Part shown: positions 1-64,000 of the stretch, in pieces | Numbering within the stretch: the stretch's first letter is position 1 | How the letters are laid out: every line of letters starts with the position of its first letter | Source: Campylobacter canadensis | GTDB lineage: Bacteria; Campylobacterota; Campylobacteria; Campylobacterales; Campylobacteraceae | Direction: 5' to 3' | Assembly: GCF_013177655.1 (NCBI RefSeq) | Contig: NZ_CP035946.1 | Coordinates: 1,550,001 to 1,614,000 of the forward strand | DNA: 64,000 nucleotides | Notes under the pieces: generated by a model | Database searches by the model: none | What the model was told of the DNA's origin: nothing | The model's input: only the letters and a program-made list of their open reading frames with translations | Position numbers and translations under genes: made by a program

Positions 1-34
1 TAAACATCTAAATTCCTAAAAGTTTTTTTAAAGA

Positions 35-1189
35 TTAATTATATTCTTTTTTTTCACAAAAATAAAAAGTATTGAAAAAAAAGTTTATTTTAATATTTGA
101 ATTTTTACAAAGATAAATTCTTTTGCAAACTTTTTCTTTGCATTCTTTTAAACCATAAAATTGCAAAATTGCAAAATTGTCAGAATTTTTGCTAATTTCA
201 TTTATATTATTTTCTTTTAAGCTTTTTGCTAGTTCTTTATTTAAATGATAAGCTCTTGCAAAATGTTCACTTTTATCAATATAGCGATATAAAATTGGAT
301 TAAAAAGCACAAATAAATAGCTAAAAACGAGGCTAAATAAAGTAAAATACAACATAATTTTATACTTTAATCTAAATTCTGGTAAATGCACATAAAAGCT
401 TGAGATAAATTCTTTTACCACTAATGGTATTGCTATTATTAAAAATGGTAAAAAATCTTCTATTTGCGTTTTTTGCCTAAAAGAAAGAGCAAGACAAAGC
501 AAAAAAGAACTAGCACTTACAAAAAATAATAAATCTTTTTTTCTTTTAAAAGCAATATCATAAATGGTATAAAAATAATACAAAAATAAAGGTGGTGTAA
601 AAACAGTTGCACATATTGCTAACATATCAAAAAAATACGCTCTTGGTCTTCCAGAAACATCAAAACCATATTTATTTAACGAAAGAAAAAATAAAAACAA
701 GCAATAATAAAATAGATTTTTCTTTCTTTTATTATAACTATAAATAAGCAAAGCAAAAGCAAAAATCATCATTGATGGAATAAAATAAATACTTAAACTA
801 AGAATTATATAAAAAATTAAATTCTGTTTTTTTTGCTCTAAATAAATAAGCAAAAGACTAATAAAAATCACTAAACCAGCATAATTAATGAGTAAGCTAG
901 AAGCAAGCACACCTGGGCATAAAATAAAAATTATTAAGGCAATATAAGCTCTTTGTTCTAAATATTTTTTAGAAATTAAATAAAGCAAAATACAACTTAA
1001 AATATGTAAAAAAATAAAAAATACTCTTATGTATTCACTGCCTAAAATACTTAATAAATATTGCAGTAAAATAGAAAAAGCACTATTAAAATTAATTTCA
1101 TTAATCTCGTAAATACTAAGGCTTAAAAAAGCATTTTGCCAAAGTAAAATACAAATATCAAAGAATAAAATTACACAAATTTTTTTCAT
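35..1189 (-). CDS. Polytopic membrane protein, possibly GT39/ArnT-like
   Basis: The 384-residue protein is very hydrophobic, with roughly ten predicted membrane spans over residues 1-310 and a charged, cysteine-containing tail of about 70 residues. The layout (short N-terminal span, a loop with acidic residues at about 28-31, then a long run of spans with a PGV turn near residue 93) resembles polyprenyl-phosphate sugar transferases of the GT39/ArnT type, but I see no decisive catalytic motif. Its start overlaps the stop of the ybgC-like gene by 4 bp, so the two are probably translated together. The GT39 link is inference; integral membrane protein of unknown function is the safe call. Confidence 0.75.
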   Translation of the reverse strand: MKKICVILFFDICILLWQNAFLSLSIYEINEINFNSAFSILLQYLLSILGSEYIRVFFIFLHILSCILLYLISKKYLEQRAYIALIIFILCPGVLASSLLINYAGLVIFISLLLIYLEQKKQNLIFYIILSLSIYFIPSMMIFAFALLIYSYNKRKKNLFYYCLFLFFLSLNKYGFDVSGRPRAYFFDMLAICATVFTPPLFLYYFYTIYDIAFKRKKDLLFFVSASSFLLCLALSFRQKTQIEDFLPFLIIAIPLVVKEFISSFYVHLPEFRLKYKIMLYFTLFSLVFSYLFVLFNPILYRYIDKSEHFARAYHLNKELAKSLKENNINEISKNSDNFAILQFYGLKECKEKVCKRIYLCKNSNIKINFFFNTFYFCEKKEYN

Positions 1190-1554
1190 TTTTCTTTAAA
1201 TAAGGAAAGTATTTTATCATCAATTGCAAATAACTTATTGTCTTTAGTAACAGCTAATTTAATCTGCGCTTTAAATAATAAAAGCTGCTCTTTATAAAGT
1301 TCTTGTTCAAGGTAAATACAATATTTATCATAATTTAAATATTTTGTTTTTACATCAATTAAATCGCCTAAGCGAGCAGGAGATTTAAAAACCGCTTTTA
1401 CTTCTCTTAAAACAAAATTATATTCTTCTAAAAATTCTTTTTTATCGGCGCTAAAAAACATTTCGCTTCTTGCTCTTTCACAATATTTTAAATAATTAGT
1501 GTGATAAACAATACCCATACAATCAGTATCTTCATAATAAATTCTAATTTGCAT
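1186..1554 (-). CDS. ybgC: YbgC-type acyl-CoA thioesterase
   Basis: The 122-residue protein has a single hot-dog fold. The N-terminus carries the family signature YEDTDCMGIVYHTNYLKY at residues 7-24, including the catalytic Asp of the D-x-x-G-x-V-x-H pattern, followed by CERARSE. Members hydrolyse short- or medium-chain acyl-CoA in the cytoplasm and are often linked to the Tol-Pal system, although no tol genes lie here. Length is close to the usual 125-135 residues. It is the first gene of a two-gene minus-strand unit with the downstream membrane protein (4-bp overlap). Confidence 0.88.
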   Translation of the reverse strand: MQIRIYYEDTDCMGIVYHTNYLKYCERARSEMFFSADKKEFLEEYNFVLREVKAVFKSPARLGDLIDVKTKYLNYDKYCIYLEQELYKEQLLLFKAQIKLAVTKDNKLFAIDDKILSLFKEK

Positions 1555-1617
1555 TTAAACTCCTAGTTTTTTGTTAATAATAACAATTTTTACTAATCTT
1601 TAATGCAAAAATAATGC

Positions 1618-1651
1618 AAATTTATAAAAGGAAAAATCCTTTTATAAATTT
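1618..1651 (-). terminator. Terminator after the AGCS symporter gene
   Basis: A perfect 15-bp inverted repeat (1618-1632 and 1637-1651) with an AAAA loop overlaps the stop codon of the symporter gene. On the minus strand it is followed by a T-rich stretch. The hairpin is directly visible; its use as a terminator is inferred. Confidence 0.65.
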
Positions 1652-3077
1652 AATCCCAGCATTCTGCGTTTTTAATATTTAATTTTTTAGCACTAAAACT
1701 TGGGTCTAAGCCTTGTTTTTTTTGCATATCATAATCTTTTAATACCTTAATTAATACAGGGCTTAGTAATAAAATAGCAACAATATTCATTGAAGCCATA
1801 CAAGCCATTGTAATATCAGCTAAATCCCAAGCTAAAACTAAATCAATTCTTGAACCTACAAAAACCATAACAACTGCACTTATTTTAAAAAACATATCCG
1901 CCATTTTGCTTTTTGTTAGATTTTTAATATTTGCGTCAGCATAATAAAAGTTACCGATTAAAGATGTGATTGCAAATAAAACTATTGAGATAGTAATAAA
2001 ATGAATTCCTAAACTTCCAAAATATTCATTCATAGCGTGCTGAACCATAGGTAAGGCTGTTATTTCTTTAGTACCTGCGCTTAATTGCTCAATATAAGTT
2101 TTAGAAAATAAAACTAAAAATCCAGAGCAAGAGCATATAATTAAATCTAAAAATACAGAAAAACTTTGAATAATACCTTGTTTTACAGGGTGGGTTGTAA
2201 AGGCTGAAGCTGCTGCATTTGGCGCACTACCCATACCTGCTTCGTTTGAGAATAACCCTCTTTTAATACCAATTACAATAACGCTTCCTGCAAAACCTGC
2301 TGTAATTGATTTAAAATCAAAAGCACTATCAATTATTAACTTAAAAACACTTGGAATTGCTTCATAATTCATAATAATTGCAATTACACTTAAGCCAACA
2401 TAAATAAATGCCATAATAGGAACCACAATTGAGCTTATCTTCCCTAAACTTTTTGTGTCTGAAAAAAATAATATAGCAGCAAGAATAGTTAAAGCAATAC
2501 TAATGTTATATGAGCTAAAAATACTGTATTTTTCTGAATATATTGTAAAAGCTGAAGTCATTGTGTAAGATTGCAAACCATTAAAGCCGTAAGCATAAGT
2601 TATAATTAAAATAATTGAAAAGGCAATACCAAAAAATCTAGAACCCAAGCCCTTTTCAATATAATATGCAGGACCGCCACGGAATGAATTTCCATCTTTA
2701 ACCTTATAAACTTGAGCTAAAGTACTTTCAGCTAAAGCACTTGCGCCACCAATAAAGGCTACCACCCACATCCAAAACAAAGCTCCAGCACCACCAAATA
2801 CAACCGCAGTTGAAATTCCTGCAATATTTCCTATACCAACTCTTGATGCTGTTGAAATCATAAGAGCTTCAAATGAGCTTATTTGATGAGCTTTTTCTTG
2901 TTTTTCTTTTAAAAGGCTTATAACATCTTTCATTAGTCTAAATTGTGAAAATCTAGTTTTAATAGTATAAACAAGACCAACAATTACTAAAGCATACACT
3001 AAAAAATATGTGTATAAATAGCCATTAATAAAATCCAATACATTATGTATTTTTAAATACAATTCACTTTCTTGCAT
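1650..3077 (-). CDS. Sodium:alanine/glycine symporter (AGCS family)
   Basis: The 475-residue inner-membrane carrier has about eleven hydrophobic spans. The AGCS signature is visible near residues 75-100 (ASRVGIGNIAGISTAV, then GGAGALFWMWV), followed by FRGGPAYYIEKGLG near 133-146 and the conserved SNEAGMGSAPNAAA segment near 275-288. The family couples Na+ entry to uptake of alanine, glycine or related amino acids. Length matches the usual 440-490 residues. The gene ends in a strong hairpin and lies 68 bp downstream of a small 33-codon gene on the same strand that may share its promoter. The exact amino-acid substrate cannot be told from sequence. Confidence 0.92.
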   Translation of the reverse strand: MQESELYLKIHNVLDFINGYLYTYFLVYALVIVGLVYTIKTRFSQFRLMKDVISLLKEKQEKAHQISSFEALMISTASRVGIGNIAGISTAVVFGGAGALFWMWVVAFIGGASALAESTLAQVYKVKDGNSFRGGPAYYIEKGLGSRFFGIAFSIILIITYAYGFNGLQSYTMTSAFTIYSEKYSIFSSYNISIALTILAAILFFSDTKSLGKISSIVVPIMAFIYVGLSVIAIIMNYEAIPSVFKLIIDSAFDFKSITAGFAGSVIVIGIKRGLFSNEAGMGSAPNAAASAFTTHPVKQGIIQSFSVFLDLIICSCSGFLVLFSKTYIEQLSAGTKEITALPMVQHAMNEYFGSLGIHFITISIVLFAITSLIGNFYYADANIKNLTKSKMADMFFKISAVVMVFVGSRIDLVLAWDLADITMACMASMNIVAILLLSPVLIKVLKDYDMQKKQGLDPSFSAKKLNIKNAECWD

Positions 3078-3144
3078 ACATCTCCTTTTTTTAAAATCAA
3101 GTACTGATTATATAAAAAAAATTAACGAGAGTATAAAAAAAATA

Positions 3145-3246
3145 TTATTTTTTTGATAATTCGCAAGAAAAAATTAATCTCTTAAAAGGATTTTTAGCTT
3201 TTTGCTTTGCTTGAATTTCAATTTTATCTTCTTTTAAACTTTTCAT
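3145..3246 (-). CDS. Small basic protein, 33 residues, unknown function
   Basis: A longer reading from 3345 is possible, but the start chosen is the ATG at 3244-3246. It has an AAGGAT ribosome site eight bases upstream and an extended -10 promoter (TGATATAAT) just before it. The product starts MKSLKEDKIEIQAK and ends FSCELSKK; it is lysine-rich, has one Cys and has no membrane segment. It lies 68 bp before the AGCS symporter on the same strand, so it could be an independent small protein or a translated leader of that gene. I do not recognise the family. Confidence 0.5.
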   Translation of the reverse strand: MKSLKEDKIEIQAKQKAKNPFKRLIFSCELSKK

Positions 3247-3277
3247 CTTATTATCCTTAAAATAAATTAGCATTTTT

Positions 3278-3286
3278 ATTATATCA
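3278..3286 (-). promoter_or_regulatory. Extended -10 promoter for the 33-codon small gene
   Basis: On the minus strand the sequence reads TGATATAAT, a TGn-TATAAT extended -10 typical of Campylobacter sigma-70 promoters, about 30 bases upstream of the chosen ATG. Upstream sequence is T/A-rich without a -35 box, as expected in this group. Confidence 0.6.
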
Positions 3287-3370
3287 TATATAAAATAAAA
3301 ATCAATATCAAAATATAAAAATTTATTTGTTACGATTTGTAACACTTTAGGATATAACTAGGAGTAAATA

Positions 3371-4114
3371 ATGCAACTTGATATACTTGAATATATTTTA
3401 GCTTTTTTCGCAGCATTTTTTGGTGGCTTTATTGATGCAATTATTGGTGGGGGTGGCTTAATAACCTTACCAGTAATTTTAGCTATAGGTTTAAACCCTA
3501 CCCTAGCAATAGCCACAAGCAAATTACAAGCAAGTATGGGTGCTTTAAGTGCCTTATTTGCTTTAAGAAAACAAATTCAATTTAAAAAATTAAGCTTAGG
3601 TATATTATGCAGTGCAATTTTTGCTGCTCTTGGTTCATTTACAGTGCTTAAAATAGATTCGTCAATTTTAAAACCCATTGTAATATCTTTATTAGTACTT
3701 GTTTTTATTTATACAATTTTAAAGCCTGATTTAGGGCAGTACAATAAACAAGCTAAGATGAAAATGAGTGTTTTTTTACTTATTTTTGCATCAATACTTG
3801 GTTTTTATGATGGTTTTATTGGACCTGGAACTGGTTCTTTTTATATTTTTGCCTTTGTTAGCATTATGGGATGCAACATAAAAGAAGCTTCAATAAATAC
3901 AAAGGCTTTAAATGCTACTAGCAATATTGTTTCTTTAATATTTTTTGCATTCTTTTACGAAATTCTAATAAAACTTGGCTTGATAATGGGAATTGGTGGG
4001 ATTTTAGGAGCTTATTTTGGTGCAAAGATGTTACTTAAAGTAAATATAAATATTGTAAAAAAATTATTTTATTTGATTGTTTTTGCAACCATAATAAAAT
4101 TAATATTTTTTTAG
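3371..4114 (+). CDS. TSUP family (TauE/SafE) membrane exporter
   Basis: The 247-residue protein has seven to eight membrane spans and the two family glycine signatures: GGFIDAIIGGGGLITLPVIL near residues 18-37, and GFYDGFIGPGTGSFYIFAF near 142-160 in the second half. Such carriers move sulfite, sulfonates or other small sulfur-containing or organic anions across the inner membrane; the substrate here is unknown. Length is normal (240-270). The gene is monocistronic, with an AGGAG-type ribosome site just upstream, and ends at a bidirectional hairpin shared with the convergent Sel1-repeat gene. Confidence 0.9.
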   Translation: MQLDILEYILAFFAAFFGGFIDAIIGGGGLITLPVILAIGLNPTLAIATSKLQASMGALSALFALRKQIQFKKLSLGILCSAIFAALGSFTVLKIDSSILKPIVISLLVLVFIYTILKPDLGQYNKQAKMKMSVFLLIFASILGFYDGFIGPGTGSFYIFAFVSIMGCNIKEASINTKALNATSNIVSLIFFAFFYEILIKLGLIMGIGGILGAYFGAKMLLKVNINIVKKLFYLIVFATIIKLIFF

Positions 4115-4138
4115 CAAAAGTAAAAATACTTTTGCTAA
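4111..4138. terminator. Bidirectional terminator between TSUP and Sel1 genes
   Basis: A perfect 12-bp stem (4111-4122 with 4127-4138) and an AAAA loop, flanked by T-rich sequence on the left and A-rich sequence within the arms. It sits in the short gap between two convergent genes and covers the TSUP stop codon. Confidence 0.75.
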
Positions 4139-4141
4139 ACA

Positions 4142-5074
4142 TTATTTGCAGTCAATTTTGCCACTTAATATACACAGTTTATTTTCAAGATTTTTGATTT
4201 GATTTTCATCATAACTTAGATTTTTAGAATTTTTGTACATATAAAGCAAAGTTGAACAAGCATTAGAATTATTTAACTCGCAAGCTTTAGTAAAGTATTT
4301 TATAGCTAATTGATTTGAGTTTGCATCTTTTATTAAAGAATTTGCATACATTGAAGCAAGGTTATTACAAGCAATTGCACTATTTAAATCACAAGCTTTA
4401 GTAAAGTATTTTTTCGCTTGATTGTAATCTTGTTTTACATCATAAGCTTTAAAATAAATAATCCCTAAAGAATTACACGCATCATTAAATAAACCTTTTT
4501 CACAAGATATCTCAAATAGGTTTTTTGCTTTTGAGTAATTTTGCTTTACTTCTTTTCCTGTAAAATACATCTGAGCTAAATTATCACACGCTATAAAATC
4601 TCTTTTTTCACAAGCTAGGGCGTAATAATTTATAGTTTGTTTATAATCTTTATTAACCCCATAACCATATCTGTACATATTTGCTAAAGAATTACAAGCA
4701 TGTGCAATATTGCTATCACAAGATAATTTATAAAGCTTATAAGCTTTTTTGAAATCTTGTTGAACCCCTGTTGCTTGTTCATAATATAAGCCTAAATTAT
4801 AACAAGCCTCAACCGATTTTAACTCGCAAGATTTTTTCATAAATTCAGCTGCATTAATATTACTCTTTGCAACGCCCTTAGCATCTTTGTACATAATAGC
4901 TACATTAAAACAAGCATTAGCAAGACCTTCTTTGCATGATTTATTAAAATATTCAAAAGAATTTTTAAAATCATTTTCTTGATAAAATTTTACTGCCTTA
5001 TTAAAATCCTCTGTAGCAGCATTATTAGCAAATAAAAATGAACTTAAACTTAAAGCTAAAAGTGTTTTTTTCAT
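4142..5074 (-). CDS. Secreted Sel1-repeat protein with paired cysteines (Hcp-like)
   Basis: The 310-residue protein begins with a signal peptide (MKKTLLALSLSSFLFANN). The rest is seven to eight 36-residue alpha/alpha Sel1-like repeats, each with two cysteines about eight residues apart (SCKEGLANAC, SCELKSVEAC, SCDSNIAHAC, ACEKRDFIAC and so on). This pattern, with one disulfide per repeat, is that of the Helicobacter cysteine-rich proteins (HcpA-E) and their Campylobacter relatives, which are periplasmic or secreted and sometimes bind penicillins. A specific function is not predictable. The gene follows mreC by 42 bp on the same strand and ends at a bidirectional terminator. Confidence 0.88.
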   Translation of the reverse strand: MKKTLLALSLSSFLFANNAATEDFNKAVKFYQENDFKNSFEYFNKSCKEGLANACFNVAIMYKDAKGVAKSNINAAEFMKKSCELKSVEACYNLGLYYEQATGVQQDFKKAYKLYKLSCDSNIAHACNSLANMYRYGYGVNKDYKQTINYYALACEKRDFIACDNLAQMYFTGKEVKQNYSKAKNLFEISCEKGLFNDACNSLGIIYFKAYDVKQDYNQAKKYFTKACDLNSAIACNNLASMYANSLIKDANSNQLAIKYFTKACELNNSNACSTLLYMYKNSKNLSYDENQIKNLENKLCILSGKIDCK

Positions 5075-5116
5075 ATTAAACCCCTATAAAATACTCTTAA
5101 ATAATTTATGTATATT

Positions 5117-5872
5117 TTATTTAGATTTATCAAATAACTGAATAACAAATAAAAAATAATGTGGTAACAATTTTACATTAGTATCTAAGATTGCTTTTTT
5201 ATAACCTGTTTCTTCAATAATATCTACTATCTTTCCAACATAAATTCCACTAGTAAAAATATTATCAAGTCCGCTAGTATAAACACTATCACCTATTTTT
5301 ATATCAGCATATTTATTTATATAATCTAAATATAAACCACTTGATGAACCTCTTGCAATAGCCTGATAACCATTAGCTAATACAGAAAAAGCACAATCGC
5401 TATCATTAACACTTATAGCATAGGCTCTATTATCTTTTTTATACATAATTCCACTAACTTGGTCGTTATACACCAAACCATAAGTTACATTATCTTTTAT
5501 ATCTTTATAATCAAGCCAAAATCTAGTATAAACGCCTAATTTTTCATAAGATAAAATTCTTGCTAAATGTACTTTTACATTGTAATTTTCTAAATTATTT
5601 AATTCTGTAATTTTGTCTAATTTGAATTTAGCATCTTTGTATAAAATTTTGTAGTGTTCTAAATCCTTATTTTTTAAACTTAATTCTTCTATACTTTTTG
5701 CTTGCTGAAAATATTTTTTAAAAAATAATTCTATATTATCAGCACTAGTGTAAATATTTATTAGTGTAGTATCATTTATTTTTAAAATATAAGATTTAAT
5801 ATCAGTTGAAAATAAATACGATACTACAAATAAAATAGTAGCTAGTAAAAATACCCTAAGCTTATTCCTCAT
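5117..5872 (-). CDS. mreC: Rod-shape protein MreC
   Basis: The 251-residue protein has one N-terminal membrane span (residues 7-24), a coiled-coil-like helix around 55-95 and a beta-rich periplasmic region containing GDSVYTSGLDNIFTSGIYVGKI, the conserved MreC core. MreC bridges cytoplasmic MreB filaments to the periplasmic wall-synthesis enzymes of the elongasome. It overlaps mreB by 11 bp, the usual mreB-mreC arrangement. Other Campylobacterota have MreC proteins of similar length. No mreD follows; a Sel1-repeat gene comes next. Confidence 0.93.
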   Translation of the reverse strand: MRNKLRVFLLATILFVVSYLFSTDIKSYILKINDTTLINIYTSADNIELFFKKYFQQAKSIEELSLKNKDLEHYKILYKDAKFKLDKITELNNLENYNVKVHLARILSYEKLGVYTRFWLDYKDIKDNVTYGLVYNDQVSGIMYKKDNRAYAISVNDSDCAFSVLANGYQAIARGSSSGLYLDYINKYADIKIGDSVYTSGLDNIFTSGIYVGKIVDIIEETGYKKAILDTNVKLLPHYFLFVIQLFDKSK

Positions 5873-6899
5873 TTTGTAATTGTCTTAGTAAAGAAATATC
5901 TTCTAAAGCCTTTTCAGTACCTCTTGCTACTGCTAATAATGGTTCATCAGCCACATACACAGGTAGTTTTACAATATCACTTAAATATTTATCAATACCT
6001 CTAATTAAAGCTCCACCACCAGTTAAAACAACACCATTTTCAACAATATCACTTGCTAATTCAGGCTTTGTGTTTTCTAAAACAAATTTAAGCGCATCTG
6101 CTATTTCTTTTAAAGGTTCTTTAATAGCTTCTCTAATATCTTCGCTACTTAATTCTACCTTGCTTAATAAGCCTTTAACTTGGTCTTTACCTTTTACAAC
6201 TATTGTTAATTCTTCTTGTAGTTGTATAGCAGAGCCTACTTTAATTTTAATATCCTCGCTAGTTCTTTCTCCAATAATTAAATTATATTTTTCTTTTACA
6301 TAGCTAATAATTGCATTATCTAGCTTATCACCTGCTGTCCTAATGCTTTTTGCAGTGTGTAATCCTCCTAATGTAATAACACCTATTTCAGTAGTTCCAC
6401 CACCAATATCAACTACTAAAGAACCTACTGGCTCTTGCACAGGAAGATTTGCACCAATAGCAGCAGCCATAGGCTCTTCAATTAAAAACACTTCTCTAGC
6501 TCCAGCACTTAAAGCACTTTCTTTTACTGCCTTTCTTTCTACTTGAGTTAAACCATAAGGTACTGATATAACTATTCTTGGGCGTAAAAAACTTTTTCTA
6601 CGGTGAGTTTTTTCAATAAAATATCTAATCATTTTTTCAGTCATATCAAAATCAGCAATAACACCATCTCTCATTGGACGAATCGCTTGTATATCGCTTG
6701 GGGTTTTACCAAGCATTTCTTTTGCATCTTTACCAACTGCTAGAATTTTATTTTTTCCATATTTTGTGTACTGTATCGCAACCACACTTGGCTCGTTAAT
6801 TACAACACTTTTTCCTTTTACCATTACTAATGTATTTGCGGTTCCTAAGTCAATCCCCATATCAATTGAAAATAAACCTACAATGTGATCTAAAATCAT
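5862..6899 (-). CDS. mreB: Rod-shape actin homologue MreB
   Basis: The 345-residue actin-fold ATPase forms membrane-associated filaments that direct lateral wall synthesis. Phosphate-1 loop DLGTANTLV lies at about residues 17-25, phosphate-2 loop [14 protein letters not shown] near 163-176, and the adenosine loop [15 protein letters not shown] near 288-302. Length matches the family (335-350). The start overlaps the clpX stop by 4 bp and the 3 prime end overlaps mreC by 11 bp, so it is embedded in the fabZ-lpxA-clpX-mreB-mreC operon. Confidence 0.97.
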
Positions 6900-8113
6900 T
6901 TTTTTCCTTTATCTTTTATAAAAATAGCCTTGCCTGTATTTTCTACAAATTCCTTTGTAATTATTATTTCATAATCTTTATACTTGTCTAATTCAAACAT
7001 TAAATCAAGCAATAAAGACTCTAAAATACCTCTTAAACCTCTTGCGCCTGTTTTTCTTTCTATCGCTAAATTTGCAATTTTTCTTAAAGCGTCATCGTTA
7101 AAAGTTAATTTAACACCATCAATTTCAAACATTTTTTGATATTGCTTAATGATTGCATTTTTTGGTTGAGTTAAAATTAACACCATTTCTTCTTCTTTAA
7201 TTTCATTTAAATTAGCAATGGCATGTAATCTGCCTACTAATTCTGGTATTAATCCAAATTTAACTAAATCTTCAGGTTCTATATTAGAAAATAATTCTTT
7301 TTCATCAAGTTTATTTGTATTTGTATCAAAACCAATTACATTTTCACCTTGTTTATTTTTTAAAATTTCTTCAATACCATCAAAGGCACCACCGCAAATA
7401 AATAAAATATTTGTAGTATCAATTTGAATAAATTCTTGATTTGGATGCTTTCTACCACCCTTTGGTGGTACATTTACTAAACTACCTTCTATTATTTTTA
7501 ATAAAGCCTGCTGTACGCCTTCGCCACTTACATCTCTTGTAATTGAGCGATTTTCACCCTTTCTTGCAATTTTGTCAATTTCATCAATAAAAACTATTCC
7601 GCATTCAGCTTTTTTTAAATCATAATCAGCAGCTTGTAAAAGTCTTGTTAAAATATTTTCAACATCTTCACCTACATAACCTGCTTCGGTTAAAGAAGTA
7701 GCATCACATATTGCTATTGGTACATCTAAAGCCTTTGCCATAGTCTGTGCCAAAAGAGTTTTACCGCTTCCTGTTGGACCAACTAATAAAACATTTGATT
7801 TAGATAGCTCAACATCGTTTTCATCTATTGTGTTTGTGCTTAATCTTTTATAATGATTATGAACGCTAACACTTAAAACTTTTTTTGCCTTATCTTGACC
7901 AATTACATATTTATCTAAATGCTCTTTAAGCTGCTTAGAAGAAAAATCATCAATATGAAATTCTACATTTGATTTATTTTGGTTAACAAGCTCATCAAAA
8001 TCATAAAGATTATATATTGAATAAACACAATGAGGGCATATACTAATATCACTCTCATTTGGTGCTGTAAAAATCGCTTGTTTATATTCAGTTCCACAAA
8101 AACTACATCTCAT
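6896..8113 (-). CDS. clpX: ATP-dependent Clp protease ATPase subunit ClpX
   Basis: The 405-residue AAA+ unfoldase feeds substrates to ClpP. The N-terminal zinc-binding domain shows Cys3, Cys6, Cys26 and Cys29. Walker A is GPTGSGKT at about 112-119 and Walker B is VFIDEID at about 174-180. The pore loop GYVGED is near 145-150, and IGF, the ClpP-contact tripeptide, is visible in the loop around 277-279. The C-terminal small AAA subdomain ends in a lysine-rich tail. The gene overlaps lpxA by 11 bp and mreB by 4 bp, and so is translationally coupled inside the operon. Confidence 0.97.
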
Positions 8114-8894
8114 CTTTATCCTCTTTAGTTGGTATTCCTCTTTTTGTATTAATTATAAAATCACACAAATCAATAATATTTTGATTTTTACTTACATTAA
8201 TTAATTCTTTAGCACTTTGTGAAGGGGTGCTTTTTTTATTTCTAAATAGCTCATTAAAAGCTTGTTTTAAGATATCTAAATCATCTTTTGAAAAATGTCT
8301 TCTTAAGCCAACTAGATTTAAACTTCTTACATAAGCTCTATTACCTTCTGCAAGACAAAAATGTGGTAAATCCTGAGATAAAGCTGAAGCTCCAGCCAAC
8401 ATACAATACCTGCCTATTTTAACAAATTGATGAACAGGTGTTAAACCACCTATAACGCTATAATCACCGACTTCAACATGTCCTGCAAGAGTAACATTAT
8501 TTGCAAAAATAACATTATTAGCAATATTACAATCATGTGCAATATGCACATAAGCCATAATAAAAGCATTATTGCCTATTCTTGTATATCCATCGCCTTT
8601 TTTAGTACCTGAATTAATAGTACAAAATTCTCTAATGGTAGCATTATCACCAATTATTAATCCTGAAAAATCATCATTTGTATAAGAAATATCTTGCGGA
8701 ATATCACCTAAAATAGCATAAGAAAAGATTTTACACTTATTACCTATTTTGGTATTTCCAACTATTTTAGCACCACTTTTTATAAGGCAATCATCTCCAA
8801 TTACAACATTTTTACCAATATAGGCAAAGGCTTCAATTACTGTATTTTTTCCAATAATTGCACCTTGTTCAACAACCGCTAAAGGACTAATCAT
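8103..8894 (-). CDS. lpxA: UDP-GlcNAc acyltransferase LpxA
   Basis: The 263-residue left-handed beta-helix enzyme makes the first committed step of lipid A synthesis, O-acylation of UDP-GlcNAc with an acyl-ACP donor. Hexapeptide repeats run from about residue 5 to 185 and the catalytic His is in HIAHDC (His120, matching His125 of the E. coli enzyme). The C-terminal helical domain is present. Length is normal. It abuts fabZ with a 1-bp overlap (TAATG type) and overlaps clpX by 11 bp. Confidence 0.96.
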
Positions 8895-9337
8895 TATTTA
8901 TCTACTATCATAGCTTTCAATAAAGCTTGAGTGCATAAAACACCATCAACATAAGCTTCGCCTCTAAAAATCCATAATGCTCCACGATTTTTTTCAACAC
9001 ACATTTTGTATTCAAGTCTATCACCTGGTTTTACTGGATTTTTAAATTTAACCTCATCAATACCTGTAAAATACACAACTTTCTCACTAGGATTAACCTT
9101 ATCATCCATTGATTCAAAAGCCAACACTCCACCTGTTTGAGCCATACCTTCTAAAATTAAAACACCTGGGTAAATAGGATGGTCTGGAAAATGTCCTACA
9201 AATACATTATCGCTAATACTAATATTTTTATATCCTATAATAACACCTTCTTCTTTATTAATTTCTGTAATTTTATCAACCAATAAAAAAGGATACCTAT
9301 GTGGTAAAATTTTTTGAATTTGAGTTACATCCATCAT
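8894..9337 (-). CDS. fabZ: 3-hydroxyacyl-ACP dehydratase FabZ
   Basis: The 147-residue hot-dog enzyme dehydrates 3-hydroxyacyl-ACP in fatty-acid elongation. The motifs [10 protein letters not shown] at 12-21 and [20 protein letters not shown] at 48-67 supply the catalytic His49 and Glu63. It is the first gene of fabZ-lpxA-clpX-mreB-mreC, and pairing fabZ with lpxA shares the 3-hydroxyacyl-ACP branch point between phospholipid and lipid A synthesis. Upstream DNA is AT-rich with a TATATT-like -10 on the minus strand at roughly 9370-9380. Confidence 0.96.
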
Positions 9338-9431
9338 TGCTTATCCTTGTTAATTTACAACTTAAAAAAGTGTAATATATAATAAAAAGATTAAAAATTA
9401 TTTTGAATAGCTAAAAAAAGAAAATAAAAAT

Positions 9432-9461
9432 CATAAAACTACATAAAAAAGTAGTTTTATG
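9432..9461 (-). terminator. Terminator after rplS
   Basis: An 11-bp perfect stem (9432-9442 with 9451-9461) with an eight-base A-rich loop lies just past the rplS stop. On the minus strand it runs into a T-rich stretch. It closes the ffh-to-rplS operon and separates it from fabZ. Confidence 0.75.
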
Positions 9462-9470
9462 TTTCAAGGA

Positions 9471-9827
9471 TTATTTTTTTAATTCTCTAATTCTAGCAGC
9501 TTTGCCTCTTAATTTTCTTATGTAGAATAATCTAGCTCTTCTTACCTTACCTTTTCTTACAACTGTAATACTTTCTAAGCTATCTGAATAAATTGGAAAA
9601 ATTCTCTCAACTCCAACACCATTTGCTCCTATTTTGCGAACCATAAAAGTTTCACCAACTCCGCTACCACGGCGAGCAATACAGATGCCTTCAAAATTTT
9701 GAATTCTTGATTTATCACCTTCTTTAATGTGAATAGCTAATTTTAGCGTATCTCCAGCACGAAAATCAGGAACTTCTTTAGCATTAATTTGACTTTGTTC
9801 AAACTGCTCTATATATTTATTTCTCAT
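9471..9827 (-). CDS. rplS: 50S ribosomal protein L19
   Basis: The 118-residue protein has the L19 features [18 protein letters not shown] at 23-40, [20 protein letters not shown] at 42-61 and the basic tail with [20 protein letters not shown]19 sits at the interface between the large and small subunits. It is the last gene of the operon, overlapping trmD by one base, and is followed by a hairpin terminator. The rimM-trmD-rplS order is widespread. Confidence 0.97.
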
Positions 9828-10528
9828 TATATATCCTTAAAATTTGATGATTTTGCAAGTAAATCAGGTCTATGAAATTTACATTTGCAAAGTGATAATT
9901 GATTTTTTAAAATTTTTATTTTAGCGTGATTACCCTTAATCAAACTTGAAATTGAATAAAATTTTTTTCTTTTTTCTTTAAATTCAAATTCAAAAGGCTT
10001 AGTAAATGCAGGTGCTTCTAAAAAATCATCTTCAAAGCTTTCTTCAATCAAACTTTCTTGTTTAATTACATTAGGGATATTTCTTGCTATTGAATCACAC
10101 AAGCATAAAGCTGCTAATTCTCCACCTGTTAAAATATAATCTCCTATGCTAAAAACTTCATTGGCAAAATATTCTATAACTCTTTCATCTATACCTTCAT
10201 ATCTACCACATACAAAGGTAATTTCATCTTTTAATGCTAGTCTTTTAGCATCAATTTGCTTAAAACTTTTAGCAACTGGAGATAAAAAAATAATATGAGA
10301 ATTTTTATAGTTTTTTAAACAATCAAACAAAGGTTGAGCGCTCATAAGCATTCCAGCGCCGCCACCTATTTTATAATCATCTACTTTTTTGTGTTTGTTT
10401 AAACTATATTCTCTTGGATTATCACAATGAATTTCAAGCAAATTATTATTTATTGCATTTTTTAAAATGCTAGCATTAAAATATGGGCTAATTAGTTCAG
10501 GAAATAAAGTAATAAAATTAAATTTCAT
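9827..10528 (-). CDS. trmD: tRNA (guanine37-N1)-methyltransferase TrmD
   Basis: The 233-residue SPOUT-fold enzyme methylates G37 of tRNAs to prevent +1 frameshifting. The AdoMet-binding trefoil knot is recognisable in [16 protein letters not shown] near 107-122 and [15 protein letters not shown] near 127-141. The start is the ATG that overlaps the rimM stop by 4 bp. The protein is slightly shorter than the 240-255 residues of many homologues, at the C-terminal domain. Confidence 0.96.
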
Positions 10529-11034
10529 AAACTTTCTAAAAGCATTTTAGAATTTTTTACATAAATTTTATCATCAATTTTATCAATAAAATTATCATTA
10601 TAAGGTATGTAAAATTCTTTTGCCAACCCTTCTAAATTACTATTTGTATTTACTAAAAACAAATATGTACTTCCAACTTCTAAGATATCTGTAACAATGC
10701 CTAAACTTTCACTGTTTTCTATAATTTCTTTACCTATAATATCAAAATAAAAAAATTCATCTTTTTTTAATTTTAATTTTCTACTATCTTCTATAGTTGA
10801 ATAAAGCTGCATATTCACTAAATTCTTTGCACTATTTATATCTTCATAACCAACAAACTGTACTAAAGAATTTACACTATCAAAATGTTTAATAATAAAT
10901 TTCTCAGCTTTATTATTGTAAAAAATTTTATTAGCTTTAAATTGTTCGTAAAAATCGCTTTTATTATGTAATTTTAAATAACCTAGCAAACCGTGAGTTT
11001 TACCTATCTTTGCTACAAAAACTAAATTATCCAA
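10525..11034 (-). CDS. rimM: 16S rRNA processing protein RimM
   Basis: The 169-residue 30S maturation factor has an N-terminal RimM beta-barrel (VAKIGKTHGLLGYLKL, residues 7-22) and a C-terminal PRC-barrel (DIIGKEII through FYIPYNDNFIDKID). RimM binds S19 and assists maturation of the 30S head. It overlaps khpA by 8 bp and trmD by 4 bp in the conserved operon. Confidence 0.94.
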   Translation of the reverse strand: MDNLVFVAKIGKTHGLLGYLKLHNKSDFYEQFKANKIFYNNKAEKFIIKHFDSVNSLVQFVGYEDINSAKNLVNMQLYSTIEDSRKLKLKKDEFFYFDIIGKEIIENSESLGIVTDILEVGSTYLFLVNTNSNLEGLAKEFYIPYNDNFIDKIDDKIYVKNSKMLLESL

Positions 11035-11266
11035 TTGCTTTTACCGTAATTTGATAATTTGTTTTATCACTATGTTTATTTGTAGATAAATTTTTAATAG
11101 CATTAATTACCTTGCCACTTTTACCAATAATCTTGCCTGCATCTCCTTTGTTTGCAAGCATATCAATTATCACAACATTAGCACTAGGACTATTAGAAGA
11201 TAACTCTAATAGCTCTGGCTTTTGTGAAATTGCTTGCGCGTAACTTAATAAAAAATCTTCAAGCAT
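11027..11266 (-). CDS. khpA: KH-domain RNA-binding protein KhpA
   Basis: The 79-residue single KH-domain protein has the GxxG loop in GKIIGKSGKVINAIKNL near 42-58. It belongs to the KhpA/YlqC family found between rpsP and rimM in many bacteria and binds many small RNAs and mRNAs. It overlaps rpsP by one base and rimM by 8 bp. Length is normal (75-85). Confidence 0.92.
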   Translation of the reverse strand: MLEDFLLSYAQAISQKPELLELSSNSPSANVVIIDMLANKGDAGKIIGKSGKVINAIKNLSTNKHSDKTNYQITVKAIG

Positions 11267-11490
11267 TATTTTGTAAGTCTTGCTACACGCTCGCTAAGTT
11301 TAGCACCAACACTTTTCCAATAAGCTAAACGCTCAGCATCAAATTTTATAACTTCTGGCTCAACCATAGGATTATAATATCCAATACTTTCAATCCAACC
11401 ACCATCTCTTCTTTTGCGGCTATCTGTTACAACGATGCGATAAAAAGGTTTTTTCTTTCTTCCCATTCTTGTAAGTCTTACAACTGTCAT
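11266..11490 (-). CDS. rpsP: 30S ribosomal protein S16
   Basis: The 74-residue protein has the S16 signature [20 protein letters not shown] at residues 2-21 and [13 protein letters not shown] at 29-41. It is a small-subunit assembly protein. The gene lies 87 bp downstream of ffh, with an AAGGAG ribosome site, and heads the tightly packed rpsP-khpA-rimM-trmD-rplS run. The 87-bp gap holds a TATAAA on the minus strand that may act as an internal promoter. Confidence 0.97.
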
Positions 11491-11577
11491 TTTTTCTCCT
11501 TAAAAATTAAAATTTTTTTATAAACAAAAAATTGTCTATAAAAAAGCTTTAAAAAGGCTTAAATATAACAAAAATTC

Positions 11578-12912
11578 CTAAATTTTAGGAAAATTTGTTT
11601 GATTTAGCATTCCACCAAGCCCCTTCATACCGCTTTTTGATAACTTTTTTGCAATTTTTGAAGCATTATCAAATTGCTTTAAAAATCTATTCACTTGCAT
11701 CTGGTCAAGCCCTGCACCCTTTGCAATTCTTTGTTTTCTTGAATTATTTAATAGGCTTGGGTTTTGTCTTTCTTTAAGTGTCATTGAAGAAATCATAGCT
11801 TTAATATGTATCATTTCTTTTGAGCTATCTAAGTCTAAGTCCTTTACTTTATTTGCAACCTGACTCATACCTGGAATCATACCAACTAAAGAACCTAAAT
11901 TACCTAATTTTTTAACACTTTCAAGCTGATTTAAAAAATCATCAAAATTAAACTCACCCTTTTTTATTTTTTTACTTAAAACTTTTGCATCTTTTTCATT
12001 AAACACTGCTGAAGTTTTTTCAATAAGAGTAGCTAAATCGCCTTCTCCCATAATCCTACTTACAATTCTATCAGGAACAAAACTTTCAAAATCTGCTACT
12101 TTTTCTCCAATACCAACAAATTTAAGTGGCAATTTAAGCAATTTTGCTATTCCTAAAGCAACGCCACCTTTAGTATCAGCATCAAATTTACTTAAAATAA
12201 CTCCGCTTATTCCTATTTTTTCATTAAATATTTCAGCGGTTTTAACACCTTCTTGACCACTCATTGCATCAGCAACATAAAAGCTTTCAAAAGGTTTTAT
12301 GATATTTTTTACTTCTAATAATTCTTGCATTAATTTTTCATCTATTGCTAAACGCCCTGCTGTATCTACTATCAATACATCGTACATAGATTTTTGTGCA
12401 TGTTCAAGTGCTTTTTGTGCAACTTCTTGTACGCTTGCATTTTGCATTGAGAATAAATCAATTTCATTAGCCTCACACAGTTGTCTTAATTGCTCTACTG
12501 CTGCAAGTCTTTGCAAGTCGCAAGCTGCTACTAAAACTTTCTTTTTTCTAAGTTTTAGATAATTTGCCAATTTTATTGTACTTGTGGTTTTACCACCACC
12601 TTGCAAACCCATCATCATAACACAAGTTAAATTCTCAGGGCTAAAACGAAATTCGCTAACTTTATTTTCTGGAGTTAATATTTGAGTTAAATTATTTTTA
12701 ATAGCATCTAAAAAATGCTTTTGTCCAATGCCTTTTGCCTTAACCTCATTTTCTATAAGAGTTAATAATTCCTTTGTAACCTTAAAATGAACATCAGCCT
12801 TTAAAAGTGATTTTTTTAGCGTTTCCATAGCGTTTTTTAACGCTTTTTCATCATCAATAGTTTTTAATTTATTTACTGCTTGTCTAAAAGAATCGCTTAT
12901 TAATTCAAACAT
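11578..12912 (-). CDS. ffh: Signal recognition particle protein Ffh (SRP54)
   Basis: The 444-residue SRP GTPase brings ribosome-nascent chains to FtsY and the Sec translocon. An N-domain helical bundle (1-85) is followed by the G domain with P-loop GLQGGGKTT at 102-110, DTAGR, and the TKFD-like SKFDAD. The methionine-rich M domain (from about 325) contains GMIPGM, AMISSMTLKERQNP and the RNA-binding RIAKGAG. Length is typical. A short inverted repeat at its stop codon is too weak to call as a terminator, so it probably reads into rpsP. Confidence 0.97.
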   Translation of the reverse strand: MFELISDSFRQAVNKLKTIDDEKALKNAMETLKKSLLKADVHFKVTKELLTLIENEVKAKGIGQKHFLDAIKNNLTQILTPENKVSEFRFSPENLTCVMMMGLQGGGKTTSTIKLANYLKLRKKKVLVAACDLQRLAAVEQLRQLCEANEIDLFSMQNASVQEVAQKALEHAQKSMYDVLIVDTAGRLAIDEKLMQELLEVKNIIKPFESFYVADAMSGQEGVKTAEIFNEKIGISGVILSKFDADTKGGVALGIAKLLKLPLKFVGIGEKVADFESFVPDRIVSRIMGEGDLATLIEKTSAVFNEKDAKVLSKKIKKGEFNFDDFLNQLESVKKLGNLGSLVGMIPGMSQVANKVKDLDLDSSKEMIHIKAMISSMTLKERQNPSLLNNSRKQRIAKGAGLDQMQVNRFLKQFDNASKIAKKLSKSGMKGLGGMLNQTNFPKI

Positions 12913-12989
12913 ATATTACCCTTATTATAAAATTACAAAACATTAATTTTATATTCTTAAGCTTTATTTATTTTTAAAAGGCGTAAAAA

Positions 12990-14138
12990 ATGAAAAAAAA
13001 GTATTTTATATTGAGTATTTTGTGTGTAATTTTTATATCACTAAATCTAAGAGCACCAATTACTACAATAGGTCCTATTGTTAATGAATTGATTAAAGAA
13101 TTTAATCTTACAAATACTCAAATTGGGATTTTAAGCTCGATTCCTTTATTTTGTTTTTTTATTTTTTCTCTAATTGCACCTTTGTTTCAGGCTATAAAAT
13201 CAATATTTATAGCTTTATTTATTCTTGCATTGGGCTTACTTTTAAGAATAGCTTATGATGTGAATACTCTTATGCTAGGCAGTGTTTTTATAGGTATTGC
13301 TATTGCAATTTTAAATGTTTTAATGCCATCTTTTATAAAAAGCAAATTTAAAGATAGCACTAAAATAATGCCGCTTTATGGATTATTTTTAAGTATTTCA
13401 AGTTTAATTGGGGTTTTTGGATACTATCTGCTTACATTAATAAAAGTAAAAGGTGTGCTTGTGTTTTGGATAATTTTTACCATTGCTGCTTTTATTGTGT
13501 TTTTACCTTTTATAAAAAATAATAGATTAAAAAGAAAGTATGATAAAAAGCAAAATTCTAATTTTCTTTCAATCTTTAAAAATAAAAAAGCTTGGATAAT
13601 AACACTATTTATGGGTTTGCAAAGTTGCGTATTTTATACAGTTATTTCCTTTTATCCATCTATTTTAGAATATAAATTACATTCAAGCCAGTATGCAACT
13701 TTATTAACATTAATTTTTCAATTTGTTGCTTTATTTTCAGCTTATTATGTTCCTTTATTTGCAAACAAAAGCAAAAATCAATCTTTATTTTTAAGTCTTG
13801 TATGTTTTTGTAATATTATTGCTTTTACGCTTTGTCTTTTTAGTTCTAATTTATTTTTATTAGGATTAAGTGCTATTTTATTTTCTATTCCTGTTGGAGG
13901 AATTTTTGCTGTTGCTTTAAGTATGATAGCAAGCAAAACAAAAGATGTGCAAAGTACAATATATCTTAGTTCAATGGCACAAAGTTTTGGTTATTTAATA
14001 GCAGCTATTGGACCTATAATTTTTGGTTATTTAAAAGATTTAAGTTCTAATTTTAATCTTTCAATAATTTTTATGCTAATAATTTCTACACTATTATTAA
14101 TTTTTTCTAAGCTTAGTTCAAAAATAAGCTTTATATAA
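12990..14138 (+). CDS. MFS transporter, CynX/NimT-like
   Basis: The 382-residue major facilitator has twelve predicted spans. The N-terminus (LNLRAPITTIGPIVNELIKE near 19-38) is characteristic of the CynX/NimT/YeaN group, whose members carry cyanate, nitroimidazoles or other small molecules. It is divergent from ffh and followed by rpmI after 52 bp, with a small imperfect hairpin between. No partner gene suggests a substrate. The family is fairly clear, the substrate unknown. Confidence 0.85.
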   Translation: MKKKYFILSILCVIFISLNLRAPITTIGPIVNELIKEFNLTNTQIGILSSIPLFCFFIFSLIAPLFQAIKSIFIALFILALGLLLRIAYDVNTLMLGSVFIGIAIAILNVLMPSFIKSKFKDSTKIMPLYGLFLSISSLIGVFGYYLLTLIKVKGVLVFWIIFTIAAFIVFLPFIKNNRLKRKYDKKQNSNFLSIFKNKKAWIITLFMGLQSCVFYTVISFYPSILEYKLHSSQYATLLTLIFQFVALFSAYYVPLFANKSKNQSLFLSLVCFCNIIAFTLCLFSSNLFLLGLSAILFSIPVGGIFAVALSMIASKTKDVQSTIYLSSMAQSFGYLIAAIGPIIFGYLKDLSSNFNLSIIFMLIISTLLLIFSKLSSKISFI

Positions 14139-14190
14139 GCATTTTATTGTAAAATGAATGCTTTTTTATTTTAATTAGAAAGGATAGCAT

Positions 14191-14385
14191 ATGCCTAAAA
14201 TGAAGAGCGTAAAAAGTGCTGTTAAGCGTTTTAAGGTTGGTAAAAACAAAATTAAGCGTGGTTCAGCATATAGAAGTCATATTTTGACTAAAAAGCCTAG
14301 TAAAAGAATGCGTGATTTAAGAACTGCTAAATTTGTTCATGCAACAAATGAAAGCCGTGTTTTAAAAATGCTTTGTATGAAATAA
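14191..14385 (+). CDS. rpmI: 50S ribosomal protein L35
   Basis: The 64-residue basic protein begins [20 protein letters not shown], the L35 signature, and has the usual length. It precedes rplT as in nearly all bacteria, but without infC directly upstream. A TAAAAT -10-like box lies about 40 bp upstream in the spacer after the MFS gene, next to an AGAAAGGAT ribosome site. Confidence 0.96.
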
Positions 14386-14400
14386 TAAGTTTTTGATTTT

Positions 14401-14461
14401 TATCATTTAATTACCCCCTATTTTGGGAAAGATTTGCACTTTTAGCAAACGCCATTTTAAA
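14401..14461 (+). promoter_or_regulatory. rpmI-rplT spacer with two small hairpins
   Basis: The 87-bp spacer before rplT can form CCCC/GGGG-like pairing (ACCCCC then GGGAA) and a TTTGC/GCAAA stem with a seven-base loop. L20 represses its own operon through mRNA structures in other bacteria, so an autoregulatory leader is possible, but I do not recognise a known L20 motif. Confidence 0.25.
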
Positions 14462-14472
14462 AAGGAGACAAT

Positions 14473-14829
14473 ATGGCAAGAGTAAAAACAGGTTTTGTTC
14501 GTCGTAGAAGACATAAAAAATTATTAAAATTAGCTAGTGGCTTTTATAGTGGTCGTAGAAAACACTTTAGAAAAGCAAAAGAACAATTAGAAAGAAGTTT
14601 GGTATATGCTTACCGTGATAGACGCCGCAAAAAAAGAGATTTTCGTCGTTTATGGATTATCAGAATTAACGCAGCTTGCCGTTTAAATAACATCAGTTAT
14701 TCACAATTTATGAACGGATTGAGAAAAGCAAATATAGTTCTTGATAGAAAAATCTTAGCTGATATGGCTATGAATGATATTAATTCTTTCAACCAAGTTG
14801 TAAATAAAGCTAAAGACGCTCTAAAATAA
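14473..14829 (+). CDS. rplT: 50S ribosomal protein L20
   Basis: The 118-residue, strongly basic protein contains the L20 pattern [20 protein letters not shown] at the start, [15 protein letters not shown], then [16 protein letters not shown] near 47-62. L20 is an early 23S rRNA assembly protein and a translational autoregulator in several bacteria. An AAAGGAGA ribosome site lies just upstream, and a hairpin terminator follows. Confidence 0.97.
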
Positions 14830-14834
14830 TTTAA

Positions 14835-14859
14835 AATTCCTTTCTTTTTGAAAGGAATT
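14835..14859. terminator. Terminator between rplT and the small membrane gene
   Basis: A 10-bp perfect stem (14835-14844 with 14850-14859) with a T5 loop lies in the gap between convergent genes and could serve both. Confidence 0.65.
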
Positions 14860-15145
14860 ACTGCCTATTTTTCTCAAAAGCATCAACGATTTCTAACCAG
14901 CGATTGTATTCGTGGTTTGCACTCAAAGAATATTTAAAACTTAACAACAATAAAAATACAGGTAAGGCTAATAATTTTACACTAAGTAGTGTTAGATTAA
15001 ATGTCTTTACAAGCTTTAAAATTTCTTCAATATTTATAAGCAAATAAGCTATGCAACAAATAAATAAAATACTTGATAACAATTTAAATAAAATAAATTT
15101 TGCTCTATGCATTTGTGCATTTTGCACTGAATATTGTTCAAACAT
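14858..15145 (-). CDS. Small membrane protein with two spans
   Basis: The start is taken as the ATG at 15143-15145 (MFEQYSVQNAQMHRAKF) because it has an AAAGGAAG ribosome site; a longer form from 15202 would lack one. The 95-residue product has two hydrophobic segments (about 19-38 and 50-70) and a charged C-terminus. It sits 72 bp downstream of the LTA-synthase-like gene on the same strand, so it may belong to the same unit. I do not recognise the family. Confidence 0.65.
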   Translation of the reverse strand: MFEQYSVQNAQMHRAKFILFKLLSSILFICCIAYLLINIEEILKLVKTFNLTLLSVKLLALPVFLLLLSFKYSLSANHEYNRWLEIVDAFEKNRQ

Positions 15146-15217
15146 TTTTCTTCCTTTTAAAAAATTAAAAAAAACAATTTTAATATATTTTTTTAAAAGC
15201 AAGATAAAAATTAATTA

Positions 15218-17164
15218 TTAATCCATAAGCCGATAATTTATTTCATCAAAATATATTTTTTTGTATAAAGTGCTAAATTGTTTTATTTTTTCATCATAAT
15301 AAGAATCTTTTGTATTTTTTGTACAAAGTAAAAATTCTATTTTACCCCCCCCCACACACTTGTCAAGCTTAAAACTAGCTACATTATTAAAAGAAACATT
15401 ATTATCTATATAAAAAAGCTCATTTATGCCAAATTCTAATTTTTGATTTTTTACCTTTGAAAGCATATTTTTTCCGCCTATATTTAAATATTTTGCATCG
15501 CTTAAACTAAGCTCATACAAAGTTGGAAAAATATCTTTATGAGAACCAGCTCTTTGCTTATCGTAATAAATATCTTTTTGATATTTTTTAGGTATATAAA
15601 TATAAAAAGGAACTGCATAATCATTTGCTAAAAAATCATTTTCTGCTGCATCCATATCTCTATTTTTATGGTCTCCGCTTGCTGCTATAATGGTGTTATC
15701 AGCTAAAGGACTAGATTTAATTTTACTTATAAACTTCCCAAAAGCATCATTTGAATAAGCATAAGCTTTTAAAGAATTTTTTAAATATTCTTTATCATCT
15801 TTTGAGTTTAGTTTATTTAAAATCTCATCATATTTTATATTTTCTTTAAAATCTGTAGGAATTTTAAATGAAGGATGATTAGATATGCTAAGCATAGCAA
15901 TAAACAATGGTTCTTTAGCCTTGCTTAAAAGTTCATAAGCTTGTTTATACATAAACTCATCAGCAACTCCATAAGCATTTAAACTCTCTTTTGCTTTAGG
16001 ATATTTTAGTAAAAAATCACTCATATCATAAAGTTCATCAACGCCTTGAACTTTTAAATATTCACTTAAATTTTGCCAAGCGGAATTTGCACTAGTTATA
16101 AAAATAATTTTATAACCTGCTTTTTTATAAACATCAAAAACCGTATAACTAAGTTTTTTGCTTTTTTTGCTAGAGAAAAATAAATTAGAATAAGGGCTAA
16201 GCAAATACAAACCACTAAATGATGGTGCTGTGCCATTATGCGAAGATAAAAATCTTGTAAAAACAAAATCTTGTTTAAAATGTTCTTTTAAAGAGCCTAA
16301 TAAATCGTGCTTATCATCGTGCAAACTAAGCATATTTATACCAAAGCTTTCCATTAAATTAAAAACAACATGTGCTTTATTTTGCTCTAAAAACTCATCT
16401 TTTTTAGTGCTTTTTATAATATCTTCATCAAAGATATTTTTATATTCTTTATTTAAATCTTCAAAATTAATATTATAAAACTTACTTTGATTTTTGTAAT
16501 GCTTATATGCCCAAGTAAAAGCTAATGCAGGATTAGCGCTAAGGTTATTAAATGCACTAAACTTAGAAAAATTTAAATCAGCTTCCTTTAGCGGAAAAGT
16601 ATTTATAGAACCACGACAAGCTAAAAAATAAACAAATAAAAATAATAAATTCAAAATAAAAATAATGAATTTTTTGTTTATTTTAAACAATCTTAATGTA
16701 TTAATTTTATAAAAAAAGTATGTAATAAAAACAGCATTTGCAAAAGTTAAAAATAACATAGTAAAAAAAGGATAATTATTAATAATAATTTCAAATAAAG
16801 CTGCCTTATCATCATTGATTGCATTGAAAATAAAAATATCAACCTTGCTCTTGTAAGCTTCATAATAATAATATCCAAGTACTGCAAAAATTGATAGTAA
16901 AAATGAAATTATAAAAGTATAAAATAAGCTTAAAATTCTAAAAAACTTATCAGAAAAATATCTTAAATATTTAAATATAATTAAAGGTGCAAAAGAAATA
17001 AAAACTGCTCTAAAATCGTACAATAAAGAATGCTTAAAAAACATAAACAAATCATATTTATAAAAAAGTATATCATTTAAATTTACAAGATTTTTTAAAG
17101 CAAGTATTCTAAAAATGAAAAAACAAAAAACAAAATATAAATTTATAAAAATTATAGCTAACAT
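15218..17164 (-). CDS. LTA-synthase-like sulfatase-fold transferase, phase-variable
   Basis: The 648-residue protein has five N-terminal membrane spans (1-185) and a periplasmic alkaline-phosphatase/sulfatase domain (about 260-560). The metal ligand is in NLMESFG (Glu272), the nucleophile threonine in HNGTAPSFSGL (Thr312), with SGDHKNRDMD near 510-520 and GSHKDIFPTL near 545. Relatives transfer phosphoglycerol or phosphoethanolamine onto surface polymers. A tract of nine G lies at codons 604-607 on the coding strand. With nine G the frame is open (CVGGGKIEF); one G more gives an immediate TAA and one fewer gives a stop two codons on, removing about 42-44 C-terminal residues while sparing the catalytic domain. 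The acceptor molecule is unknown. Confidence 0.85.
   Translation of the reverse strand: MLAIIFINLYFVFCFFIFRILALKNLVNLNDILFYKYDLFMFFKHSLLYDFRAVFISFAPLIIFKYLRYFSDKFFRILSLFYTFIISFLLSIFAVLGYYYYEAYKSKVDIFIFNAINDDKAALFEIIINNYPFFTMLFLTFANAVFITYFFYKINTLRLFKINKKFIIFILNLLFLFVYFLACRGSINTFPLKEADLNFSKFSAFNNLSANPALAFTWAYKHYKNQSKFYNINFEDLNKEYKNIFDEDIIKSTKKDEFLEQNKAHVVFNLMESFGINMLSLHDDKHDLLGSLKEHFKQDFVFTRFLSSHNGTAPSFSGLYLLSPYSNLFFSSKKSKKLSYTVFDVYKKAGYKIIFITSANSAWQNLSEYLKVQGVDELYDMSDFLLKYPKAKESLNAYGVADEFMYKQAYELLSKAKEPLFIAMLSISNHPSFKIPTDFKENIKYDEILNKLNSKDDKEYLKNSLKAYAYSNDAFGKFISKIKSSPLADNTIIAASGDHKNRDMDAAENDFLANDYAVPFYIYIPKKYQKDIYYDKQRAGSHKDIFPTLYELSLSDAKYLNIGGKNMLSKVKNQKLEFGINELFYIDNNVSFNNVASFKLDKCVGGGKIEFLLCTKNTKDSYYDEKIKQFSTLYKKIYFDEINYRLMD
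15345..15353 (-). repeat. G9 contingency tract in the LTA-synthase-like gene
   Basis: Nine consecutive C on the plus strand (nine G on the coding strand) lie inside the open reading frame. Tracts of this length slip readily in Campylobacter, which uses them for phase variation of surface-structure genes. In this read the tract is in the full-length phase. Confidence 0.85.
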
Positions 17165-17236
17165 TTTCTTCCTTTTATAAAATATTTATTTTAAATAATT
17201 AAATAAATGTTAGCTAAATAATTTTAAATATTTTTT

Positions 17237-19804
17237 CTAAAAAGTAAAAATAAATTCATCGTTTTTAAAATCAACAAAGGCTTTATCTTTATACTCGCCT
17301 TTTAAAATATACTCACTTAATTTACATTCAACTTCTTGATAAATAATTCTTTTTAAAGCCCTAGCCCCATATTCTTTAGAAAAACCAATTTTTAGTAATT
17401 CATTTTTTGCTACCTCGCTAAGCTCTAATTTAAGAGTAAGTTCTTTTAGCTTTTGCTTTGTTTTATTTAACAAGATTTCTAAAATTTCTTTTGCCATCTC
17501 TTCATTAATTGCATTAAAATTAACAACTTCATCTAATCTATTTATAAATTCAGGCTTAAAGTATTTTAATAATTCTAAATTAGTCGCCTTTAATCTTTCT
17601 TTATAATCACTAATTTCGCTTAATTTACTTGCACCAATATTACTTGTAAAAATAATAATACAGTTTTTAAAACTAACCTTAAAACCTTTATTATCAATTA
17701 AATGCCCCTCATCAAGCATATTTAAAAATATATTAAAAATATCAGGATGTGCTTTTTCAATTTCATCAAATAATAAAACACAATAAGGGCGATTTTTCAC
17801 AGCTTCAGTAAGCTGCCCGCCTTCATCACTGCCAACATAGCCAACCGCTGAACCTATTAAATTTGATACTCTATAACTTTCTGCAAATTCATTCATATCA
17901 AATCTAATCAATGCTTTTTCATCATCAAATAGTTCTTTTGCTAATTCTTTTGCTATTTGGGTTTTTCCAACCCCAGTTGGACCTAAAAATAAAAAGCTAC
18001 CAATAGGACGATTTTTATCATTTAAACCAGCTTTATTTGTACAAATTGCTGAACTTAACGCCTTAATAGCTTCATCTTGACCAACTACACTTTGTTTTAA
18101 ATTATTAGCAAGATTTAAATATTTATCTTTTTCAGCACTTAGTAATTTATTTACTTTAATACCTGTCATTTTTGCAAGAATTAATGCGATTTGCTCTTCA
18201 TCAACTTCATTTTTAAGTAAGGTTCCACTACTGCTTAATTCTTGCCAACTTTCTTTTGCTTTTTCTAAGGCTTTTTCGCTTTGTGGAATTTTGCCATACT
18301 CAATTTCCCCTGCTTTTTGATAATCTCCCTTGCTTTTTGCTATATTTGCTTCATTTTTTAAATTAGCAATCTCATTCATTATTTTAGAAATTTCATTAAA
18401 GGTTTTTTGCTCATTATCGTATTTGCTTTTTAACTTAATTTCTTCTTCTAAAGCATTGCTTAATTCTTTATCAATTTCTTGCAATCTTTCTTTATTTTTT
18501 TCGTTATTCTCCATTAAAAGCGCTTCTTTTTCTACCTTTAAATTTGTTATTAGATTTTTTATATTTCTTAAAGCATTTGGCTCACTTTCAATTTGCATTT
18601 TAAGTTCCGCTGCTGCTTCATCAATTAAATCTATTGCTTTATCTGGCAAAAATCTACCTTGAATATATCTATCACTTAGCTTAACAGCTGCTACTAAGGC
18701 ACTGTCTGTAATATTAATATTATGATGTGCGCATAATCTTTCTTTTAAACCTCTCATCATTGATATTGCATTATTTACACTAGGTTCATCAACTATAATA
18801 GGTTGAAAGCGGCGTTGCATAGCTGCATCTTTTTCAAAATATTTTTTATATTCTTTTAAGGTTGTAGCACCTATTGTTTTAAATTCACCTCTGCTTAAAG
18901 CAGGTTTTAAAATATTTGCTGCATCCATTCCGCCTTCACTATTTCCAGCTCCTAAAATAGTGTGAATTTCATCAATAAACATAATATAATTTGGATTTTC
19001 TTTTACAATTTTTATTATATTTGTAAGTCTTTTTTCAAAATCACCACGATACTGCGCTCCTGCAACTAATCTTGCTAAATCAAGCATAAAAATTTGCTTA
19101 TTTGCCAATGAAGATGGCACTTTATTATCAGCAATTGCTTGTGCAAGAGCTTCAACTATAGCAGTTTTTCCAACACCTGGTTCGCCTAGCAAAATAGGGT
19201 TATTTTTACTTTTTCTAATTAGAATTTGCATTAAGCGATTTAATTCTTCATCTCTTCCTGTAATTGGATCAAGCTTTTGTGCTTTTGCAAGTTCAACTAA
19301 ATTTGTACAATATTCACTAAGCTCTTTATTATCTTTTAAATCTTGTTCTTTTTGAGTAATTTTTTCATCTCCTCTTAAAGCTAAAAGTTCACTTTTTAAA
19401 ACCAATAAATCTATAAAATCTTTTAATTCATTGCAAATTCCATTCTTTTCGCATTCGCTTAAAAGCCACATATCAACTGCTAAAAAGCTATCTCCTTTGC
19501 TAAGCGCAAAACCTAAAGCCTTTTCAATACTCGTTAAACACTCGTTGCTTAATTTTATATTTGCTGCATTTGCACTTTCACTTTTAACAAGATTATTTGC
19601 TCTTGATTTTAAATGTAGCAAAATCGCTTCTTTATTTATTGAAAGTTTATTAAAAATTTGTACTAAAATTGAACTTGAATCGCTAGCAATAGCCCATAAA
19701 ATGTGCATTGTTTCTAAGGTTGAATTTTTATTAAAAACTGCTAAAGAAACTGCTTGATTTAATGTATTGCTAAATTGATTTGTTAATTTATCTTGAATAT
19801 TCAT
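17237..19804 (-). CDS. clpB: ATP-dependent disaggregase ClpB
   Basis: The 855-residue Hsp100 chaperone dissolves protein aggregates together with DnaK. It has an N-terminal Clp repeat domain (1-145), AAA-1 with Walker A GEPGVGKT at about 207-214, a coiled-coil middle domain (about 390-520), and AAA-2 with Walker A GPTGVGKT near residue 600, followed by the C-terminal D2 small domain. Length matches the family (850-865). The upstream region has a full consensus sigma-70 promoter overlapping an HspR-type inverted repeat, so heat-shock repression by HspR is likely. Confidence 0.97.
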   Translation of the reverse strand: MNIQDKLTNQFSNTLNQAVSLAVFNKNSTLETMHILWAIASDSSSILVQIFNKLSINKEAILLHLKSRANNLVKSESANAANIKLSNECLTSIEKALGFALSKGDSFLAVDMWLLSECEKNGICNELKDFIDLLVLKSELLALRGDEKITQKEQDLKDNKELSEYCTNLVELAKAQKLDPITGRDEELNRLMQILIRKSKNNPILLGEPGVGKTAIVEALAQAIADNKVPSSLANKQIFMLDLARLVAGAQYRGDFEKRLTNIIKIVKENPNYIMFIDEIHTILGAGNSEGGMDAANILKPALSRGEFKTIGATTLKEYKKYFEKDAAMQRRFQPIIVDEPSVNNAISMMRGLKERLCAHHNINITDSALVAAVKLSDRYIQGRFLPDKAIDLIDEAAAELKMQIESEPNALRNIKNLITNLKVEKEALLMENNEKNKERLQEIDKELSNALEEEIKLKSKYDNEQKTFNEISKIMNEIANLKNEANIAKSKGDYQKAGEIEYGKIPQSEKALEKAKESWQELSSSGTLLKNEVDEEQIALILAKMTGIKVNKLLSAEKDKYLNLANNLKQSVVGQDEAIKALSSAICTNKAGLNDKNRPIGSFLFLGPTGVGKTQIAKELAKELFDDEKALIRFDMNEFAESYRVSNLIGSAVGYVGSDEGGQLTEAVKNRPYCVLLFDEIEKAHPDIFNIFLNMLDEGHLIDNKGFKVSFKNCIIIFTSNIGASKLSEISDYKERLKATNLELLKYFKPEFINRLDEVVNFNAINEEMAKEILEILLNKTKQKLKELTLKLELSEVAKNELLKIGFSKEYGARALKRIIYQEVECKLSEYILKGEYKDKAFVDFKNDEFIFTF

Positions 19805-19835
19805 TTTATCTCCTTTAATTTTTGTATATGTAAAA

Positions 19836-19864
19836 ATTATAAGACTTTAGTGAGTTAATGTCAA
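19836..19864 (-). promoter_or_regulatory. Full consensus sigma-70 promoter of clpB
   Basis: On the minus strand a perfect TTGACA (19859-19864) is followed after exactly 17 bp by a perfect TATAAT (19836-19841), about 32 bp before the clpB start. Campylobacter promoters normally lack a -35 box, so this is unusually strong by sequence. Confidence 0.8.
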
Positions 19865-19865
19865 G
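19845..19865 (-). promoter_or_regulatory. HAIR-like HspR operator over the clpB promoter
   Basis: The minus strand reads CTTGACA, seven bases, ACTAAAG. The HspR-associated inverted repeat is CTTGAGT-N7-ACTCAAG, so the half-sites match at 5/7 and 6/7 positions with the exact 7-bp spacer. It lies between and over the -35 and -10 boxes, where a repressor would block RNA polymerase. In Campylobacter jejuni, clpB is a known HspR target. Confidence 0.6.
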
Positions 19866-19935
19866 TATTTTTTTTAAATTATCACTTAAAGTATAAAAGT
19901 GCTAAAAAATAATAAACTAAATTTTTACTAAAGCT

Positions 19936-19944
19936 TGATAAAAT
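19936..19944 (+). promoter_or_regulatory. Extended -10 promoter of ctpA
   Basis: TGATAAAAT, a TGn-TAAAAT extended -10, lies about 33 bp upstream of the GTG start of ctpA. Confidence 0.5.
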
Positions 19945-19977
19945 CGCAATTTTTATAAATTAAATACTGGAGTTAAT

Positions 19978-21234
19978 GTGAAAAAAATAATCGCTTCTTT
20001 ATTGCTTGCAAATGTGCTTTTTGCACAAAATACAAATAGTGCTGAAGAAGAAAAAAAAGCACTTTCAAAATTAATACAAACTTTTAGAATGATACAAGCA
20101 AATTATGTTGATGAAATTAGTATAAATGACTTAGTTGATAAATCTTTAGAAGGTTTATTAAGCAATCTTGATGCGCACTCAGCATTTTTAAATGAAAAAT
20201 CTTTTAAATCTCTGCAAGAAAGCACAAATGGAGAATTTGGCGGACTAGGAATAACTCTTGGTTTAAAAGATAACGCTCTTACAATTATTGCTCCAATTGA
20301 AGGCACACCTGCTGATTTAGCTGGAATTAAAGCTGGTGATGTAATTTTAAAAATTGAAGATGAAAGCACTTTAGGAATGAGCTTAGATGATGCTGTTTCA
20401 AAAATGCGTGGAAAGCCAAAAACAAAAATAAATATTACAATTTATAGAGCAGGAGAAAAAAAACCTATTGTATTTAATATAACAAGAGATATAATAAAGG
20501 TTCAAAGTGTATATACTAAAAAAATACAAGATTCAAATGACTTATATATAAGAATTAGCTCTTTTGATAAAAATGTTGTTAGCGAAGTAAAAAAAGCTTT
20601 AAAAGAAAATCCTAAAGCTAGCGGCATTGTTTTAGATTTAAGAAATAATCCAGGAGGATTATTAAATCAAGCTACTGATTTATTAAATTTATTTATTGAT
20701 AAAGGTGTTTTAGTAACACAAAAAGGAAGAGATGAAAAGGCAAAAATTGATACTTTAGCGTTAAAACAAGCTGCGTTAAATACTAAAATTCCTATTGCTG
20801 TATTGGTAAATGGCGGGAGTGCAAGTGCTAGTGAAATTGTAAGCGGAGCTTTACAAGATACAAAAAGAGCAGTTATTGTTGGAGAAAAAACCTTTGGTAA
20901 GGGTAGTGTTCAAATGATTAAAGAAATCAATAACAAAGAAGCACTAAAGCTAACAATAGCAAAATACTACCTACCAAGTGGGCGTACTATTCAGGCTGTT
21001 GGTATTACTCCTGATATTGAAGTTTTTCCTGGCAAGGTTAATACTACAAGCAATGAATTTAGCTTAAAAGAAAGTGAGCTTAAAAAACATTTAGAAAATG
21101 AGTTAATAAAAATAGATAATAAAAATGTTAAAAAAACTGATGAAAAAAATACAATTACACTTGAAAATATTAATAACGATATTCAGCTAAAAACCGCTAT
21201 TGATGTGTTAAAAGTGCTGAAGATTAAAGGATAA
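19978..21234 (+). CDS. ctpA: C-terminal processing peptidase (S41 family)
   Basis: The start is a GTG preceded by GGAG; a nearby ATG two bases upstream is out of frame. The 418-residue protein has a signal peptide (MKKIIASLLLANVLFAQ), a PDZ domain (about 85-170) and the S41 protease core with the catalytic serine in NGGSASASEIVSGAL and the lysine in GEKTFGKGSVQ about 25 residues later. It acts in the periplasm, trimming or degrading proteins from their C-termini. The gene starts the run ctpA, BatD-like, plsC and is divergent from clpB, as in C. jejuni. Confidence 0.95.
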   Translation: MKKIIASLLLANVLFAQNTNSAEEEKKALSKLIQTFRMIQANYVDEISINDLVDKSLEGLLSNLDAHSAFLNEKSFKSLQESTNGEFGGLGITLGLKDNALTIIAPIEGTPADLAGIKAGDVILKIEDESTLGMSLDDAVSKMRGKPKTKINITIYRAGEKKPIVFNITRDIIKVQSVYTKKIQDSNDLYIRISSFDKNVVSEVKKALKENPKASGIVLDLRNNPGGLLNQATDLLNLFIDKGVLVTQKGRDEKAKIDTLALKQAALNTKIPIAVLVNGGSASASEIVSGALQDTKRAVIVGEKTFGKGSVQMIKEINNKEALKLTIAKYYLPSGRTIQAVGITPDIEVFPGKVNTTSNEFSLKESELKKHLENELIKIDNKNVKKTDEKNTITLENINNDIQLKTAIDVLKVLKIKG

Positions 21235-21236
21235 AC

Positions 21237-22379
21237 TTGAAACAAATAATATTTTGCGTCTTCTTTTTGCTCAATGCTCTTTATTCTCAAGAAGTATTAA
21301 GCAATCAGGACGCACAAGTTTATAATAACCTTTCGCAAAGCGATGAAGTTAGCGTTTATGATGAAAGAGATTCTATTTTAAATAAAGTAGAATTAGCAAT
21401 TTCAAGTACTTTTAGCAAAAATGATGTTTATGTAGGAGAGCTTTTTTATATTGATGTAGATATAAAAAGCAATTCTACAACCAATTATAATGCACAAATA
21501 AAATTAAATTCTATGTCTGCAATAAATGTTTTAAATAAAAAAATACAAGTAAATGCAAAGAATGGTCAATATTCAGCAAGAATATATTTACAAGCACAAA
21601 ATATAAATGCAAAGCTTGGAAATTTAGAAGTTTTATTGTTAAGAAATAATGATGTAATAGCAAATTCAAGCATAATTTTACCAAGGCTTAAAATTAAGCA
21701 AATTCCTTTTGATAAAGATTATTCGTTTGTAGTTGCAAGTGATTTAAAAATATCTAATTTAAAATGCGCTGAGTATGATAATGAAAAAATAATTTGTAGC
21801 TTTGATGCAAGTGCTAAATTAGCTAATTTATCTACTTTTTCGCTAAATAAAGTTTTAGAACAAAAAATAAGTAATCAAAATAATGATTATGAAAATAACG
21901 CCTGCTCTATTTCTCTTTTACTTTCAAAAGATAGTAAAAAAATTGTGTTTTCTTATTTTGATTTAAATAAAAATGATTTTATACTATTAGAAAATAATAT
22001 TATCTTAGATAATGCGCAAATAAGTACGCAAAGCGATATTAATCCTATAAATAAGCAATTTGATTTTTATTTACAGATTGCAGCTTTATGCTTTGCTGTT
22101 TTATGTTTGCTAGTAATTTTAATTTTTAAAAGATTTTATTTTTTAGGAATTTTTGCTTTTTGTGCAATTATTTATGGCTTTTTTGGCTTTAATTTTAATG
22201 ATAATAGGTTATTAAAAGCAGGGGCTATTATTAGTATTTTACCTATTGAAAACTCAACTATTTTTTATGAAAATACAATAGAAAAAAAAGTAGAAGTATT
22301 GCTTGAGCAAAAAGAATTTAGTAAAATACTTTTTGATGAAAATAAAATTGGGTGGGTAAAAAATGAATATCTTAAATAA
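21237..22379 (+). CDS. Periplasmic/membrane protein, BatD-like with C-terminal SH3-like end
   Basis: The start is TTG at 21237, after AAAGGAT. The 380-residue product has a signal peptide (to about 18), a beta-rich region (about 50-270) resembling BatD/oxygen-tolerance repeats (SKNDVYVGELFYIDVDI), two membrane spans at about 280-325, and a final 50-residue segment ending in IGWVKNEYLK, the usual last strand of a bacterial SH3 domain. The Bat link is tentative; no batA, batB or MoxR gene is near. It starts two bases after ctpA and overlaps plsC by 17 bp, so the three are probably co-translated. Confidence 0.6.
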   Translation: MKQIIFCVFFLLNALYSQEVLSNQDAQVYNNLSQSDEVSVYDERDSILNKVELAISSTFSKNDVYVGELFYIDVDIKSNSTTNYNAQIKLNSMSAINVLNKKIQVNAKNGQYSARIYLQAQNINAKLGNLEVLLLRNNDVIANSSIILPRLKIKQIPFDKDYSFVVASDLKISNLKCAEYDNEKIICSFDASAKLANLSTFSLNKVLEQKISNQNNDYENNACSISLLLSKDSKKIVFSYFDLNKNDFILLENNIILDNAQISTQSDINPINKQFDFYLQIAALCFAVLCLLVILIFKRFYFLGIFAFCAIIYGFFGFNFNDNRLLKAGAIISILPIENSTIFYENTIEKKVEVLLEQKEFSKILFDENKIGWVKNEYLK

Positions 22380-23031
22380 AATCATTACTTTTTTTTATGC
22401 TCTAATTATTGCTATTAGCATTGCTGTAGTAATTATTTTATTTTATATCTTCCCTCAAAAAAATTGGCAAATTAGAAAAACTTGGGCGAAATTTATAAGA
22501 AAAATTTGTTTTTACAAAATTGAAATTATAGGTGAATTTAGTGAAGATACTAAAATGATTATATTAAATCACCGCTCTATGCTTGATATTATTGCACTTG
22601 AAGATGTGTATCCTAAAAATTTATGTTGGATTGCTAAAAAACAAATTGGAGATTTATTTTTTTATGGGCAAATAATTAAAAAACCTAAAATGATTTCTAT
22701 TGATAGAGCAAATGCAAGAGACTTTGTAAATGTTATAAAACAAGCTAAAGAAAGACTTGAAGATAACAGAGTTATTTCAATCTTTCCTGAAGGTACAAGA
22801 AACGATACTTATAATTTATTAAGATTTAAAAGTGGTGCAAGTAAAATTGCTGAAAAATTAAACATTTCTTTTCAGCCTATAGTTTTAATTGGAGCTAAAG
22901 AGATTTTAGATAGCAAAAAAATCAAAATATCTTTTTTTAAAACATTAAAAATAATAATTTTACCGCCTACCAATGATATTGAAGAAGCAAAAGAAATGAT
23001 GCAAAAGGTGTTAAATGACAATACAAGGTAG
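22363..23031 (+). CDS. plsC: 1-acyl-glycerol-3-phosphate acyltransferase PlsC
   Basis: The 222-residue membrane-associated acyltransferase makes phosphatidic acid. It has an N-terminal span (residues 8-30), catalytic box NHRSMLD (H-x4-D) near 69-75 and the glycerol-phosphate-binding FPEGTR near 143-148. Length is slightly under the 230-245 average. It overlaps the preceding gene by 17 bp. Confidence 0.93.
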   Translation: MNILNKIITFFYALIIAISIAVVIILFYIFPQKNWQIRKTWAKFIRKICFYKIEIIGEFSEDTKMIILNHRSMLDIIALEDVYPKNLCWIAKKQIGDLFFYGQIIKKPKMISIDRANARDFVNVIKQAKERLEDNRVISIFPEGTRNDTYNLLRFKSGASKIAEKLNISFQPIVLIGAKEILDSKKIKISFFKTLKIIILPPTNDIEEAKEMMQKVLNDNTR

Positions 23032-23037
23032 TTGTAA

Positions 23038-24144
23038 ATGTATTTTATAATCACCTTGTTTTTAATAAATATTCTTTTTTTCTTTAACAATATAAAAAAA
23101 GATAACTTTCATTTTAAAATTAATAATAATCAAATCATCAATCAAACAACTACTCAATATAATTTATACTTAAATACACCAAAACAAAGCAAAAGCGTTC
23201 ATTCTTCAACTATAGTAAAAATAAAAAATAATATTATTGTTGCTTATTTTGCAGGTAGTCGTGAAGGTGCTCAAGATGTAGCTATTTATGCTAACAAAAT
23301 ACAAAATTTTTCAAGTTCTAAAGCTATTTTATTACTAGATAGATACAAGCTTATGCAAGATAGTTATGAATATATTAAAAAATTAGGTAATCCACTTTTT
23401 GTAAAAATAAATAATAAAGTATATTTATTTGTAGTCGGAGTTAGCATTGGTGGCTGGTCTACTTCTAAAATTTATTTATATGAAATTGATGAGAATTTAA
23501 AGTTAAAATATAAAAATAAATTAATTTTATCTCCCTTTGCTAACCTATCAAACCTAATAAGAACTAAGGCTAGTATTATTCAATTTACTAACAAAGAAAA
23601 TGGATTTATTTTGCCTATTTACCACGAGTTAGCTAAAAAATTTCCTATCAATTTACTTTTTGATGAAAATGCGAATTTGCTTGATATATCTTTAATTAAT
23701 AATTTTTACAATCTACTTCAACCTGCCTTAGTTGCTATAAATGATACAAATTGTTTGATTGCATTTAGAAATTCTCACAATGAAAATAATAAATTAAAAC
23801 TACAAAAATGTGATAATAGCTTTAACTATAAAAAAATCATTACTACAAACTTAGAAAATAATGATGATTCGCTAAATCTTTTTGAAATAAACAATAAAAT
23901 CTTTTTAATTAATAATAAAGGTGCTGAAAATAGCAGAGAAAAATTAAATTTATACGAGTTAAATGATAATGAATTTAAAAAAATAAGCACAATAGATTAC
24001 ACATTGCTAGAAAAAGGAGAGGTTTCTTACCCTTCAAATTATGTAGATTATGATAATGAAATGGTGTATATTTCCTATACAAAAGATAGAAAATATATAA
24101 TTTTTAAAGCAATACCATTTTCTTATTTTATCAAGGATAAATAA
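23038..24144 (+). CDS. Sialidase-fold (BNR-like) membrane-anchored protein
   Basis: The 368-residue protein has one N-terminal hydrophobic anchor (2-19) and then a beta-propeller-like domain. The stretch HSSTIVKIKNNIIVAYFAGS followed by REGAQDVAIYA (about 57-87) matches the start of the Sialidase_2/BNR family. EVSYPSNYVDYDNEMVYISYT near the C-terminus matches the final blade. Known members include exo-sialidases and related hydrolases acting outside the cytoplasm. I cannot confirm an arginine triad, so activity is uncertain. The gene lies 6 bp after plsC and overlaps the next membrane gene by one base. Confidence 0.7.
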   Translation: MYFIITLFLINILFFFNNIKKDNFHFKINNNQIINQTTTQYNLYLNTPKQSKSVHSSTIVKIKNNIIVAYFAGSREGAQDVAIYANKIQNFSSSKAILLLDRYKLMQDSYEYIKKLGNPLFVKINNKVYLFVVGVSIGGWSTSKIYLYEIDENLKLKYKNKLILSPFANLSNLIRTKASIIQFTNKENGFILPIYHELAKKFPINLLFDENANLLDISLINNFYNLLQPALVAINDTNCLIAFRNSHNENNKLKLQKCDNSFNYKKIITTNLENNDDSLNLFEINNKIFLINNKGAENSREKLNLYELNDNEFKKISTIDYTLLEKGEVSYPSNYVDYDNEMVYISYTKDRKYIIFKAIPFSYFIKDK

Positions 24145-24710
24145 TGTTATCACATCACTTTGTTTATAGTTTTTTATTTTCTTTTATTTTTTCTATATTT
24201 TTTAAAACTTATAAATCTAAATTAATAATAATGATATTTTTCTTAGTATTTTTCAATATAAAATTATTTTTTAATTTTAGCTTAAGTATTAATGATTTTT
24301 TACTTTCATTTTTAGGAAATATGAGTTTATTTAGTTTGCTTAATTTAATCATTCTAACTTTTTGCAAAAAATTTTATGTAAAAAAAGAAATATTCTTTAT
24401 TTTTCTAATTAATCTTTTATTCTTTTTTGCCTTTTTAAATTTAATTCCAATTAACATTTATTATCAAAGCACTATTAATTCATTACTTATTATAAACACG
24501 CTTATAGTTTTTACATATTTTGTTAGCAAGAAAATTGCAATATTATATTTATTTTGTTTTGTTTGTTATGCTTTTTCTCCAAGAGAAATCATATTTAATT
24601 TCTTTTTTGATGCTAATTCTTTAATAATATTTTTTGCTGCTAGTATTTGCGTAATAATTTGCTGTATTATAAATAAAATTAAAACTTATTTTTCTCAAAA
24701 TAATTATTAA
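24144..24710 (+). CDS. Integral membrane protein, unknown
   Basis: The 188-residue protein is almost entirely hydrophobic, with five to six spans and aromatic-rich loops and no enzyme motif I recognise. The start codon overlaps the stop of the sialidase-fold gene, suggesting a functional pair. Its last 32 bp overlap the convergent amiA gene, so the C-terminus (KIKTYFSQNNY) shares DNA with the amiA C-terminus. Confidence 0.7.
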   Translation: MLSHHFVYSFLFSFIFSIFFKTYKSKLIIMIFFLVFFNIKLFFNFSLSINDFLLSFLGNMSLFSLLNLIILTFCKKFYVKKEIFFIFLINLLFFFAFLNLIPINIYYQSTINSLLIINTLIVFTYFVSKKIAILYLFCFVCYAFSPREIIFNFFFDANSLIIFFAASICVIICCIINKIKTYFSQNNY

Positions 24711-26448
24711 TTCCATTTACAATACCTTTTACAATGTATTGCTGATATGTAGGATTAGCTATATTTTTACCTTCAACTGGATGAGTTATATAACCAACTT
24801 CAATTAAAACAGCAGGCATTAAAGCACCAACCAAAACCCAAAACGGAGCTTCCTTTACCCCACCATCTTTTGCCTTGTAGCTTTTTGGAATTGCACTTAA
24901 AATACCGCCTTGAATATCAATTGCAAGTTTATTTGAAGAAATAATCTTTTCTCTATTTAAAAAATTTAAAAATGTTTGTTTAGAAAAATAATTCATCTCT
25001 TCTACATCACTTTTATTTTCAATAGCAGCAGCATTTTTACTCCTTTCACTTCTTGCAGGAGATAAAAAATAAGTCTCAATCCCATAAACACTATTATATT
25101 TGCTTTTATCAGCAAGAGAATTTGCGTGTATGCTTATAAATAAATCGCTTTTTTTATCATTGGCTAGTTTTGTTCTTTGTCTAAGACCTATGTAAGTATC
25201 ATCACTTCTTGTTAAAAAAACCCTATAACCATTATTGCTAAGTTCTCTTGCTAGTTGCTTTGCTATTGCTAAAGTAATATTTTTTTCAAGTAGTTTATTT
25301 GCACTAGCACCACTATCTTTACCGCCATGCCCTGCATCAATAGCTATTAAAAAATTCTTTTTAAATAAATCATTATTTTTTACATAGATTTTCATTGTAT
25401 TTTCGCTAAGTTCGTAATCTAAATTTTGTTTAGAATTATTTATTATTCTTATTGTGTCTTTATTTAGATTATAAATACTAATTTTATTATTACTTACATT
25501 AAAAGTATTTTTCTTAAAAGCACTACTAGCTTTTATATCAATATAATTAGCCTTATTGCTAATATCTGTTAGTTCATCTGAAAAAGTTAGCAAAATATAA
25601 TCACTTGTAGGGCTAATTTTATTTAATTTTACTTGTTTGCTAATACTTTCTTTGCTTTTTACTTGTTTTGTTTTTACTACATTACTTGCTTGTGTGCTAG
25701 TGCTTGTTTTTGTGTTTTTTATATAATAAAAAATAATAGAATTATTATTTACTTCATAATTAATTTTTTCTTTTGCGTTTGTAAAGACAACTCTTGCTGT
25801 ACTTGGATTAAACTGCGATACGCTAACATCACATTCATCAAGCTTAAAAGAGCTTTTTTTTGTATCTAAAACAGCAGTAAAATTAAATATATCCATATTC
25901 TTAAATTTACTTTCTTTTATTTCTTCTTCTAATTTAGAATTGGTTTTTAACATTACTCCTATTTTTTCTTTGTTTTGATATTTTAAAACCGAGCTTATGT
26001 ATGTTTTTTGTTTTATGCTTTCTTGTGTTTTTTCTTGTTTTTTTACTACTTTAGCCTTATTTTCATTGTTGATATTACTAGCATTTTTTATAATTTTATT
26101 TTGCGTACTTGCTGTATTTTGCTTTTCTTTATCTTCTTTTTTTATTTTAACACTATCTTTTAAAGTATTAATTGAGATATCTTTAACACCTAATTGATTT
26201 AGTTCTTTTTCATAACCTGCATAGCTTAAAGATAATTTTTTTGAACTAATTATAATTCTTTTTAATGCTTGAATTTTATCTTCTTTATTATCACTAATAA
26301 TGCTTTTAATATAAGCAGCTTTCATCTTTTGATGTAAGGCTAGCTGCTCATTTTTATTTAAGGAAAAGAATTTCTCATCAAATTCCTTAAAATCATTAGC
26401 AAATAAACAAATCAAACAAAAAAATAAAATTATAATTTTATTCATCAT
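24679..26448 (-). CDS. amiA: N-acetylmuramoyl-L-alanine amidase
   Basis: The 589-residue periplasmic amidase cleaves the peptide from N-acetylmuramic acid during cell separation. It has a signal peptide (to about 17), a long low-complexity Lys/Asn/Ser linker (about 90-260), an AMIN-like beta region (about 270-350) and the Amidase_3 catalytic domain, with zinc ligands in IDAGHGGKDSGA near 368-379, SIHANS near 437-442 and VLIEVGY near 549-555. It is last in the nadD-to-amiA operon and overlaps the upstream monooxygenase gene by 11 bp. Confidence 0.93.
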   Translation of the reverse strand: MMNKIIILFFCLICLFANDFKEFDEKFFSLNKNEQLALHQKMKAAYIKSIISDNKEDKIQALKRIIISSKKLSLSYAGYEKELNQLGVKDISINTLKDSVKIKKEDKEKQNTASTQNKIIKNASNINNENKAKVVKKQEKTQESIKQKTYISSVLKYQNKEKIGVMLKTNSKLEEEIKESKFKNMDIFNFTAVLDTKKSSFKLDECDVSVSQFNPSTARVVFTNAKEKINYEVNNNSIIFYYIKNTKTSTSTQASNVVKTKQVKSKESISKQVKLNKISPTSDYILLTFSDELTDISNKANYIDIKASSAFKKNTFNVSNNKISIYNLNKDTIRIINNSKQNLDYELSENTMKIYVKNNDLFKKNFLIAIDAGHGGKDSGASANKLLEKNITLAIAKQLARELSNNGYRVFLTRSDDTYIGLRQRTKLANDKKSDLFISIHANSLADKSKYNSVYGIETYFLSPARSERSKNAAAIENKSDVEEMNYFSKQTFLNFLNREKIISSNKLAIDIQGGILSAIPKSYKAKDGGVKEAPFWVLVGALMPAVLIEVGYITHPVEGKNIANPTYQQYIVKGIVNGINNYFEKNKF

Positions 26449-27529
26449 TTACAAGCTTATTGATTAATTCTTTTACACTTATTAATTTATCTAATCTATA
26501 GCCATTTGCACCAGTAAAGAATAAGCCGCTTTCTGTTTTTCCACTATAAGCATCATAAAGTCTTTCAGCAATACAATAGCCAACTTTTTTAGCTTCAATT
26601 CCACGCTGACAAGGTGCAACACAATTTGCAACACAAGAAATTTTAGGAGCATTACCTTGCTCTATCATCTTTTGAAGATTAGTTTTTATACCCCTTGCAG
26701 GATAACCAACTGGGCTTTTTAATAGCTCAATATCTTCTTTTTTAGCATCAAGCAATACTTGTTTAAACTCAGGTGCAGCATCGCATTCAAATGTACCTAT
26801 AAAACGAGTACCCATTTGCACACCATTTGCACCAAGTTTCATAGCATTTAAAATATCTTTATGATCCCAAATTCCACCTGCTGCAATCAATGGAAAGTCT
26901 CCCCATTGTTTTATTTCTTCTTTTACTTGTGGAATTAAACTTTCTAATTGATATGCTTCATTAAAACATTGCTCATAAGTAAAACCTTGATGACCACCAC
27001 TTTTTGGACCTTCAAGCACCACTGCATCAGGTAAGCGGTTGTATCTTTGAGTCCATCTTTTACAAATTATTCTTAAGGCCTTTGCAGATGAAACAATAGG
27101 AATTAAAGCTACATTTGGAAAGTCTTTTGTAAATTCAGGTAAATTCGTTGGCAAACCAGCACCACTAATAATAGCATTAAAACCTGCTTCACAAGCATCT
27201 TTTACTATTCTTGCATATTCATTACTTGCGTGCATAATATTACAGCCAAGTGGAGCATCTTTGCAAATTTTTCTTGCATTATTAATAACTGCTTTTAATC
27301 CCTTTGTACTATAAAAATTTTCACTTCCATAAGGCTTACCATTTAACTCTTTATTAATATGTGCTCTATTTTCATAAAAACCCGTTCCAACTGATGAAAT
27401 AATTCCTAAAGCACCATTTAAACTAACATTTCCTGCTAATTTATCCCAACTAATTCCAAGCCCCATTCCGCCTTGAAAGATAGGCACTTCTAAAGTAAAA
27501 TCTTTTATTTTTAATGAAGGTAAGCTCAT
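26438..27529 (-). CDS. Nitronate monooxygenase family flavoprotein
   Basis: The 363-residue TIM-barrel protein has the family start QGGMGLGISWDKLAGNVSLN at about 19-38, ISGAGLPTNLP, VVLEGPKSGGHQGF with the catalytic-region histidine, and AAGGIWD, the FMN phosphate site. Relatives oxidise nitronates with FMN and oxygen, and several act as enoyl-ACP reductases (FabK-like). A cysteine-rich segment near 297-308 (SCVANCVAPCQRG) is a notable addition. It sits between tyrS and amiA, as in C. jejuni. Confidence 0.88.
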   Translation of the reverse strand: MSLPSLKIKDFTLEVPIFQGGMGLGISWDKLAGNVSLNGALGIISSVGTGFYENRAHINKELNGKPYGSENFYSTKGLKAVINNARKICKDAPLGCNIMHASNEYARIVKDACEAGFNAIISGAGLPTNLPEFTKDFPNVALIPIVSSAKALRIICKRWTQRYNRLPDAVVLEGPKSGGHQGFTYEQCFNEAYQLESLIPQVKEEIKQWGDFPLIAAGGIWDHKDILNAMKLGANGVQMGTRFIGTFECDAAPEFKQVLLDAKKEDIELLKSPVGYPARGIKTNLQKMIEQGNAPKISCVANCVAPCQRGIEAKKVGYCIAERLYDAYSGKTESGLFFTGANGYRLDKLISVKELINKLVNDE

Positions 27530-27531
27530 TT

Positions 27532-28740
27532 TTATCCTTTTATAATAATTTTTGCGAATTTTCTTTTACCAATTTGTAAAATATATTCACCTTGTTGTAA
27601 TTTTAATTGCTCATCATTAATCTTTTGTTGATTAACTTTAACACTTCCTGCTAAAATCATTCTTCTTGCTTCGCTACCGCTGCTAACTAAATTACATTCT
27701 TGCATAGCTTTTACAATCCAAACTTCATTTTCATTAAAGCTAAATTCAGCAATATCGCTTGGCAAAGCATTGTTACTATGGATATTATCAAATTCTTTTT
27801 TTGCATCTTGTGCTGCTTTACTACCACAAAATCTTTCACATAATTCTAATGCTAAATCTTCTTTTGCCTTTTTAGGGTGAAGTTTATTTGCCTTAATATC
27901 ATCAAAAATCTGTTCAATCAAATCTGTGCTTTTAAAAGATAATAAATCATAATAAACTCTCATTAATTCATCGCTTATGCTAAGAATTTTTGCATACATA
28001 ACATTAGCTTCTTCATTAATTCCTATATAATTTTGCAAACTTTTACTCATTTTATTTACACCATCAAGTCCAACTAATAAAGGCATCATAATAACTGCTT
28101 GTTCTTTATTTGTATTGTAGGTTCTTTGTAATGTTCTTCCCATTAGAAGGTTAAACTTTTGGTCAGTTCCTCCCATTTCAATATCGCTTTTTAATGCAAC
28201 GCTATCATAGCCTTGTAGTAATGGATATAAAAATTCACAAATTGAAATTGGACTTTGCTCTTTAAATCTTTTTGTAAAATCATCTCTTTCAAGCATTCTT
28301 GCAACGCTAAATGTTGATGTTAGCTCTACAATTCCAGCAGCTCCTAATTCATTAAGCCAAGTTGAGTTAAAAGCAATTTGAGTTTTTTGTTTATCTAAAA
28401 TCTTAAACACTTGCTCTTCATAAGTTTTAGCATTTTTTAATACCTCTTCTTTACTTAATTTCTTTCTTGTAACACTTTTTCCTGTAGGATCGCCAATTTG
28501 TGCTGTAAAATCACCTATTAAAAATATAACTTTTGCGCCGTGTTCTTGTAAAAATCTCATTTTATTTAAAACAACACTATGACCTAAATGTAAATCAGAA
28601 GCTGTTGGGTCAAAACCTGCTTTTACAATAAAATTTTCGCCTTTTTCATAATAGTTTTTAATTAAATTTTTTATCTTTTCTAAATCAATAAACTCGCTAA
28701 CTCCACGCTCTAAATCTTTATAAATAGCTTCTAAATTCAT
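27532..28740 (-). CDS. tyrS: Tyrosyl-tRNA synthetase
   Basis: The 402-residue class I synthetase has the HIGH-type motif HLGH at 51-54, within DPTASDLHLGHSVVL, and KMSKS near residue 230. The C-terminal S4-like RNA-binding domain (MILAGSVKVNQQKI) is present. It belongs to the longer TyrZ-like/type II group by length and HLGH. The gap to spoT is 10 bp and to the monooxygenase gene 2 bp, so it is within one operon. Confidence 0.97.
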   Translation of the reverse strand: MNLEAIYKDLERGVSEFIDLEKIKNLIKNYYEKGENFIVKAGFDPTASDLHLGHSVVLNKMRFLQEHGAKVIFLIGDFTAQIGDPTGKSVTRKKLSKEEVLKNAKTYEEQVFKILDKQKTQIAFNSTWLNELGAAGIVELTSTFSVARMLERDDFTKRFKEQSPISICEFLYPLLQGYDSVALKSDIEMGGTDQKFNLLMGRTLQRTYNTNKEQAVIMMPLLVGLDGVNKMSKSLQNYIGINEEANVMYAKILSISDELMRVYYDLLSFKSTDLIEQIFDDIKANKLHPKKAKEDLALELCERFCGSKAAQDAKKEFDNIHSNNALPSDIAEFSFNENEVWIVKAMQECNLVSSGSEARRMILAGSVKVNQQKINDEQLKLQQGEYILQIGKRKFAKIIIKG

Positions 28741-28750
28741 TTATTTCTCC

Positions 28751-30922
28751 TTAACTTTTACTATAAGCATCACTAGATGATATAAAATCATAAATTTTAC
28801 ATTTATATTTTAACTTCTCTTTTATAAACTCAATTTCTTGCTCTTCAGCAATTTCTAATCTCATATCAAAGTATTCAAGCAAATTATCGTTATTTTTTTC
28901 AATATTAATGCTTAAAACATTGATATTTAATTTTACCAACTCATTTAACAAAGATGCTAATGCACCCTTTTTATTTTCTAAAGAAAAAATCATTTTATAA
29001 TTTTTAGGTATAAATTTTGACCATTTTATAAAAACAACCTCAACACTATCATCGTCTAAAAGCTTGTTAGCTCTTTCACACAATTTATTATGCACACTTA
29101 CACAATGATTTTTTTTAATAGCAATAATATCATCGCCTCTTTTAGGATTGCAGCAATAATCAAAATCTATATTTGTTATTTTGTAATTTGAATAAATAAC
29201 AAGATTTTCTAATCTTTGCTTTTTAAGTTCGTAATTTCTTCCTATCCAGAATTTTTTAACATTTTTTTGCAAAGTTTGTACTGTGTGAGATAAAATTACA
29301 TTATCATTAGCACATTTTTTTAGATTTTTGTTTAAATTATCTTTGCTTACCCATTCATTTATCTTATCTTCGCTAACTTTAAAAATAGTTTGTAATAACT
29401 TTGTAGCTAATTTTTGCTCTACTGCCAACATTCTTTGTTTGTAATGAGTTTTAATCATAGCCTTTGCACGAGCCGTTTTAACACTATCTAGCCAAGAAAA
29501 TTTTGGTTTTGCATTATCATCAATTTCTATTCTTACAATATCCCCATTTTTTAATGTAGTTAGCAAAGGAGATTTTATACGATTTATATAGGCTGATTTA
29601 GCTTTTAATCCAATTTGAGAATGCACTTCAAAGGCAAAATCAAGCGCTGTTGAACCTCTTGGAAGAGTAAAAATCTCGCCCTTTGGAGAATAAACTGCAA
29701 TATCTTCTACATATAAACTATCTTTTGCGTATTCATAAAATTCTAATTCGTCATCTTTTTCTTGATTATCTTTAGCTAAATCACTAACCCAACCAACAGC
29801 TTTATAATCTTCTTTATCATTTTTGTACTTCCAATGAGCTGCTATGCCAAGCTCTGCAGTTTCGTGCATTTTAAAAGTGCGAATTTGCGCTTCAATAATG
29901 CTTTGAGAATCAAATAAGGTTGTATGCAAAGTTTGATAACCATTTTGTTTTGGTAAAGCAATATAATCTTTAAATCTTGAAGCAAGTGGATTAAAATGTA
30001 CATGCAAAATTCCAAGTACAATATAACAATCTTTAATCTCTTTTACTAAAATTCTAACGCCTAATAAATCAAGCACTTCTTCAATGCTAATTCCTTTTCT
30101 TTGCATTTTTAAATAAATTGAATATGTGTGTTTTATGCGTTTTTTTATTACATAATCTTCATTTTCAATGTAATTATTTTCTCTTAATAATTCTTTTATT
30201 TTATCAATAAAATCATTTAAAGTTAGCTGTAGCTGCATATTGTTTGCTTTTAGATAATATGCGATTTGATTGAATTCTTCTGGCATTAAATATTTAAAAG
30301 ATAAGTCTTCTAAATAATCTTTTATGCTAGAAATTCCTAAACGATGGGCAATCGGTGCATAAACCATTAAAGTCTCTTCTGCTATTCTTTTTTGCTTTGC
30401 TTCTTTTAAAGCATCTAAAGTTAGCATATTATGCAATCTATCACATAATTTAACTAATAAAACCCTACTATCTTCAATACTAACCATAAGCATATTTCTA
30501 AAAGTTAGTGCTGATTTTCTTAATTTTTCATTAGAATTTGAACTTGCAAGATTATCTCCACGAATTTCAACAATCTTAGTAAGCCCTTCAACAAGCACTC
30601 CAACCGAATGACCAAACATAGTAATAAGTTCTTCTTGAGTACATTCAGTATCTTCTACAACATCGTGTAATAAAGCAGCTAAAATCATACTCTCATCTTT
30701 TGCAAAATAAGCCACAAAGCAAGCAACTAAAATAGGATGAACTGAATATGGTTCTCCACTTTTTCTAAACTGCCCTTCGTGCATTTTTATGCAATAATCA
30801 AGCGCTTTTTCTAGCATTGGTGTGCTAGAAAATAATTGATATAATATCTTCTTAGCGTTTATTACATCAGTACATAGTTTAATGTCTTCTAATAAGGTTT
30901 CAAAGCTTAAAGTGTTTTTCAT
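28751..30922 (-). CDS. spoT: Bifunctional (p)ppGpp synthetase/hydrolase
   Basis: The 723-residue RSH enzyme of the stringent response has an HD hydrolase domain (HPILVACFV, LHDVVEDTE at about 42-75), a synthetase domain with RIKHTYSIYLKM and YQTLHTTLF (about 243-325), a TGS domain near 405-460 and a C-terminal ACT domain (about 640-715). Campylobacterota carry one such bifunctional enzyme. It is followed downstream by tyrS and preceded by rpoZ (15-bp gap), the classical rpoZ-spoT pairing. Confidence 0.96.
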   Translation of the reverse strand: MKNTLSFETLLEDIKLCTDVINAKKILYQLFSSTPMLEKALDYCIKMHEGQFRKSGEPYSVHPILVACFVAYFAKDESMILAALLHDVVEDTECTQEELITMFGHSVGVLVEGLTKIVEIRGDNLASSNSNEKLRKSALTFRNMLMVSIEDSRVLLVKLCDRLHNMLTLDALKEAKQKRIAEETLMVYAPIAHRLGISSIKDYLEDLSFKYLMPEEFNQIAYYLKANNMQLQLTLNDFIDKIKELLRENNYIENEDYVIKKRIKHTYSIYLKMQRKGISIEEVLDLLGVRILVKEIKDCYIVLGILHVHFNPLASRFKDYIALPKQNGYQTLHTTLFDSQSIIEAQIRTFKMHETAELGIAAHWKYKNDKEDYKAVGWVSDLAKDNQEKDDELEFYEYAKDSLYVEDIAVYSPKGEIFTLPRGSTALDFAFEVHSQIGLKAKSAYINRIKSPLLTTLKNGDIVRIEIDDNAKPKFSWLDSVKTARAKAMIKTHYKQRMLAVEQKLATKLLQTIFKVSEDKINEWVSKDNLNKNLKKCANDNVILSHTVQTLQKNVKKFWIGRNYELKKQRLENLVIYSNYKITNIDFDYCCNPKRGDDIIAIKKNHCVSVHNKLCERANKLLDDDSVEVVFIKWSKFIPKNYKMIFSLENKKGALASLLNELVKLNINVLSINIEKNNDNLLEYFDMRLEIAEEQEIEFIKEKLKYKCKIYDFISSSDAYSKS

Positions 30923-30937
30923 AAAATTTCTTTAGTT

Positions 30938-31150
30938 TTATTCGCTAACACCTTCAAAAACTATTTTTTCTTCAGCAATTTCCATTAGAGCAATGTCTGT
31001 GAATTTATAGGTGTTTTTACTATCTAAATTTATTAAAACACTAGCTCCTTCGCTTAATTCTTTAGCTCTTTTAGCAACCATAATTGATAAAATATATCTA
31101 TCATTTCCAACTTTTTCTAGTGCTTTTGCAGCGATTTGTTCTGTTCTCAT
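30938..31150 (-). CDS. rpoZ: RNA polymerase omega subunit
   Basis: The 70-residue protein has the omega core [20 protein letters not shown] at the N-terminus and [10 protein letters not shown] near 27-36. Omega supports assembly of RNA polymerase and, in some bacteria, the ppGpp response, consistent with the adjacent spoT. Length is typical for this group. Confidence 0.93.
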
Positions 31151-31165
31151 TTTTATCCTTTTTAA

Positions 31166-31888
<723 letters not shown>

Positions 31889-31913
31889 TTATTTTCATAC
31901 TACAAAAAAAGCC

Positions 31914-32222
31914 TTAACGCTTAAACTCTAATAAGAATTTTTCAATTTCGTATTTATCTCTGTATTCAGGACTCATTAAATGAATTAAACCATCTGCTAA
32001 ATCTAAAATACTCCACTCATCAGAAAGCTCTTCATAATAAACTTTAGTATTATGTTCTTTTAATAGTATTTTAATCTCATCAATTAAGGCTAAAGCCTGT
32101 TTAGAAGAAAATACATTAGCAATAATCACATAATCAACAAAATACCCACTGCCTTTTAAGTCAATATACTCAATTTGTTCTGCTTTTTTACTATCTAATA
32201 AAGCTATAATTTTATCCTTCAA
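31914..32222 (-). CDS. rsfS: Ribosomal silencing factor RsfS
   Basis: The 102-residue protein has the RsfS/DUF143 pattern: YFVDYVIIANVFSSKQALAL near 27-46 and EWSILDLADGLIHLMSPEYRD near 68-88. It binds L14 and blocks subunit joining in nutrient-poor conditions. It overlaps nadD by 11 bp, the common nadD-rsfS arrangement. Confidence 0.93.
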   Translation of the reverse strand: MKDKIIALLDSKKAEQIEYIDLKGSGYFVDYVIIANVFSSKQALALIDEIKILLKEHNTKVYYEELSDEWSILDLADGLIHLMSPEYRDKYEIEKFLLEFKR

Positions 32223-32757
32223 TTTTTACACCTTTCTTATAAAATGCTTTTACATCTTCTTTTATTTTATCATTAACCTTGCTTAAATCTAAATTATTTC
32301 TTATAAACGATGATGAAATATCAACATTTACATTTAATGTTTTAAACTCGCTTGGAATTTTAATATTATCCCTTTTTGCAATCACGAATTCTACCATCGT
32401 TTTTAATTTTTCATACTCGTGCCATTTATGTAAAGTTTTTAAATGGTCAGCGCCTATTATAAACAAAATTTTCTCATCTTGAAAGCATTTTGAAAAATAT
32501 TTTACAGTATCAATACTAGGAACTGGGCGATTTTGCTTAATTTCATAATCGCTAATTACTATTCTTTCATCTTCTAAAAGCACCATTTTAAGCCATTTTA
32601 TTCTTTGATTAGGACTTGCATAAAAAGATTTTTTAAATGGATTAATAAAGGTTGGAACTATAAAAAGCTTTTTCACATCTAATTTTAATATTTCTTTAAT
32701 TACTTCTTCATGCCCTAAATGAATAGGGTCAAAACTTCCACCAAAAATTGCTATCAA
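32212..32757 (-). CDS. nadD: Nicotinate-nucleotide adenylyltransferase
   Basis: The 181-residue enzyme makes nicotinate adenine dinucleotide in NAD synthesis. The nucleotidyltransferase motif GGSFDPIHLGHEEVI lies at 5-19 and the second signature ISSSFIRNNL near 148-157. It is the first gene of the minus-strand nadD-to-amiA operon and is divergent from gapA with 58 bp between, which must hold both promoters. Confidence 0.95.
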   Translation of the reverse strand: MIAIFGGSFDPIHLGHEEVIKEILKLDVKKLFIVPTFINPFKKSFYASPNQRIKWLKMVLLEDERIVISDYEIKQNRPVPSIDTVKYFSKCFQDEKILFIIGADHLKTLHKWHEYEKLKTMVEFVIAKRDNIKIPSEFKTLNVNVDISSSFIRNNLDLSKVNDKIKEDVKAFYKKGVKIEG

Positions 32758-32815
32758 ATTTAATTACCTTTTTTTATTAATATTTAAAACTAAAATCTTA
32801 AATAAAGGGTAAAAA

Positions 32816-33817
32816 ATGGCAACAAAAGTAGCGATTAATGGTTTTGGTAGGATTGGTAGATGTTTAGCAAGAATTTTGCTTGATGATAAAGATTTTGAAC
32901 TCGTAGCGATAAACTGCTCTTATGGGGCTAATAATATAGCTTATTTATTAAAATACGATTCAGTTCATGGTCGTTTAAATAAAAAAATAAACATAATTGA
33001 TGAGAGTAAAATAGAAATTGACGGCAAAATAATAAACATCATCGCGCAAAGAGAAGTAGAAAAAATGAATTTTATTGATTTTAATACTGAAATTGTTTTT
33101 GAATGCACAGGAGCCTTTTTAACAAAGGAAAAAACTCAAGCATTTATTGATAGCGGTATTAAAAAAGTGATTTTTTCAGCACCTGCAAAAGATGATACTG
33201 CAATGTTTGTAATGGATGTAAATCATACAACTTATAATAATGAAAATATAGTTTCAAATGCGAGTTGTACTACAAATGCACTAGCACCTTTAGTAAAAGT
33301 TTTAGATGATAATTTTAAAATTCAAAGTGCGTTAATGAATACAATTCACGCATATACTGCTTCTCAGGCTATTGTTGATACAAATGATAAAAAAGATTTA
33401 AGAAGAGGAAGGGCTGCTGCATTAAACCTTGTTCCTACAAGCACAGGTGCAGCAAGAGCAATAGCTAAAGTTCTACCACATTTAAAAGGTAAAATTGATG
33501 GTCAAAGCATAAGAACAGGTTTTGCTAATGTTTCTATGGTTGATTTAACTGTAAAATTAAACACAAAGGTTACAAAAGAACAAATTAATGAAGCCTTTAT
33601 TAAAGCAAGTGAAAATATGCCTATTTTAGGAATTGATTATGATAAATGTGTTTCAAGTGATTTTATAACTAGCACTCAAGGTAGTGTTTTTATTCCTGAT
33701 TTAACCCAAGTTGTAAATGATGATTTTATTAAAATTCTTGCTTGGTACGACAATGAATATGGCTATTCATACCAGTTAAAAAGATTAGCAAAACACATTA
33801 TAAAGGCTTCAAAATGA
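32816..33817 (+). CDS. gapA: Glyceraldehyde-3-phosphate dehydrogenase
   Basis: The 333-residue NAD-dependent enzyme starts with the Rossmann motif [17 protein letters not shown] (4-20). The catalytic cysteine lies in [12 protein letters not shown] near residue 150 and the C-terminal NEYGYS is conserved. It likely works in gluconeogenesis, because Campylobacter usually lacks phosphofructokinase (general knowledge, not shown here). It begins gapA-pgk-tpiA-mnmC-nitroreductase, in which every junction is a 4-bp ATGA-like overlap. Confidence 0.97.
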
Positions 33818-35007
33818 AACTAATTAGCATAAAAGATATTAATATTGAGAAAAAAAGAGTATTGATAAGATGTGATTTTAATGTACCGCAAGATGAATTT
33901 TTAAATATAAGCGATGATAGAAGAATAAAAGAAGCTCTAGCAACAATTAAATACTGCCTTGATAATAATTGCAAAATCATACTAGCGTCTCATCTTGGTC
34001 GCCCTAAAGAATTTAATTCAAAATATTCTTTATTACCTGTTGCAAAAAGGCTTTCTAATTTATTAAAAATGGATGTAATTTTAGCAAATGATGTAATTGG
34101 AAATGATGCAAAAACTAAGGTAGATAATCTTAAAAATGGTGAAATTTTATTACTTGAAAATTTGCGTTATGAAAAAGGCGAAACTAAAAATGATGAAGAA
34201 TTAGCAAAGCAACTTGCTTTATTTTGTGATGTTTTTGTAAATGATGCTTTTGGGGTTTGCCATAGAGCACATGCTAGTGTTGAAGCAATTACAAGATTTT
34301 GCAAAGAAGTTTGTGCTGGATTTTTACTTCAAAAAGAATTTAATTTTGCTCAAAATTTATTAAAATCTCCTGCTAGACCTTTTGTAGCTGTGGTTGGTGG
34401 TAGCAAAGTAAGCGGTAAATTACAAGCTTTGCATAATCTTCTACCAAAGGTTGATAAATTGATAATTGGTGGGGGAATGGCTTTTACTTTTTTAAAAGCA
34501 CAAGGATTTAACATTGGTAATTCAATAGTTGAAGATGATTTAATTGAAGATGCAAAAGCTATCTTGCAAAAAGCAAAAGAAGAAAATGTAAAATTATATT
34601 TGCCAGTTGATGTAGTTGCTGCTCAAACTTGCTCTAATGATAGTGTAATTAAGCACATTAGCATTCAAGAACTTCCTAATGGTTGGATGGGGCTTGATAT
34701 TGGTCCTGCTAGTTCAATATTATTTAAAGAAGTTTTAAGCGATGCTCAAACAATATGGTGGAATGGACCTATGGGTGTTTTTGAAATTGATAAATTCTCA
34801 AAAGGTAGCTTTAAAATGAGCCATTACATAAGCGATTCTTATGCTACAAGTGTTGCTGGTGGTGGAGATACGGCTGATGTTATTAATCGTGCTGGAGATA
34901 GCGATGAATTTACTTTTATTTCAACAGGTGGTGGAGCTAGTTTAGAATTAATTGAAGGCAAACAACTACCTGCTATAAAACCACTTTTAATAAAGGATGA
35001 AGATTGA
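33814..35007 (+). CDS. pgk: Phosphoglycerate kinase
   Basis: The 397-residue enzyme has [10 protein letters not shown] near 20-29, LASHLGRPK near 54-62, the nucleotide-binding [10 protein letters not shown] near 194-203 and the C-terminal [13 protein letters not shown]. Length matches the family (390-400). It overlaps gapA and tpiA by 4 bp each, giving strict translational coupling for the lower glycolytic/gluconeogenic steps. Confidence 0.97.
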
Positions 35008-35684
35008 TAATAGCTGCAAATTTTAAATGTAACCACACAAGAAAATCTTACGCTCAATATGCACAAAAATTAAATGCATTTTTAAGATTTGAAAATAATA
35101 AAAATATAAAAGTTTATGTTGCACCAAGTTTTAGTGCTTTTTTAGATAGCGAATTTGCTTTTAAGCAGTGTGCACAAAATATTTATCCTGATTTTAAAGG
35201 AGCATTTACAGGAGAAATAGGCTTAAATCACTTGCAAGAATTTGGAATTAAAAGTGTAATTTTAGGGCATTGTGAAAGAAGAACTTTAGGAGAAAATGAC
35301 GAATTTTTAGCTAAAAAATTTGATTTTTGCAAGGCAAATGATTTAGAAATAATTTATTGCATTGGAGAAGATTTTGCTACTTATGAAAAAAATAAAAGCA
35401 TTGAATTTTTAAGCGAGCAAATAAAGTATATTGATTTAACATATTCTAAGTTAATCTTAGCATACGAGCCAATTTATAGCATTGGAAAAAGTGCTGCAAA
35501 AATTGAAGATATTCAAAAAATTATGGCTTTTTTAAAATCAAAAACAAAACAACCTATTTTGTATGGTGGAAGTGTAAATATGGACAATATAAAACAAATA
35601 AGCACTTTATGCGATGGTGTTTTAATTGGAAGTGCTAGTTTAGATGTTGATAATTTTATACATTTAATAAATAAAACAAAATGA
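35004..35684 (+). CDS. tpiA: Triosephosphate isomerase
   Basis: The start is a TTG (35004-35006) that overlaps the pgk stop. The 226-residue TIM barrel has AANFKCN at 3-9, catalytic His in LGHCERR near 90-96, catalytic Glu in AYEPIYSIG near 152-160 and GGSVNMDN near 189-196. It is short for the family (about 250) but similar to other Campylobacter TpiA proteins. The non-ATG start inside an overlap suggests coupled, limited translation. Confidence 0.95.
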
Positions 35685-37459
35685 ACTTAGCTAAGACTAT
35701 TTTAAAATCTGGTGAATTTTTTTCACTAGATTTTGATGATTTTTATTACAACATAAAAGACACGCTAAAAGAAAGAAATGAAATTTATGTAAATAATGCT
35801 TTTGATACTGATAAAAGCCATATTAATATTTTAGAATTTGGCTTTGGCTTGGGGCTTAATTTTTTATTGTCATTAAAAAAAGCTAAAGAGTGCAACAAAA
35901 CTTTTACTTACACAGCAATTGAAAATTACTATCAAGATATAAACACCTTAAAAGATGTAGCTAAAAAATTTAATCTTGATTTAGCAGATGAATTTATACA
36001 AAACTATCCGCTAGCTCAAAAGGGTAGCTATTTAATACAAATAAATAATACAAGGCTTAATTTGATTTTTGCTGATATAAATGAAGCTTTAAATAAGATT
36101 GATTTTTGTTTTGATGTTATTTTTGCTGATGGTTTTAGCCCTAATAAAAACTCGCAAATGTTTTCAACAAACACAATAAAACAAGCAAAAAAATGTTTAA
36201 AACAAGATGGAATTTTACTAAGTTATAGCTCAAACAGCGCCTTTTTAAAAGCCCTAGAAGAAAATGATTTTTTAATAAAAAAATTTAGTATAGGCTTAAA
36301 AAGAGAAAGCACAAAGGCAATCTTAAAAAGCAAAGATGATAAAAATTTAACTAATTATTTTGCAAAAAATTATCTTAAAGTGCAAAATATTGCAATTATT
36401 GGAAGTGGAATTTGCGCTGCAAATCTTGCTTATGAATTAAGAGATTTTAATGTAAGCATTTTTGAGAAAAATAGCACTATTGCAAGTGCTGCTAGTTCAA
36501 ATAAAATTGGTAATTTAAGTGCTTTAATTCAAAACCCTGCTTCGCTTTTAGGCGAATTTTCTTTTTTTGCATACTTGCAAAGTAGTGCTTTTTATAAAAG
36601 TTTAGGGATTAAACTAAATGGAATTTTAGAACACGCTTTTAATGATGAATTAAAAAAAAGATTTTTATTGCAAAAAGATAACAAATATATAAAACATATT
36701 TTTGATTTTGCTTATTTAAAAGATGGCGGAAGCATTAGACCACAAGAGCTTTGCAAGATGTTAATAAATCTATCTAAGGCAAAAATCTTTTTAAATACTT
36801 ATATTTGCAATGCAAAAGAAGATAACAATCAAGTAATTTTAACCGATAGCAATGACAATAAATATTATTTTGATGCTGTTATCTTTGCTAGTGGTTATGA
36901 AAGTATGTATTATTTTAAATCTTTACCGCTGTCTTTTCAAAGAGGGCAAGTAAGCTATGTAAAAGATGAAAAACAATGTAAAATTGCCCTAAGCTCAAAA
37001 GCTTATTTAAGCACTGCAGCTAATGGTATTAGAGCATTAGGTGCAACTTATTTAAGAAATGAAATTAAAAGTGCAAATGATGAAGATGATTTAATAAATA
37101 AAAATAATCTTTTAGAATTCTTTGATAGAAAAATAAATATTATTGATAATAATGTAGGTTATAGGTCTTATTCTAGCGATAGATTTGCTATTGTTGGAGC
37201 ATACTTAGATGATAGTGAATATATAACAAAATATAAAGATTTATTTTGGACAAAAAATAAAACTCAAGAAAAAATACAACAAAGTAGAATTTTTGTTAAT
37301 ATAGCACACGGCTCAAGAGCTTTTAGCACTTCTTTATGCTGTGCAAGATTAATTTCATCTTATTTTAAAAATACACCTTCTTATATGTTTAGCACTTACG
37401 AACACGCTTTACACCCTGCAAGATTTATAATTAGAAAATTAAAAAAAGGATTAATATGA
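35681..37459 (+). CDS. mnmC: tRNA mnm5s2U34 bifunctional enzyme MnmC
   Basis: The 592-residue fusion enzyme completes mnm5(s2)U at tRNA wobble position 34. The N-terminal methyltransferase (1-225) shows LEFGFGLGLNFL near 50-61 and FADGFSPNKNSQMFS. The C-terminal FAD oxidoreductase begins with the dinucleotide-binding IAIIGSGICAANLAYEL near 237-253 and contains GNLSALIQNPAS. It overlaps tpiA and the nitroreductase gene by 4 bp each. Its place behind glycolytic genes looks like packing rather than shared pathway. Confidence 0.93.
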   Translation: MNLAKTILKSGEFFSLDFDDFYYNIKDTLKERNEIYVNNAFDTDKSHINILEFGFGLGLNFLLSLKKAKECNKTFTYTAIENYYQDINTLKDVAKKFNLDLADEFIQNYPLAQKGSYLIQINNTRLNLIFADINEALNKIDFCFDVIFADGFSPNKNSQMFSTNTIKQAKKCLKQDGILLSYSSNSAFLKALEENDFLIKKFSIGLKRESTKAILKSKDDKNLTNYFAKNYLKVQNIAIIGSGICAANLAYELRDFNVSIFEKNSTIASAASSNKIGNLSALIQNPASLLGEFSFFAYLQSSAFYKSLGIKLNGILEHAFNDELKKRFLLQKDNKYIKHIFDFAYLKDGGSIRPQELCKMLINLSKAKIFLNTYICNAKEDNNQVILTDSNDNKYYFDAVIFASGYESMYYFKSLPLSFQRGQVSYVKDEKQCKIALSSKAYLSTAANGIRALGATYLRNEIKSANDEDDLINKNNLLEFFDRKINIIDNNVGYRSYSSDRFAIVGAYLDDSEYITKYKDLFWTKNKTQEKIQQSRIFVNIAHGSRAFSTSLCCARLISSYFKNTPSYMFSTYEHALHPARFIIRKLKKGLI

Positions 37460-38106
37460 ATTTTGATGATTGTCTTAAAAATAGATTTTCTTGTAGAGAT
37501 TTTTGCAAAGATTTTAGTTTAGATAACGATACTTTAACAAAACTTTCAAAATTAGCTTATTTAAGCCCTAGTGCTTCAAATATGCAAGAAGTAAAATTAT
37601 GTTTTGTATCAAATAATATATTAAAAACACTAAAACAAGAGCTTTTAAAAGCCTTTTATGAAAATAGTAAAAAGAGTGCTTTTTTAAACTTTTACCCAGC
37701 TAATCTTGCGCAAAATTACAAAGATAAAAGATTTTTAAATGCTAGTAAATTGTACGGTCTTTTAAATATAAACAAAGATGATAAAAATGCAAGGCTAAAA
37801 CAATGGGCAAAAAATTACGAATTTTTTAATGCAAATAATGCTGCATTTATTTATATTGATAAGGATTTAGACAATGGAGCTATTTTTGATGCAGGTATTT
37901 TTAGTGCCAATTTAATAAACGCTGCAACAAGTTTAAACATAAATACTTGCTTTCAAGCTAGTGTGTGCGAATATAACGATATAATTTCAAATGTTTTAAA
38001 TATAAATAATGTCAATTTTTTATGTGCCATTGCGTTAGGTAAGGCTACAAAGGATAAAATAAATTCATTTAGAAGTGAAAAAAGGGCAGAATTTAAAATA
38101 TTTTAA
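37456..38106 (+). CDS. Nitroreductase family flavoprotein
   Basis: The 216-residue protein begins CLKNRFSCRDF, the FMN-binding R-x-S-x-R-x-F motif of the nitroreductase family, with LAYLSPSASNMQEVKL (33-48) as the second FMN contact and SANLINAATSLNINTCFQ (about 155-172) as the third. Members reduce nitro compounds or quinones or act in flavin and iron chemistry with NAD(P)H. The substrate is not inferable. It is last in the gapA operon and followed by a hairpin. Confidence 0.85.
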   Translation: MNFDDCLKNRFSCRDFCKDFSLDNDTLTKLSKLAYLSPSASNMQEVKLCFVSNNILKTLKQELLKAFYENSKKSAFLNFYPANLAQNYKDKRFLNASKLYGLLNINKDDKNARLKQWAKNYEFFNANNAAFIYIDKDLDNGAIFDAGIFSANLINAATSLNINTCFQASVCEYNDIISNVLNINNVNFLCAIALGKATKDKINSFRSEKRAEFKIF

Positions 38107-38116
38107 TGCCCTTTTT
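38079..38116 (+). terminator. Hairpin at the end of the gapA operon
   Basis: A 10-bp perfect inverted repeat (38079-38088 with 38107-38116, arms AAAAAGGGCA and TGCCCTTTTT) with an 18-base loop spans the stop of the nitroreductase gene. The T5 in the right arm makes it a plausible terminator between convergent genes. Confidence 0.5.
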
Positions 38117-38130
38117 CTAAAGAGCATAAT

Positions 38131-39060
38131 TTAATTAAATAAACCATTTACACTTTCATTATGATAAACACGGCGAATAACTTCACCAAAAATTGGAGCA
38201 ACGCTTAAAACTTTAATTTTATCAATTTCTTTTGCTAAAGGGATAGTATCAGTTACTATTAATTCATCTAAATTACCATTTTCAATTCTATCATAAGCCT
38301 TACCGCTTAAAACAGGATGAGTACAACAAGCAATCACGCTTTTTGCGCCTTGTTTTTTAAATACATCAGCAGCCTTTACAATAGTTCCTGCAGTATCAAT
38401 CATATCATCAACTATAATCACGTCTTTACCAGCAACATCGCCAATTACATTCATAACTTCGCTTTCATTAGCTTTTTCACGGCGTTTATCAACTATTACT
38501 AAATCTAAATTTAAAGTCTTTGCAACCGCTCTAGCTCTCATAATACCACCAACATCAGGACTTGCTACAACAGCGTTTGATAAATCTCTTTGTCTTAAAA
38601 AATCATTAAAAATAATACTTCCATATAAATTATCTACAGGAATATCAAAAAATCCTTGAATTTGCCCTGCATGTAAATCAATAGTAGCAACACGGTTAAT
38701 ACCAGCAGTTTGCATTAAATCAGCAACTAATTTTGCACTAATTGGCACTCTTGGAGCTGCTTTTCTATCTTGTCTTGAATAGCCAAAATAAGGAACAATA
38801 GCAGTAATTGAGTTTGCAGAACTTCTTTTTAAAGCATCACTTAAAATTAACAATTCCATTAAATTATCGTTTGCAGGTGCGCAAGTACTTTGGATAATAA
38901 ATACATCTTTTCCACGCACACTTTCTCCAATTTGAACGCTAATTTCCCCATCGCTAAAGCGTTTAATACCAGCATCACTTAAATTACAATCAAGTCTTTT
39001 TGCTACATTTTTTGCAAATTCGGTATTTGCAGAACCAGAAAAAATGGTGTAACCTCTCAT
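38131..39060 (-). CDS. prs: Ribose-phosphate pyrophosphokinase (PRPP synthetase)
   Basis: The 309-residue enzyme makes PRPP from ribose 5-phosphate and ATP. It shows FSGSANTEFA at 7-16, DLHAGQIQGFFDIPVDNLY near 124-142 and the PRPP-binding loop VIIVDDMIDTAGTI near 213-226. Length matches the family. It is monocistronic on the minus strand, divergent from lctP with a 172-bp AT-rich gap. Confidence 0.97.
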   Translation of the reverse strand: MRGYTIFSGSANTEFAKNVAKRLDCNLSDAGIKRFSDGEISVQIGESVRGKDVFIIQSTCAPANDNLMELLILSDALKRSSANSITAIVPYFGYSRQDRKAAPRVPISAKLVADLMQTAGINRVATIDLHAGQIQGFFDIPVDNLYGSIIFNDFLRQRDLSNAVVASPDVGGIMRARAVAKTLNLDLVIVDKRREKANESEVMNVIGDVAGKDVIIVDDMIDTAGTIVKAADVFKKQGAKSVIACCTHPVLSGKAYDRIENGNLDELIVTDTIPLAKEIDKIKVLSVAPIFGEVIRRVYHNESVNGLFN

Positions 39061-39232
39061 TTTATACCCTTCTTAAAATATTTAATATATTGTTTTTTAT
39101 TTTACTTTTAAAAAATTAAAAAATAAAATTATTACAAAAAGTTACATTTTAGAATATTTTTTACTTAAATCAATACGAAATTAAACAATTTTTACTAAAT
39201 TAATAAGCTAATTTAAAAAAAAAAGGATTTTT

Positions 39233-40900
39233 ATGGAGTTCATACCACAAATTAACCCATTGGGTAATATTTGGCTTAGTGCCTTTGTAGCTCTTTTGCC
39301 TATAATTTGTTTTTTCTTATGTCTTATTGTTTTTAAAACTAAGGCATATACGGCTGGTTTTTTAACCGTTATTGTTGCTACTTTAGTAGCTCTTTTTGTG
39401 TATAAAATGCCTTTTATTGGTGCAATTACAAGTATATTTTTAGGCTTTCTTACTGGACTTTGGCCTATTGCTTGGATTATTATTGCTGCAATCTTTTTAT
39501 ATAAATTATCAATTAAATCAGGTCAATTTGAAATAATTAAACAAAGTGTTATGTTAATTACGCCTGACCATAGAATTCAAGTAATTTTAATTGGTTTTTG
39601 TTTTGGGGCGTTTTTAGAAGGAGCTATTGGTTTTGGTGGTCCTGTTGCTATTACTGCTGCATTATTAGTTGGCTTGGGTTTAAGACCACTTCAAGCAGCT
39701 GGATATTGTATGATTGCAAACACTGCTCCTGTTGCATTTGGTGCTGTTGGAATTCCAATTATTGCTATGGCACAATCTGTAGGCTTATCACCTGATCAAA
39801 TCGCTGCTATGGTTGGTAAAATTTTAACTCCACTTTGCTTTATTGTGCCATTTTTTATTATTTATTTAATGGACGGAATTAAAGGTATTAAAGAAACTTT
39901 TCCTATTATTTTTGTAGCGGCTGCTTCTTTTACCATAGCTCAATATCTTACATCAAATTTTATTGGTGCTGAATTACCTGGAATTATCTCAGCTGTATTT
40001 AGTTTAATTTGTACAACTATTGCAATTTCAATGTTTAAAATTAAAAACATAGTAAGATATGATGGAAAAACCGACTTTAACGATATAGAAAAACTAAAAT
40101 TAGGTAAAATTATTTATGCTTGGTCTCCATTTATTTTATTAATTATCTTTGTTGTTATTTGGTCTAATCATTCATTCCAAGTTTTTGTGAAAGAAAATTT
40201 AGCATTTACAAATCTTAAAATATCTTTTAGTGCTTTAACAGGAGATTTACAAATCTTTAAGCCATCTTTAGTTGTAGAAGGTCAAAAGAGTGGAGTTCAA
40301 GCTTTATTTATGTCAATTCCACTTATATCAACTGCTGGTACTGCGATATTTTTTGCTGCTATTTGCTCAATTTTTGTTTTAAAAGTAAAGCCAAGCGATG
40401 CAGTATCTTGCTTTAGCGCAACTATTAAAGAAATGGCTTTACCTTGCCTTACAATAGGCTTAGTTGTTGCTTTTGCTTATATTACAAACTATAGCGGTGC
40501 TAGTTCAACCTTAGGTTTAGCTTTCTCTCAAACAGGAAAAGCATTTACATTCTTCTCACCTATTATTGGTTGGATTGGAGTATTTTTAACAGGTTCTGAT
40601 ACTAGTGCGAATTTATTATTTGGTGCTTTACAACAAGCTACCGCTATTAAACTACAAATGCAAGATACTTTATTCTTAGCTGCAAATAGTACTGGTGGTG
40701 TTGTTGGAAAGATGATTTCTCCACAAAGTATTGCGGTTGCTTGCGCTGCGGTTGGTCTTGTTGGTAAAGAAAGTGATTTATTCAAATTTACTATAAAATA
40801 TTCAATTATTATGATTATTTTAATTGGACTATGGATAAGCTTTATTGCTTATTTTATGCCAGCAATTATCCCTGATAGCGTTGCTGTTAAAATATCATGA
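39233..40900 (+). CDS. lctP: L-lactate permease
   Basis: The 555-residue carrier has twelve or more spans and the LctP signatures GAFLEGAIGFGGPVAITAAL near 124-143, NTAPVAFGAVGIPI near 163-176 and a C-terminal FLTGSDTSANLLFGALQQAT near 452-471. It imports lactate with protons. An A10 run and AAAAGGA ribosome site precede the start. It overlaps the EamA transporter gene by 4 bp. C. jejuni also has lctP, with lactate utilisation genes; none is seen beside it here. Confidence 0.95.
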   Translation: MEFIPQINPLGNIWLSAFVALLPIICFFLCLIVFKTKAYTAGFLTVIVATLVALFVYKMPFIGAITSIFLGFLTGLWPIAWIIIAAIFLYKLSIKSGQFEIIKQSVMLITPDHRIQVILIGFCFGAFLEGAIGFGGPVAITAALLVGLGLRPLQAAGYCMIANTAPVAFGAVGIPIIAMAQSVGLSPDQIAAMVGKILTPLCFIVPFFIIYLMDGIKGIKETFPIIFVAAASFTIAQYLTSNFIGAELPGIISAVFSLICTTIAISMFKIKNIVRYDGKTDFNDIEKLKLGKIIYAWSPFILLIIFVVIWSNHSFQVFVKENLAFTNLKISFSALTGDLQIFKPSLVVEGQKSGVQALFMSIPLISTAGTAIFFAAICSIFVLKVKPSDAVSCFSATIKEMALPCLTIGLVVAFAYITNYSGASSTLGLAFSQTGKAFTFFSPIIGWIGVFLTGSDTSANLLFGALQQATAIKLQMQDTLFLAANSTGGVVGKMISPQSIAVACAAVGLVGKESDLFKFTIKYSIIMIILIGLWISFIAYFMPAIIPDSVAVKIS

Positions 40901-41811
40901 AGCAAGTAATTAGAAAAAATCTTGGAATTTATTTTATGATTCTTGCAAGTTTTGCATTCTCCCTTATGGGGAGCTTTGCAAAACTACTATCAAATGAACT
41001 TAATAGTATTGAGATTATGTTTTTTAGAAATATAATTGGAGTGTTTTTTTTATATTATTTATACTATAAAATTCCACATAAAAAAAGCGGCGGAAAGCCT
41101 TTATTATTAATATTAAGGGGTATTTTTGGCACTATTTCTTTATACGCTTTTTTTTACAATGTTTCTAATATTTCTTTAGGCGGAGCCTTTGCCTTTCAAA
41201 AAACAAATCCACTTTTTGTAGCTTTAATAGCCTTTTTATTTTTAAATGAAAAATTAAGTCTTAAAGCTGTACTTTGCTTATTTATTAGCTTTATTGGGGT
41301 TTTATTGATTGTGCAACCTTTTGCACCAGAGCAATTACATAGTGGCTTTGATTTAAAAAATTCACTTTTAGGGATTGCAAGTGGCTTATTTGCTGCTTTA
41401 GCTTTAACTAGCGTAAGAGAGCTTGGCAAGGTTTATAATACTGAAATTATTGCTATTAGCTTTTTTTTAAGTGGCTCATTGCTTCCTATTTTTTCAATGC
41501 TTGCTGTTGAGTTTAAGCCTGATTTAATGCAATACGATTTTGCCTTTAACGCCTTTAAAATGCCTAGTTTTTTAGCCTTTATTTACATAATTTTTATGGG
41601 AATTTTTTCTTGCTTGTATCAACTTTATGTAACTAAAGCCTACAAAGCAGCTAAAAAAGCTGGAATTGTAGCAGGGGTTGGATATTTAGATGTTGTGATT
41701 ACTTTATTAATTGGATTATTATTAGGCGATGATTTGCCTAGTTTTTTAATTTTTTTAGGTATAATTTTAATTTTATTTGGTGGGATTGGTTTAAGTTTAT
41801 TTAAAAGGTAA
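40897..41811 (+). CDS. EamA/DMT family transporter
   Basis: The 304-residue carrier has ten predicted membrane spans in two EamA repeats (about 8-140 and 152-300). NIIGVFFLYYLYYKI and FQKTNPLFVALIAFLFLNEK are typical of the first repeat. Family members export or import metabolites of many kinds. The 4-bp overlap with lctP and 3-bp gap to kdsA put it in one transcript. Confidence 0.88.
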   Translation: MKQVIRKNLGIYFMILASFAFSLMGSFAKLLSNELNSIEIMFFRNIIGVFFLYYLYYKIPHKKSGGKPLLLILRGIFGTISLYAFFYNVSNISLGGAFAFQKTNPLFVALIAFLFLNEKLSLKAVLCLFISFIGVLLIVQPFAPEQLHSGFDLKNSLLGIASGLFAALALTSVRELGKVYNTEIIAISFFLSGSLLPIFSMLAVEFKPDLMQYDFAFNAFKMPSFLAFIYIIFMGIFSCLYQLYVTKAYKAAKKAGIVAGVGYLDVVITLLIGLLLGDDLPSFLIFLGIILILFGGIGLSLFKR

Positions 41812-41814
41812 AAA

Positions 41815-42699
41815 ATGAGAAAAATTATATTATTTGCAGGTCCTTGCGTAATAGAAAGCGAGGAAGTAATTTTCAAGGTGGCATCAAGACTAGAAAAGAT
41901 TGCTAATCATCCACAAATTGATTTTTATTTTAAATCAAGTTTTGATAAAGCGAACCGCACTAGCTTAAATTCTTTTCGTGGTCCTGGCTTAGAAAAAGGT
42001 TTAAAAATCTTAGAGAAGGTAAAAAAAGATTTTAACTTTAAATTAATTACAGATATTCACGAGTGTTATCAAGCACAAATTGCTGCAGAAGTTGTTGATA
42101 CTTTGCAAATTCCTGCATTTTTGTGCAGACAAACTGATTTATTAGTAGCAGCTGCAAAAACAAAGGCTATTATAAATATTAAAAAAGGGCAATTTTTAAA
42201 TCCTGCTGATATGAAATATTCAATAGCAAAAATTGCTCAAACTCGTGGATATGATTACAATATAGAAGAAGAAGGATTTTTTGATTGTAAAGATTTAGGA
42301 GAATTGTCTTTTAAAGATTTAAAAGATGAAGATTTCTCAAAAGCTCATCAAATGGCAAAAAAAGCAGGAATTTTAGCTGTTGAAAGAGGGGCTTCTTTTG
42401 GCTATGCTAATTTAGTTGTTGATATGAGAGCACTTAAAATTATGAGAAATTACGCACCTGTTATTTTTGATGCAACACATAGTGTGCAAATGCCTGGTGG
42501 AGCTGGTGGCAAGAGTGGCGGAGATAGTTCTTTTGTATTACCATTAGCTCGTGCTGCTGCTGGGATTGGTGTTGATGGATTTTTCTTTGAAACTCACTTT
42601 GACCCAAAAATTGCTTTATGCGATGGCCCTAATATGGTTGCTGTTGATTTATTGCTTGAAAAAGTGAATTTATTATTAAATATTTTAAATAAAGGATAA
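41815..42699 (+). CDS. kdsA: 3-deoxy-8-phosphooctulonate (KDO8P) synthase
   Basis: The 294-residue enzyme condenses PEP and arabinose 5-phosphate for lipopolysaccharide [12 protein letters not shown] is at 7-15, [19 protein letters not shown] near 41-59, and the C-terminal [11 protein letters not shown] followed by [14 protein letters not shown] is complete. It begins the common kdsA-ribH-nusB block with gaps of 2 and -1 bp. Confidence 0.96.
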
Positions 42700-42701
42700 A
42701 A

Positions 42702-43160
42702 ATGAATATTATTGAAGGAAAAGTAACTTTAAATGGAGATGAAAGATTTGCAATAATTTGCGCTAGATTTAATTCTTTTATTACTGATAAATTAGTTGAA
42801 GGTGCAAAAGATGCCTTTATTCGCCACGGTGGAAATGAAAAAAACTTAGATTTAATTTTAGTTCCTGGTGCTTTTGAATTGCCTTTTGCCTTAAAACAAG
42901 CACTTAAGAAAAATTATGATGCTATTGTGGTTTTAGGCGCTGTTATTCGTGGCGATACACCACATTTTGACTATGTTGCAGCTGAATGCACAAAGGGAGT
43001 TGCAAACATTACTTTAGCTAATGATATTCCTGTTTCATTTGGTGTTTTAACCACAAACACAACTGAACAAGCAATGGATAGAGCTGGTATTAAAAGTGGT
43101 AACAAAGGCTTTGAGGCTATGCTTACAAGTATTGAAATGCTAAATTTAAAGAAGTTGTAA
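42702..43160 (+). CDS. ribH: 6,7-dimethyl-8-ribityllumazine synthase
   Basis: The 152-residue enzyme catalyses the penultimate step of riboflavin synthesis. The sequence shows [15 protein letters not shown] near 22-36, PGAFELPFA near 54-62, [16 protein letters not shown] near 76-91 and the phosphate-binding [16 protein letters not shown]. It overlaps nusB by one base (TAATG). Confidence 0.97.
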
Positions 43161-43540
43161 TGGCTACTCGTCATCAAGTTAGAAAAAGCATAATTAGTAT
43201 TTTATATTCTCAAGAATTTGTACAAAATGATAAATTTTTAGAAGATTTTTTAGAAGAACATAAAATAAGAAATGCGATAAAAGATTGGGCAATTGAGTTA
43301 TACAATGGAATAAATGTTAATTTAAAGGCAATTGATGAAAAAATTGCTTCCTTGCTAGATGGGGAGTTTAATAAATTAGCAAATATGGAAAAAGCTATTT
43401 TAAGACTTGGAGTTTATGAATTACTTTATACAAACACAGACAAAGCAATCATAATAAATGAAGCTATTGAACTTGCTAAAGAATATGCAAGCGATAACGC
43501 TCCTAAACTTATAAATGGGGTTTTAGATAAGATTAGATAA
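43160..43540 (+). CDS. nusB: Transcription antitermination protein NusB
   Basis: The 126-residue all-helical protein starts ATRHQVRKSIISILYSQEF and ends with the conserved ELAKEYASDNAPKLINGVLD. NusB with NusE binds boxA RNA in rRNA transcripts. Its stop codon lies inside a 9-bp hairpin that may terminate the operon. Confidence 0.95.
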   Translation: MATRHQVRKSIISILYSQEFVQNDKFLEDFLEEHKIRNAIKDWAIELYNGINVNLKAIDEKIASLLDGEFNKLANMEKAILRLGVYELLYTNTDKAIIINEAIELAKEYASDNAPKLINGVLDKIR

Positions 43541-43550
43541 TCTTATCTTT
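43526..43550 (+). terminator. Possible terminator at the end of nusB
   Basis: A 9-bp perfect stem (43526-43534 with 43539-43547, GATAAGATT / AATCTTATC) with a four-base loop overlaps the nusB stop and is followed by only three T, so it may be weak. Confidence 0.4.
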
Positions 43551-43662
43551 AGCCTATATATAACTTATATTTTTCTAAAAATAATTTTTAATTTACTTTT
43601 TATAAGATTTTTAAAGATAAAAACTATAAAATAAAGGTCTAATTTTTAAAAAAGGAGACAAA

Positions 43663-44427
43663 GTGAAAAAGTTTTTATTAGTAGTTTTTTTAGTAAATTC
43701 ACTCTTTGCTAAAATCTTAATTCAAGGTGCAATGCCGATAGAAGTTGATACTCTAGTAGCAAATTTAAAAGACAAAAAAGAAACAAAAGTAGCTTCTTAT
43801 TTATTTTATGAAGGCAAGCTAAACGGTAAAGAAGTAGTAATTCAAAGAACTTTAAAAGGCTTAACAAATGCTGCTGCAGCAACGGCTATTGCTATTGAAA
43901 GATTTCATCCTAGCATTATTATTAATCAAGGTACAGCTGGTGCTATTGTTGAAGGCTTAAAATTTGGCACTATTGTAATAGGAGAAAAATTATATAACGC
44001 AGGTTCGTATAGAACTGATTTTAGCGAATATACAATAAATCCGCTAGGTCGCCGTCCTATGAAAGGCCCTTTAGAATTATTAGACGATAATAATCAAAAA
44101 CAAGTAAATGAGTATTTTACATCAGATGAAAAATTAGTAAAAAAAGCTTTAGAATTTGGCAAAAAATATAAAGTGCAAAAGGCAGTTATTGCAAGTGCAG
44201 ATGCTTTTAATAAAGAACTTTTATGGCTTGCTTACTTAAATAAAACTTACAATGCTAATGTAGAAGAAATGGAAAGTGTTGCAGCAGCACAGGTTGCCTT
44301 TGCTTACAAAATTCCATTTTTATCTTTAAGAATTATGTCTGATAATATGGTTGAAAGAGTTGAATACGACCCAAAAATAGCAATTAAATTACAAGAATTT
44401 ATAATTAAATTTGTAAAAGAATTATAA
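43663..44427 (+). CDS. Exported MTA/SAH nucleosidase-like protein
   Basis: The start is GTG after AAAGGAGAC. The 254-residue protein belongs to the MTAN/purine nucleosidase family. The catalytic-site residues are Glu27 (GAMPIEVD), Glu204 (EEMESVAAA) and Asp227 (IMSDNM), all intact. Unlike cytosolic Pfs/MqnB it has a clear signal peptide, MKKFLLVVFLVNSLFA, directly before the first beta strand. It therefore probably cleaves methylthioadenosine, S-adenosylhomocysteine or 6-amino-6-deoxyfutalosine, or another adenosine derivative, in the periplasm. It is monocistronic and ends in a strong hairpin. A cytosolic paralogue would be expected elsewhere in the genome. Confidence 0.82.
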   Translation: MKKFLLVVFLVNSLFAKILIQGAMPIEVDTLVANLKDKKETKVASYLFYEGKLNGKEVVIQRTLKGLTNAAAATAIAIERFHPSIIINQGTAGAIVEGLKFGTIVIGEKLYNAGSYRTDFSEYTINPLGRRPMKGPLELLDDNNQKQVNEYFTSDEKLVKKALEFGKKYKVQKAVIASADAFNKELLWLAYLNKTYNANVEEMESVAAAQVAFAYKIPFLSLRIMSDNMVERVEYDPKIAIKLQEFIIKFVKEL

Positions 44428-44433
44428 AAAACA

Positions 44434-44465
44434 ACTTTTAGGCTTAAAAAATTAAGCCTAAAAGT
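44434..44465. terminator. Strong bidirectional terminator after the nucleosidase gene
   Basis: A 13-bp perfect stem (44434-44446 with 44453-44465) with a six-base loop is preceded on the plus strand by A6, giving T6 on the minus strand. It can end the nucleosidase transcript and also a minus-strand small RNA starting near 44540. Confidence 0.8.
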
Positions 44466-44541
44466 ATTTTAAATTTACTATTCTTGCTAACTTTTTTTGT
44501 TAATAAAGCTTGAAAGTTTTATTTATAGGCTTTTAAGAGCT
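44434..44541 (-). ncRNA. Candidate small RNA of about 105 nt
   Basis: A minus-strand TATAAT (44547-44552, within TATATAAT) is followed after about seven bases by a putative start and ends at the 13-bp terminator with T6 at 44434-44465. No open reading frame with a ribosome site is visible inside. Its 5 prime region lies within a 16-base element identical to 44801-44816, where the same sequence forms the ribosome-site-blocking arm of the adjacent hydrophobic-peptide gene. The existence of the RNA is inference from promoter and terminator only. Confidence 0.35.
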
Positions 44542-44979
44542 TTTAGATTATATAAAAACAAGCTATATCAAGTACAAAATTTACAAAAGGCACAAAATAA
44601 ATTAATCTTACAATGCCCTTAGATTTTCATACTTTAAGTTTTTAAATAATATTAAAATAAACTTAAAAACACTATTTCTATGAAGTTTCAAGCCATTTTA
44701 AAAAAACTTAGTTTAAACTTTAAATTCTATATAAAATAAAGGTAGTTAAAACGCATAAAATAATATTACTTAACATAAAAGCTCCTTGTTATTAATTGCG
44801 TTTTAAGAGCTTTTAGCTACTTTGCTTATTAAGCAAAAATTAAAATAGCAAATTCTTTTTTTAGAACTAGCATTAAAAAAATTATTATAAATTAATTTTG
44901 CTAGTTTTAAAATTTGTATTAGAAGAATAACTTTAACTGTTTTATACTGATTTAATGATATGAAAACTTTTGAAGTAAA
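44466..44979. other. Intergenic region before tRNA-His
   Basis: About 510 bp of roughly 80 percent AT DNA without a long gene. It holds the 16-base direct repeat TTTTAAGAGCTTTTAG at 44531-44546 and 44801-44816, the candidate small RNA promoter, the 18-codon peptide gene, and a 9-bp inverted repeat (TTTAAGTTT / AAACTTAAA) around 44637-44670. A plus-strand TATTAAAAT near 44650 could start an RNA antisense to the peptide gene. Confidence 0.6.
44720..44776 (-). CDS. 18-residue hydrophobic peptide gene
   Basis: An ATG at 44774-44776 is preceded, five bases away, by AAGGAG and encodes MLSNIILCVLTTFILYRI, a single membrane-spanning peptide. The leader contains CTAAAAGCTC, whose last nine bases form a perfect duplex with the segment covering part of the ribosome site and the A of the start codon (44807-44815 with 44776-44784, loop 22 bases). 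Strong ribosome site, tiny hydrophobic product and self-sequestered start are the hallmarks of type I toxin genes, but a leader peptide or small membrane subunit is also possible. A weak TGCTATTTT -10 lies upstream near 44845. Confidence 0.4.
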   Translation of the reverse strand: MLSNIILCVLTTFILYRI

Positions 44980-45057
44980 TGGGGTGAGTGATGGGAATCG
45001 AACCCACGACCCTCAGGACCACAATCTGATGCTCTAACCGACTGAGCTACACTCACC
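44980..45057 (-). tRNA. tRNA-His (GTG)
   Basis: The minus strand folds into a full cloverleaf with a seven-pair acceptor stem plus the extra G at -1 opposite C73, the histidine identity element. The anticodon is GTG, the T loop reads TTCGATT, and CCA is encoded. It is 22 bp downstream of tRNA-Pro on the same strand. Confidence 0.97.
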
Positions 45058-45079
45058 ATAAATAAAAGTGGATAAAAAG

Positions 45080-45157
45080 TGGTCGGGGTGAAAGGATTCG
45101 AACCTTCGGCCCCTTGGTCCCAAACCAAGTGCGCTAACCAGACTGCGCTACACCCCG
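45080..45157 (-). tRNA. tRNA-Pro (TGG)
   Basis: The cloverleaf on the minus strand has acceptor CGGGGTG pairing with CACCCCG, anticodon TGG, T loop TTCGAAT and encoded CCA. The upstream recombinase reading frame continues through its first 24 bases. A likely promoter -10 (TATGAT on the minus strand at 45174-45179) lies inside the recombinase frame. Confidence 0.97.
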
Positions 45158-46258
45158 TAAATTAAAAGATGTAATCATACTATATTTTTTGTTAAATGTA
45201 AAGAAAAATTTATATTTTTCAAAATATTTTTTTATTTTTGTAATTTTTTCTTTATCTTCAAGGTAGCTAATATAATATTTTAGCGTTGTAGTCATCTTAC
45301 TATGACCTAATTGATTAGAAATAAATTCCAAAGAATTTGGTACTTTATTTAGCAATAAAGTAGCATAAATATGCCTAGTTTGATAAAAAGTAAAATTATA
45401 AATTCCTATACTTTTTAAAATATCATTCCATTTTTTACTAAAACAATCAGCCCTTGTGTAAGCCTTTTTATATTTTGTTACAAAAATCCACTCATCATGG
45501 AATTTATATTCTTTGTAAAGCGTCTTTAAAGCATTTAATGCTGGTTTTAATAAATGAATAATTCTAGTTTTTTTATTTTTTGTACTGCTTAATTTGCCAA
45601 AAACTATATTCTTGCTTATTATTAAAGTTTCACTTTTAAAACAAACATCGCTCCATTTTAATGCTATTAATTCACCATTTCTAATACCTGTAAAAATGCA
45701 AAGTGCAAAAACTTGTTTGTAAAAATGCGGACTTTTATCCAAAATTTCTTTTACTTTATTTAACGGCAAAGCTTTTATTTTACTTAATTCAATATTGTTA
45801 TTTTTTAATTTAGGTAAAGAAAAATTATCAACAAGTTCATCATCAATTACCGACAGTATCAAGGCTTTAAAATGCGTATAAATATGTGTTTTTGTTTTAA
45901 AACATATATTTTTATTGTTTAAATAAATTAAAAAATTTTTACAAAAATCTCTATTTATATGCCTTATTTTGCAATTTTTAATAAAAGGAAAAATATGATT
46001 TTTAAATAAATTTGCTACTATTTTTTTAGTTGAATCTTTATTTAACATATTTTGACTTAATAAAAAATCTTGAGCGTAAATAAACAAAGAAGAATTGTTA
46101 TCTTTTTTATCTTTAAATAAAATTTTTTCTTCTAACTTCTTTAAATTTTGTTTTACATATAATAAATTTTCCTCGTTTGCAACAAGCCCTGTAGATTTGC
46201 GAATTCGTCTATTATTAGATGAAAAACTAAGATAAATAATGTTGTTACGAATATACAT
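45134..46258 (-). CDS. Phage/island-type tyrosine recombinase (integrase)
   Basis: The 374-residue recombinase has an arm-type N-terminus (residues 1-50), a core-binding SAM-like region (about 55-145) and the catalytic domain. Arg193 is in FTGIRNGELIALKW, a lysine lies in the 222-230 hairpin, Arg295 and His296 are in FYQTRHIYAT, His319 is in QLGHS and the nucleophile is Tyr328. The first His of HxxRH is Tyr292, as in the YQTRH integrases of phages and islands; it is not XerH. The final eight codons, including the TAG stop, lie inside tRNA-Pro. AAAGGAG precedes the start. No excisionase or cargo gene is present between the tRNA pairs, so it looks like an orphan or relic. Confidence 0.88.
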   Translation of the reverse strand: MYIRNNIIYLSFSSNNRRIRKSTGLVANEENLLYVKQNLKKLEEKILFKDKKDNNSSLFIYAQDFLLSQNMLNKDSTKKIVANLFKNHIFPFIKNCKIRHINRDFCKNFLIYLNNKNICFKTKTHIYTHFKALILSVIDDELVDNFSLPKLKNNNIELSKIKALPLNKVKEILDKSPHFYKQVFALCIFTGIRNGELIALKWSDVCFKSETLIISKNIVFGKLSSTKNKKTRIIHLLKPALNALKTLYKEYKFHDEWIFVTKYKKAYTRADCFSKKWNDILKSIGIYNFTFYQTRHIYATLLLNKVPNSLEFISNQLGHSKMTTTLKYYISYLEDKEKITKIKKYFEKYKFFFTFNKKYSMITSFNLRGVAQSG

Positions 46259-46351
46259 TCTAACTCCTTTTGTAAAAAAAATTAAAAATATTTATTTTTT
46301 TAAGCTAAAAATAATATTTCTAAGCTAGAATACAATTTTTTATTTCAATTT

Positions 46352-46442
46352 GGACAGATGGGTGAGCGGCTGAAACCACACCCCTGCTAAGGGTGCAGAT
46401 CTTAATCGGGTCTCGAGGGTTCAAATCCCTCTCTGTCCGCCA
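46352..46442 (+). tRNA. tRNA-Ser (GCT)
   Basis: This 91-base class II tRNA has acceptor GGACAGA pairing with TCTGTCC, anticodon GCT in the loop CTGCTAA, a long variable arm and encoded CCA. A TAGAAT -10-like box lies about 20 bp upstream. It is divergent from the recombinase gene. Confidence 0.97.
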
Positions 46443-46463
46443 CTTCTTTTTTTATTATTTTCA

Positions 46464-46540
46464 GCGCTCGTAGCTCAGCTGGATAGAGCATTTGATTGCG
46501 GTTCAAAAGGTCAGGGATTCGAATTCCTTCGGGCGCACCA
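46464..46540 (+). tRNA. tRNA-Arg with anticodon GCG
   Basis: A full cloverleaf: acceptor GCGCTCG with CGGGCGC (one T-G pair), D stem GCTC/GAGC, anticodon stem TTTGA/TCAAA, loop TTGCGGT, T loop TTCGAAT and encoded CCA. The anticodon reads GCG instead of the usual bacterial ACG that is edited to ICG. It should decode CGC and CGU. It lies 21 bp after tRNA-Ser. Confidence 0.93.
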
Positions 46541-46591
46541 TTTACCACAAATATTTTTATAGTAAATAACTAAAATAACAATTAAAAATGT

Positions 46592-46625
46592 TTTTGTGCT
46601 AGGCTTTTTATAGCACAAAATTTTT
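46592..46625 (+). terminator. Terminator after tRNA-Ser/tRNA-Arg
   Basis: A 10-bp perfect stem (46592-46601 with 46611-46620, TTTTGTGCTA / TAGCACAAAA) with a nine-base loop is followed by T5, 50 bp after tRNA-Arg. Confidence 0.75.
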
Positions 46626-47109
46626 AAACTTATTACACTAACTAAAACACAAAAACCAATTAAATCATATTAGTTAAAGATACATAGCACCTTAGCAAAT
46701 ATCAACTTTAACTTATCTTTAATAGCACAACATTTTTCAAAGTATCTAAACATAAATCTTTACCCTACTTACCAATACAATTTAGCTATAATTAAATACT
46801 TTTTTATACTTTTCATCTAATTTAATTTTACAAAACTGTAATTAAAAAATTTCATTAAAATATTTTTAAAGGCTAAAATGTTTATATACGATGGAGTAGA
46901 TAATCTATGCAATAAAGTAGAATATTTTTAAATTTTTATAATATATTTTAATCCAATATTAATTAATAGTATTTTGTATTAGCTTGTAGTGAGCAAATAA
47001 AATGATAAAATGAGCATTGAGCTAATTTTATATGCTTTTATCGTGAAATATTTAGCTTTAGAAAAAATAAAATAACACTTAGTATAAACAGGTAAAAACA
47101 AGTAATAAA
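46626..47109. other. AT-rich DNA without recognised genes
   Basis: About 480 bp with no credible gene. A 17-codon frame at 46878-46931 has only a weak ribosome site and no recognisable product. ATTAGCT and AGCTAAT at about 46977 and 47026 could pair over a long loop. It leads directly into the repeat array. Confidence 0.6.
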
Positions 47110-47146
47110 CTTAAAAATACATTAAATTAAGTTTTATTTAAGCCGC

Positions 47147-47326
47147 CAACATCTGCAACATCTGCAACATCTGCAACATCTGCAACATCTGCAACATCTG
47201 CAACATCTCCAACATCTCCAACATCTCCAACATCTCCAACATCTCCAACATCTCCAACATCTCCAACATCTCCAACATCTCCAACATCTGCAACATCTCC
47301 AACATCTCCAACATCTCCAACATCTG
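47147..47326. repeat. 9-bp minisatellite A, 20 units
   Basis: Twenty uninterrupted copies of CAACATCTS. The last base is G in units 1-6, C in 7-15, G in 16, C in 17-19 and G in 20. It is followed at once by the degenerate unit CAACTCTTC. All units are exactly 9 bp, so all reading frames stay open, but no gene is supported. Confidence 0.95.
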
Positions 47327-47395
47327 CAACTCTTCACAACCCTTCTAACTATTCACAATGCTATAAAATCAATCTCACACTTTTTTTACTATAAA
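47327..47395. repeat. Degenerate 9-bp run and conserved block before core two
   Basis: Positions 47328-47390 are nearly identical to 48888-48950, offset exactly 1560 bp. The block begins with degenerate 9-mers (CAACTCTTC, CAACCCTTC, TAACTATTC) and continues into the AATGCTATAAAATCAATCTC stretch. Shorter relatives occur before cores four and five. Confidence 0.85.
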
Positions 47396-47434
47396 CTTAA
47401 AAATATATTAAATTCAGTTTTATTTAAGCTGCAG

Positions 47435-47775
47435 CCTTCCAAACCTTCCAAACCTTCCAAACCTTCCAAACCTTCCAAACCTTCCAAACCTTCCAAACCT
47501 TCCAACCTTCCAAACCTTCCAAACCTTCCAAACCTTCCAAACCTTCCAAACCTTCCAAACCTTCCAAACCTTCCAAACCTTCCAAACCTTCCAAACCTTC
47601 CAAACCCTTCCAAACCTTCCAAACCTTCCAAACCTTCCAAACCTTCCAAACCTTCCAAACCTTCCAAACCCTTCCAAACCTTCCAAACCTTCCAAACCTT
47701 CCAAACCTTCCAAACCTTCCAAACCCTTCCAAACCTTCCAAACCTTCCAAACCTTCCAAACCTTCCAAACCCTTC
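47435..47775. repeat. 9-bp minisatellite B, 37 units
   Basis: Thirty-seven copies of CCTTCCAAA plus a partial unit. One 8-bp unit (47498-47505) and extra C at 47605, 47669, 47724 and 47770 split it into sub-blocks of 8, 11, 7, 6 and 5 units. The plus strand contains no G at all within the array. The length changes shift the frame repeatedly, which argues against coding. Confidence 0.95.
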
Positions 47776-47878
47776 GTAATACTGCTAATTTAATCTTGTA
47801 CTTTTTACTATAAGCTTAAGAATACATTAAATTAAGTTTTATTTAAGTTTGTAGTTAGGGTTGTTGATTGTTTTTTTT

Positions 47879-47886
47879 GGGGGGGG
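47879..47886. repeat. G8 tract in tandem copy one
   Basis: Eight consecutive G following T8, at the equivalent position to the G10 tract in copy two. It is outside any recognised gene. Confidence 0.9.
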
Positions 47887-48236
47887 ATAATAAAACCAAA
47901 AGAATTTAGAAAAACAAAAATGGTTAAAAAAGGGAGAGATTAATTGTTTTTTTGGTGGTAGTACACTTGTGATGAGATGTTGTAAAAGATATTTTAGGGT
48001 ATTGATAAGCAGAGTAAAGATTGATTATTGGTAGTAGCGGGGCTAAAAATTGTAGTTAAGGGGTTAGTAAATGTTGGCAAGCCCCATTTCAACCAGTCTA
48101 AACCTTCTAACCATTTTAAATCTTCTCAACTCTTCACAATGCTATAATTTTATCTCACGCTTTAGCTATTAGCTTAAAAATACATTAAATTCAGTTTCAT
48201 TTAAGTTTGTAGTTAGGGTTGTTGATTGTTTTTTTT

Positions 48237-48246
48237 GGGGGGGGGG
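48237..48246. repeat. G10 tract in tandem copy two
   Basis: Ten consecutive G in the second copy of the duplication. The two-base difference from copy one shows that the tract changes length independently. Confidence 0.9.
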
Positions 48247-48552
48247 TAATAAAACCAAAAGAATTTAGAAAAACAAAAATGGTTAAAAAAGGGAGGGATT
48301 AATTATTTTTTTGGTGGTAGTACACTTGTGATGAGATGTTGTAAAAGATATTTTAGGGTATTGATAAGCAGAGTAAAGATTGATTATTGGTAGTAGCGGG
48401 GCTAAAAATTGTAGTTAAGGGGTTACAGCCCCATTTCAACCAGTCTAAACCTTCTAACCATTTTAAACCTTCTCAACTCTTCATAATGCCATAATTTTAT
48501 CTCACGCTTTAGCTATTAGCTTAAAAATACATTAAATTAAGTTTTATTTAAG

Positions 48553-49774
48553 CTTATAGTTGGAATTATCAATTATTTTTGGTAGTAGTGCTTAAGAATA
48601 AATTAAATATTGGTGCTTAATCGTTGATATTAGGCTTAAGGCTTGGTGGTTGTTTAGTTGTAGAAGGATTAAAAGTTGGCGTGATTGAATAATGATTTGT
48701 TGTGTTGTGGAGGGGGTGGTAAAAACTGATGATATGCAGTGTAAGAATGGTTGGCTTGTTGTGTTAAAGGGAGCATCAGTAAGTGGAGTAAGAATTGATT
48801 GTTGATGTGGTAGAGGGGCTAAAAATTGGTAGGGTTAAATGATGATTTGTACTTAAAAAATATAGTGGATAAAGTTGAGTGTTCTCCAACTCTTCACAAC
48901 CCTTCTAACTATTCACAATGCTATAAAATCAATCTCACACCTTTTTTACTATTGGCTTAAAGATATATAAATTAAGTTTTATTTAAGCTTATAGTTGGGG
49001 TTTAAGATAGATGCTGGGTAGTTGTTTTTTTGGTGGTGGTGGGGGTAAAGTTTAAGTGGTTGGATAGTTGTGCGGAGATAAAAACTGATGATGATATGCA
49101 GTGTAAGAACAATTGGCTTGTGTGTTAGATAGAGTATTGCTAAGTGGAGTAAAAATTGATAATTGATAGGGTTGAATGATAATTTGTAATTAAAAAAAGC
49201 AGGAGGGGGTAAACTAATGATAAGGTATCATAAAAGAATGTTTATGATATTGCTAAGCAAAGTAAAGATTGATGTTTAGTAGAGCTAAACGATGATTTAA
49301 TGCGTTAGAATATAAAATCATTTAAATTCTATGTTTATTGAGAATAAATTAAAAATTAGTGCTTAAATGGTGTAAAAATTAAAAAACTAATTTTAATATG
49401 AGTCTGCTTATTAAGATGAATTAAAAATTAGTGCTTAGCTAATGCAATAATGATTGCTTTGGCGTGTTAGATGAAATATTTGTAAGCAAAGTAAATATTT
49501 ATGCTTAGTTGCCTTAAAAGACATTTTATAATGTTAGACTGGACAAGCTAAACTAGCTATTTATAAGCTTCGTAATCTTTGCAATCTTTCAAAGTTTGAA
49601 AAAATAAGATTATATAATAAACATAAACTATGCCTATAAATTCGCTAAGTATTTAACAAGATGAAAGAAAGTTTTTAATCTACTGCAAACAAGTTATTTT
49701 ATTACTAACGCTGCATTTTAAAAAAAATTTTACTTTAAAACTATTGAGCATTTAAAAAATACAAGCTTAAATAT
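48553..49774. other. Diverged repeat remnants and AT-rich DNA before carB
   Basis: No credible gene. The stretch to about 49290 is a diverged continuation of the array: motifs like AAGTGGAGTAAGAATTGAT and GGGGCTAAAAATTG recur in altered form near 48782, 48825, 49142 and 49256. A 24-base element (GAATAAATTAAAAATTAGTG then CTTA, with variants) occurs at 48596-48619, 49342-49365 and 49415-49437. A plus-strand TATAAT at 49613-49618 is the only promoter-like box I note. Confidence 0.6.
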
Positions 49775-49803
49775 AATTAGCACTAAAATATTTAGTGCTA
49801 ATT
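49775..49803 (-). terminator. Terminator after carB
   Basis: A 13-bp perfect stem (49775-49787 with 49791-49803, arms AATTAGCACTAAA / TTTAGTGCTAATT) with a three-base loop lies 7 bp past the carB stop. Confidence 0.85.
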
Positions 49804-49810
49804 TATTATT

Positions 49811-52800
49811 TTACAAAGCATTAATACATAAAGTCATTTCTTTTATAGCGTCTAAATAAGCTTTTGCACTATCTAAAGAACTAATGCAAGCAACTCCGCA
49901 TTCACTAGCACTTCTTCTAATTAAAAAGCCGTCGTTTTGAGAATTTGCATTACTTGGGGTATTTATTACCAAATTGATTTTACCCTTGCTTAAATGCTCT
50001 AAAATTTCATTATTTTGTGCAAGTTTATTTAGTTTTGTACATTCAAGATTGTTAATTTTAAAATACTTGCTTGTATTATTTGTGGCATAGATTTTAAAGC
50101 CTAAAAGTGCGAATTCTTTAGCTAAATATAAAGCATTTGCCTTATTTTTATCATCAATACTAAATAAAACTCCTCCATTTTCTTTTATGCTCATTCCACT
50201 TGCGATTAGGGCTTTTAAAAGTGCTTTGTTAGGATTTTTATCACTACTTGCTACTTCTCCTGTTGATTTCATCTCAGGTCCTAAAACAGGGTCAACCAAG
50301 CTTAATTTAGCAAAAGAAAACACAGGTGCTTTTACGCTAAAATGTTTTTTATTATGAAAATAAGTTGTTTTATTTAATTTTTCTCCTAACATACAATTAA
50401 TAGCCATTTTTACTAAATCCATATCATTTGCCTTGCATAAAAATGGCAATGACCTTGAAGCTCTTAAATTAACTTCTAAAACATAAAGTTCATTTTCATA
50501 AAGTACAAATTGGATATTCATAAGACCTTTAACATTTAAGCCTTTGCTTAATGCCTTTGTATAATCAATCGCTTTTAAAATTATATTTTTTTCAATGCTA
50601 AGTGGCGGGGTGATTGCAATTGAATCTCCACTATGAACCCCTGCTCTTTCAATAAGCTCTAAAATACCTGGTATAAATACATTTTCTCCATCACAAATCG
50701 CATCAAGCTCTAGCTCTTTTCCTTCTAGGTACTTATCAATCAATAAAGGTTTTTGAGTGCTTATTTCATCTATGGTTTTAATATAATCATTCATAGCATT
50801 CTCATCAACAATAACTCTCATAAACGCACCGCCTAAAACAAAAGAAGGTCTTACAATTACAGGATATTTAATTTCATTTGCTTTAGTTAAAATCTCATCT
50901 TTTTTACTTGCATAAGTTGCCTTTGCTTGTTTTATGTTTAATTTATCTAATAATTTTGAAAAATCTTGCCTATTTTCTGCGATATTAATACTCTCTAAGC
51001 TAGTGCCTATTATATTTACATTATGTTTTGCAAGCTCGCAAGCAAGATTAATTGCACTTTGCCCACCAAAACTAACAATAACACCAAGTGGCTTTTCAAG
51101 CTCAATTATAGGTAAAACATCACTTAAGGTTAATGGTTCAAAATATAATTTATTTGCAATGCTAAAATCTGTTGATAAAGTTTCAGGATTATTATTAATA
51201 ATAATTGCTTCATAACCTAAGCTTCTTAAAGCCATAATAGCCTTAACGCTAGAATAATCAAACTCAATCCCCTGCCCAATTTTAATAGGACCACTTCCTA
51301 AAACTATAATTTTTTTCTTACTCGTGCTTATAATGTTTTCATCCTTGCATTCATCGCTAAAGCTTGAAAAATAGCAAGGAATTTTATTATTATGATTTAA
51401 AAGTGGTACTTTATATTTTGCTTTTAGCTTAAAATCTTTTTTACAAATATTTTTTATAAATTCATTGCTAAAACCAATTTGTTTTGCTTTTTTAAACAAT
51501 TTTTCATCAACTGTATTATTTTCTAATTCTTTTTTTACTTGAGAAATCTTTTTAAATTCATTTAAAAAATACTTATCAATCTTTGATAACTCATAAACTT
51601 TTTCAACGCTCATACCAAGTTCAAACGCCCTTAAAATATAATAAATTCTTTCATCGCTCGGATTTTTTATATTTTCTTCAATTTTATTTTCATCAATACT
51701 AACTTTATAATCAATACTTCTTAAAGCCTTTAAAAAGCTTTCGCTAAAACTAATTCCAAGCCCCATTGCCTCGCCTGTTGATTTCATTTGAGTTGTTAAG
51801 TTCCTGTTAGCATTTTTAAACTTATCAAAAGCAAATCTTGGCATTTTAGTAACAATATAATCAATATTATTATTAAATTCTAAGCAGTTTTGCCCGTTTT
51901 CTAAATAAATTTTATCTAATGGTTTTTTTAATGCAATTTGTGCTGCAACTTGTGCTATTGCAAAACTTGTAGCCTTTGAAGCAAGCGCACTTGACCTTGA
52001 TAATCTTGGATTTATTTCTATAATAAAATATTCTTTTGTTTGTTTATTATAAGCTATTTGAACATTGCAAGAGCCTTTAATATCAGCACTTTTAGCTATT
52101 TTTAAAGCCACATTACACATTCTATCAATTTCACTTTTTTCTATACTTAAAATCGGTGCAACCACCATAGAATCACCCGTATGAACTCCTACTGGGTCAA
52201 TATTTTCCATACCGCAAACTACGATAGCATTATCAAATTCATCTCTTAAAACTTCAAATTCTAATTCGCTAAGCCCTAAAATACTTTGCTCAATTAAGCA
52301 TTGTTTTATTGGAGAATAAATTAAACCTTCTTTAGTAATTTTAATAAGCTCTTCTTCACTTCTTGCTATTCCACCGCCAAGTCCACCCATTGTATAAGCT
52401 GGACGCACAACAACAGGATAAGAATTTTGTTTTGCAAAATTAAGTGCATCTTTAATGCTTGTTGCTATTGTTGAGCTTGGAATTGGCTCATTTATCTTAT
52501 TCATCAATTCTTTAAAGCTTTTTCTACTTTCAGCTAATTTTATACTTTTTAAGCTTGTACCAATTACTTTTACTTTAAATTCTTTTAAAAGAGCGCTAAC
52601 TTCAATAGCAATATTTAAAGCATTTTGCCCACCACAAGCAGCAAATAAATAATCAGGTTTGCATTTTCTAATAACCTTGCTTACAAATTCAGCATTTAGT
52701 GGTTCTAAATAAATCTCATCAGCTATATTTTTATCAGTCATAATTGTTGCTGGGTTTGAGTTAATTAAAATAACCTTTAAACCTTCTTTTTTAAAAGCTA

Positions 52801-52888
52801 AACAAGCTTGAACTCCTGCATAATCAAACTCAGCCGCACTTCCTATTACAATTGGACCGCTACCTATTACTAAAACACTTTTTTTCAT
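49811..52888 (-). CDS. carB: Carbamoyl-phosphate synthase large subunit
   Basis: The 1025-residue enzyme makes carbamoyl phosphate for pyrimidines and arginine. Two ATP-grasp halves are visible: the first opens VLVIGSGPIVIGSAAEFDYA at 5-24 and the second IVLGSGPIKIGQGIEFDYSS near residue 530. The C-terminal MGS-like allosteric domain (from about 900) ends with a short tail. It is somewhat shorter than the 1070-1090 usual for the family, mostly in linkers. It overlaps pyrC by 4 bp, forming pyrB-pyrC-carB. The small subunit carA is not in this window. Confidence 0.95.
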   Translation of the reverse strand: MKKSVLVIGSGPIVIGSAAEFDYAGVQACLAFKKEGLKVILINSNPATIMTDKNIADEIYLEPLNAEFVSKVIRKCKPDYLFAACGGQNALNIAIEVSALLKEFKVKVIGTSLKSIKLAESRKSFKELMNKINEPIPSSTIATSIKDALNFAKQNSYPVVVRPAYTMGGLGGGIARSEEELIKITKEGLIYSPIKQCLIEQSILGLSELEFEVLRDEFDNAIVVCGMENIDPVGVHTGDSMVVAPILSIEKSEIDRMCNVALKIAKSADIKGSCNVQIAYNKQTKEYFIIEINPRLSRSSALASKATSFAIAQVAAQIALKKPLDKIYLENGQNCLEFNNNIDYIVTKMPRFAFDKFKNANRNLTTQMKSTGEAMGLGISFSESFLKALRSIDYKVSIDENKIEENIKNPSDERIYYILRAFELGMSVEKVYELSKIDKYFLNEFKKISQVKKELENNTVDEKLFKKAKQIGFSNEFIKNICKKDFKLKAKYKVPLLNHNNKIPCYFSSFSDECKDENIISTSKKKIIVLGSGPIKIGQGIEFDYSSVKAIMALRSLGYEAIIINNNPETLSTDFSIANKLYFEPLTLSDVLPIIELEKPLGVIVSFGGQSAINLACELAKHNVNIIGTSLESINIAENRQDFSKLLDKLNIKQAKATYASKKDEILTKANEIKYPVIVRPSFVLGGAFMRVIVDENAMNDYIKTIDEISTQKPLLIDKYLEGKELELDAICDGENVFIPGILELIERAGVHSGDSIAITPPLSIEKNIILKAIDYTKALSKGLNVKGLMNIQFVLYENELYVLEVNLRASRSLPFLCKANDMDLVKMAINCMLGEKLNKTTYFHNKKHFSVKAPVFSFAKLSLVDPVLGPEMKSTGEVASSDKNPNKALLKALIASGMSIKENGGVLFSIDDKNKANALYLAKEFALLGFKIYATNNTSKYFKINNLECTKLNKLAQNNEILEHLSKGKINLVINTPSNANSQNDGFLIRRSASECGVACISSLDSAKAYLDAIKEMTLCINAL

Positions 52889-54150
52889 TCATTCTCCTTA
52901 TAAACTATTTTTCCATCTACTATTGTTAATATTACTTTTGAATGTAATTTTTCGCCTAAATATGGTGTGTTTTTACTTAAGCTTGGGATTTTATCTTCGC
53001 TTAAAATCCATTCTTTGTTTAAATCAATTACACAAATATCAGCAAAACTGCCTTCTTTTAATTCTCCGCATTGTTTTAGATTAAACCTTTTTTTCACATT
53101 TGCACTAAAGGCATTTAAGATTGTTTTTAACTTTGTTTTTTTCTTTAAAACCAGCTTTGTATAAAGTAAAGAAAAGGCAAAAGATGAACCAATTATTCCA
53201 AAATAAGCCTTGTTAAAACCGCCTTCTTTTTCGTTTTTTGCGTGTGGAGCGTGGTCGGTTGCTATTATTTCAATAGTGCCGTCATTTAAGCCCTTTAATA
53301 ATTCGTTTTTATCTTCTTTTGCTCTAAGCGGTGGGTTCATTTTATAATTTCCATCATCATTTAAAATATCATCTTCACAACTTACTAAATGATGGGCGCT
53401 AACTTCGCCGCTTACATTTGCACCTAAACTTTTAAATAATCTTAATAAATGCACACTTTCTTTAGCACTCATATGACAAATATGATACTTACAAGCTGTT
53501 TTGTTTGCTAATAATAAATCTCTTGCAACTTGCACACTTTCACTTTCTGAACTAATTCCTGCTATGTTTAATCTTTTACTTACTTTACCATCATGACAAT
53601 GCCCATTATTTACTAAATCAAGCTCTTCACAATGACTAATTATTGGAATATTAAGTTCTTTTGCTTCTTGCATTGCCTTTAGCATTAAAGCATTGCTTTT
53701 AAGCCCTCTTCCATCATCGCTAAAGGCAAAAATTCTATTTTTAAAATCTTTTAAATTCACTAACTCTTCGCCTTTTTGACCAACAGAAATAGCAGCATAA
53801 GGCAAACTTTTAATCACACTTTGTTTTAATAAATCTTCTAAAAGCTCTAAGTTTTGTAAATTATCAATTACAGGTTTTGTATTTGGCATAAGCCCAGCAC
53901 AAGTAATCCCGCCACAAGCTGAACTTAAACTAGCGCTTAAAATCGTTTCTTTATGAGAATAACCTGGCTCACGCCAATGCTGATGAATATCAATAAAACC
54001 AGCACTTACAAGATTGTTTTTGCAATCAATTATATTTTCGTCTTTTTCTTTTATATTTTTTTGAATTTTTACAATTTTTTTGTCCTTTATTAAAATATCG
54101 GTTTTAACAAACTTATCATCAATAAAGGCTAAGCAATTTTTAAGTAACAT
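52885..54150 (-). CDS. pyrC: Dihydroorotase (class I)
   Basis: The 421-residue zinc amidohydrolase forms dihydroorotate from carbamoyl aspartate. It has the metal motif DIHQHWREPGYSHKET near 54-69 (usual form DxHxHxR), HCEELDL, HICHMSAKESV near 222-232 and ATDHAPHAKNEK near 296-307. Length fits the long class I PyrC/PyrX type; the intact H-x-H and D residues suggest an active enzyme rather than the inactive PyrX. It lies one base after pyrB. Confidence 0.94.
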   Translation of the reverse strand: MLLKNCLAFIDDKFVKTDILIKDKKIVKIQKNIKEKDENIIDCKNNLVSAGFIDIHQHWREPGYSHKETILSASLSSACGGITCAGLMPNTKPVIDNLQNLELLEDLLKQSVIKSLPYAAISVGQKGEELVNLKDFKNRIFAFSDDGRGLKSNALMLKAMQEAKELNIPIISHCEELDLVNNGHCHDGKVSKRLNIAGISSESESVQVARDLLLANKTACKYHICHMSAKESVHLLRLFKSLGANVSGEVSAHHLVSCEDDILNDDGNYKMNPPLRAKEDKNELLKGLNDGTIEIIATDHAPHAKNEKEGGFNKAYFGIIGSSFAFSLLYTKLVLKKKTKLKTILNAFSANVKKRFNLKQCGELKEGSFADICVIDLNKEWILSEDKIPSLSKNTPYLGEKLHSKVILTIVDGKIVYKENE

Positions 54151-54151
54151 T

Positions 54152-55003
54152 TTAACCCCTTAAACAATAATCAAGTATTGCCATTCTAGCAAATACACCA
54201 TTTTTAACCTGAGTATTAATACGCATTTTTTCATGATTAGCTAAATTAGCACATATTTCAACTCCCCAATTTACAGGACCTGGATGCATAATAATTGCAT
54301 TGTCTTTTAATCTTTTTAGCCTTTGTTCGTTTAATGAAAAATCTTTCATAGATAAATTATTTACATCGCTTTTTTCATGTCTTTCATTTTGCACTCTAAG
54401 CATAATTAAAACATCAATTTCATCAATAATCTCATCAAAATCATTAAAAATAAAATCCTTGTTTTGATAAAGTAAAGGAGCACAAAAATATGTTTTTATG
54501 CCTAATTTATCAAACATAGCCTTATTGCTCTTTGCAACTCTTGAGTGAGCAATATCGCCTACTATGGCTACTTTTAACCTTGATAAATCTTTAAAATTTT
54601 CATAAATTGTAATTAAATCTAAAAGACTTTGAGATGGATGATGATTTTTACCGCTACCTGCGTTTATAATTGGAATATCTAAAGAAAAATCAATTTCATC
54701 ATCTTTTGTACGAATGATTAAAGCATCAACGCCTAAACTTTCAAAGCATTTGCAAGTATCAAACATACTCTCACCTTTGCTTAAAGATGATGTAGCGCTA
54801 TCAAAATTAATACATTTTAATCCTAATTTTAATGCAGCCATTTCAAAACTATTTTTTGTTCTTGTTGAATTTTCAAAAAACAAATTAGCAACTATTTTTT
54901 CTAGTGGAACAATATTTTTATTTGATTTAAATTCTAAAGCCTTATCAACTAAGTTTAAAAGCTCATTTGTATTTAAATCTTGTATTTTTAAAAAACTTTT
55001 CAT
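54152..55003 (-). CDS. pyrB: Aspartate carbamoyltransferase catalytic subunit
   Basis: The 283-residue enzyme has the carbamoyl-phosphate site FFENSTRTKNSFEMAA near 43-58 and the aspartate-side signature HPSQSLLDLITI near 122-133, with HPGPVNWGVEI near 243-253. It is a little shorter than the 295-310 average. It is first of pyrB-pyrC-carB, with a strong AAGGAGG ribosome site that a leader hairpin may cover. Confidence 0.96.
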   Translation of the reverse strand: MKSFLKIQDLNTNELLNLVDKALEFKSNKNIVPLEKIVANLFFENSTRTKNSFEMAALKLGLKCINFDSATSSLSKGESMFDTCKCFESLGVDALIIRTKDDEIDFSLDIPIINAGSGKNHHPSQSLLDLITIYENFKDLSRLKVAIVGDIAHSRVAKSNKAMFDKLGIKTYFCAPLLYQNKDFIFNDFDEIIDEIDVLIMLRVQNERHEKSDVNNLSMKDFSLNEQRLKRLKDNAIIMHPGPVNWGVEICANLANHEKMRINTQVKNGVFARMAILDYCLRG

Positions 55004-55007
55004 CTAA

Positions 55008-55031
55008 CCTCCTTGCTCCACGAGCCTAAGG
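55008..55031 (-). promoter_or_regulatory. Leader hairpin overlapping the pyrB ribosome site
   Basis: The minus-strand RNA can pair GCTC with GAGC around a GTG loop and extend with CCTT against AAGG; the latter is part of the AAGGAGG ribosome site five bases before the ATG. Such a structure could regulate pyrBC-carB translation. The stem is short, so this is tentative. Confidence 0.3.
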
Positions 55032-55085
55032 TATAAACGCTGAAAATATATTAATAAAGTTGGAGAATAATTTATAAAGAAAGAT

Positions 55086-55117
55086 AAAAAAATCTGTCAA
55101 TAATAACAGATTTTTTT
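55086..55117 (-). terminator. Terminator after the mscS-type gene
   Basis: A 12-bp perfect stem (55086-55097 with 55106-55117) with an eight-base loop ends in T7 on the minus strand, 11 bp past the channel gene stop. It separates that gene from pyrB. Confidence 0.85.
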
Positions 55118-55127
55118 TAAAAAAAAA

Positions 55128-56846
55128 TTAATTTTTTAAATTAATTTCAGGCATTTTTTCAATATAAAGACTTTGTGATGGAAAAGCAAAACTTAAACCA
55201 TTTTTTTCTACTATCTTCATAACTTCTAACATAATTTGTGATTTTGCTTGATAATAATCAATTGAAGCAATATTTTTAATATAAAAATATAACTGAATAT
55301 TAATACTGCTTGCAGCAAAATCATCTATCCATACATATAAACTTGATTTAAAACCTTCTAAATCATTTACACTAATAATATCTTGTTTGTAATAGTTTTT
55401 ATGTTTATGATAAAAAACATCATCACTTGAATGAGAAACCAAATCACTATTTAAAAGCATATCATGTAAATCTTTTACTACTTTATCAAGTTGCGCTCTT
55501 GAAGCATCATAAGTTACGCCTACGCATAATTTTACTCTTCTTCCGTATTTTCTTTTAGAATAATTTTTAATAGTTCCGCCTAACATTGTTGAATTTGGAA
55601 TAAAAACTAAGCAGTTATCAAAGGTTCTAATAGTAGTCTTTCTAAGACCTGTTTCTACTATTGTTCCTTCAATAGAGCCAACCTCTATCCAATCTCCTTG
55701 AGAAAAAGAATTATCAAAAAGCATTAAAATTGAAGCAAAAAAGTTAGCAATAATGTCTTTAGCAGCAAGTGCAACCGCTAAACCACCTATTCCTAAAGAA
55801 GCAACAATAGCGCTAATATCAAAGCCTACCTTTGCTAAAATTATTAAAATTGCAATTATTACAATAATAAAATATATAATTTTCATCATTAAATTAATTA
55901 CTTCTTTTCTACCGCTTTTTTTAGCTAATTTTGATAGTAAAATAACACCATAACCATTTAAAACAGCAATAATCAACCAAGTAAATAAAATAGTATTGAT
56001 AATTGCAAAAATCTTAATAATAGCAGGTAAAATCGGTGCTGGATAAAAAGATACTAAAAAACAAAGCCAACAAGCATAAGTATAAAAAATACAAAATAAA
56101 GGTTTTGTTAGACTTTCTAAAAAGTGTAAAAATACATCATTTTTTTCTCTTTTAAAAGCTTTTATAACAATGAAAAAAATAATTTTTAAAAAAATATTTT
56201 TAAATAAAAATACTAAAATTAAAATTAATATACAAATTGCTATTTTTCCTATATTTAAATATTTTAAAATATTATCTGGAATAAAACCATTAATGTATGA
56301 AATAATCTTATTTGCATCTAATTCTTGAAAAATATAATTATTTTGAAAAATATCTGTATTAACCCTTAAATAAGTAAGAATTTCAATTAAACTTTCTACA
56401 TCTATTTTATTTTCTTCTTTTAATTCAATAGCTTTTAATTTGTTTAAAGTATTATCAATTATGCTTTTTATAGCTGAGGTATTATCTTCTTTATTTGATT
56501 TTAAAAAAGTATTTTTTATATCATTTAAACTCTCATAAAAAGATAATTTTGCATTCTTTAAAACTGTATTTTCTTTGCTTTTTTTTAATTGAGTAAATAA
56601 TTCATTATTTAAGTTATTATCATTTATTTGCACACTAAAAACACTTAAAATTTGATGTTTTGAATTTTCATATTCTTTAATTTCAGCATTAATTTTAAGA
56701 TTATTTGCATCCTTTGCATCCTCACTTAACAAAGATGATGATTCTTTTATTTTATGATTAATTAAAATCAATTCATCAACGCTTTTTGTAAGTTCGTTTG
56801 CATAAATAAAAATAAATACAAACATTAATAATAAAATTTTTTTCAT
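55128..56846 (-). CDS. MscS-family mechanosensitive channel
   Basis: The 572-residue inner-membrane protein has a signal peptide (to about 17), a helical periplasmic region (about 18-190) and five or so membrane spans. The MscS pore helix region reads ASLGIGGLAVALAAKDIIAN near 352-371, followed by FDNSFSQGDWIEVGSIEGTI, the start of the beta domain, and a C-terminal cytoplasmic domain. It releases solutes on hypo-osmotic shock. Length fits the medium-sized members of Campylobacterota. It overlaps canB by 4 bp. Confidence 0.92.
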   Translation of the reverse strand: MKKILLLMFVFIFIYANELTKSVDELILINHKIKESSSLLSEDAKDANNLKINAEIKEYENSKHQILSVFSVQINDNNLNNELFTQLKKSKENTVLKNAKLSFYESLNDIKNTFLKSNKEDNTSAIKSIIDNTLNKLKAIELKEENKIDVESLIEILTYLRVNTDIFQNNYIFQELDANKIISYINGFIPDNILKYLNIGKIAICILILILVFLFKNIFLKIIFFIVIKAFKREKNDVFLHFLESLTKPLFCIFYTYACWLCFLVSFYPAPILPAIIKIFAIINTILFTWLIIAVLNGYGVILLSKLAKKSGRKEVINLMMKIIYFIIVIIAILIILAKVGFDISAIVASLGIGGLAVALAAKDIIANFFASILMLFDNSFSQGDWIEVGSIEGTIVETGLRKTTIRTFDNCLVFIPNSTMLGGTIKNYSKRKYGRRVKLCVGVTYDASRAQLDKVVKDLHDMLLNSDLVSHSSDDVFYHKHKNYYKQDIISVNDLEGFKSSLYVWIDDFAASSINIQLYFYIKNIASIDYYQAKSQIMLEVMKIVEKNGLSFAFPSQSLYIEKMPEINLKN

Positions 56847-57481
56847 TTTTTCTCCCCCAAAGGCATAAAATGCCCATTTTCTTCACAATATTCAAAAATT
56901 TCACCAGTTTGAATTAAAAAATACCAAGCTTTAATACTTAATTTTTTTTCTTCTACCATTTGCCTTACATTAGGATATGTTAAAAGATTGTTGTAAGAAT
57001 TTATAATATTTGCTTTTTCTATCATCCAAGACCTAAGCCCGTGCTGTCCTTCATAGTGATTTAATTCTAAAGTAAAATCAACTTGTTGCTTTATTTCATC
57101 AAGTTGGCTTACCCATTTACTAACATTTGGCAATAATTTTGCTTTTTCTTGGTTTATATCCTTGCAGCCACCACAATTACTATGACCACAAATAACTACA
57201 TTTTGTACCTTTAAAGCATATAAAGCATATTCAATTGCAGCTGTTGAAGCTAGATATTCATCTTTTATACGATACGGTGGAATAATATTTGCAATATTTC
57301 TTACAACAAATAATTCTCCTGGCAAGGTTGAAGTAATTAAATTTGGTAAAACTCTTGAATCAGCACATCCTACAAATAAGGTATGCGGATTTTGCTCTTC
57401 TTTTAAATTTTCAAATAGATTTTTATGTTCATTAAATCCTTCTTGCATAAACTGCAATGCACCTTTAATTAACTTATCCAT
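56843..57481 (-). CDS. canB: Beta-carbonic anhydrase
   Basis: The 212-residue enzyme interconverts CO2 and bicarbonate. Zinc ligands are Cys39 (in GCADSR), His100 and Cys103 (in CGHSNCGGC), with the catalytic dyad Asp41/Arg43. Length is normal. The C. jejuni homologue CanB supports growth in low CO2. It shares a transcript with the MscS-type channel (4-bp overlap) and is divergent from the Bax-inhibitor-1 gene. Confidence 0.95.
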   Translation of the reverse strand: MDKLIKGALQFMQEGFNEHKNLFENLKEEQNPHTLFVGCADSRVLPNLITSTLPGELFVVRNIANIIPPYRIKDEYLASTAAIEYALYALKVQNVVICGHSNCGGCKDINQEKAKLLPNVSKWVSQLDEIKQQVDFTLELNHYEGQHGLRSWMIEKANIINSYNNLLTYPNVRQMVEEKKLSIKAWYFLIQTGEIFEYCEENGHFMPLGEKK

Positions 57482-57544
57482 ATATCTCCTTTAAAAAAAC
57501 GAATTATTAAAAAAAAAGTTGAATACAGCATTAACCATATTAGT

Positions 57545-57550
57545 TATAAT
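57545..57550 (+). promoter_or_regulatory. Promoter -10 before the Bax-inhibitor-1 gene
   Basis: TATAAT at 57545-57550 lies about 42 bp upstream of the start. It is framed by an 8-bp inverted repeat (GTTGAATA at 57518-57525 and TATTCAAC at 57551-57558) that could be an operator. Confidence 0.45.
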
Positions 57551-57592
57551 TATTCAACGCCTTTGAGCGGAATTTAAAATAAGGAAAAAAAT

Positions 57593-58267
57593 ATGAATCT
57601 ATACGACAGAAGTTATGAAAGTTCTAGCGTTCGTTCAGATGCTGGTGTTTTTGTAAGAGATACTTATATGTATTTTGCATTATCGTTAATAGCAGCGACA
57701 ATCGGAGCATTTTTAGGTACAACTTATTTAGCACCTGTACTTGTTGGTAATTTAATGGCTAATATTATTATTTTAATAGCTGAAATAGGATTAATTATGT
57801 TTTTAAGCAGAATGCAAGTAAGTACTTTAGCTAGTTTTTTATTGTTTGTATTTGCCTTTATTAGCGGCTTAAGCTTAACAAGTATTATTTTTATAACTTT
57901 ACAAAGTGCTAATGGTGCTACAATTATTGCACAAGCTTTATTTTTAACAACTTTAGCCTTTGCAGGACTTAGCGTATTTGCATTTACAACTAAAAGAGAT
58001 TTTAGTGTATTTTCAAAAATCGCTTTTATTACTTTAATAGTTGTAATTGGTGCTTCTTTAGTTAATTTATTTTTTCAAAGTAGCTTATTAAATACTATAG
58101 TTTCTTGTGTTTGCGCTTTATTATTTAGTTATTTTATTATCTACGATACTCAAATGATTATAAGAGGCGCTTATAGAACACCTATTCAAGCAGCTATAGC
58201 TTTATATCTTGATTTTATCAATTTATTTATAAGCTTATTAAATATTTTAAGAAGCGTAAGAGATTAA
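57593..58267 (+). CDS. Bax inhibitor-1/YccA family membrane protein
   Basis: The 224-residue protein has seven membrane spans and the BI-1 pattern, including FAFISGLSLTSIIF near 101-114, FAGLSVFAFTTKRDFS near 122-137 and the C-terminal YLDFINLFISLLNILR. Relatives form pH-sensitive calcium leaks (BsYetJ) or modulate FtsH (YccA). It is monocistronic, closed by a hairpin terminator, and precedes secG as in C. jejuni. Confidence 0.93.
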   Translation: MNLYDRSYESSSVRSDAGVFVRDTYMYFALSLIAATIGAFLGTTYLAPVLVGNLMANIIILIAEIGLIMFLSRMQVSTLASFLLFVFAFISGLSLTSIIFITLQSANGATIIAQALFLTTLAFAGLSVFAFTTKRDFSVFSKIAFITLIVVIGASLVNLFFQSSLLNTIVSCVCALLFSYFIIYDTQMIIRGAYRTPIQAAIALYLDFINLFISLLNILRSVRD

Positions 58268-58271
58268 TTTC

Positions 58272-58294
58272 TAAGCCCTTTATCTAAGGGCTTA
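58272..58294 (+). terminator. Terminator after the Bax-inhibitor-1 gene
   Basis: A 9-bp perfect stem (58272-58280 with 58286-58294, TAAGCCCTT / AAGGGCTTA) with a five-base loop, followed by A/T-rich sequence. Confidence 0.7.
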
Positions 58295-58317
58295 ATTAAA
58301 ATTTAAATTTTTAATAA

Positions 58318-58323
58318 TATAAT
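58318..58323 (+). promoter_or_regulatory. Promoter -10 of the secG operon
   Basis: TATAAT at 58318-58323, 31 bp before the secG start and directly after the preceding terminator. No TG extension and no -35. Confidence 0.45.
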
Positions 58324-58353
58324 ACAAATTTTATTTTTAAAGGAAAACACCCG

Positions 58354-58674
58354 ATGAATACAATTTTTATCATATTACAATTTATTTTAGTGATTATAAT
58401 TTGTGCTTGTGTTTTAATGCAAAAAAGTTCAAGCATAGGTTTAGGTGCTTACAGTGGTTCAAACGAAAGCTTGTTTGGAGCAAAAGGTTCAGCAGGATTT
58501 TTAGCTAAATTTACCTTTATCGTAGGCTTTTTATTAGTATTAAATACCATTTATTTGGGTTATTCATACAATAAGCGTCAAGATTCTTTAGTTGATAAAT
58601 TAGAAGAATATCAAAATAAAACAATCTTACCAAAATCACAATTACCAGCAAATAATGAAAATAAGGATAAATAA
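58354..58674 (+). CDS. secG: Preprotein translocase subunit SecG
   Basis: The 106-residue protein has two membrane spans (about 3-21 and 49-68) separated by the conserved loop [22 protein letters not shown]. It is an accessory part of the SecYEG channel. The start codon has AAAGGAA upstream. It begins secG-frr-RDD-nrdB-pcm-lgt-PepSY, with overlap of one base to frr. Confidence 0.95.
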
Positions 58675-59231
58675 TGCTAACTGATATATATACAAAACAA
58701 AAAGAAAATAATGAAAAAGCGTGCAATGCACTAAAAAAAGAATTTCAAACAATTAGAAGTGGTAAGGTAAATATATCAATACTTGATAATATTATGGTTG
58801 ATTATTATGGCAGCCCAACTCCACTTAATCAAGTTGCTAGCGTTTTAGCTACTGATGCAACTACAATCACAATCAACCCTTGGGAAAAAAATATGGTAAA
58901 GGTGATTGATAGCGCTATTAAAGCAGCAAATATTGGAGTAAATCCTAATGCTGATGCTGATGGTATAAAATTATTTTTTCCACCAATGACAAAAGAGCAA
59001 AGAGAAGAAAATGCAAAAATTGCAAAAGCAATGGGTGAAAAATGCAAAGTAGCAATAAGAAACATAAGAAAAGATGCTAATGATGAGGTTAAAAAATTAG
59101 AAAAAGACAAAGTTCTAAGTGAAGATGAAGCAAAAAAAGCTTATGATGAAATTCAAAAAGCAACCGATTTAGCAATCGCAAAAACAGATGAATTAGTAAA
59201 AGAAAAAGAAACTCAATTACTAAAAGTATAA
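58674..59231 (+). CDS. frr: Ribosome recycling factor
   Basis: The 185-residue protein mimics tRNA and splits post-termination ribosomes with EF-G. The sequence shows [20 protein letters not shown] near 24-43, [13 protein letters not shown] and the basic [18 protein letters not shown] near 132-149. Length is exactly typical. It shares one base with secG. Confidence 0.97.
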
Positions 59232-59234
59232 ATT

Positions 59235-59645
59235 ATGGCAAAAGTTAAATTTGCCACTATTTATGATAGATTTAAGGCAGGTATTATTGATTTATTTATG
59301 ATAATGATGCCAATTCAGTATTTTTTTACGTACATAATTGCAGGCAGTGCATTTGAATATAGAAGTAGTCAAATGCTAATTGCCTATGCTAGTATTTTTT
59401 ATATTTTTATACTTATATTATTTTTTTTATTTAAGGCTCAAAGCCCTGGGTATAAATATATGTTTTTACATTTAAGGGCTATTGATGGAAAAAAAGCAAA
59501 TTTATACCAACTTGTACTAAGATTTATTATATTTTTAATAAGTTTTGCTTTTTTATTTGGAATTGTTTTTCCTTTTTTTAGAAAGGACAACAAATTTATA
59601 CACGATATATTAAGTAAAACAATTGTTTTAAAGGAGTTAAAATGA
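59235..59645 (+). CDS. RDD family membrane protein
   Basis: The 136-residue protein has three membrane spans. The first carries the RDD-type pattern (YDRFKAGIIDLFMIM near 9-23), in which the usual R-D-D is present as R, D, and the second Asp is not obvious, and GYKYMFLHLRAIDG near 72-85 is conserved. The function of the family is unclear, possibly ion transport. Start GGC-rich region: ATG 4 bp after frr. C. jejuni has the same order. Confidence 0.82.
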   Translation: MAKVKFATIYDRFKAGIIDLFMIMMPIQYFFTYIIAGSAFEYRSSQMLIAYASIFYIFILILFFLFKAQSPGYKYMFLHLRAIDGKKANLYQLVLRFIIFLISFAFLFGIVFPFFRKDNKFIHDILSKTIVLKELK

Positions 59646-60664
59646 ATAGAAAAAGAATTTATAATCCACAAAGTAATGAAAACTTAACCGATAGAAGAGT
59701 TTTTAACGGTAATCCGCAAGGAATTTTAAATTTCACTAAAGCAAAATATGAATGGGCTTTAAAATTATGGGATTTAATGGAGGCTAACACTTGGTTTCCA
59801 AGAGAAGTTGATACTACAAAAGATGCTCTTGATTATAAATGCAATCTTACAAGTAGTGAAAAAAGAATGTATGATTTAGTTTGGAGTCAATTAATATCTA
59901 TGGATAGTTTTCAAACAAACAATCTTGCTGATAATATAAACCCTTACATTACTGCACCTGAAATAAATGCAGTTTTAGCAAGACAAGCTTATGAAGAGGC
60001 AAATCATTCAAAATCTTATGCGGTAATGGTTGAAGCTATTTGTGAAAATACTGATTTAATTTATGAAATGGAAAAACACGACGCAACTTTACGCAAAAAA
60101 AATGATTTTATTTCAAGTCTTTATGAAGAACTCGCAGGAGATGTTACTGATGAAAAATTATTATTTGCAATGGTTGCAAATCAAATCTTAGAAGGGATTT
60201 ATTTTTACAGTGGCTTTACAGCAATTTATGCTCTTGCTCGTGCTGGAAAAATGCTTGGCTCAGCTCAAATGATTAGATTTATTCAAAGAGATGAAATAAC
60301 CCATCTTTTATTATTTCAAAATATGATTAATTCTGTTCGCAAAGAAAGACCTGATTTGTTTAATGATGCAAATATAGCTAAAATTTATTCAATGTTTGAA
60401 AAAGCTGCAGAGCTTGAAATTGAATGGGGTAAATATATAACTCAAAATCAAATTATGGGCTTTACTGATGATATAATTACTGAATATATTCATTATCTAG
60501 TAGATCAAAGACTAAGCGCAATAGGACTTGCAAAAAAATACAATGCAAAACATCCTATTAAATGGGTTGATGATTTTTCTAAATTCAATGACCAAAAAAG
60601 CAATTTCTTTGAAAGTAAAGTTACAAATTACAGCAAGGGAAGTTTAAGTTTTGATGATTTTTAA
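59642..60664 (+). CDS. nrdB: Ribonucleotide reductase beta subunit
   Basis: The 340-residue di-iron subunit houses the radical cofactor for class I ribonucleotide reductase. Iron-ligand motifs AYEEANHSKSY near 113-123 and RDEITHLLLF near 218-227 are intact, as is the WFPREVDTTKD region near 52-62. It partners with NrdA, which is not in this window. It overlaps the RDD gene by 4 bp and pcm by 14 bp. Confidence 0.96.
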   Translation: MNRKRIYNPQSNENLTDRRVFNGNPQGILNFTKAKYEWALKLWDLMEANTWFPREVDTTKDALDYKCNLTSSEKRMYDLVWSQLISMDSFQTNNLADNINPYITAPEINAVLARQAYEEANHSKSYAVMVEAICENTDLIYEMEKHDATLRKKNDFISSLYEELAGDVTDEKLLFAMVANQILEGIYFYSGFTAIYALARAGKMLGSAQMIRFIQRDEITHLLLFQNMINSVRKERPDLFNDANIAKIYSMFEKAAELEIEWGKYITQNQIMGFTDDIITEYIHYLVDQRLSAIGLAKKYNAKHPIKWVDDFSKFNDQKSNFFESKVTNYSKGSLSFDDF

Positions 60665-61289
60665 AGATAATTTTGAAAGAGAAAAATGTATAGAATTTGC
60701 AAATCAAATTAGCAAAGAAGTAAATCTAAGCAAAGAAGTAAAAGAAGCTTTTGCAAATACACCTCGTGAGATTTTTGTGCCAATTAGCGCTAATGCTTAT
60801 GAGTTATTTGCAGCACCAATACACAAAAATCAATGGATTAGTTCTCCTATAACAGTTGCTAAAATGACTATGGCACTTGAATTAAAAAATGTTGATTGTA
60901 TTTTAGAAATTGGCTGTGGTACTGGCTATCAAGCTGCATTATTATCTTATTTGGTTCGTAGGGTTTTTTCTCTTGAAAGAATTCAAAGTTTAGCCAATAA
61001 TGCAATTAAAAATCTAAACGCAATCCAAGCAAAGGTTCAAGTAAGATATGCTGATGGTAATCTAGGCTTTAAAAACTATGCACCTTATGAAAGAATTTTA
61101 CTTTCTGCATATACAAAAGAAATTCCTGATATTTTATTTGAACAACTTGAAGAAAACGGAATTTTAGTAGCACCAATTGGAGATGAAAACGAACAAGCAA
61201 TAACAAAATTTACAAAAAGCAAAAATGGAATAAAAAAAGAAATATTAGATAAATGCGTTTTTGTACCTATGCTAAGTGGTTTAGAATAA
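60651..61289 (+). CDS. pcm: Protein-L-isoaspartate O-methyltransferase
   Basis: The 212-residue repair enzyme methylates isoaspartyl residues. AdoMet motif ILEIGCGTGYQAALL lies near 84-98, with PREIFVP near 37-43 and the conserved SSPITVAKMTMAL near 64-76. Either of two adjacent ATG codons (60651 or 60654) may start it. It overlaps nrdB by 14 bp and abuts lgt directly. Confidence 0.94.
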   Translation: MMIFKDNFEREKCIEFANQISKEVNLSKEVKEAFANTPREIFVPISANAYELFAAPIHKNQWISSPITVAKMTMALELKNVDCILEIGCGTGYQAALLSYLVRRVFSLERIQSLANNAIKNLNAIQAKVQVRYADGNLGFKNYAPYERILLSAYTKEIPDILFEQLEENGILVAPIGDENEQAITKFTKSKNGIKKEILDKCVFVPMLSGLE

Positions 61290-62096
61290 ATGCTAGAATT
61301 TTGGCAACATTTTTATGAAAATACTAATGTAGTAGCTTTTGATATTTTTGGTATTAAGGTTCGCTATTATGCGCTTTGTTATATTGTGTCGCTTTTACTT
61401 GCCTTATTTATAGCGATGAAAAATGCTAAAGATTTTTCTTTTTCTAAAAAAGAAATAGAAAATTATTTTATTTGGATTGAAATTGGTATTATTTTAGGGG
61501 CTAGACTTGGATTTGTGTTTGTTTATAGTGATTATAGATTTTATTACCTTACACATCCTTGGCAAATTTTTAATCCTTTTATGGGAGGTGAATTCGTAGG
61601 AATTGCTGGAATGAGTTTTCACGGTGCAGTTTTTGGTGCTTTTGTAGCTAGTTATTTATATGCAAAAAAACATAAAAAAAATTTATTTACTTTGCTTGAT
61701 TTAGTTGCTTTTAGCGTTCCACTTGCTTATATTTTTGGAAGAATTGGAAATTTTTTAAACCATGAGTTGTTTGGAAGAAGCACTGAAGTTGCTTGGGGTG
61801 TTTATGTAGATGGCGTTTTAAGACATCCATCTCAACTTTATGAAGCATTTTGTGAAGGATTATTGGTATTTTTAGTAATTTTATACTTTAAAAAAAGACA
61901 AAAATTTACAGGTCAATTAATATGTATTTATGGGATTTCTTATTCTATTGCTAGATTTTTCTGCGAATTTTTTAGAGAACCTGATAGTAATTTAGGTTTG
62001 ATTACTTTTTATTTATCAATGGGTCAAATTTTAAGTATAATAATGATTTTTATTTGCAGTATTGTTTATTTTAGGAGAAGAAATGAAAGTATTTAG
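61290..62096 (+). CDS. lgt: Prolipoprotein diacylglyceryl transferase
   Basis: The 268-residue membrane enzyme adds diacylglycerol to the lipobox cysteine. It has seven spans, the signature GRIGNFLNHELFGR near 149-162, and SFHGAVFGAF near 109-118 with the essential His. The start directly follows the pcm stop; its 3 prime end overlaps the PepSY gene by 14 bp. Confidence 0.96.
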   Translation: MLEFWQHFYENTNVVAFDIFGIKVRYYALCYIVSLLLALFIAMKNAKDFSFSKKEIENYFIWIEIGIILGARLGFVFVYSDYRFYYLTHPWQIFNPFMGGEFVGIAGMSFHGAVFGAFVASYLYAKKHKKNLFTLLDLVAFSVPLAYIFGRIGNFLNHELFGRSTEVAWGVYVDGVLRHPSQLYEAFCEGLLVFLVILYFKKRQKFTGQLICIYGISYSIARFFCEFFREPDSNLGLITFYLSMGQILSIIMIFICSIVYFRRRNESI

Positions 62097-63486
62097 AGTT
62101 TTTCATAGCACATTTGCGGTTGTGCTTTGTTGGTTTTTATTTTTTATAAGTTTTTTTGGTTGTGTGTCTTACATAAATGATTACACTAATTATTATATGC
62201 AGCCAAGCATTCAAAAAAATCATTCAAAAGAAGTTAGTCTTAATGATTGTATTGATTATGCGCAAAAAGAGTTTAAAGATTATGAGACAATAAATGTTGC
62301 AACACCAACTTTTTATAATAATTTATGTGAGATAAATTACTTCAATGCAAACTCAACTAAAGCTGAAAAAAAATCAAACATAGCATACTTTGATGGAGAA
62401 GAAAAATATACAAAAACCCCTACCTTAGGTGCTAAATTTTTATTTGGAATGCATTATAAAATTTTTCCTTTTAAAAGCACACAAAGCATTATTGAAGCAC
62501 TTATTAGCATAGTTGCTTTTTGTATGTTTTTAATTATTCTTAGCGGTTTTTTTATTATTGGTAAGAAAAAAATATTTGAACTAAAAGGAAAAAATCCTTA
62601 TGCTAAAAATTATGATTTTCATATCTTAGTTGGCACTTTTATTGCGGTGTTTTTAGGCTTTTTATCACTTAGTGGAATTGCTTTAAATTACGCAAAAGAC
62701 ATTGATAAGTTTTTTACAACAAAGGTTCAAAAAAAGCAAAGTAAAGAAAAAGTAAGTGTTGATAATTCTTATATTTTTGATACAAATAAAATATTAGAGT
62801 TTTACTCAACAGCAAGCGATAAACTTGGCACAAAAGAGCTAATAATCACACTAAACAAGGCTAAAAAACAAGTTCAAATAAGCCCTATTAAAAATATAAA
62901 TTCATTAAAATCTTTTAATCAAAGTGCATCAAATAATATAGTTTTTGATGAAGAAAAAATGCTTGAAGATAAAAGTTTTAGTGTAAAAAATAACTCTTTT
63001 TGGCAAAGTGTTTATGAGATATCTTTTACTTTTCATAGAGTAAAATTTGCCCCTATTTATTTAAGTTTGCTTTTATTTGCTTGCGGAATTTTAGCTTGCG
63101 TATTTATCTATAAAGCAATGCAAATGTATGCAATTAAAAAGAAAAAAGCAAATTATCTAGCCTTAGCAAATTCTGCATTTTTTTCTTGTTTTAATGCAAG
63201 TATTGCTTATTTAATAGCAAATAAAATTCTTTCAGCGGATTTAGCAAATAGAGCTTTAATGGAGCAAAGTTTCTTTTATGCAATCTTTGTTTTAAGCTTT
63301 GCATTGAGTTTTATTTTTTATAAAAAGCAAAGTATTTTAAATTATTTTAGCATTGCATTACTTGTAATTTTATTGCTTTGTGATTTTATTTTTTCATATT
63401 ATTCTATTGTAACCGTAGGTTTTAATATAATGTGGATAATATTTATAATATTTTTTGCAAGGAGAAAAAATGGTTTTGTTATTTAA
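62083..63486 (+). CDS. PepSY-domain membrane protein
   Basis: The start is set at 62083 because AGGAG lies six bases upstream; a longer reading from 62062 lacks one. The 467-residue protein has an N-terminal span (about 7-32), a periplasmic loop, paired spans around 145 and 190, a second loop and five C-terminal spans. It matches PepSY-associated transmembrane proteins (PiuB-like), often linked to iron-siderophore reduction. No receptor or reductase lies next to it, so the role is unproved. Confidence 0.8.
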   Translation: MKVFRVFHSTFAVVLCWFLFFISFFGCVSYINDYTNYYMQPSIQKNHSKEVSLNDCIDYAQKEFKDYETINVATPTFYNNLCEINYFNANSTKAEKKSNIAYFDGEEKYTKTPTLGAKFLFGMHYKIFPFKSTQSIIEALISIVAFCMFLIILSGFFIIGKKKIFELKGKNPYAKNYDFHILVGTFIAVFLGFLSLSGIALNYAKDIDKFFTTKVQKKQSKEKVSVDNSYIFDTNKILEFYSTASDKLGTKELIITLNKAKKQVQISPIKNINSLKSFNQSASNNIVFDEEKMLEDKSFSVKNNSFWQSVYEISFTFHRVKFAPIYLSLLLFACGILACVFIYKAMQMYAIKKKKANYLALANSAFFSCFNASIAYLIANKILSADLANRALMEQSFFYAIFVLSFALSFIFYKKQSILNYFSIALLVILLLCDFIFSYYSIVTVGFNIMWIIFIIFFARRKNGFVI

Positions 63487-63661
63487 TATAATAGCTGCTT
63501 TATGCGTATTTTTTAACTATGCTAAAATTGCTTTAGCTATATTTGCAATTAGCTTTATAGCTATGTTTTTCACGCAATCTTTTGCTTTATCTTTTTTACT
63601 TTTTGTAGCTTCAATAATATTTTTTGTACCACTTAGCGTTTTATTTAAGGTAAAAAAATGA
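63470..63661 (+). CDS. Small membrane protein, unknown
   Basis: The start is the ATG at 63470, with AAGGAG six bases upstream; an upstream TTG start is less likely. The 63-residue product starts MVLLFNIIAALCVFF and is nearly all hydrophobic, with two or three spans and a KVKK tail. It overlaps the PepSY gene by 17 bp and the next gene by 4 bp. It resembles small subunits found beside PepSY proteins, but I recognise no family. Confidence 0.65.
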   Translation: MVLLFNIIAALCVFFNYAKIALAIFAISFIAMFFTQSFALSFLLFVASIIFFVPLSVLFKVKK

Positions 63662-63879
63662 ACTTAAGCCGTGATGAAATTTTTTCAGCTACAGATGTTG
63701 CAAGAAATTTCACAACTATTTTAAAAAAAATAGAAACTAATAAAAAGGTTTTTGTTATGAAAAATAATAAATTCCAATGCGTAATGCTAAGTATTAACGA
63801 ATACGAAAAATTACAAAACGCCTTAGTAGTTCTTGAAGCAATTTATAAAGAAAGAAAAAAACAAAATGGCAAAGATTAA
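63658..63879 (+). CDS. Phd/YefM-type antitoxin-like protein
   Basis: The 73-residue protein starts MNLSRDEIFSATDVARNFTT and contains KKVFVMKNNKFQCVMLSINE (29-48), the Phd/YefM DNA-binding fold pattern (a short strand, then KNN-x-V-L, then a helix YEKLQNA). Such proteins repress their own operon and neutralise a toxin. No toxin gene follows; the next frame is an alpha/beta hydrolase starting 14 bp before this stop. It may be an orphan regulator. Confidence 0.75.
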   Translation: MNLSRDEIFSATDVARNFTTILKKIETNKKVFVMKNNKFQCVMLSINEYEKLQNALVVLEAIYKERKKQNGKD

Positions 63880-64000
63880 ATTAAATGAAATCTCGCTTAG
63901 CTATCTTTTAGAAGATGGCTTAGCAAAAAATAATCATACTTGTTTAATCTTGCACGGTTGGGGTGCAAATAAAGAATTTATGAAAGATATTTTTTTAAAA
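63866..64000 (+). CDS. Alpha/beta hydrolase, N-terminal fragment
   Basis: The reading frame runs off the window after 45 residues. It starts MAKIKLNEISLSYLLEDGLA and contains CLILHGWGANKEFM, with the oxyanion-hole HGWG that opens alpha/beta hydrolase folds. The rest, including the catalytic Ser, lies outside. It overlaps the Phd-like gene by 14 bp. Confidence 0.75.
   Translation, partial: MAKIKLNEISLSYLLEDGLAKNNHTCLILHGWGANKEFMKDIFLK

Follow-up and report, generated by a model that had tools for sequence, protein, structure and literature searches.

The array of six 33-bp imperfect palindromes (cores) located in the window, the 64,000-nucleotide stretch of the Campylobacter canadensis chromosome analyzed here, is probably an orphan inter-pilin spacer and a member of a species-specific repeat family, the home of which is a 57-kb locus of flagellin and pilin variation. 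This odd non-coding array was a pointer to a silent-cassette flagellin locus, and it opens two questions to testing: does gene conversion vary the flagella of this lineage in the way it varies gonococcal pili, and do short AT-rich repeats in spacers act as anchors for recombination? The literature searched, which under-represents subscription journals, contained no description of silent flagellin cassettes in Campylobacter.

The six cores claimed in a preliminary description (286-436 bp intervals, DNA without genes) were all present (Table 1). Five, on the forward strand, had at most 2 mismatches to the consensus CTTAAAAATACATTAAATTAAGTTTTATTTAAG, and the sixth contained an indel; the start-to-start distances were 286, 419, 358, 347, and 436 bp, and the number of matches expected by chance was 0 (100 shuffles of the window). 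The claimed match of 12/16 arm positions around the central A was reproduced, and the differing contents of the intervals were all recovered: minisatellites A and B, two G-rich units (47871-48066 and 48230-48425) with 98% identity over 196 bp, and a diverged unit in the remaining interval. The CCTTCCAAA module had a homologue in the arrays at 319 and 335 kb (88% over 310 bp), while the two copies of the tandemly duplicated core-to-core module were 88% identical over 512 bp, with the inner 196 bp at 98%. No credible gene was found within the array (the only ORFs of at least 50 aa were 9-bp repeats read in several frames), nor was any flagellin match, and region 46900-49800 of the window gave zero matches among phage and plasmid records.

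Table 1. Positions of the core array and related features. Plain numbers are window positions; the other entries are given by genome, contig, or locus identifier.
Feature	Position	Strand	Remarks
Core 1	47110..47142	+	0 mismatches to CTTAAAAATACATTAAATTAAGTTTTATTTAAG
Core 2	47396..47428	+	2 mismatches to CTTAAAAATACATTAAATTAAGTTTTATTTAAG
Core 3	47815..47847	+	1 mismatch to CTTAAAAATACATTAAATTAAGTTTTATTTAAG
Core 4	48173..48205	+	2 mismatches to CTTAAAAATACATTAAATTAAGTTTTATTTAAG
Core 5	48520..48552	+	0 mismatches to CTTAAAAATACATTAAATTAAGTTTTATTTAAG
Core 6	48956..48987	+	2 substitutions and a 1-base deletion
9-bp minisatellite CCAACATCT	47146..47330	+	20.6 copies
9-bp minisatellite CCTTCCAAA	47435..47771	+	37 copies
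Core-to-core module, first copy of in-place tandem duplication	47724..48233	+	blastn
Core-to-core module, second copy of tandem duplication	48084..48580	+	blastn
Array left end	47062..47146	+	blastn; ~80% identical to pilin-proximal leader elsewhere in the genome
Array right end	48943..49098	+	blastn; 85% identical to spacer downstream of pilins, 352-357 kb tandem units
~97-bp hairpin elements	G000:C1:314364, 324312, 330845, 339436, 362082, 371262
Same-genus flagellin regions	G002:C1:1777524-1853100; G003:C1:1893353-1913721
Pilin-linked tyrosine recombinase family	L012:258-1220; L154:12149-13066; L171, L174, L069, L073	- (L012, L154)

The assignment as an orphan spacer was based on the two ends of the array: since it starts like a pilin leader (the matched leader includes the pilin-proximal core variant) and ends like the spacer downstream of pilins, with no pilin present, it corresponds to DNA between pilin genes. 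Elsewhere in the genome, the matching stretch is the spacer between two successive pilins, both of which are absent here. No pilin adjoined the left end (best E = 8.2 by tblastn), and no pilin remnant was found in window positions 45001-51500, flanks included. The array had been put forward as a self-contained, unrecognized element; this is not supported, as it is best read as spacer DNA of the flagellin/pilin variation locus.

Outside the window, the same genome contained 68 further core copies, nearly all in spacer DNA of the flagellin/pilin locus; the resulting count of 74, which derives from an ungapped scan of the regions retrieved from this genome, comprised 60 at 316-369 kb, 8 at 1166.5-1169.3 kb, and 6 in the window. 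The core pattern had no occurrence in IMG/VR or in 84,980 species genomes (a set from which the source genome itself may be absent), and in the flagellin/pilin regions of two genomes of the same genus (G002 and G003), no sequence came closer to the core than 8 mismatches. The search beyond the window, proposed in the preliminary description, was therefore productive within the genome, but returned no copy outside the assembly, and what had been named there as grounds against a cassette array applies in part: the cores, confined to one assembly, occur alongside a repetitive gene family. On these comparisons, the cores are peculiar to this genome, unlike the silent-copy plan of flagellin.

The parent locus (314-371 kb of the same chromosome; G000:C1:314428-371275; L009-L012) contained one intact flagellin gene, six 5'-truncated silent copies, and 12 of the 13 mosaic pilin genes. 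A sigma-28-like ccgatat was located upstream of the full-length flagellin (347226-349499), and all six silent copies aligned only from residue 126 to 758, with the first ~115 codons missing. Each silent copy was preceded by a ~97-bp hairpin element (-27.8 kcal/mol, z -4.7) that occurred nowhere else in the genome, and all seven flagellins were followed, in the same direction, by at least one core and then a pilin gene, with 1 to 7 cores and interchangeable fillers in between. The diagnostic sites of the intact flagellin fell into two blocks: 91 (nt 417-876) agreed with one silent-copy type and 260 (nt 979-1563) with the other, a single exception aside. Since a two-block mosaic is the pattern left by segmental gene conversion, the view that this process shaped the intact gene, a clean mosaic of two silent types, is well supported. 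In the mechanism that we propose, the silent copies would feed variants into the single expression site by such conversion; that variation at the parent locus is ongoing is what we infer from one single-contig assembly.

In Neisseria, one expressed pilin gene (pilE) is accompanied by silent copies (pilS) lacking the promoter and 5' coding sequence, and the expressed gene is pieced together from segments present in these copies (PMC12108084). Both features were found in the parent locus: a single intact gene with a promoter plus several 5'-truncated silent copies, and an expressed flagellin composed of silent-copy segments. On the other hand, the target is a flagellin, every cassette unit includes a pilin gene, and the silent copies follow the 97-bp hairpin element and precede core arrays; the window array has no coding cassettes. 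Read from sequence alone, the parent locus works like the pilE/pilS silent-cassette system with flagellin as its target. The plan of one expression site plus 5'-less silent copies is not limited to this genome, because G002 contained one full flagellin and four copies without the first ~10 codons, and G003 one full gene and two such copies; these truncated copies shared 100% identity with the intact gene for ~480 nt, beyond which they diverged. Each of them begins after a short C-rich sequence. Another interspersed repeat, GAATTTGAAATAGGAA, which is unrelated to the core, occurred 26 times in 120 kb of G002 (G002:C1:1745001-1865000; L148-L153), often in inverted pairs.

The sap locus of Campylobacter fetus carries a surface-protein gene family with inverted copies, in which rearrangements occur among homologues. 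It and the parent locus are both Campylobacter surface-protein families with inverted copies; however, the proteins differ, and silent 5'-less flagellins, 13 pilins, and a species-specific 33-bp spacer repeat are found here. This S-layer locus is cited in PMC11852207.

The dyad of the core runs 8 bp further outward (ACTATAA.../...TTATAGT), and the better copies paired at 17-19 of 24 positions (12-16 in the others); among shuffled 49-mers, at least 19 paired positions were reached with P = 5e-5. Although the consensus folds (z about -4), an RNA stem was not supported: no compensatory changes were found among the core copies, and several arm positions were always mismatched. Four arm positions almost never paired, and the right part was conserved, while the left was more variable. 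Core identity was ~0.89 even where mean flank identity was just 0.5-0.6, and something therefore conserves the cores. This bears on the view of the array as an inert satellite, a spacer family without a function of its own that spreads by duplication together with flagellin and pilin genes. The presence of the core in one genome only, the dominance of 9- and 10-bp slippage repeats in the fillers, and the orphan, gene-free state of the window array are all consistent with it; nevertheless, it appears unlikely, because such identity amid unrelated flanks needs selection or core-directed gene conversion. Since it is better conserved than its surroundings, the core probably has an additional cis function, as a protein-binding dyad or a preferred junction.

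The pilin family, assigned by the N-terminal prepilin motif, consisted of 13 genes: 12 in the parent locus, one at 1167 kb, and none in the window. Most shared a common leader and the first ~55 codons (two shared just ~36 codons, and one had a different leader), and an alignment revealed blockwise differences past the common start, the C-terminal parts being mosaic. A core variant was located in the leader of nearly every pilin. This position raises the question of a cis-regulatory repeat, in which pilins would be preceded by cores serving as binding sites or promoters, and the number of cores would tune or phase-vary pilin expression. The dyad symmetry, the conservation above that of the flanks, and the TTTAAG-TTATAGT ends, which look like AT-rich -10 regions, point in the same direction; however, we consider this role rather improbable. 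A simple promoter scan gave no excess of promoter-like sites, the dyad varied without compensation as described above, some arrays were located between convergent pilins and downstream of both (319.4-320.6 kb), and in the window there is no pilin on which the array could act. No excess was seen for a terminator role, and neither a promoter nor a terminator role of the cores is supported.

The claim of a modular array was upheld, since the content between cores differed from array to array, while the cores stayed and fillers were re-paired at them. Around the 74 cores, we distinguished 25 types of left filler and 29 types of right filler; eight of the left types had two or more right-hand partners (five at most), and eight of the right types had two or more left-hand partners. 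All exact tandem arrays of at least 5 copies in the core clusters had a unit of 9 or 10 bp, and the 9-bp units (few were 10 bp) comprised many unrelated sequences. The TACGAAGAT module, shared by three arrays, was present at 12.1, 8.1, and 11.1 copies, and this unequal repeat number is what slippage gives. Of 61 distinct block ends, compiled without bias, 38% were located 33-80 bp from a core start (18% expected), and half of the block boundaries fell within -15 to +80 of a core, against 0.41 expected. Boundaries were ~2-fold enriched just right of the cores and spread over tens of bases, with no single base preferred. Because the excess was confined to the 33-80 bp stretch and half of the ends were elsewhere, the cores are not the sole junctions; the core as the only recombination junction was rejected as too strong a claim. 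The spread of block ends is more in keeping with exchange between short stretches of shared sequence than with the action of a site-specific enzyme, and the contents of the window array look as if produced by homology-driven exchange of modules at or near cores together with slippage of 9-bp repeats. According to this scheme, the cores would be the only sequence common to every spacer module, RecA-type homologous recombination between them would duplicate, delete, and swap modules, and 9-bp repeats would lengthen and shorten by slippage; the window array would have been copied or moved from such a locus, losing its pilins and keeping its cores.

The genome encodes five tyrosine recombinases, two of which are near core clusters. 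The lone enzyme claimed to lie less than 1 kb from the window array was confirmed at 45134-46258 (-); two tRNA genes lie in the 852 bp that separate it from the array. Its well-scoring relatives in the same genus were never located beside pilins, and it scored 21 bits against the integron-integrase model TIGR02249 (cut-off: 265). The ORF ends inside a tRNA-Pro gene (45080-45157), as in tRNA-attached elements. The second recombinase, at 360 kb, had a relative with 53% identity within the pilin cluster of a same-genus genome that lacks cores, and each of its closest relatives lay between two pilins of opposed orientation, immediately upstream of one of them. This layout was found in G003, G035, G030, JAFUFY010000069.1, and JAAYPR010000049.1, and coordinates suggest the same in G025. 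In most opposed pilin pairs, homology started at a short dyad (e.g. TTACATA-AGSG-TATGTAA) that is distinct from the core and located about 46 bp before the pilin start codon; therefore, if any recombinase works on these pilins, its likely site is there and not at the core. This pilin-linked family, present in several Campylobacteraceae, looks like an undescribed pilin inversion switch.

These data weigh on a site-specific array, in which a tyrosine recombinase would use the core as its crossover site and the modules would be cassettes inserted and removed there. Junctions recurring at or near cores are compatible with this idea, as are the outer ends of two large inverted duplications of 6.3 and 3.1 kb, located exactly at the right edge of a pilin-proximal core, the proximity of two of the five recombinases to core clusters, and an arm asymmetry resembling that of Rci sfx sites, which have a 12-bp variable left arm, a 7-bp core, and a 12-bp conserved right arm (PMC11852207). 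However, block ends were scattered across tens of bases to the right of the core, all cores of any one array had the same orientation, the 53% relative of the 360-kb enzyme sits in a cluster without any core, homology between opposed pilins in the relatives starts at a different dyad, and the window integrase adjoins tRNA genes and has no pilin-linked relative; the site-specific array is thus very unlikely. The geometry of a recombinase core, suggested previously, was not supported, because there was no single-base boundary and a C broke the central TTAA pairing in 11 of 36 distinct cores. The speculative link to the window recombinase was likewise not supported: none of its well-scoring same-genus relatives was beside pilins, and no fixed crossover point was found.

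Known systems with repeats of this kind were also compared. The R64 shufflon (PMC11852207) shares variable pilin C-termini, a tyrosine recombinase beside pilins, and a ~31-33 bp repeat with one conserved and one variable arm; however, the cores of one array are direct repeats with non-coding fillers instead of invertible coding segments, and block ends extend over tens of bases instead of a fixed crossover inside the repeat. Chromosomal integrons resemble the array in repeated imperfect palindromes, unlike inserts, and a nearby tyrosine recombinase, but differ in that the window inserts have no ORFs, the nearby enzyme scores far below the threshold for integron integrases, and the cores are AT-rich dyads in a protein-family locus. 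A CRISPR differs in having near-constant short spacers in place of the 286-436 bp spacing, and the Rfam scan of the window gave only tRNAs. Integron, shufflon, and CRISPR readings were ruled out on the features tested.

We tentatively raise a broader possibility, a two-antigen system in which the core would be a dedicated junction, and units of hairpin head, silent flagellin, core spacer, and pilin would be copied, inverted, and exchanged as blocks ending at the head, the core edge, or the dyad ~47 bp before the pilin start. Flagellin and pilin would then be diversified together, and the recombinase that accompanies inverted pilins in several Campylobacteraceae might work alongside RecA. The other ends of the inverted duplications were located just past the flagellin hairpin head and at the short dyad before the pilin start.
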